Part shown: one piece after another, positions 1 to 20,986 of the stretch
Layout of the letters: every line of letters starts with the position of its first letter
Position numbering within the stretch: the first letter of the stretch is position 1
Source: a virus
Direction: 5' to 3' (one strand)
Length of the DNA: 20,986 bases
IMG/VR virus record: IMGVR_UViG_3300025138_013609
Location: 1 to 20,986 of that record
Notes under the pieces: generated by a model
What the model saw: only the letters and a program-made list of their open reading frames with translations
Databases searched by the model: none
Told to the model about the DNA's origin: nothing
Program-made: the position numbers and the translations under genes

Positions 1-90
1 GCCGATCGGGCTGAGCAGGTGGTACGCGAGGCCGGCTTGTCGGCCGAGGCGATCGCACAGATGCGACGCGAGTTCCTGGGCGTAAAGTGA
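1..90 (+). CDS. C-terminal end of a probable Mu gp27-like (DUF3486) small terminase protein, partial
   Basis: The first 29 codons are open and end in TGA at 88-90. The tail reads like an alpha-helical C-terminus with the motif GLSAEAIAQMRREFLG, which resembles the ends of DUF3486 (Mu gp27) proteins. In Mu-like phages that gene lies directly before the large terminase, as here. The stop overlaps the next start in a TGATG arrangement, so the two genes are probably translationally coupled. The gene begins upstream of the window. With so few residues the family assignment rests mainly on position. Confidence 0.5.
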   Translation, partial: ADRAEQVVREAGLSAEAIAQMRREFLGVK

Positions 91-1784
91 TGATCGAGCC
101 AGATACCCTGCCCACGGCCGACCAGGCGCCGCCGCGATCGCCGATCGACGATTGGGTGCCCGGCATGGTCCCGCCGCCCGAGCTGGACCCGCTGGCGGAC
201 GGGATCCTGATGGCGCACCAGAAGGCGTGGATCGAGGATACATCGCCGCTGAAGCTAGCCAAGAAAGGCAGGCGAACCGGCATCACCTTTGCCGAGGCGC
301 TGGATACCACGCTGATCGCGGCCGCCGCGAAGAGCGCTGGCGGGGATTCGACGTACTACATCGGCGATACCAAGGACAAAGGCCTGGAGTTCATCCGCAC
401 CTGCGCCAATTTCGCGCGCCACGTTGCCAAGGAAATGCTGACCGTCGACGAATTCCTGTTCGACGATGTTCAGCCCGATGGATCGAGCAAGCAGATCGCC
501 GCCTATCGCATCCGCTTTGCATCGGGGCACGAGGTGGTCGCGCTGTCGAGCAACCCGGCCAATATCCGCGGCCTGCAGGGGCGTGTGATCATTGACGAGG
601 CGGCATACCACCGCAATGTGGCCGCCGTTATCGATGCCTGTAACGCGTTGCTGATCTGGGGCGGCGTGATCCGCATCATTTCCACCCACAACGGCAATCT
701 CAATCCGTTCAACGAGCTGATCCGCGAGAGCGAGGCTGGGCAGTACGACTATTCCATCCACCAAATCACTTTCGACGATGCGGTAGAGAACGGGCTGTAC
801 GAACGCGTCTGCCTGATGAAGGGCGAAAAGCCGACGGTCGAAGGCAAGGCCGAATGGTATCGCATGGTGAGGCGATCGTATGGCAGCCGGGTGGAGGCCA
901 TGCGCGAAGAGCTGGACGCCATCCCGCGCGAAGGCGAAGGCGTGCTGCTGCCGCTGGCCTGGATCGAGAAATGCAGCACCGACCGGTACCAGGTGCGGCG
1001 CTGGACTTCGCCAGCGAAGGACAGTGCGCTGGGCGAATTCGTCCACTGGCCCGAGCGCATGCGCCGCGCCGAAATGCTGATGTGGCTGGAAGACCAGGTG
1101 CGCCCGGTGCTGAAGGCCTTTGCCGGCCAGGGCTTCACCTGGTTTCTGGGCGAAGACTTCGCCATGCGGCAGGACCGCACCTGCCTGGCGCTGGGCTTTA
1201 CCGACCAGCAGTTGAAGCGGCACGTGCCGCTGATCATCGAAATGGCGCAGTGCCCATACGATCAGCAGAAGCAGGCGCTTTTCTGGGCGGTCGATCTGGT
1301 AATGGATCTGAACCGGTTCGGCGGCGGCATACTGGACGCAAACGGCAACGGCATGGCGCTGGCGCAGGAAGCGGCGCAGCGATACGGGCCCGAGCGCATC
1401 GTGGAGCTGATGCCATCGGACGCCTGGCGACGCGAGACCGGGCCGCGGTTCCGCGCGGCGTTCGAGGACGGGACGATCCTGATCCCAGCCGATGCCGATA
1501 TTCGCGGCGACCTGCGCCAGCTGCAGACGATCGGCGGGGTGGCCAAGATGCCCACCGATATCCGCACCAAGGGCACCGATGGCGGCAAGCGGCACGGCGA
1601 CGGCGCGATCGCGCTGTGGAATTTCCACGCCGCCACCATGAACGAGACCATCCCCGACTATGCCTATCGCCCGGTCAGATCGGGCACCGGCACGGGCCAC
1701 GGCGCGGATGACGACGACGATGGCGATCGGCGCAGCTGGTGGCGGCCGCCACTGGGCGCCGGCCGCGGAATGGGCGCCATATGA
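90..1784 (+). CDS. Phage terminase large subunit, Mu gp28-like
   Basis: This is the ATP-driven DNA packaging motor and headful nuclease that loads DNA through the portal into the prohead. From the ATG at 90 it has 564 residues, the usual size for the Mu gp28 family. The ATPase half shows a P-loop-like segment KKGRRTGIT (residues 58-66) and a Walker B/catalytic segment VIIDEAA with Asp169 and Glu170. The C-terminal RNase-H-like nuclease half has acidic candidates Asp356 (GEDFAMRQD), Asp416 (ILDANGNG) and Asp504 (HGDGA). The canonical P-loop lysine is replaced by Ile, and Lys58/Lys59 could serve instead. I chose ATG 90 over the in-frame GTG at 87 because it overlaps the upstream stop (TGATG). 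Portal and head genes follow. Confidence 0.93.
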   Translation: MIEPDTLPTADQAPPRSPIDDWVPGMVPPPELDPLADGILMAHQKAWIEDTSPLKLAKKGRRTGITFAEALDTTLIAAAAKSAGGDSTYYIGDTKDKGLEFIRTCANFARHVAKEMLTVDEFLFDDVQPDGSSKQIAAYRIRFASGHEVVALSSNPANIRGLQGRVIIDEAAYHRNVAAVIDACNALLIWGGVIRIISTHNGNLNPFNELIRESEAGQYDYSIHQITFDDAVENGLYERVCLMKGEKPTVEGKAEWYRMVRRSYGSRVEAMREELDAIPREGEGVLLPLAWIEKCSTDRYQVRRWTSPAKDSALGEFVHWPERMRRAEMLMWLEDQVRPVLKAFAGQGFTWFLGEDFAMRQDRTCLALGFTDQQLKRHVPLIIEMAQCPYDQQKQALFWAVDLVMDLNRFGGGILDANGNGMALAQEAAQRYGPERIVELMPSDAWRRETGPRFRAAFEDGTILIPADADIRGDLRQLQTIGGVAKMPTDIRTKGTDGGKRHGDGAIALWNFHAATMNETIPDYAYRPVRSGTGTGHGADDDDDGDRRSWWRPPLGAGRGMGAI

Positions 1785-1911
1785 GAATTTGCGCGAGAAT
1801 GGCCGCTGAAGCCGCCCAAGGCCCGGTGACAGCCAATTTTCCGGCGCCTGCCTTCTCAGGGCCTTTAAAATTGCCGCTACGGGGCATTTCAAACCGAAGG
1901 GACAATCGAAA
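1785..1911 (+). other. Spacer between terminase and portal genes, with a possible 38-codon ORF
   Basis: This 127-base gap ends in a good Shine-Dalgarno sequence (AAGGGA, about 8 bases before the portal ATG). An ATG at 1799 opens a 38-codon frame whose TGA (1913-1915) overlaps the portal start codon as ATGA. The ORF has no clear ribosome binding site and no recognisable motif, so I do not call it a gene. A translated leader coupled to the portal remains possible. Confidence 0.3.
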
Positions 1912-3483
1912 ATGACGGCGCTGGTCGATCAATGGGGCAAGCCGCTGCGCAAGGCAGTGCTGACCCGCGAAGTGGCCGGCCCCACGCTGGCGGGCGTGCG
2001 CCAGCCGATCGCCGGCTATCCGGCCGATGGGCTGAACCCTGTTCGCCTGGCCAATATCCTGCGCGAAGCCGACCAGGGCGAACCGCTGAGCTATTTCGAG
2101 CTGGCCGAGCAGATCGAGGAACGTGACCTGCATTATGTGGGGGTGCTGGGCACGCGCAAGCGGGCCGTCAGCCAGCTGGACATCACGGTGGAGCCGGCAT
2201 CGGACAGCGCCGAGGACCAGCGCCGGGCCGACATGGTCAGCGATTGGCTGAACCGCGACGAGCTGGCCGACGAAATGTTCGATATCCTCGACGCGATCGG
2301 CAAAGGCATTTCGTGGACCGAGATCATCTGGGAACACAGCGAGGGGCAGTACCGCCCGCAACGCCTGGAATGGCGCGACCCGCGATTCTTCCGTTACGAT
2401 CGCGACGGCGCCACCCCAATGCTGCGCGGCGGCGAGGACGGCCACGCCCAGGACAGCCCGCTGCCGGCGTTCAAATTCATCCAGCTGCAGATCAAGGCTA
2501 AGAGCGGGCTGGCAATCCGATCGGGGCTGGCGCGCCTGGCGGCGTGGAGCTGGATGTTCAAGGCGTACACGCAGCGCGACTGGGCGATCTTCACCCAGAC
2601 CTATGGCCAGCCGATCCGCGTGGGCAAGTACCACGCCGGCGCCAGCCAGGACGATCGCGACACGCTGTACCGCGCAGTGGCCAATATCGCGGGCGATTGC
2701 GCGGCGATCATCCCCGAAGGCATGAATATCGATTTCGTCGAGGCGGACAATATCAGCGCCGGCGCCGACCTGTACGAGAAGCGCGCCGATTGGCTGGACC
2801 GGCAGGTGTCGAAGGCGGTGCTGGGCCAGACCAACACCACCGATGCGCAGGCAGGCGGGCTCGGATCGGGACAGGCCAACGCGCACAACGATGTGCGCGA
2901 AGATATCGAGAAAGCGGATGGTAAGGCAGCGGCCGCCGTGCTGAACAGGGACCTGGTGCGGGCCTGGTGCGATCTGGAATTCGGGCCCGGCACTGCATAT
3001 CCCAAGGTCACGATCGCGCGGCCGGAACAGGAAGATCTGAAGCTGCTTTCCGAAAGTCTGAAGGAGATGGTGCCGCTGGGCCTGCGCGTCAGCGCCACCG
3101 AGATCCGCGGCAAGTTCGGCCTGAGCGATCCGGGTGAGCAGGACGAGATCCTGACGGCACCGACATCGGCGCCGATCGCATTCGATCCCGCGCGGACCGG
3201 CGCCGATCCCAGCGCGTTGACCCTGCATGCGCGGCAGAGCCCGAAGCATCCGGCCGAGGTCATCGCCCTGCAGCTGGCGGACAAAGGCGATGCCCATGTG
3301 CGCGAGATGGCGGGCACCATCGAGACGATGCTGGAGCGCGCCGGTGACCTGCATGAATTCCGCGCCATGCTGGCCGGCGCATTCGGCGATATCGACAGCA
3401 TCGCCCTGGCAGAGGTGATCGCCGGCGGGCTTGCGGCTGCGCACGCCGCAGGACGGAGCGACGTGACCGACGAGAGCGCCTGA
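1912..3483 (+). CDS. Phage portal protein, Mu gp29-like (DUF935)
   Basis: The portal is the dodecameric ring at the head vertex through which DNA is pumped and to which the tail attaches. The 523-residue length is normal for DUF935 portals. Family-typical features are the early SYFELAEQIEERD segment, a motif around HYVGVLGTRKRAV, the segment AIFTQTYGQPIRVGKY in the middle, and a Ser/Thr/Asn-rich LGQTNTT loop near residue 306. The start is well supported by AAGGGA upstream. The stop overlaps the next ATG by one base (TGATG), so the following head morphogenesis gene is probably coupled. Confidence 0.93.
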   Translation: MTALVDQWGKPLRKAVLTREVAGPTLAGVRQPIAGYPADGLNPVRLANILREADQGEPLSYFELAEQIEERDLHYVGVLGTRKRAVSQLDITVEPASDSAEDQRRADMVSDWLNRDELADEMFDILDAIGKGISWTEIIWEHSEGQYRPQRLEWRDPRFFRYDRDGATPMLRGGEDGHAQDSPLPAFKFIQLQIKAKSGLAIRSGLARLAAWSWMFKAYTQRDWAIFTQTYGQPIRVGKYHAGASQDDRDTLYRAVANIAGDCAAIIPEGMNIDFVEADNISAGADLYEKRADWLDRQVSKAVLGQTNTTDAQAGGLGSGQANAHNDVREDIEKADGKAAAAVLNRDLVRAWCDLEFGPGTAYPKVTIARPEQEDLKLLSESLKEMVPLGLRVSATEIRGKFGLSDPGEQDEILTAPTSAPIAFDPARTGADPSALTLHARQSPKHPAEVIALQLADKGDAHVREMAGTIETMLERAGDLHEFRAMLAGAFGDIDSIALAEVIAGGLAAAHAAGRSDVTDESA

Positions 3484-4772
3484 TGTCCGGCGAGAACGAG
3501 CAGCACCCATCCAGCGTTTCGGGTGCGCTGGGTCGCCCGTTCACCGAACAGGTAGCCTTCTTCCGCAACAAGCTGGGCAACCAGGTGCCGACAAGGCGGT
3601 GGGACGATATCACCGGCGCCGCGCACGACGATGCGTTCATGGTGGCCGGCGCGGTAAAGGCGGATCTGCTGTCCGACCTCGCGGCCGCGGTAGACAAGGC
3701 GATATCCGAAGGGCGCGGGATCGAGGAGTTCCGCCGCGATTTCCGCGCGATCGTCAAGCGTCATGGCTGGACCGGGTGGGCGGGCGAAGGCAGCACCGGC
3801 GGTGAGGCCTGGCGGGTAGGCGTGATCTATCGCACGAATTCGTACACGAGCTATGCCGCAGGCCGATACGCCCAGCTGCAGGCGGGTAATTTCCCCTGGT
3901 GGGTCTATCGCCATGGTGGCAGCCTGGAGCCGCGGCCGCAGCACCTAAGCTGGGACGGCACGCCACTGCCCCCCGATCACCCTTTCTGGAGAACGCATTA
4001 TCCGCCCAGCGACTGGGGCTGTTCCTGCTATGTCGTAGGCGCACGGAGCGCGCGGGGCATCAAGCGGGTGGGCGGCACGCCGGGCAAGCAGCTGCCCGAT
4101 GGCTGGAATTCCCGCGATCCCAAGACGGGAGCGCCGCCCGGCATCGGCAAGGGGTGGGATTATGCGCCGGGAGCAAGCGTTTCGGAAACGGTACAGGCGA
4201 TGGCCAGCAAGGTGGGCGCCTGGGAATACCAGATTGGCAAGGCTTTCATGGCCAGCCTGCCGGCCGGAACCGCCGACGCCCTGGCAGACAGCTATCGCGC
4301 ACTGCCCGGCACCGCAGCCGATACCCGCCGTTATGCCGCCCAGGTTCTTGAGCCCAGGCCCGACGTGCCGGCGCCGCCCGCGCGCACGCTGGGCCGGCTG
4401 CGCAGCGACCAGGCGCGCGCGCTCGAGGCGGAACTGGGCCGATCGGTCGATGGGTTCGATTTCAGCCTGGACGCATCGGCCGTGGGCCACGTGCGCGGCG
4501 AACATGGCGACCCGCTGAAGGAATGGCGCAGCAATCAGCGGGCGGTGACGATCGCCGATTTCGCGCAGCTGCCGCGCATCGCCAGTGCGGGCGAGCTGGT
4601 ACGCCTGCCGCACAAATCGGACATGGGCGAGGATCTGTTCGAACAGCGAGTGACAATCGGCAACGATACTTTCGTGGCGCGTTGGGTGGCGCGCGGCCGG
4701 CTGCGCCGTACCGTGGCGCTGAAGACCCTGTTTATCGAAGTGAAAAAGCGCGGCCCGAAGCCAACGTCCTGA
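3483..4772 (+). CDS. Phage head morphogenesis protein, Mu F-like, with C-terminal PBECR nuclease-like domain
   Basis: The N-terminal half (about residues 20-190) is an SPP1 gp7/Mu F head morphogenesis domain, a minor head protein packaged in a few copies near the portal. It carries the diagnostic segments RTNSYTSYAAGRYAQ and YPPSDWGCSC. The C-terminal region (about residues 310-429) looks like the PBECR family (phage Barnase/EndoU/colicin E5-D/RelE-like). It has His336 and His341 in GHVRGEHGD, then RAVTIADFAQLPRI, and a terminal strand pattern ending LKTLFIEVKK. Such domains are proposed to act as RNases delivered with the virion, but no activity can be shown from sequence. It starts with a one-base overlap with the portal gene. 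The total of 429 residues fits the two-domain form. Confidence 0.88.
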   Translation: MSGENEQHPSSVSGALGRPFTEQVAFFRNKLGNQVPTRRWDDITGAAHDDAFMVAGAVKADLLSDLAAAVDKAISEGRGIEEFRRDFRAIVKRHGWTGWAGEGSTGGEAWRVGVIYRTNSYTSYAAGRYAQLQAGNFPWWVYRHGGSLEPRPQHLSWDGTPLPPDHPFWRTHYPPSDWGCSCYVVGARSARGIKRVGGTPGKQLPDGWNSRDPKTGAPPGIGKGWDYAPGASVSETVQAMASKVGAWEYQIGKAFMASLPAGTADALADSYRALPGTAADTRRYAAQVLEPRPDVPAPPARTLGRLRSDQARALEAELGRSVDGFDFSLDASAVGHVRGEHGDPLKEWRSNQRAVTIADFAQLPRIASAGELVRLPHKSDMGEDLFEQRVTIGNDTFVARWVARGRLRRTVALKTLFIEVKKRGPKPTS

Positions 4773-4826
4773 TCCGTTCCCGGTTATTGGCCGGGCGGCC
4801 CGATCCGCGCCAGGAGAGATATAGGC

Positions 4827-5318
4827 ATGTTCGATTACGAACTCAACGGCGAGGCAGCCCGCAAAGCCTTGCGCGAAGCGGCGGCCCGCCTGGACGACAT
4901 GACGCCGGTCTATACCGATATCGGAGAATATCTGCTGGAACAGCGCCGCGCGCGCTTTCGCAGCGGGACCGATCCCGAAGGCAAGCCCTGGGCACCCAAG
5001 CGGCAATCGACGCTGGATCGATATAAAAGGCTTGGCTACGGCACGCTTAATCGCCCTCTCATCGGCCCTTCAAAGGCGCTTTCGCGTCAGATCCACCGCA
5101 TCGTCAGCAAGGACGGCGTGGTGATCGGGTCATCGCTGGCATACGCCCGCACGATGCAGGAAGGCGCGGCGAAGGGTGCCTTCGGCAGCGACAGCCGCGG
5201 AAACCCGCTGCCTTGGGGCAATATCCCGGCGCGGCGCTGGCTGGATTTGTCTGACCAGGAAGAGCTGGAGATCGTGGCGATCGCCGAAGAGCACCTTGAA
5301 GGATTGCTCGAGCAATAG
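4827..5318 (+). CDS. Phage virion morphogenesis protein, Mu gpG-like
   Basis: A 163-residue protein of the Mu gpG / phage virion morphogenesis family, related to tail completion proteins that act at the head-tail junction. Family-typical features are the early FRSGTDPEGKPWAP segment (about residues 46-59), where a substrate-like Trp follows GxPW, then the TLNRPLIG region and the end NIPARRWLDLSDQEELEIV. The ATG at 4827 has a good Shine-Dalgarno sequence (AGGAGA at 4812-4817). It lies between the F-like gene and the protease/scaffold gene, as in Mu. The exact role in assembly is inferred from Mu. Confidence 0.85.
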   Translation: MFDYELNGEAARKALREAAARLDDMTPVYTDIGEYLLEQRRARFRSGTDPEGKPWAPKRQSTLDRYKRLGYGTLNRPLIGPSKALSRQIHRIVSKDGVVIGSSLAYARTMQEGAAKGAFGSDSRGNPLPWGNIPARRWLDLSDQEELEIVAIAEEHLEGLLEQ

Positions 5319-5491
5319 GGGTGACACGCCCCTTGCCCAGCACAAGCGCATTGCCAGCAACCCCGAAGCTGTGGCAGCCAGATGGCGACCGCGCGGCGAA
5401 TCGCCGCAGGCCCATCCCCCAACGATAATTGCTGTACTGCCCGCCGCCGCGGGCATGCCATCACAGTGCGCACGGTGCCAATCAGGCTTTC

Positions 5492-6574
5492 GTGACGACG
5501 AGAGCCGCCCTTGCCCTTTGTAATGCACTTCCGCTCAGCGAGCCCGAGGGGGATGGCGCGAGCGAATGGCTGCACCTGCTGCCCGGGGGCGGCGAGATCC
5601 GCACGGGGGACGGCCGCGGCCCTTACACGGTCGACGATTACGAGGCGCTGGCAGCTGCAAGCCTTGGCGAAGGGGACCGCCTCGTACTGGACGAGTGCCA
5701 TTCCACCGATCTGGCTGCGCCCAAAGGCCACAGCGCCCCTGCACGTGGCTGGATCGTCGAGCTGCAGGCCCGGGCCGACGGGATCTGGGGTCTCGTGGAA
5801 TGGACGGGCACAGGCCGCCAGCTGCGCGCCGACAAGGCATACCGGGGCATTTCGCCAGCCATCCTGCACACCAAGGACAAGAAGATCGTCGGGATTGCCC
5901 GCGCGAGCCTGGTCAATGTCCCGAATCTCAAAGGGCTCACTGCCCTGCACCAGAAGGAAACGAGCATGAACTTTCGCGAATTGCTGATCGAGCTGCTGAA
6001 GCTTGACAAGGATGCGGACGATGCCGCGATCGAGGCGGCGCTGCGCAAGGCCATGGAAGGCGCGGGCCAGGAAGCCGATGTCGAAACCGCCGTGCAGAGC
6101 GCACTGGCCCCGATCCGCCAGCAGCTGCAGCTGGAAGACGGTGCCGATATCGCCGCCACCATCACCGCGCTGCAGGCAGCCGGCAATGACGATCGCCAGA
6201 CCGAAATCATCACCTCGCTGCAGGGGCAACTTACCGCCGTCAGCACCCAGCTGGCCGAAATGCAGACCGATCAGGCGCTGCAGGCGGCCACTCGCTTCGT
6301 CGACAATGCGATCGCCGAAGGCCGCGTGGGCGTGAAGCCCCAGCGCGATCTGTACATCGCGATGCACCAGGAAAACCCGCAGCGCACCGAAACGCTGATC
6401 GGCGCGATGGCGAAGGTCGGCGGCATTTCGCTGCATGCCCAGCGCGACGTGCCCGCCCGCACCGCCGAACTGGACGATGCCGATCGCCAGGTGATCGCGC
6501 TGATGGGCATCGATCCCGAAGAATACAAGAAAGTCCGCGCCCAGGAGCTGGGCCTGGAACAGGAGGCAATCTGA
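5492..6574 (+). CDS. Head maturation protease with C-terminal scaffold region, Mu gpI-like
   Basis: The N-terminal part (residues 1 to about 155) matches the Mu gpI (gp32) prohead protease family: WLHLLPGGG near the start, a conserved histidine in LDECHSTD, the strand AARGWIVELQ-like segment, LVEWTGTG, and the closing segment ASLVNVPNLKGL. It should cleave the scaffold during capsid maturation. The remaining 200 residues are charged and helical, as in scaffolds. The frame is open further upstream, but I chose the GTG at 5492 because it has AGG five bases upstream and gives the family's normal N-terminus (VTTRAALALCNALP). The earlier TTG at 5429 would add an unlikely Cys/His-rich extension. 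The stop is one base from the next ATG. The coding region contains a nested start (see next entry). Confidence 0.85.
   Translation: MTTRAALALCNALPLSEPEGDGASEWLHLLPGGGEIRTGDGRGPYTVDDYEALAAASLGEGDRLVLDECHSTDLAAPKGHSAPARGWIVELQARADGIWGLVEWTGTGRQLRADKAYRGISPAILHTKDKKIVGIARASLVNVPNLKGLTALHQKETSMNFRELLIELLKLDKDADDAAIEAALRKAMEGAGQEADVETAVQSALAPIRQQLQLEDGADIAATITALQAAGNDDRQTEIITSLQGQLTAVSTQLAEMQTDQALQAATRFVDNAIAEGRVGVKPQRDLYIAMHQENPQRTETLIGAMAKVGGISLHAQRDVPARTAELDDADRQVIALMGIDPEEYKKVRAQELGLEQEAI
5966..6574 (+). CDS. Nested in-frame scaffold protein, Mu gpZ-like
   Basis: Inside the protease gene an ATG at 5966 follows a strong Shine-Dalgarno sequence (AAGGAAA at 5954-5960). It falls exactly at the boundary between protease and scaffold regions. 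Translation from it would give a 202-residue acidic, helical protein beginning MNFRELLIELLKL, with coiled-coil-like stretches and a long Gln/Ala/Leu-rich middle. In Mu, gene Z makes the separate scaffold from an in-frame start within gene I, so the same arrangement is expected. The start is visible in sequence; its use is inferred from Mu. Confidence 0.7.
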   Translation: MNFRELLIELLKLDKDADDAAIEAALRKAMEGAGQEADVETAVQSALAPIRQQLQLEDGADIAATITALQAAGNDDRQTEIITSLQGQLTAVSTQLAEMQTDQALQAATRFVDNAIAEGRVGVKPQRDLYIAMHQENPQRTETLIGAMAKVGGISLHAQRDVPARTAELDDADRQVIALMGIDPEEYKKVRAQELGLEQEAI

Positions 6575-6575
6575 C

Positions 6576-6980
6576 ATGGCCCTTTCCGCAGACCGCAACA
6601 CACCGCTGAAGGGTGGCGATATTCGCCAGTTCGATGTGGCGGCCGACACCAAGATCTACGCCGGCGCGCTGGTGTGCCTCAATGCAGCGGGCGCCGCAGT
6701 TCCCGGTGCGGTGGCCACCACGCTGACCGCAGTCGGGCGTGCCGAAGCACCGGCAGACAACACCGGCGGTGCAGCTGGCGACAAGCGCGTGGACGTTCGC
6801 AAGGGCATCTTCCGCTTCAACAACAGCGCGGCGGCTGACGAGATCGGAGCCGAGGATATCGGCGCCACCGCCTACGTCGTCGACGACGAAACTGTCGCGC
6901 TGACCAACGGCACAAACACCCGTTCCGCCGCCGGAACCATCTACGATGTGGACGCCCAGGGCGTCTGGATCGAATTCTAA
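6576..6980 (+). CDS. Probable head decoration/stabilisation protein (DUF2190-like)
   Basis: A 134-residue beta-rich protein with the pattern of DUF2190: an N-terminal NTPLKGGDIRQFDVAAD stretch, LVCLNAAGAAVPG, RVDVRKGIFRFNN, and a closing IGATAYVVDDETVALT segment. Family members are small proteins next to major capsid genes that are thought to decorate or stabilise the capsid lattice. The ATG at 6576 has a strong Shine-Dalgarno sequence (AGGAGGC) and follows the protease/scaffold stop by one base. It lies just before the major capsid gene, which supports a capsid role. Confidence 0.75.
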   Translation: MALSADRNTPLKGGDIRQFDVAADTKIYAGALVCLNAAGAAVPGAVATTLTAVGRAEAPADNTGGAAGDKRVDVRKGIFRFNNSAAADEIGAEDIGATAYVVDDETVALTNGTNTRSAAGTIYDVDAQGVWIEF

Positions 6981-6992
6981 GGGGATCGATCA

Positions 6993-7892
6993 ATGCTTCT
7001 CAATACAGGCAACCTGGCATCGCTGCGTACCGGCTATTCGGCCAGCATGCAGAAGGGCCAAACGATGGCCGCCAAGCCGCAGGCGGACAAGATCGCCACG
7101 CGGGTCAAGGCCACCCAGAAAGAACAGAAGTACGGGTGGCTGGGCAAGATGCCCGACGTGCGCGAATGGATCGGCGACCGTGTGATCCAGAATATCGCCG
7201 AACACGATTACGCCATCCGCGAAAAGAAGTTCGAGCTGACGCTGGGTGTCGATCGTGACGATATCGAGACCGACAATCTGGGCCACTATGCCCTGCTGTT
7301 CGAACAGATGGGCGAAAGCACGGTGACCAAGCCCGAGCGCCTGATCTGGGAGCTGCTGAAGGCGGGCTTCGCCACCGAATGCTACGATGGGCAGTATTTC
7401 TTCGACACCGATCATCCGGTGCTGGACGCAGACGGCGAACAGACTTCGGTCGCCAACACCGATGGCGGGGCCGGCACGCCGTGGTTCCTGCTGGACACCC
7501 GCCGCGTGATCAAGCCGATCCTGCTGCAAGTTCGCCGCGATTTCGACCAGTTGGTCGCGAAGGACAAGGTGACCGACGACAACGTGTTCGATCGAAACGA
7601 GTTCGTCTACGGCGTCGATGCCCGCATGAACGTGGGTTACGGCTTCTGGCAGCAGGCCTGGGGATCGAAGCAGGATCTCGACGCCGACAGCTATGCTGCC
7701 GCGCGTGCCGCGCTATCCAGCATGAAAGGCGATTACGGCCGCCCGCTGGGTATCATGCCCAACCTACTGGTCGTTCCCCCCAGCCTGGAAAGCGCCGGCC
7801 GCAAGATTTTGAACAGCGAGAGCGCCGCCGGCGGCGAGACCAACGAATGGAAGGGCACGGCCGAACTGCTGGTCGTTCCCTGGCTCGCATAG
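6993..7892 (+). CDS. Major capsid protein, Mu gpT-like
   Basis: This is the main shell protein of the head. It has 299 residues, close to Mu gpT (about 305), and shows family hallmarks: the N-terminal LLNTGNLASLRTGYSASM, the WLGKMPDVREWIGDR segment, KKFELTLGVDRDDIETD, and YDGQYFFDTDHPVL in the middle. The start has AAGGGGA a few bases upstream. It follows the protease/scaffold and decoration genes and is closed by a strong rho-independent terminator, as expected for the most highly expressed head gene. Confidence 0.93.
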   Translation: MLLNTGNLASLRTGYSASMQKGQTMAAKPQADKIATRVKATQKEQKYGWLGKMPDVREWIGDRVIQNIAEHDYAIREKKFELTLGVDRDDIETDNLGHYALLFEQMGESTVTKPERLIWELLKAGFATECYDGQYFFDTDHPVLDADGEQTSVANTDGGAGTPWFLLDTRRVIKPILLQVRRDFDQLVAKDKVTDDNVFDRNEFVYGVDARMNVGYGFWQQAWGSKQDLDADSYAAARAALSSMKGDYGRPLGIMPNLLVVPPSLESAGRKILNSESAAGGETNEWKGTAELLVVPWLA

Positions 7893-7918
7893 CCTGCGCG
7901 CCATCGCGCCATAAACGG

Positions 7919-7946
7919 CCCGCCGCTTTCGGGCGGCGGGTCTTTT
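7919..7946 (+). terminator. Rho-independent terminator after the major capsid gene
   Basis: A perfect 8-bp stem CCCGCCGC/GCGGCGGG (7919-7926 with 7933-7940) with a six-base loop TTTCGG is followed by TCTTTT. It sits 26 bases after the capsid stop. Because the next gene has its own ribosome binding site but no clear promoter is seen in the short gap, it probably works as a partial terminator that sets capsid transcript levels above the downstream genes. Confidence 0.75.
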
Positions 7947-7996
7947 CGAAAGGGACAACACCCCGCCCTTTCCGAAAGGACCCGAAGGAGATCATC

Positions 7997-8602
7997 ATGG
8001 GCAACCCCGCAACACTTACCGACATCGGCGGCATCGGGCCGGCCACGGCCACGAAGCTGGAAGCTGCCGGCATCAAGACGGTTGCCGATCTGGCTGCTGC
8101 CGAGGCCGCAACGCTCGAGGCGCTGGACGGAATGCCGCCTGGTGCGAAATTCGCCGACTGGATCGCTGCTGCCCAGCCCGCGCCGGTCGCGAAGACGCCC
8201 GCACCTGCACCCCCGGCGCCCAAGGCGGTGAACCAGCCCACTGCCAAGCCCGCCGCAAAGGCAGCGAAGGCAGTGGCGGTCGATGAGATTGCGGCCGGTC
8301 CCATGATCGTGGTGACCGGGCCGAAGAAGGGCTTCCGCCGGGCGGGCTTTGGTTTCGGCCAGCAGCCCCGCGCTATTCCGCTGCAGGAATTCGGCGAAGG
8401 GATCGAGGCGCTGCGCCGGGTGCTGGCCATTCTCAGCGAAGATCGCCTGACTACCGTTTGCATCGATCTGGACGGGGCGGAACACAAGCCCGATCGCAAT
8501 GCCGTGCAGGATCTGGCCGCGCTGGCCGCAGCGGGCGGCAATTGCGAGGTCGACCCCGAAGATCTGCACGCGCTGGTTGCTCGCGTTTTCGGCAGCTTCT
8601 GA
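7997..8602 (+). CDS. Helix-hairpin-helix / Mu gp35-like (HI1506-related) fusion protein
   Basis: This 201-residue protein has three parts. Residues about 5-50 form a helix-hairpin-helix-type fold (LTDIGGIGPATATKLEAAGI, then TVADLAAA), the kind that binds DNA without sequence preference. Residues about 54-92 are an Ala/Pro/Lys linker. Residues about 95-200 resemble the Mu/FluMu gp35 (HI1506-related) region with GFRRAGFGFGQQPRAIPL. Mu gp35 lies at the same place between capsid and gp36. The ATG at 7997 has an excellent Shine-Dalgarno sequence (AAGGAG). The frame is open upstream through the capsid gene, but that is a shadow. Function is unknown; a DNA-contacting head or neck role is an inference. 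Confidence 0.75.
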   Translation: MGNPATLTDIGGIGPATATKLEAAGIKTVADLAAAEAATLEALDGMPPGAKFADWIAAAQPAPVAKTPAPAPPAPKAVNQPTAKPAAKAAKAVAVDEIAAGPMIVVTGPKKGFRRAGFGFGQQPRAIPLQEFGEGIEALRRVLAILSEDRLTTVCIDLDGAEHKPDRNAVQDLAALAAAGGNCEVDPEDLHALVARVFGSF

Positions 8603-8605
8603 TCC

Positions 8606-9028
8606 ATGCCCTACACCGACCTCGGCAAACTGACCGCGCGCTTCGGCGAAGATCTGCTGCTGCAGCTCGCCGATCGCGACGGATCGGGCGCGGTCGATGA
8701 CGGCGTGGTGGATGGCGCGATCGCCGATACCGACGCGGCGATCGATGGCTATCTGGCGGGGCGGTACAAGCTGCCCCTGGCCACGACGCCGCCGCTGCTG
8801 GCGGATCTGGCCGCGGCGATCGCGATCTACAAGCTGCATACCTACGAGCCCGACGCCAAGATCGCCGAAGATTACAAGGATGCTATGCGCCAGCTGCGCG
8901 AGATCGCGGCCGGCACCATCCGCCTGCCCGCCGAAGGGGTAGAGCCCGAAGGCACCGGCGCCAGCGGCGTGCGCGTGACCGATCGGGAGCGCCCCTTCAC
9001 CGAGCAGAACCTGAAGGGCTTCATATGA
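8606..9028 (+). CDS. Head-tail connector protein, Mu gp36-like (DUF1320)
   Basis: A 140-residue protein with the DUF1320 signature: YTDLGKLTARFGEDLLLQL at the start, DGVVDGAIADTDAAIDGYL, then RYKLPL and a helical LADLAAAIAIYKLHTYE. Family members are Mu gp36-type neck/adaptor proteins joining portal to tail. It begins three bases after the previous stop with no strong ribosome binding site, which suggests coupling. Its own stop overlaps the next start as ATGA. Confidence 0.87.
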   Translation: MPYTDLGKLTARFGEDLLLQLADRDGSGAVDDGVVDGAIADTDAAIDGYLAGRYKLPLATTPPLLADLAAAIAIYKLHTYEPDAKIAEDYKDAMRQLREIAAGTIRLPAEGVEPEGTGASGVRVTDRERPFTEQNLKGFI

Positions 9029-9474
9029 ACGCGCCCTTCCGCATCGAAGAGGTGGCCGCCCGCATCGAGGCCGAAGTTGCAGAGCTAACCGGCCAGCTGG
9101 GCGAAGCCGCCGATTTCGCCGATCTGGTGGAACGCAAGAAGCTGCCGGCGAAGACGGGCGGATTCGTGTTGCCAGGCGGATTGCGGGGCGGCGCGGCCGA
9201 TGCGGCCAGCGGCCTGTTCCGTCAGAGTTTCGAAGAGATCGTGAAGGTGGTGCTGGTGGTGCGCGTGGCGGGCGATCCGCTGCGCGCCAAGGCCGTGGCC
9301 AGCCTGGTGCCGCTGGCGCGCGCCACGATCAGCGCCGTGGCCGGTTGGGCGCCCGACGATGCGATCGGCGTGTTCAAGCTGGTCCAGGCCGAGCTGATCG
9401 GCGCGAGCGGCGGTGCCCTGATCTTCGAAATCGATTTCGCCCTGGACGACCAGCTGAGGATCACGACGACATGA
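9025..9474 (+). CDS. Mu gp37-like protein (DUF1834), probable tail terminator
   Basis: A 149-residue protein in the Mu gp37 position and of that family's length. It starts with an amphipathic helix (FRIEEVAARIEAEVAELTG), followed by beta strands ILIKVV-like (IVKVVLVVRV), and ends with LIFEIDFALDDQLRI, as typical tail-terminator-fold proteins do. Such proteins cap the end of the tail tube and join it to the head. It overlaps both neighbours by four bases (ATGA at each side), which implies a tightly coupled gp36-gp37-small protein unit. Confidence 0.75.
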   Translation: MNAPFRIEEVAARIEAEVAELTGQLGEAADFADLVERKKLPAKTGGFVLPGGLRGGAADAASGLFRQSFEEIVKVVLVVRVAGDPLRAKAVASLVPLARATISAVAGWAPDDAIGVFKLVQAELIGASGGALIFEIDFALDDQLRITTT

Positions 9475-9650
9475 CCAAACCCAAGAAACCCGCGCCGACC
9501 GCGCTGCCCAAAAAGGGCGGCAGCTACGTAGCGGATGCCGGCACCGGCAAGCTGAGGCGCACCGCACACACCGAGCCGGCCAAGCCGCGCCCGGCCGCGC
9601 CGCAGGTGGATGCCGCGGCGCCGACCAAGCCCGAAACGAAGGAGGGGTAA
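9471..9650 (+). CDS. Small basic, Pro/Lys-rich protein of unknown function
   Basis: A 59-residue, low-complexity protein rich in Pro, Lys, Ala and Thr. It starts at an ATGA overlap with the gp37-like gene and ends immediately before the tail tube ATG. The central GGSYVADAGTGKLRRT may be a short beta hairpin and resembles the style of small Mu gp38/DUF2635-type proteins found at this site, but I cannot assign it with confidence. The ribosome binding site of the tail tube gene (GGAGG) lies in its last codons. Confidence 0.6.
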   Translation: MTKPKKPAPTALPKKGGSYVADAGTGKLRRTAHTEPAKPRPAAPQVDAAAPTKPETKEG

Positions 9651-10589
9651 ATGGCCGATCCGATCAAGTGGAAGACCAAGATCATCCTGGCGAAGATCGA
9701 GGGCGCATACGGCACTGATGCTGAACCGGTTGCTACCGACGCCATGCTGATGACCGATGTCGAGCTGCGCCCGATGGAAGGCCAGGACATCGCGCGGAAC
9801 ATCGAGCGGCCGCACCTGGGGGCGCAGGAAACGATCCCGGCCGGGCTGTACGCCACGTTGACCGGATCGGTGGAGCTGCAGGGATCTGGCGCGGCCGGAA
9901 CAGCACCGGGCTGGGGCATACTGATGCGCAGCTGCGCGGCGGCCGAGACGGTCGTGGCTGCCACTAGCGTCACCTACAACCCGGTGAGCGACGGGCACGA
10001 ATCGTCCAGCATCTATTTCTGGATGGGCAACACCCAGCACAAGCTGACCGGCGTGCGCGGCACGGCCAACATCACATTGAACGCGCAGGGCATCCCCGTG
10101 GCACGGTTCACCTTGATGGGGCTGTTCAACACCCCTGCCGAAGCGGCGCGCGTCACGCCCGACCTGTCCGCCTTTCAGGTGCCGCAGGTGGCCAGCAACA
10201 AGAACACCCCGGCCTTCAGCGTGGGCGGGCAGGCCATGGTGCTTTCGCAGTTCGGCTTCAATTTGGGCAACGACGTGCAGCAGCGCCTGTTGATCGGACG
10301 CGAGGAAATGCTGATCGTCGATCGGAGCGAGAGCATTTCCGCGCGGGTCGAGGCCCTGCCGCTGACCACCTTCGATCCTTACACTATCGCGGAGGCGCGC
10401 ACGCGCCAGGCAGTGCAGCTGGTGCATGGCACGGCGGCCGGCAAGACCGTGACGATCGGCGCGCCGAGCTGTTCGCTGGGACGCCTGCCGGGATACGAAC
10501 AATCGCAGAATGTGGCCGAATGGCCGCTGTCGCTGACCCCGCTGCCCACCGACGACGGCGACGATCAGTGGACCATCACCCTGACCTGA
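9651..10589 (+). CDS. Tail tube (major tail) protein of a non-contractile tail
   Basis: A 312-residue protein with the layout of siphovirus tail tube proteins in B3/D3112-like phages. The N-terminal WKTKIILAKIEGAYGTDA is typical of the family, followed by MLMTDVELRPMEGQ, a beta-rich core (GLYATLTGSVELQG), and SIYFWMGNTQHKLTGVRG. It polymerises into the tube through which DNA passes. The ATG at 9651 follows GGAGG with correct spacing. No sheath gene lies before it, so the tail is not contractile. Confidence 0.8.
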   Translation: MADPIKWKTKIILAKIEGAYGTDAEPVATDAMLMTDVELRPMEGQDIARNIERPHLGAQETIPAGLYATLTGSVELQGSGAAGTAPGWGILMRSCAAAETVVAATSVTYNPVSDGHESSSIYFWMGNTQHKLTGVRGTANITLNAQGIPVARFTLMGLFNTPAEAARVTPDLSAFQVPQVASNKNTPAFSVGGQAMVLSQFGFNLGNDVQQRLLIGREEMLIVDRSESISARVEALPLTTFDPYTIAEARTRQAVQLVHGTAAGKTVTIGAPSCSLGRLPGYEQSQNVAEWPLSLTPLPTDDGDDQWTITLT

Positions 10590-10596
10590 CCACCAT

Positions 10597-10627
10597 CTGC
10601 GGCCGGGCAGCGCCAGGCGCGCCGCAG
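10597..10627 (+). terminator. Inverted repeat after the tail tube gene, possible attenuator
   Basis: CTGCGGC (10597-10603) pairs with GCCGCAG (10621-10627) around a 17-base loop, in the 63-base gap before the tail chaperone gene. No T-run follows, so it is not a classical terminator. It may slow transcription or protect the abundant tube message, by analogy with the terminator after the capsid gene. Confidence 0.35.
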
Positions 10628-10652
10628 GCCGTTCTGAGAAGGATCTACACGC

Positions 10653-10982
10653 ATGTTCAAACTGGCCGAAGAGCCGACCTTTCGCCACACGGTGACCGCC
10701 AAGGTGCCGGTGGACGGCGGGTTCGAGGATCAGAAGTTCGAGGCGACCTTCCGCGCGATCGGCATGGACGAGGCCGAAGGCTTCGACATGATGGATGCCA
10801 CCAGCGTGAAGGCGTTCCTCGCGCGGATCATCGTGGAGCTGCACGATATCGGCGACGTCGAGGGGCAAGCGCTGGAATATTCGGACAAGGTCCGCGACCA
10901 GGTGACGCGCCTGCCCTGGGCGCGCAAGGCGATCGTCAAGGCATATTTCGCCGCGTTGAACGGGGCGAAGGAGGGAAACTGA
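10653..10982 (+). CDS. Tail assembly chaperone, short form (lambda gpG-like)
   Basis: A 109-residue acidic protein located between the tail tube and tape measure genes, where tail assembly chaperones always lie. It has two beta-rich segments (RHTVTAKVPVDGG, FEATFRAIGMDEA) and a helical C-terminal half. Chaperones of this kind coat the tape measure during tail tube polymerisation and leave the finished virion. The ATG at 10653 follows AGAAGGA. The gene ends in a slippery heptamer directly before TGA, so a fraction of ribosomes should make a longer product (next entries). Confidence 0.8.
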   Translation: MFKLAEEPTFRHTVTAKVPVDGGFEDQKFEATFRAIGMDEAEGFDMMDATSVKAFLARIIVELHDIGDVEGQALEYSDKVRDQVTRLPWARKAIVKAYFAALNGAKEGN

Positions 10983-11018
10983 AAACGGCGGCGCGTGCCC
11001 TAGTGGGCGGCGCCGCCG
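10973..11018 (+). promoter_or_regulatory. Programmed -1 ribosomal frameshift signal
   Basis: The heptamer GGGAAAC (10973-10979) lies in the correct phase (G GGA AAC) immediately before the chaperone stop TGA. Six bases downstream starts a strong hairpin: CGGCGGCGC (10986-10994) pairs perfectly with GCGCCGCCG (11010-11018), and inside it GCCC (10997-11000) pairs with GGGC (11005-11008) around TAGT. Slippery site, spacer and stem match the standard -1 frameshift design. Lambda G/T uses the near-identical GGGAAAG. Confidence 0.9.
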
Positions 11019-11341
11019 GGCCAAGCGAAGCGGTTGCGGATGCTGAAGCCTTCGGTTTCCCGGCCGAGGTGATCGAACAGCTGCGCCAATCGGGCAGCGC
11101 CCCCGACAAGCTCGAGGTCTGGCCGGAAAACTGGCCGATCATCCATGCCTTCACCGCCATATCCACCCAGTGGCGCACCGCGCCGATCGGCATGGGCGCC
11201 TATCGCTATCTCGGCCTGGATTACACTGCGGCCAAGGCCGGGCTGGAACTGGCGGGCATTACCGTGACCAGCGAACAGTGGAAGGGCGTGCGCGTGATGG
11301 AACGCGCGGCGACGATCGAACTGAACGGCGGGGAAGGATAA
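10979..11341 (+). CDS. Frameshift extension of the tail assembly chaperone (lambda gpT-like part, DUF1799-like)
   Basis: This frame, -1 relative to the short chaperone, has no ATG or ribosome binding site near its beginning. After slippage it is read from CTG at 10979, adding 120 residues for a fusion of about 229. The segment EVWPENWPIIHAFTAISTQW, then GLDYTAAKAGLELAG and WKGVRVME, resembles DUF1799 proteins, which sit between chaperone and tape measure in many siphophages and were often annotated as separate genes. The long form would bind the tape measure while the short form recruits tube protein, as in lambda gpG/gpGT. The in-frame GTG at 11003 is a weak alternative start. Confidence 0.85.
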   Translation: MKTAARALVGGAAGPSEAVADAEAFGFPAEVIEQLRQSGSAPDKLEVWPENWPIIHAFTAISTQWRTAPIGMGAYRYLGLDYTAAKAGLELAGITVTSEQWKGVRVMERAATIELNGGEG

Positions 11342-11345
11342 GGCG

Positions 11346-13694
11346 ATGACGCTGCGCACCGCCCTTGTCATTTCCGGCGACAGCCAGGGTGCACAGCGTG
11401 CCCTGACCGATCTGGACCGCGCGATCGAGCAATCAGAAGGCGAAGCCCGCGCCTATGCTCAGGCGTATAAGGATGCTGACGCATCGATCAGCCGCTTGGC
11501 AACCAGCCAGGCAGCCGCAAAGCGCGAGATCGACCAAGCGAAGGCCGCCCTGACGGCAGGCGAAATCTCAGTCGAGGAATACAATCGCTCGCTTCTCGAG
11601 ACTAAGACCGCGCTGGGCCTGGTGCAGGATGAGCATCGCCAGCAGATCGCCACACTGAAGCAGGCCAAGGTAGCTTACGAATCTTCGATAGCCCCGCAGC
11701 AGCAGAATATCGAGCTGACCAATGCGCAGCGCGCCGGGTCGCAGCAACTGGCCATGCAGCTGGGCGATGTGGCGACGATGTACAGCTTGGGCGCGCGGCC
11801 CATGCAGATCTTTGCCAGCCAAGGCATGCAGGTGGTCCAGGCCATCGGTCTGATGCGTGGCAGTGCCGGCGGGTTGATCAGCTTCCTCGGCGGGCCCTGG
11901 GGCCTCGGCCTTATGGCGGCGACCACCGTACTGGTGCCGCTGGTCATGGAGCTGTTTGAAGCCGAGGAAGCCATGGAAGCGGTGGAGATGGCCTCAGATG
12001 GCATGGCGGATGCCCAAGGCGATCTTGCCAAGATGTTCGATCTGGCGACGGGCGCGATCAAGGATCAGAACGCACAGCTGCGGCTGAACCTCGCCCTGAA
12101 GGCAATGAACCTGCGCAGCGAGGCGGCGGAAGCCCGTAGCGAAGCGCAATCGGGGGCGGTCGATTCGGGGCAGATGAGTTGGGGCGCTGCCCTGCGGCGT
12201 CCCGGCTCGCTCTATAGCGGTCTCGCTTTTTCGTCGCGGGAGACCGCCGCCCGGTCGCGCATCGACGCCATCCTGGCAGAGAGAGATCCGACTAAGGCGG
12301 CCCAGCTGGGGTTGAGCGCGGTTCAATGGGCACAAAAGGCAGACTTCTCTCGCGTGGATATCTCGCGCGAGGAATTCATGAACGCGGTCACCAGCGCGGT
12401 TTCGGCCGCAAGCAAGGATAACACCGCTGCCGGGATCGAACGATCGCTCGCTGTTAACGAGCTGGACCCCATGTTCCGCGAGGAGCCGAAGCCCGGCCGA
12501 GGCAGTCGATCACGCCGATCGGGCCGCAATGCCGCGGACCAACTGGCCAAGATCGAGGATCGCTACCTGTCCGATCTGGCCCAGCAGCAGCAGGAAGAGC
12601 TGCGCGCCCGCCTGCAGCTGGCAACCAACATCGATGATGAGCTTGCGATCCGCATGGATCTCCTTGGCGCCGAGCGCGATGAACGCGAGCGCCAGATACA
12701 AAACAACAAGGATTTCACCACCGCGCAGAAGCAAGCGATGCTGGCGCATCTGGATCTGCTGTACGGCAAACGCGAGGCCGTAGGCTCCGATGGCGCGATC
12801 GTGGTGCAGAAGCCGGGCCTTCTGGGCCAGGCAGAGTTGCACCGCATTGCAGAGCGCGAGAATGCGATGGCGCTGGATATGCTGGCGATGCAGGCCGATG
12901 CGCTGGACGCGCAGGCAGGCGTGGCGCTGGGGCTGGATGAACGCTTCGCCCTGGAGAAGCGCGCACTGGATCTGCAGCAGGAGATCGAGCGCAAGCTGCT
13001 GGAACAGGACATTGCCCAAGGCCGCATCCTCGATGCCGCCCAGGCGCGCGCACTGCTGGAGGAACGGCAGGCCGCCCAGCGCGAAGGGGTGCGCCTGGAC
13101 CAGCGCGGCCCGCTGGAGCGCTACACCGACGATCTGAACATGGGCCCCGAGGAAATGCGCCGCTGGGGCGAGCAGCTGGTGGTCGACGAGCTGGAGCATC
13201 TCCGCAACGGCATGCGCGAGGGCATCACCGATGCGCTGGGCGTGGACGATCCGTTTCTGAGCGGCATCATCGATATGTTCATCCAGCAGGTCCTGATCGC
13301 CCCGTTCGCGGAAGCCTTGCAGAGCGCTGGTGCCGGCGACTGGGTCAGCGGACTGTTTTCATCGGTTCTTGGCATCTTCGGCGGCGGCCGCGCCGAAGGC
13401 GGCCCCGTGTCGCCCGGGAAAATTTACGCGGTAAACGAGCGCAGCACCGCGCCTGGCCTGTTCCTGCCGCTGGCACCGGGACGGATCGATCCCGCCGGCG
13501 CCAACGACAATGGCAGCATGCGCGGCAGCAGTGCGGGTTCATCCAATTATTTCGATCTGCGCGGGGCCGTGGTGACGCAGGACCTGCTCGACCAGATGAA
13601 CCAGATCGCCCGGGGCGAAGCGCAGGCCGCAGTGGCTGGGTACGACCAAGTCGCCGCGGCGCGCGTGCAGGATACGCTGGAGCGGCGCCAATGA
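11346..13694 (+). CDS. Tail tape measure protein
   Basis: At 782 residues this is the longest gene in the window and sits directly after the chaperone pair. The N-terminal 130 residues are heptad-rich coiled coil. Residues about 130-165 carry the prophage tail-length N-terminal domain motif (QLGDVATMYSLGARPMQIFASQG). A hydrophobic stretch at about 175-202 (LISFLGGPWGLGLMAATTVL and following residues) could insert into the host membrane during DNA entry. A long alpha-helical Gln/Leu/Ala/Arg-rich middle and a Gly-rich C-terminus (GGGRAEGGPV near residue 678) follow. The protein sets tail length and is ejected ahead of DNA. The ATG has GGAAGGA upstream. The stop overlaps the next ATG (ATGA). Confidence 0.92.
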   Translation: MTLRTALVISGDSQGAQRALTDLDRAIEQSEGEARAYAQAYKDADASISRLATSQAAAKREIDQAKAALTAGEISVEEYNRSLLETKTALGLVQDEHRQQIATLKQAKVAYESSIAPQQQNIELTNAQRAGSQQLAMQLGDVATMYSLGARPMQIFASQGMQVVQAIGLMRGSAGGLISFLGGPWGLGLMAATTVLVPLVMELFEAEEAMEAVEMASDGMADAQGDLAKMFDLATGAIKDQNAQLRLNLALKAMNLRSEAAEARSEAQSGAVDSGQMSWGAALRRPGSLYSGLAFSSRETAARSRIDAILAERDPTKAAQLGLSAVQWAQKADFSRVDISREEFMNAVTSAVSAASKDNTAAGIERSLAVNELDPMFREEPKPGRGSRSRRSGRNAADQLAKIEDRYLSDLAQQQQEELRARLQLATNIDDELAIRMDLLGAERDERERQIQNNKDFTTAQKQAMLAHLDLLYGKREAVGSDGAIVVQKPGLLGQAELHRIAERENAMALDMLAMQADALDAQAGVALGLDERFALEKRALDLQQEIERKLLEQDIAQGRILDAAQARALLEERQAAQREGVRLDQRGPLERYTDDLNMGPEEMRRWGEQLVVDELEHLRNGMREGITDALGVDDPFLSGIIDMFIQQVLIAPFAEALQSAGAGDWVSGLFSSVLGIFGGGRAEGGPVSPGKIYAVNERSTAPGLFLPLAPGRIDPAGANDNGSMRGSSAGSSNYFDLRGAVVTQDLLDQMNQIARGEAQAAVAGYDQVAAARVQDTLERRQ

Positions 13695-14347
13695 TTTTCG
13701 ACTGGCCTGCCAGCCTGGTACCGCAGGATATCGCCGTGCTGCCACCGCGCGCGACCGTGGGCTTATCGCGCAGCCTAAACGGCTTCACGCAATCGGCCCC
13801 GACGATCCGCCCGCCCTTCGGGCTGAAGCTGACCTTCGGCAATCTGTTCGGGGACGAGGTGAAGGCCTGGCGCGCGATGATGGCGCTGTTCGAAGGTCGC
13901 GCCAATGCTGTGCGAGTGCCGCTGTTCGACCTGTGGCACCGGGCGAACGATAAGGCGATCGCTGCAGGGATCGTGGGGCATTCGGACGGTTCGTACTTCT
14001 CCGATGGGACAGGCTATTCGACGCCCGACTTGTCCGGAGTTCTGGTAGCCGGTGTCCAGGGCCAGCGGACGATCACAGCGGACTTCCGCGCCTACGGACA
14101 GCTGCTGGAAGCCGGACTGTATTTCGGCCTGGGGGAGCATCCCTACATCGCGCGGCGCGTCTGGTGGGATGGAAGCGTGGCGAGGATCGAGACCACACCG
14201 ACCCTGCGAAAGGCCTATGTGGACGAACCGCTGAGGCTGAAGCCCACCATGATTGCCGGCCTGATCGATGATGACCAGGGCGAGCTGATGCTTCGCCGCG
14301 CGCGCTTTGGGGCGCCGTCGCTGGAGCTGGTGGAGCGGTTCGTATGA
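13691..14347 (+). CDS. Putative distal tail protein, in the gene-transfer-agent gp12 position
   Basis: A 218-residue, beta-rich protein starting at an ATGA overlap with the tape measure. It begins FDWPASLVPQDIAVLPPRAT, a style common to minor tail proteins following tape measures in Mu-like siphophages, and has FGNLFGDEVKAWRAMMALFEGRANAVRVPLFD in the middle (split here as FGDEVKAW and AVRVPLFDLW). The family is not named with certainty. Position, length and the following three genes correspond to the distal tail protein (gp12) of alphaproteobacterial gene transfer agents. A ring protein joining tube to tip is the inferred role. Confidence 0.6.
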   Translation: MIFDWPASLVPQDIAVLPPRATVGLSRSLNGFTQSAPTIRPPFGLKLTFGNLFGDEVKAWRAMMALFEGRANAVRVPLFDLWHRANDKAIAAGIVGHSDGSYFSDGTGYSTPDLSGVLVAGVQGQRTITADFRAYGQLLEAGLYFGLGEHPYIARRVWWDGSVARIETTPTLRKAYVDEPLRLKPTMIAGLIDDDQGELMLRRARFGAPSLELVERFV

Positions 14348-14940
14348 GCCTGTTCCCCGAAACCATCCGCGCATACATGGCAGGCGCGAAGGTCGAATGT
14401 TCGTTCCTGTTCGCCTTCGAATTTGCCACAGATACCGTGCGCCTGTGGGCCGAGAACGGCCGCCTGGACACCAATGACGGTGAAAGCTGGTTCGGCATCG
14501 GATCGCTCGGCGATGCAACGGGCATCGAGCAGGCGATCAACGGTGAAGCGCCGGAGGCGAAATTCACCCTGTCCGGCATCGATCAGGACATCCTGACCAA
14601 GTGCCGCGAGGAATGGAACACCGAGGCGCGCGGACGCTGGGTGCGCGCATACATCCAGTTCCATGGCGAGCCCGACGAGGCCGACCCTCACAACCAGCGC
14701 TGCTGGGACATGCCCTTTGCCATCGCTGCCTTCCGCATGCTGCGACCCAGCTTTTCCTTCACCGAAGAGGGCGAACGCTCAATCGACGTGACGGCGGAAC
14801 AGATCTTCGCCCTACGCAGCCGGCCGCGCCATGCGATGTACACCGACGCCGATCAGAACGCGCGTTTCCCCGGCGATCGCGGGTTCGAATTCGTCGGCCT
14901 GCTGGCGGGTGGCATCACCACCACATGGCCCGATTACTGA
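14344..14940 (+). CDS. Putative tail hub protein, in the gene-transfer-agent gp13 position
   Basis: A 198-residue protein starting at an ATGA overlap. It contains beta-strand segments (VECSFLFAFEFATDTVRLW, then SWFGIGSLGDATGIEQ) and a well-defined C-terminus YTDADQNARFPGDRGFEFV ending in TTWPDY, a pattern common to tail proteins that precede a peptidase-like gene and a J-like tip protein. Order and size correspond to the hub protein gp13 (DUF2163 type) of gene transfer agents, although the Cys-rich hub motif of that family is absent. Function is inferred from position. Confidence 0.6.
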   Translation: MSLFPETIRAYMAGAKVECSFLFAFEFATDTVRLWAENGRLDTNDGESWFGIGSLGDATGIEQAINGEAPEAKFTLSGIDQDILTKCREEWNTEARGRWVRAYIQFHGEPDEADPHNQRCWDMPFAIAAFRMLRPSFSFTEEGERSIDVTAEQIFALRSRPRHAMYTDADQNARFPGDRGFEFVGLLAGGITTTWPDY

Positions 14941-15380
14941 TGGCGGCCGCACAGACCATATCGCCCATGGAGGCCGCGATCGCAGCCGTGCTGCAGCGCT
15001 GGCTATCTGTGCCCTTCAGCTTGCCGGATGCCAATTGCGCGATCGATCTGCTGGATTATGCCGAAACGCTGACCGGCCGCCGATATGCCGGGCGCCCATC
15101 GCGCGTGCAGGTTCTGCGCATCGCCCGCGATCCCCATGGCGTGGTGGAGATTGCAGCCGAGGCCCTGCACACGCTGGGCTGTGAACCGATCGCAGGCGAC
15201 ATCGCGCGCGGCGATCTGGCGATCGTTGCCAATGCCGAGCATGGCCCCACGTCCAGCCTGTGCCTGGCAGCTGGCGCAGGTGCGCAAGCCCCGATGATGG
15301 CCGCGCGAGGGCGCGAAGGCATCGAGATCGTGCGGATCGAGCCCGACTTTGCCTGGAGGGTGCCATGCCTCAGGCAATAG
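14940..15380 (+). CDS. DUF6950-like protein in the position of the tail NlpC/P60 peptidase
   Basis: From the ATG at 14940 (TGATG overlap with the hub gene) the protein has 146 residues. An alternative in-frame ATG at 14925 would add MARLL. The segment SVPFSLPDANCAIDLLDYAETLTGR places Cys33 where NlpC/P60 and DUF6950 proteins keep their catalytic-type cysteine, and AEHGPTSS provides His101. GDLAIV and the closing FAWRV match the end of DUF6950. In gene transfer agents and many siphophages this slot holds a cell-wall peptidase. Here the DC pair is NC and the HVGI motif is degenerate, so activity is doubtful. Confidence 0.65.
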   Translation: MAAAQTISPMEAAIAAVLQRWLSVPFSLPDANCAIDLLDYAETLTGRRYAGRPSRVQVLRIARDPHGVVEIAAEALHTLGCEPIAGDIARGDLAIVANAEHGPTSSLCLAAGAGAQAPMMAARGREGIEIVRIEPDFAWRVPCLRQ

Positions 15381-17446
15381 CCGGCGTGCTGGTGAAGTGG
15401 GGCCTGTCCAAGCTGGCGGCTACCATCATCGCGCATGTCATCACCTTTGCCATCACGTTCGGCCTATCGCAGCTGTTCAAGCCCGGTCGGCCCAAGCCTG
15501 AAGACGGCCAGATTGAAACGCGCGCGGCGGTGGGATCGCGCAAGAAGAACTGGGGCATCGTCCATACCAGCGGACAGGTCAGCTTCGAAGCCAGCAAGAA
15601 CGGCACGCTGGGCAAGGTGCTGACGCTGGGCACGGGGCATGAGAACGACATCATTGAGCACCGACTGCACGATGAAGTGGTGAACGTGGATGGCAGCGGC
15701 ACCATCAGCGATGCCAGCTTCAAGGGCGCGGTGCATATCATCACCCGCCCCGGCGATCCCAATCAGACCGCGATCGGCGAGCTGACCGCCATCTTCCCGG
15801 AATGGACAGCCAACCACCGCCAGCGCGGGTGTGCGCATGTCGCCATCATCTGCGACCCGGTGGATCAGGAAGATTTCAACACCGTCTATAACGGGCGGGT
15901 GCCTGAATATTCGCAGGTCCGCAAAGGGTGCTCCTGCTACGATCCGCGCCAGGACAGCACGGCCGTGATTTACGACGATGGCGAAGGCTTCGTTGTCATG
16001 GGCGCCGGGCCGCAGCGGGTGGACGATCCCACGACCTGGCCGTGGTCGGACAACTGGGCGCTGGTGACGGCGAATTACTGGGCCGACAGCGATGGCTATG
16101 GCGGCGGGTACGACAATGTAAACTGGACCAATATCGCGATCGAGGCAGCGATATCGGACGATCCGGTGCCTGCTGCTGGGGGCGGTACGGTTACCCGCTG
16201 GCGCTGCTGGGCCAGCTATTCGCTGGTCAATGAAGACCGCAAGGATGTGTTCGCCGACATGCTGAAGGCGGCCGATGGCTGGGCCTTCCAGGATGCCAAT
16301 GGCAAACTGAATATCCGGGCGGGCCGGTGGGAAGAACCCGACGTCACCATTACCGACGATGCCATCAAGGCGCTGAGCGTGGAACAGGGGCCGACCACGC
16401 GCCACCGCACCAGCGCGATCAAGGTGCTCTATACCGAAAGCGCGATCGGGTACCGGCAGCAGGAAGCAAACACGCTGACCGTGCCCAATAGCAATGCGGA
16501 CCCGAACAGCGATCCGCAATCGCTGCCGGCCAACTACATCCCGCACCACAACCAGGCCATTCGCGTCGGCTATCGCCATGCCGAAAGCCTCGATCCTGAT
16601 CGCTGGCATCTGACCGCGCTGCTGGATCTGCGCGGCCTCGATCTGCTGGGGCGCAGGTTCTGCCGTCTCGAGACAGAGGTGATGGGCATCTACGCCTGGT
16701 TCGAGATTAAGCGCCTCCGCCTGATTGTGCGCACCAAGTCGATCGAGGCAGAGCTTTCGGAAGTGAAGCCGGGCGACTGGCTGGATGATGCTACCGAGGT
16801 CGAAGGTAGTCCGCCTGGCAGCACTGCCCCACCCAAGGGCGACCCCACGCTGGCTGTGCCGACCGGGCTGACGCTTTCCGCCGTGGCCCTTTCCTTCGGT
16901 GACGCAAACGGCGTGGCGATCGCCGCCATCTGGGATGATCCAGGCCGCAAGGGGCTGACCTTTGAAGCGCAGCTGCGCGAAACACCCGATGGCGAATGGG
17001 TGACCATGGTGGTCGACAACGCGGCCTTCAGCGCCCGAAGCGGCCCGGTCAACAGCGGGATGGAGCACGAAGTGCGTGTCCGCGCCCGGTCGATCGGGGG
17101 GCGCACCAGCACTTGGAGCGCGCCCGTTACCATCACACCATCGGCAGCCGCCAGCGTGCCTGCGCCAAGCAATCTCGCCGCCGCACCGGGCGCCGCGGGC
17201 GAGGCGGTGATCGACTGGCGCAGTCCGCAGGCCGCCTTCGATCATGTGGAGCTGTTCGAAAACACGGCCGATGATTTGGATACAGCGACCCAGATCGGCG
17301 GGGAATTCGCCGGCAGCCTGGGTGAATTCAAGACGCACACCGAAACCGGCCTTTCCGCCGGCACCCACTATTTCTGGGCGGTCGCATTCGACGCCGCCGA
17401 CAACCCCAGCGCCGCCGCCGGCCCGGTGACGGCCGTGGTGACCTGA
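15365..17446 (+). CDS. Tail tip attachment protein, J-like, with C-terminal fibronectin type III domains
   Basis: The 693-residue central tip protein is expected to make first contact with the host surface. It starts with a hydrophobic segment at about residues 7-36 (LAATIIAHVITFAITFGLSQ), as in J-like tip proteins, then a beta-rich hub region (WGIVHTSGQVSFEASK, VLTLGTGHEN). The middle has FADMLKAADGWAFQDANG and GRWEEPDVTI, characteristic of the J family. Two fibronectin type III-like repeats fill about residues 497-595 and 598-693 (APSNLAAAPGAAGEAVIDW). The ATG at 15365 overlaps the previous gene by 16 bases. The frame is open further upstream, but that part is shadow. Confidence 0.82.
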   Translation: MPQAIAGVLVKWGLSKLAATIIAHVITFAITFGLSQLFKPGRPKPEDGQIETRAAVGSRKKNWGIVHTSGQVSFEASKNGTLGKVLTLGTGHENDIIEHRLHDEVVNVDGSGTISDASFKGAVHIITRPGDPNQTAIGELTAIFPEWTANHRQRGCAHVAIICDPVDQEDFNTVYNGRVPEYSQVRKGCSCYDPRQDSTAVIYDDGEGFVVMGAGPQRVDDPTTWPWSDNWALVTANYWADSDGYGGGYDNVNWTNIAIEAAISDDPVPAAGGGTVTRWRCWASYSLVNEDRKDVFADMLKAADGWAFQDANGKLNIRAGRWEEPDVTITDDAIKALSVEQGPTTRHRTSAIKVLYTESAIGYRQQEANTLTVPNSNADPNSDPQSLPANYIPHHNQAIRVGYRHAESLDPDRWHLTALLDLRGLDLLGRRFCRLETEVMGIYAWFEIKRLRLIVRTKSIEAELSEVKPGDWLDDATEVEGSPPGSTAPPKGDPTLAVPTGLTLSAVALSFGDANGVAIAAIWDDPGRKGLTFEAQLRETPDGEWVTMVVDNAAFSARSGPVNSGMEHEVRVRARSIGGRTSTWSAPVTITPSAAASVPAPSNLAAAPGAAGEAVIDWRSPQAAFDHVELFENTADDLDTATQIGGEFAGSLGEFKTHTETGLSAGTHYFWAVAFDAADNPSAAAGPVTAVVT

Positions 17447-17462
17447 CCAGGAGGACGAGACG

Positions 17463-19769
17463 ATGGGCGTGATCAAGGACAAGGGTGACTGGGTTTACCG
17501 CGATTTCAGCGCCGATGGCATGGAGGCAAGCGGCCCAAACGCGCCGCCGAAGAAGGACGTGCGTGACCTGTTCGCCCTGATCGAAACGGTTGTGGCTGCG
17601 GTGAGCAGCGGCATCGGCAAATACGAAACGGTCGCCGATCTACCGGCCGGCGCAACCGAGGGCACGTTGGCGCGCGTCTATGGCGACCCGGCGCCAGAGA
17701 ATAACACCTATTACGAATGGAACGGGGCAGCTTGGACCGTCGCCGACTGGTACGTCGACCTGATCACCGGCCCGGCCGGTGCCGATGGGGCGGACGGCAC
17801 GCTGCAACCCAGCGAAGTGCGCCAGGCAGTCGCTAGCGACGGTGTGCTGAGCGCCGATGGCGGACTGTTCCTGCTGGCGCGCACCGCGAACGTGGTTGCC
17901 ACGCGCGCGACCAGCGGATGGGCTGTCGGCAACGGCATGATGGCTGGGGTCAAAGCCGACAATCCGCGCGTGTCCGATCGCGGCCTTCTGATGGCCGCTG
18001 CCCGCACCCAGAAGATTACCGAGAATGCCGATTATTCGACCTGGGCAACCGCCAGCGGCGCGGTGAAGGCGGCATCGCCCTACACCGCGCCCAATGGGAT
18101 CGTGGCGACAAAAGTCACCGGTGCCGCCTCGGCTTTCACGCGCATTTCCAAGGCCTACAATCTGGCGCTGGCGGCCAGCCATGTGGCGATCGTGCTGGTC
18201 AAGAACGACCCGGCCGCGCCCGCGCCGCGATCGTCCATCTATATCGACAAGGCCAACGATGCCGATGCCGAACTGGAATGGCTGTGGAACGGTGCCGAAT
18301 TCGCCGCCTATCGGACCGAGACCGGCTTCACCGGTTTCCGACCGATCCATGTGGGCGATGGCTGGTGGATCATCGGCGGCAGCTTCATCTCGGACTCGGC
18401 GACGGCGGCCCATACTGTCCAGCTGCGGCCCGATACCAGCGGGACTGCCAAGTCCGTACACCTGGGGCAATACGATGCCTATGAAGCGGTGCAGTCCATG
18501 GGGCCGATGCGAAATGCCGCCGATGCTGCCGATGTCTGGCGCGTGCCGGTGGCGATGGACAAGGTTTTCACCGCGTCGGCCGACTTCGAAGTGCCCAGCG
18601 CCGTTTCAGCCATGGCGAGCCCAATCCTGACGCTGGACAACGGCGATGGCGACAATGACGACGCGTTGAGGATCTACCTCGACAATGCGGGCAAGGTGCG
18701 GTTCCGCGCGACACTGGCCGGCGCGACGATTGCGGACGAGGTCTGCGCGAACGCTGCGCTGCCGGCAACCGACATGCGAGCGACATTGCTGGTGAGCCCG
18801 ACGCACTATCGCTTCTGGGTGGGCGACAACCTGATCGGCGAAGGCACTTTCACTGGGGCCCTGCCATCGATTTCCCGCCTGCTGTTGGGCGAAGACGGCG
18901 CGGGCAACAAACTCAACTCTTCGGTGGGCGCGGTGACCCTGGCCAATGGCGATCTGTCAACCAAGGCAATCGACGGCGCGCCGGTGGCCAAGCTCTACCG
19001 CCTGCACGGGCAAAGCAACGCGGCCGGGCGCGGTGCCTTTGCCGAGGTGGCTTCCGCACAGTACACCTACAAGCAGATGGATGCCCGGCTGTGGGTGGCG
19101 CCCAATGCATTCTCGCTGGACGATTTCAGCACCGACGCCAGCTTCAAGCGGATCAACTGGACCTCTGGCGGCAGCGCGGTGACCATGTCGGATGTCGGCG
19201 CTGCTCTGGGCATGGAAGGCCCGCTGATGCACGGGGTCGATCGCAACACCTTCCTGGCCAAGTACGCAATCGGCGGAACCCAGCTGGCGCAAGATGCGGG
19301 GATCGAAGACTGGGACCCCGACAGCGCCGGCGAACTCTACGACCTGGCCAACGAATGCCACGATGCTGCGAGGGCATATCTCACTGGAGCCGGCTACAAG
19401 GTGCGGTGCATCGCGACGGTCTGGTACCAGGGCGAGAAGGACGGCGACAGCGGGGCATCGACGGCCGCTTATGAAGCCAACCTGTCGGCGCTGGGCGATG
19501 CCTGGAAGGCGTATCACGATGCCCTGGGCGATACCGACATGAAATTCGTGGTCTGCCGCCTCGCCGCTGGCCAGACGAATGTCGTCAACCTGGCTGCCAT
19601 GCGCGCTGCGCAGGCGGCGATGGTCGCGGCGCGGCCCGATTATGCCCTGCTGGCCGATCTGGATGCCGCAGCGGTGCAGGCCGACAACCTGCATCTGACC
19701 GGTGAAGGGCAGGTGGCAGCGGCGGCCGCCGTTCGCGCTGCGCTGCGCAGCGCGGGGGTATTCAGCTGA
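17463..19769 (+). CDS. Tail fibre with C-terminal SGNH/SASA-type acetylesterase domain
   Basis: This 768-residue fibre has five parts: an N-terminal attachment region (GDWVYRDFSADGMEASGPN, then a helix to about residue 60), a small segment ETVADLPAGATEGTLARVYG, a short collagen-like triplet stretch (GPAGADGADG, residues 103-112), two jelly-roll-like carbohydrate-binding regions at about 200-345 (ends VGDGWWIIGGSF) and 368-497, and an SGNH hydrolase domain from about 508. That last domain has the nucleophile Ser518 in HGQSNAAG, WYQGE at 654-658, and Asp741/His744 in DNLHLTG, the pattern of sialate O-acetylesterase-like (SASA) enzymes. It probably removes acetyl groups from surface polysaccharide during adsorption. 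The start has GGAGG at 17450-17454. Confidence 0.85.
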   Translation: MGVIKDKGDWVYRDFSADGMEASGPNAPPKKDVRDLFALIETVVAAVSSGIGKYETVADLPAGATEGTLARVYGDPAPENNTYYEWNGAAWTVADWYVDLITGPAGADGADGTLQPSEVRQAVASDGVLSADGGLFLLARTANVVATRATSGWAVGNGMMAGVKADNPRVSDRGLLMAAARTQKITENADYSTWATASGAVKAASPYTAPNGIVATKVTGAASAFTRISKAYNLALAASHVAIVLVKNDPAAPAPRSSIYIDKANDADAELEWLWNGAEFAAYRTETGFTGFRPIHVGDGWWIIGGSFISDSATAAHTVQLRPDTSGTAKSVHLGQYDAYEAVQSMGPMRNAADAADVWRVPVAMDKVFTASADFEVPSAVSAMASPILTLDNGDGDNDDALRIYLDNAGKVRFRATLAGATIADEVCANAALPATDMRATLLVSPTHYRFWVGDNLIGEGTFTGALPSISRLLLGEDGAGNKLNSSVGAVTLANGDLSTKAIDGAPVAKLYRLHGQSNAAGRGAFAEVASAQYTYKQMDARLWVAPNAFSLDDFSTDASFKRINWTSGGSAVTMSDVGAALGMEGPLMHGVDRNTFLAKYAIGGTQLAQDAGIEDWDPDSAGELYDLANECHDAARAYLTGAGYKVRCIATVWYQGEKDGDSGASTAAYEANLSALGDAWKAYHDALGDTDMKFVVCRLAAGQTNVVNLAAMRAAQAAMVAARPDYALLADLDAAAVQADNLHLTGEGQVAAAAAVRAALRSAGVFS

Positions 19770-19914
19770 TGGTCTGATCGAAGCCCCGGCAACGGGGGAG
19801 GCCGGGCGGTTGCAGCCGCCCTGAACCGCGAGAATACAGCTCGCACCTACGGCTGGCGCGCCAGCCTTCAGTTCCCCCGGCCGCGTACGGCGGGGGTCGC
19901 GATAGGTGCCAATA
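19770..19914 (+). promoter_or_regulatory. Hairpin-rich leader between tail fibre and com-like genes
   Basis: This 145-base gap can form four hairpins in a row: CCCCG/CGGGG with a GCAA tetraloop (19784-19797), GGGCGG/CCGCCC (19804-19821), the perfect palindrome GGCTGGCGCGCCAGCC (19851-19866), and a 9-bp stem with one bulged G and a CGTA loop (19874-19896). None is followed by a T-run. The region should contain the promoter and any operator of the com-methyltransferase unit, but I see no convincing -35/-10 pair. The com Shine-Dalgarno sequence (AGG at 19904-19906) follows the last stem. Confidence 0.6.
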
Positions 19915-20109
19915 ATGAAAAAAGGTTTTAGGTGCGCGAATTGCACGGCTCTGCTATTCAAGGCTGAGCCCGGAGCGATCCGCGGCGTAGTCGAGATCAA
20001 GTGCCGCCGCTGTCGGCAACTTATTCAATTGAGGCCCGTGAGCCCTACCGTGAGCGCCAGAAGAGCAGCCTGCGGAGACGGGAATTGTGGCTGTTCATAC
20101 CAGAAATGA
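19915..20109 (+). CDS. com: Com-like zinc-finger translational regulator
   Basis: A 64-residue basic protein closely patterned on Mu Com. It starts MKKGFRCANCTALLFKAE, and zinc-binding cysteines C7, C10, C30 and C33 form two CxxC pairs (RCANC and KCRRC), followed by RQLIQLR. Three extra cysteines (53, 58, 60) lie near the end. In Mu, Com binds the mom message and opens an inhibitory stem-loop so that mom can be translated. Here the following gene is a methyltransferase whose start overlaps com. I chose ATG 19915 over GTG 19906 because it gives the Com-type N-terminus. Base composition is more A/T-rich than in the structural genes. Confidence 0.9.
   Translation: MKKGFRCANCTALLFKAEPGAIRGVVEIKCRRCRQLIQLRPVSPTVSARRAACGDGNCGCSYQK
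20063..20096 (+). promoter_or_regulatory. Stem-loop over the methyltransferase start, candidate Com-controlled translation switch
   Basis: GAGCAGCC (20063-20070) pairs with GGCTGTTC (20089-20096) as eight consecutive pairs, one of them G-U. The 18-base loop holds the Shine-Dalgarno sequence GGAG (20074-20077) and the first two bases of the GTG start, whose last G begins the stem. The structure lies inside com and resembles in design the inhibitory stem-loop that hides the GUG start of Mu mom until Com binds. The pairing is seen in sequence; Com binding is inferred. Confidence 0.6.
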
Positions 20110-20986
20110 AATCCGAGGAATCGGCCTTTGCTCAGGATATGGCGGGCTCGAACTCGGTGTCGAAATCGCCATCCCCGAGTATCGAGCTGTTTGTCACGTC
20201 GAGCGGGAAGCCCACGCCGCGGCCGCTCTCGTGGCGAGGATGGAAGACAAGGCCCTGGCTTCGGCACCTGTATGGGACGATCTGCGATCCTTCGACGGCA
20301 GAGCGTGGCGCGGAAAGGTTCATCTCATCACTGCCGGCTATCCCTGCCAGCCGTTCAGCAACGCCGGGAAGCGACGTGGCGCGGCCGATCCAAGGCACTT
20401 ATGGCCCGAAGTCGCTCGCATCATCGATGAAGTCAGACCACCCGCTGTCTTCGTCGAAAACGTCGAAGGCCACATCAATTTGGGATTTGCCGATGTCATT
20501 GGACAGCTTCGCGGCCTGGGCTACGAGCCAAAGGCGGGCCTGTTCTCGGCGAGAGAAGCAGGCGCTTCACACAGGCGCCGCCGACTCTTCATCTTGGCCT
20601 ACTCCGACGGCAGCCGACGGAGGTTACGTGCCGGATATTCTGATCGACCAGGACGGGATCAGTTTCGCAAAGCCTTGCTGGATCCAAACTGGTGGCGGCC
20701 AATATCCACTGATGAATGCGGCCCGCGCTTGGACAGCTATTTGGATGTTGATGGAGGCATTGGGTTTGGAGGCGATCCGAAAGGGATCTTCGCACCAGGT
20801 CCGGCTGAGCTTGCGGCTTGGCGGCGGGTCCTTTCTCAGCAACCTGCAGCCCAACCCGCTCTTCTACGAACTGATCATGGGCTGGCCGACGAACTGGAGC
20901 GCACCCGAGGGGCAGGTAACGGGGTTTGCAGTCTGGTTGCAGCGCTCGCGCTTACAACTCTGGATGCGGCTTTCAGCAATGAGTGA
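20087..20986 (+). CDS. C5-cytosine DNA methyltransferase
   Basis: The 299-residue protein carries the ordered C5 methyltransferase motifs: motif I LCSGYGG (residues 14-20, S-adenosylmethionine binding), motif IV GYPCQPFS with catalytic Cys87, motif VI ENVEG (124-128), motif VIII-like HRRRR (162-166), a short target-recognition region, and motif X GAGNGV (275-280). It would methylate phage DNA and so protect it against host restriction, replacing Mom of Mu. The GTG start at 20087 overlaps com by 23 bases and follows GGAG. The end is complete (TGA at 20984-20986). Third-codon GC is lower than in the structural genes, suggesting separate acquisition. The whole gene also lies under an open +1 frame (next entry). 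Confidence 0.92.
   Translation: MAVHTRNEIRGIGLCSGYGGLELGVEIAIPEYRAVCHVEREAHAAAALVARMEDKALASAPVWDDLRSFDGRAWRGKVHLITAGYPCQPFSNAGKRRGAADPRHLWPEVARIIDEVRPPAVFVENVEGHINLGFADVIGQLRGLGYEPKAGLFSAREAGASHRRRRLFILAYSDGSRRRLRAGYSDRPGRDQFRKALLDPNWWRPISTDECGPRLDSYLDVDGGIGFGGDPKGIFAPGPAELAAWRRVLSQQPAAQPALLRTDHGLADELERTRGAGNGVCSLVAALALTTLDAAFSNE
20106..20986 (+). CDS. Candidate overlapping gene in the +1 frame of the methyltransferase, partial at the window end
   Basis: Relative to the methyltransferase, the +1 frame has no stop from after the TAG at 19929-19931 to the window edge, over 1,050 bases. The first ATG in it is at 20106, just after the methyltransferase start and overlapping the com stop region; it has no good ribosome binding site. 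The translated product (293 residues so far) carries motif-like segments: RPLSWRGWKTRPW (39-51), SLPAIPASRSA, SWPTPTAADGG (163-173), MNAARAW (203-209), and NPLFYELIMGWPTNW (250-264). WPTPTA and NP.F...LMGWP.GW segments are familiar from phage methyltransferase C-terminal regions. This may be a real dual-coded protein; high GC alone can also create long shadow frames, so confidence is moderate. Confidence 0.42.
   Translation, partial: MKSEESAFAQDMAGSNSVSKSPSPSIELFVTSSGKPTPRPLSWRGWKTRPWLRHLYGTICDPSTAERGAERFISSLPAIPASRSATPGSDVARPIQGTYGPKSLASSMKSDHPLSSSKTSKATSIWDLPMSLDSFAAWATSQRRACSRREKQALHTGAADSSSWPTPTAADGGYVPDILIDQDGISFAKPCWIQTGGGQYPLMNAARAWTAIWMLMEALGLEAIRKGSSHQVRLSLRLGGGSFLSNLQPNPLFYELIMGWPTNWSAPEGQVTGFAVWLQRSRLQLWMRLSAMS

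Follow-up and report, generated by a model that had tools for sequence, protein, structure and literature searches.

Two superimposed reading frames in a Mu-like phage very probably encode the catalytic and DNA-recognition halves of one cytosine methyltransferase

Introduction

Do the 900 bases at this locus encode one protein or two? The window, the whole 20986-base virus record analysed here, belongs to a Mu-like phage and carries at its right end a C5 cytosine methyltransferase gene whose +1 frame also looked protein-coding when the letters alone were read. That sequence-only reading left two possibilities, a dual-coded pair of proteins or the origin of one methyltransferase family from another by a change of frame. 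We conclude that two proteins, the catalytic and the DNA-recognition halves of one cytosine methyltransferase, are very probably read from these 900 bases in two frames. The frame 0 product is referred to here as alpha and the +1 product as beta. The best explanation, to which we give a probability of about 0.85 in the absence of protein-level proof, is a two-polypeptide C5 methyltransferase of the M.EcoHK31I kind, in which alpha is the catalytic subunit and beta provides target recognition and motif IX.

A catalytic frame without motif IX

Frame 0 was open from the GTG at 20087 to a stop at 20984-20986 and gave a chain of 299 aa with GNGV at residues 277-280, as had been described. Its earlier description as a complete C5 methyltransferase held only in part. 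Motifs I, IV (PCQPFS), VI (ENV), VIII and X (GNGV) were all present, but motif IX was sought in the alpha chain without success and was found in the +1 frame instead. Alpha matched the Pfam family DNA_methylase (PF00145) over residues 10-176 with E=1.2e-30, and PHROG 363 over residues 5-291 with E=2.5e-51. The structure model of alpha had a pLDDT of 80.5 and a pTM of 0.83, and a Foldseek search with this model matched M.HaeIII and M.HhaI over the catalytic domain. The features of this frame are as follows.

20087..20986, + strand: alpha, catalytic subunit of a C5 cytosine methyltransferase, 299 aa, GTG start (motifs, Pfam, PHROG, model, Foldseek)
20342..20359, + strand: alpha motif IV, PCQPFS, with the catalytic Cys; the same bases give AIPASRS-type beta sequence in the +1 frame
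20915..20926, + strand: alpha motif X, GNGV (motif inspection)

In one relative (L018, about 2400-2500) the alpha N-terminus was out of frame with the remainder, through either a frameshift or an assembly error.

A second open frame and its family

The +1 frame was free of stops from 19968 to the window end, a distance of 1017 bases, in agreement with the earlier statement that it stayed open for more than 1 kb. All three peptides that had been quoted from it (SWRGWKTRPW, SWPTPTAADGG and a third) were found in its translation. The remaining frame had been called broken by stops, and 10 stops were indeed counted in the +2 frame of a near-identical locus, L003. Beta reaches its stop codon only past the end of the contig, and its exact end is not within the window. 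The window record and the contig that holds L003 (IMGVR_UViG_3300006654_000641, 99% identical) both stop exactly at the alpha stop codon; this shared endpoint is perhaps the trimmed right end of a Mu-like genome. The beta features are listed below.

20085..20986, + strand: beta, +1-frame protein of at least 300 aa, TTG start (MWLFIP...), no stop before the window end (PHROG 1008, stop avoidance, conservation)
20595..20609, + strand: beta WPTPT, start of the variable, putative target-recognition part (+1 frame translation)
20591..20852, + strand: region V, from alpha motif VIII to beta motif IX; beta is conserved here, and the alpha frame equals the non-coding +2 frame in conservation
20853..20897, + strand: motif IX (NPLFYELIMGWPTNW), beta frame (alignment with relatives)

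When the C-terminus of the window +1 frame was used as a single-sequence query, nothing was retrieved from named phages and only one near-identical contig was found. The beta family emerged only once relatives were used as queries. The window +1 frame matched PHROG 1008 ('DNA methyltransferase', 329 positions) with E=4.5e-12, and other betas matched it with values down to 1.6e-74. Judged by these profile matches, PHROG 1008 is the beta family. It is annotated as a methyltransferase, and the annotation is silent on members lying in the +1 frame of a catalytic gene. A lack of homologues other than trivial frame-shadows had been named beforehand as grounds for refuting the second protein; true homologues are present in this family.

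Structural evidence for beta was weak. No match was found in Pfam or NCBIfam, and the beta profile gave only chance matches against solved structures, so that no structure was matched by sequence. The AlphaFold2 model of beta alone was poor (pLDDT 58.5, pTM 0.25), which might be expected if the chain is half of a small domain. Because beta alone models poorly, it is assigned as a target-recognition domain on the grounds of motif IX, position and conservation.

Layout of the pair in relatives

Scans of viral contigs yielded 80 alpha relatives. Reading them in three frames revealed that the +1 frame terminates in WPTPT...LNPxWVEWLMGxPxGWTD across very different phages, AT-rich ones included. Three layouts were distinguished. 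In group A, which includes the window, beta spans alpha from the alpha start. In group B, the beta start is an ATG inside alpha, about 55-65 codons from the alpha start, and the chain often opens with ME...QLTLF..DTLAS.S. In group C, frame 0 holds motif IX, and the +1 ORF finishes just before it. Groups A and C each formed a clade in a tree of the catalytic part. The suggestion that one methyltransferase family came from another by frame change was thus partly right as history, with motif IX in the +1 frame in most relatives and in frame 0 in one clade.

The alignment of the beta C-terminus with the group C frame-0 motif IX, directly before motif X, was well supported (probability 94.6, E=6.6e-8). 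Beta motif IX also resembles LTPxExxRLQGFPDxW, the in-frame motif IX of canonical enzymes such as the Acidovorax one. In group C loci such as L027, L040 and L074, motif IX sits in frame 0 beside motif X, but no stop has entered the nested +1 frame. As the +1 frame is kept open there with motif IX in frame 0, beta would have a role beyond motif IX in that group.

Beta was in the +1 register of alpha in 14 of 14 annotated records and in 80 of 80 bacterial records. A free-standing beta was considered and rejected, since every one of these 80 bacterial loci, retrieved with the beta profile, has alpha in the -1 register. Both frames are already annotated in Escherichia phage K1G (ORF31/ORF30), Paenibacillus phage Tadhana (54/55) and Xanthomonas phage PhiXhv-28; the pair is present with beta unannotated in phage N15 (gene 58) and Lactobacillus phage Lc-Nu (ORF40). 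Selection maintains this arrangement in numerous other phages and also in bacterial genomes. We found no earlier description of this pair in phages in open-licence papers. On plasmid pRA03 of Roseicitreum antarcticum (L178, 3353-4102), the name 'DNA methyltransferase' has been given to the beta frame, with no annotation of the catalytic alpha frame. Downstream of the pair, a Paenibacillus bovis plasmid (L087, 2723-2917) has a further fragment resembling beta, in a different frame.

Stop codons are avoided in the +1 frame

Long open shadow frames are frequent in the window, which is rich in GC. The open +1 frame might therefore be no more than a by-product of composition or of the conservation of alpha. 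We compared observed +1 stops with an expectation obtained by shuffling codons among synonymous positions within each gene, which preserves the protein and the codon usage. Region M ran from motif IV to motif VIII and region V from motif VIII to motif IX. The sample was 48 non-redundant relatives, 21 loci of group A and 27 of group B.

Group A had no +1 stops in either region, against 42.2 expected in M and 42.3 in V (0 against 84 for both). Group B had 11 against 110.7 in M and 3 against 69.0 in V (14 against 180 together). Neither outside beta nor in the +2 frame was any stop depletion found in these two groups. Group C showed 0 against 38 in M and 2 against 22 in V. In 60 non-redundant bacterial loci the counts were 0 against 202 in M and 0 against 119 in V; these loci were retrieved with the beta profile, and this ascertainment helps their depletion somewhat. 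Group A was itself defined by the absence of stops in its N region, which makes that zero partly circular. When alpha sequences of the group were used in a later scan, 68 further loci were obtained, and these likewise had zero +1 stops between motifs I and IV. For L003 alone, 5.0 stops were expected and none was observed, and not one of 300 shuffles was stop-free.

Five canonical C5 methyltransferases showed no depletion, with observed and expected +1 stops of 8/7.7, 20/21.4, 24/23.0, 31/30.4 and 25/23.8. A shadow of alpha would need equal depletion outside beta or in such canonical genes, and none was seen. The synonymous shuffles still expected many stops with protein and codon usage held constant, the depletion was confined to the beta span and the +1 frame, and it held in genes of 42-50% GC. 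Together with the conservation of four-fold sites only within the overlap, described below, these results make an origin by composition or alpha conservation scarcely tenable. Stops in the +1 frame of close relatives would have spoken against a second protein; they are avoided in close and distant relatives alike.

A C5 methyltransferase gene on a Picosynechococcus plasmid (L184, 1189-2275) had no +1 stops against 3.2 expected, and a second ORF overlaps it.

Selection acts in both frames

Four-fold-degenerate sites of alpha changed about half as often inside the overlap. For group B pairs of 55-70% identity, the fraction of four-fold sites that differed fell from.70 upstream of the overlap to.31 and.26 within it, and was.68 downstream. 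For group A the values were.39,.38 and.39 inside the overlap and.71 after beta. The low value in the N region of group A (39%) is expected if beta reaches the alpha start there.

In region V the fastest codon position was the first of alpha, which is the wobble position of beta. Identity between relatives in this region was 33% for alpha, 32% for the non-coding +2 frame and 44% for beta, and beta was more alike than alpha in 88-94% of pairs, the figure being 94% for the pairs to which these identities refer. The window and its relative L004 behaved similarly, with identities of 48% (beta), 32% (alpha) and 36% (+2). Overlapping genes under purifying selection should avoid stops and change less at synonymous sites within the overlap only, and both signs were present here. 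Our computation showed both frames to be under selection as proteins, and it placed motif IX and a conserved variable part in beta. Constraint limited to the methyltransferase frame had also been listed as a possible refutation, and constraint was seen in both. All the refuting tests listed beforehand were run and none refuted the dual-coded pair, which is supported.

Beta might instead be a real, translated overlapping protein that is not a methyltransferase subunit, such as a regulator or inhibitor of the methyltransferase, or one with an unrelated phage function. Beta alone has no known fold and no family match, and group C retains the nested frame though motif IX has moved to alpha, which would suit such a role. 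Against it, the end of beta is motif IX, a motif missing from alpha and present in frame in canonical C5 methyltransferases; beta was never found without alpha; and the variable region of alpha itself is unconserved. We consider a role outside the enzyme unlikely, and beta as a subunit of the methyltransferase remains the preferred reading.

Overlapping start codons

The start of both frames overlaps the end of an upstream gene.

19906..20109, + strand: Com-like zinc-ribbon protein of the Mu Com family (Zn_ribbon_Com PF10122, E=1.1e-7)
20074..20077, + strand: GGAG, Shine-Dalgarno-like, which could serve both starts
20085..20089, + strand: overlapping start codons TTGTG, TTG for beta and GTG for alpha (ATGTG in most relatives)

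The last codons of com overlap the alpha and beta starts at 20085-20109, so that about 20 bases are read in three forward frames. A similar upstream C-terminus (CGFSYQRR) was seen at the equivalent place in L004.

The +1 gene most likely starts at the TTG at 20085. The ATG at 20106, which overlaps the com stop (ATGA), was dropped as a beta start; it is absent in L004, whereas the NTG-TGG coding for MW..P is conserved. Group A loci carry NTGTGG, in which an NTG for beta is followed two bases later by the alpha GTG. This hexamer was present in 55 of the 68 later-scan loci (49 of them ATGTGG), and in 31 of the 55 the GTG was the sole start for alpha. Most loci without it carry ATGACATGG, which also gives a beta start, MTW..P. 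The conservation of the start-codon overlap is an observation within group A. One group A relative (L217, near 1990) has ATGTAG in place of ATGTGG, so that beta would stop at codon two; a natural loss of beta or a different start is possible there.

These starts also bear on whether programmed frameshifting could link N-terminal alpha sequence to C-terminal beta sequence in a single chain. The distribution of motifs would permit this, with I-VIII in frame 0 and the variable part and motif IX in +1, and the fusion would be a methyltransferase without motif X. That loss of motif X counts against it. Moreover, well ahead of any point where such a shift could occur, the +1 frame is already open and under constraint, and beta has conserved starts of its own, the overlapping NTGTGG in group A and the internal ATG in group B. 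We regard a fused chain as very unlikely. Both this explanation and that of a frame shadow were tested and rejected on the stop counts, the four-fold sites, the canonical controls and the start conservation.

Ambiguous starts of this type have been studied by Kohl and co-workers, who found with E. coli reporters that translation can begin in both frames at AUGUG; at one spacing both were used (PMC9841429). The pqiA and tamA genes of E. coli use such starts with short alternative frames, that of pqiA being a 15-aa peptide whose function is not known (PMC9841429). These AUGUG and GUGUG sites and rnpA-rpmH of Thermus resemble the present locus in that two adjacent starts lead to two frames (PMC9841429). 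Unlike those of pqiA and tamA, both products here are conserved and some 300 aa long. The site in the window is TTGTG, and its dual initiation is inferred; the sites tested in that work were AUGUG and GUGUG, and its text makes no mention of UUGUG (PMC9841429).

Discussion

In the mechanism that we propose, alpha would bind the methyl donor and carry the catalytic motifs I-VIII and the closing motif X, and beta would carry the variable target-recognition part and motif IX. Ribosomes on one mRNA would probably choose between the TTG of beta and the GTG of alpha behind a single Shine-Dalgarno-like GGAG. Alpha and beta would then probably form a heterodimer that methylates phage or host DNA. That beta is translated, that a heterodimer forms, and what activity, target site and purpose it has are inferences, made without mass spectrometry, ribosome profiling or activity data. 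Taking the loci together, we think it likely, with some reserve, that they represent a conserved family of fully superimposed gene pairs, with complementary subunits of ~300 aa, NTGTG starts, ends a few codons apart and a motif IX that hopped between frames in evolution.

In phage Mu, the mom modification gene follows com. The present locus is similar in that a Com zinc-ribbon gene lies directly upstream of a DNA modification gene and overlaps it, and differs in that the modification gene is a C5 methyltransferase pair and not mom. Because the locus directly follows com, in the position of mom in phage Mu, it likely serves to shield phage DNA from restriction.

If the dual initiation is real, the ratio of two enzyme subunits would be set by the ribosome's pick between overlapping codons, and this would be, to our knowledge, the longest natural use of an ambiguous start-codon choice. 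The clade of the window makes dual initiation at overlapping starts directly testable with two functional products. PHROG 1008, a large annotated family, is explained as the second frame of methyltransferase genes, and a common phage and prophage gene turns out in many cases to be half-annotated, one of its two overlapping frames having been left out. The pairs also offer a large and deep alignment for the study of two proteins from one DNA segment, as well as natural split methyltransferases with the specificity subunit as a separate chain.

The M.EcoHK31I beta gene, reportedly described by Lee in 1995, is said to lie inside the alpha gene in another frame. M.EcoHK31I, which recognizes YGGCCR, consists of two polypeptides, the larger with motifs I-VIII and X and the smaller with motif IX alone (PMC3404938). 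The division of motifs is the same here. Two differences were noted. The target-recognition region of M.EcoHK31I is predicted in the larger subunit (PMC3404938), whereas the conserved variable region here is in beta, and in the clade of the window beta covers the whole of alpha and shares its start site. The likeness drawn here is one of layout and not a claim of homology. The motifs of M.AquI are also split between alpha and beta, with motif IX on the smaller polypeptide (PMC3404938). There, IX and X are both in the small subunit, whereas X is in alpha here. Streptomyces phage Vash (L086, 2486-3542) looks AquI-like: its gp33 lies in the +1 frame relative to gp32 and has WPTPT-like sequence with motifs IX and X. 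The open frame of gp33 reaches back inside gp32.
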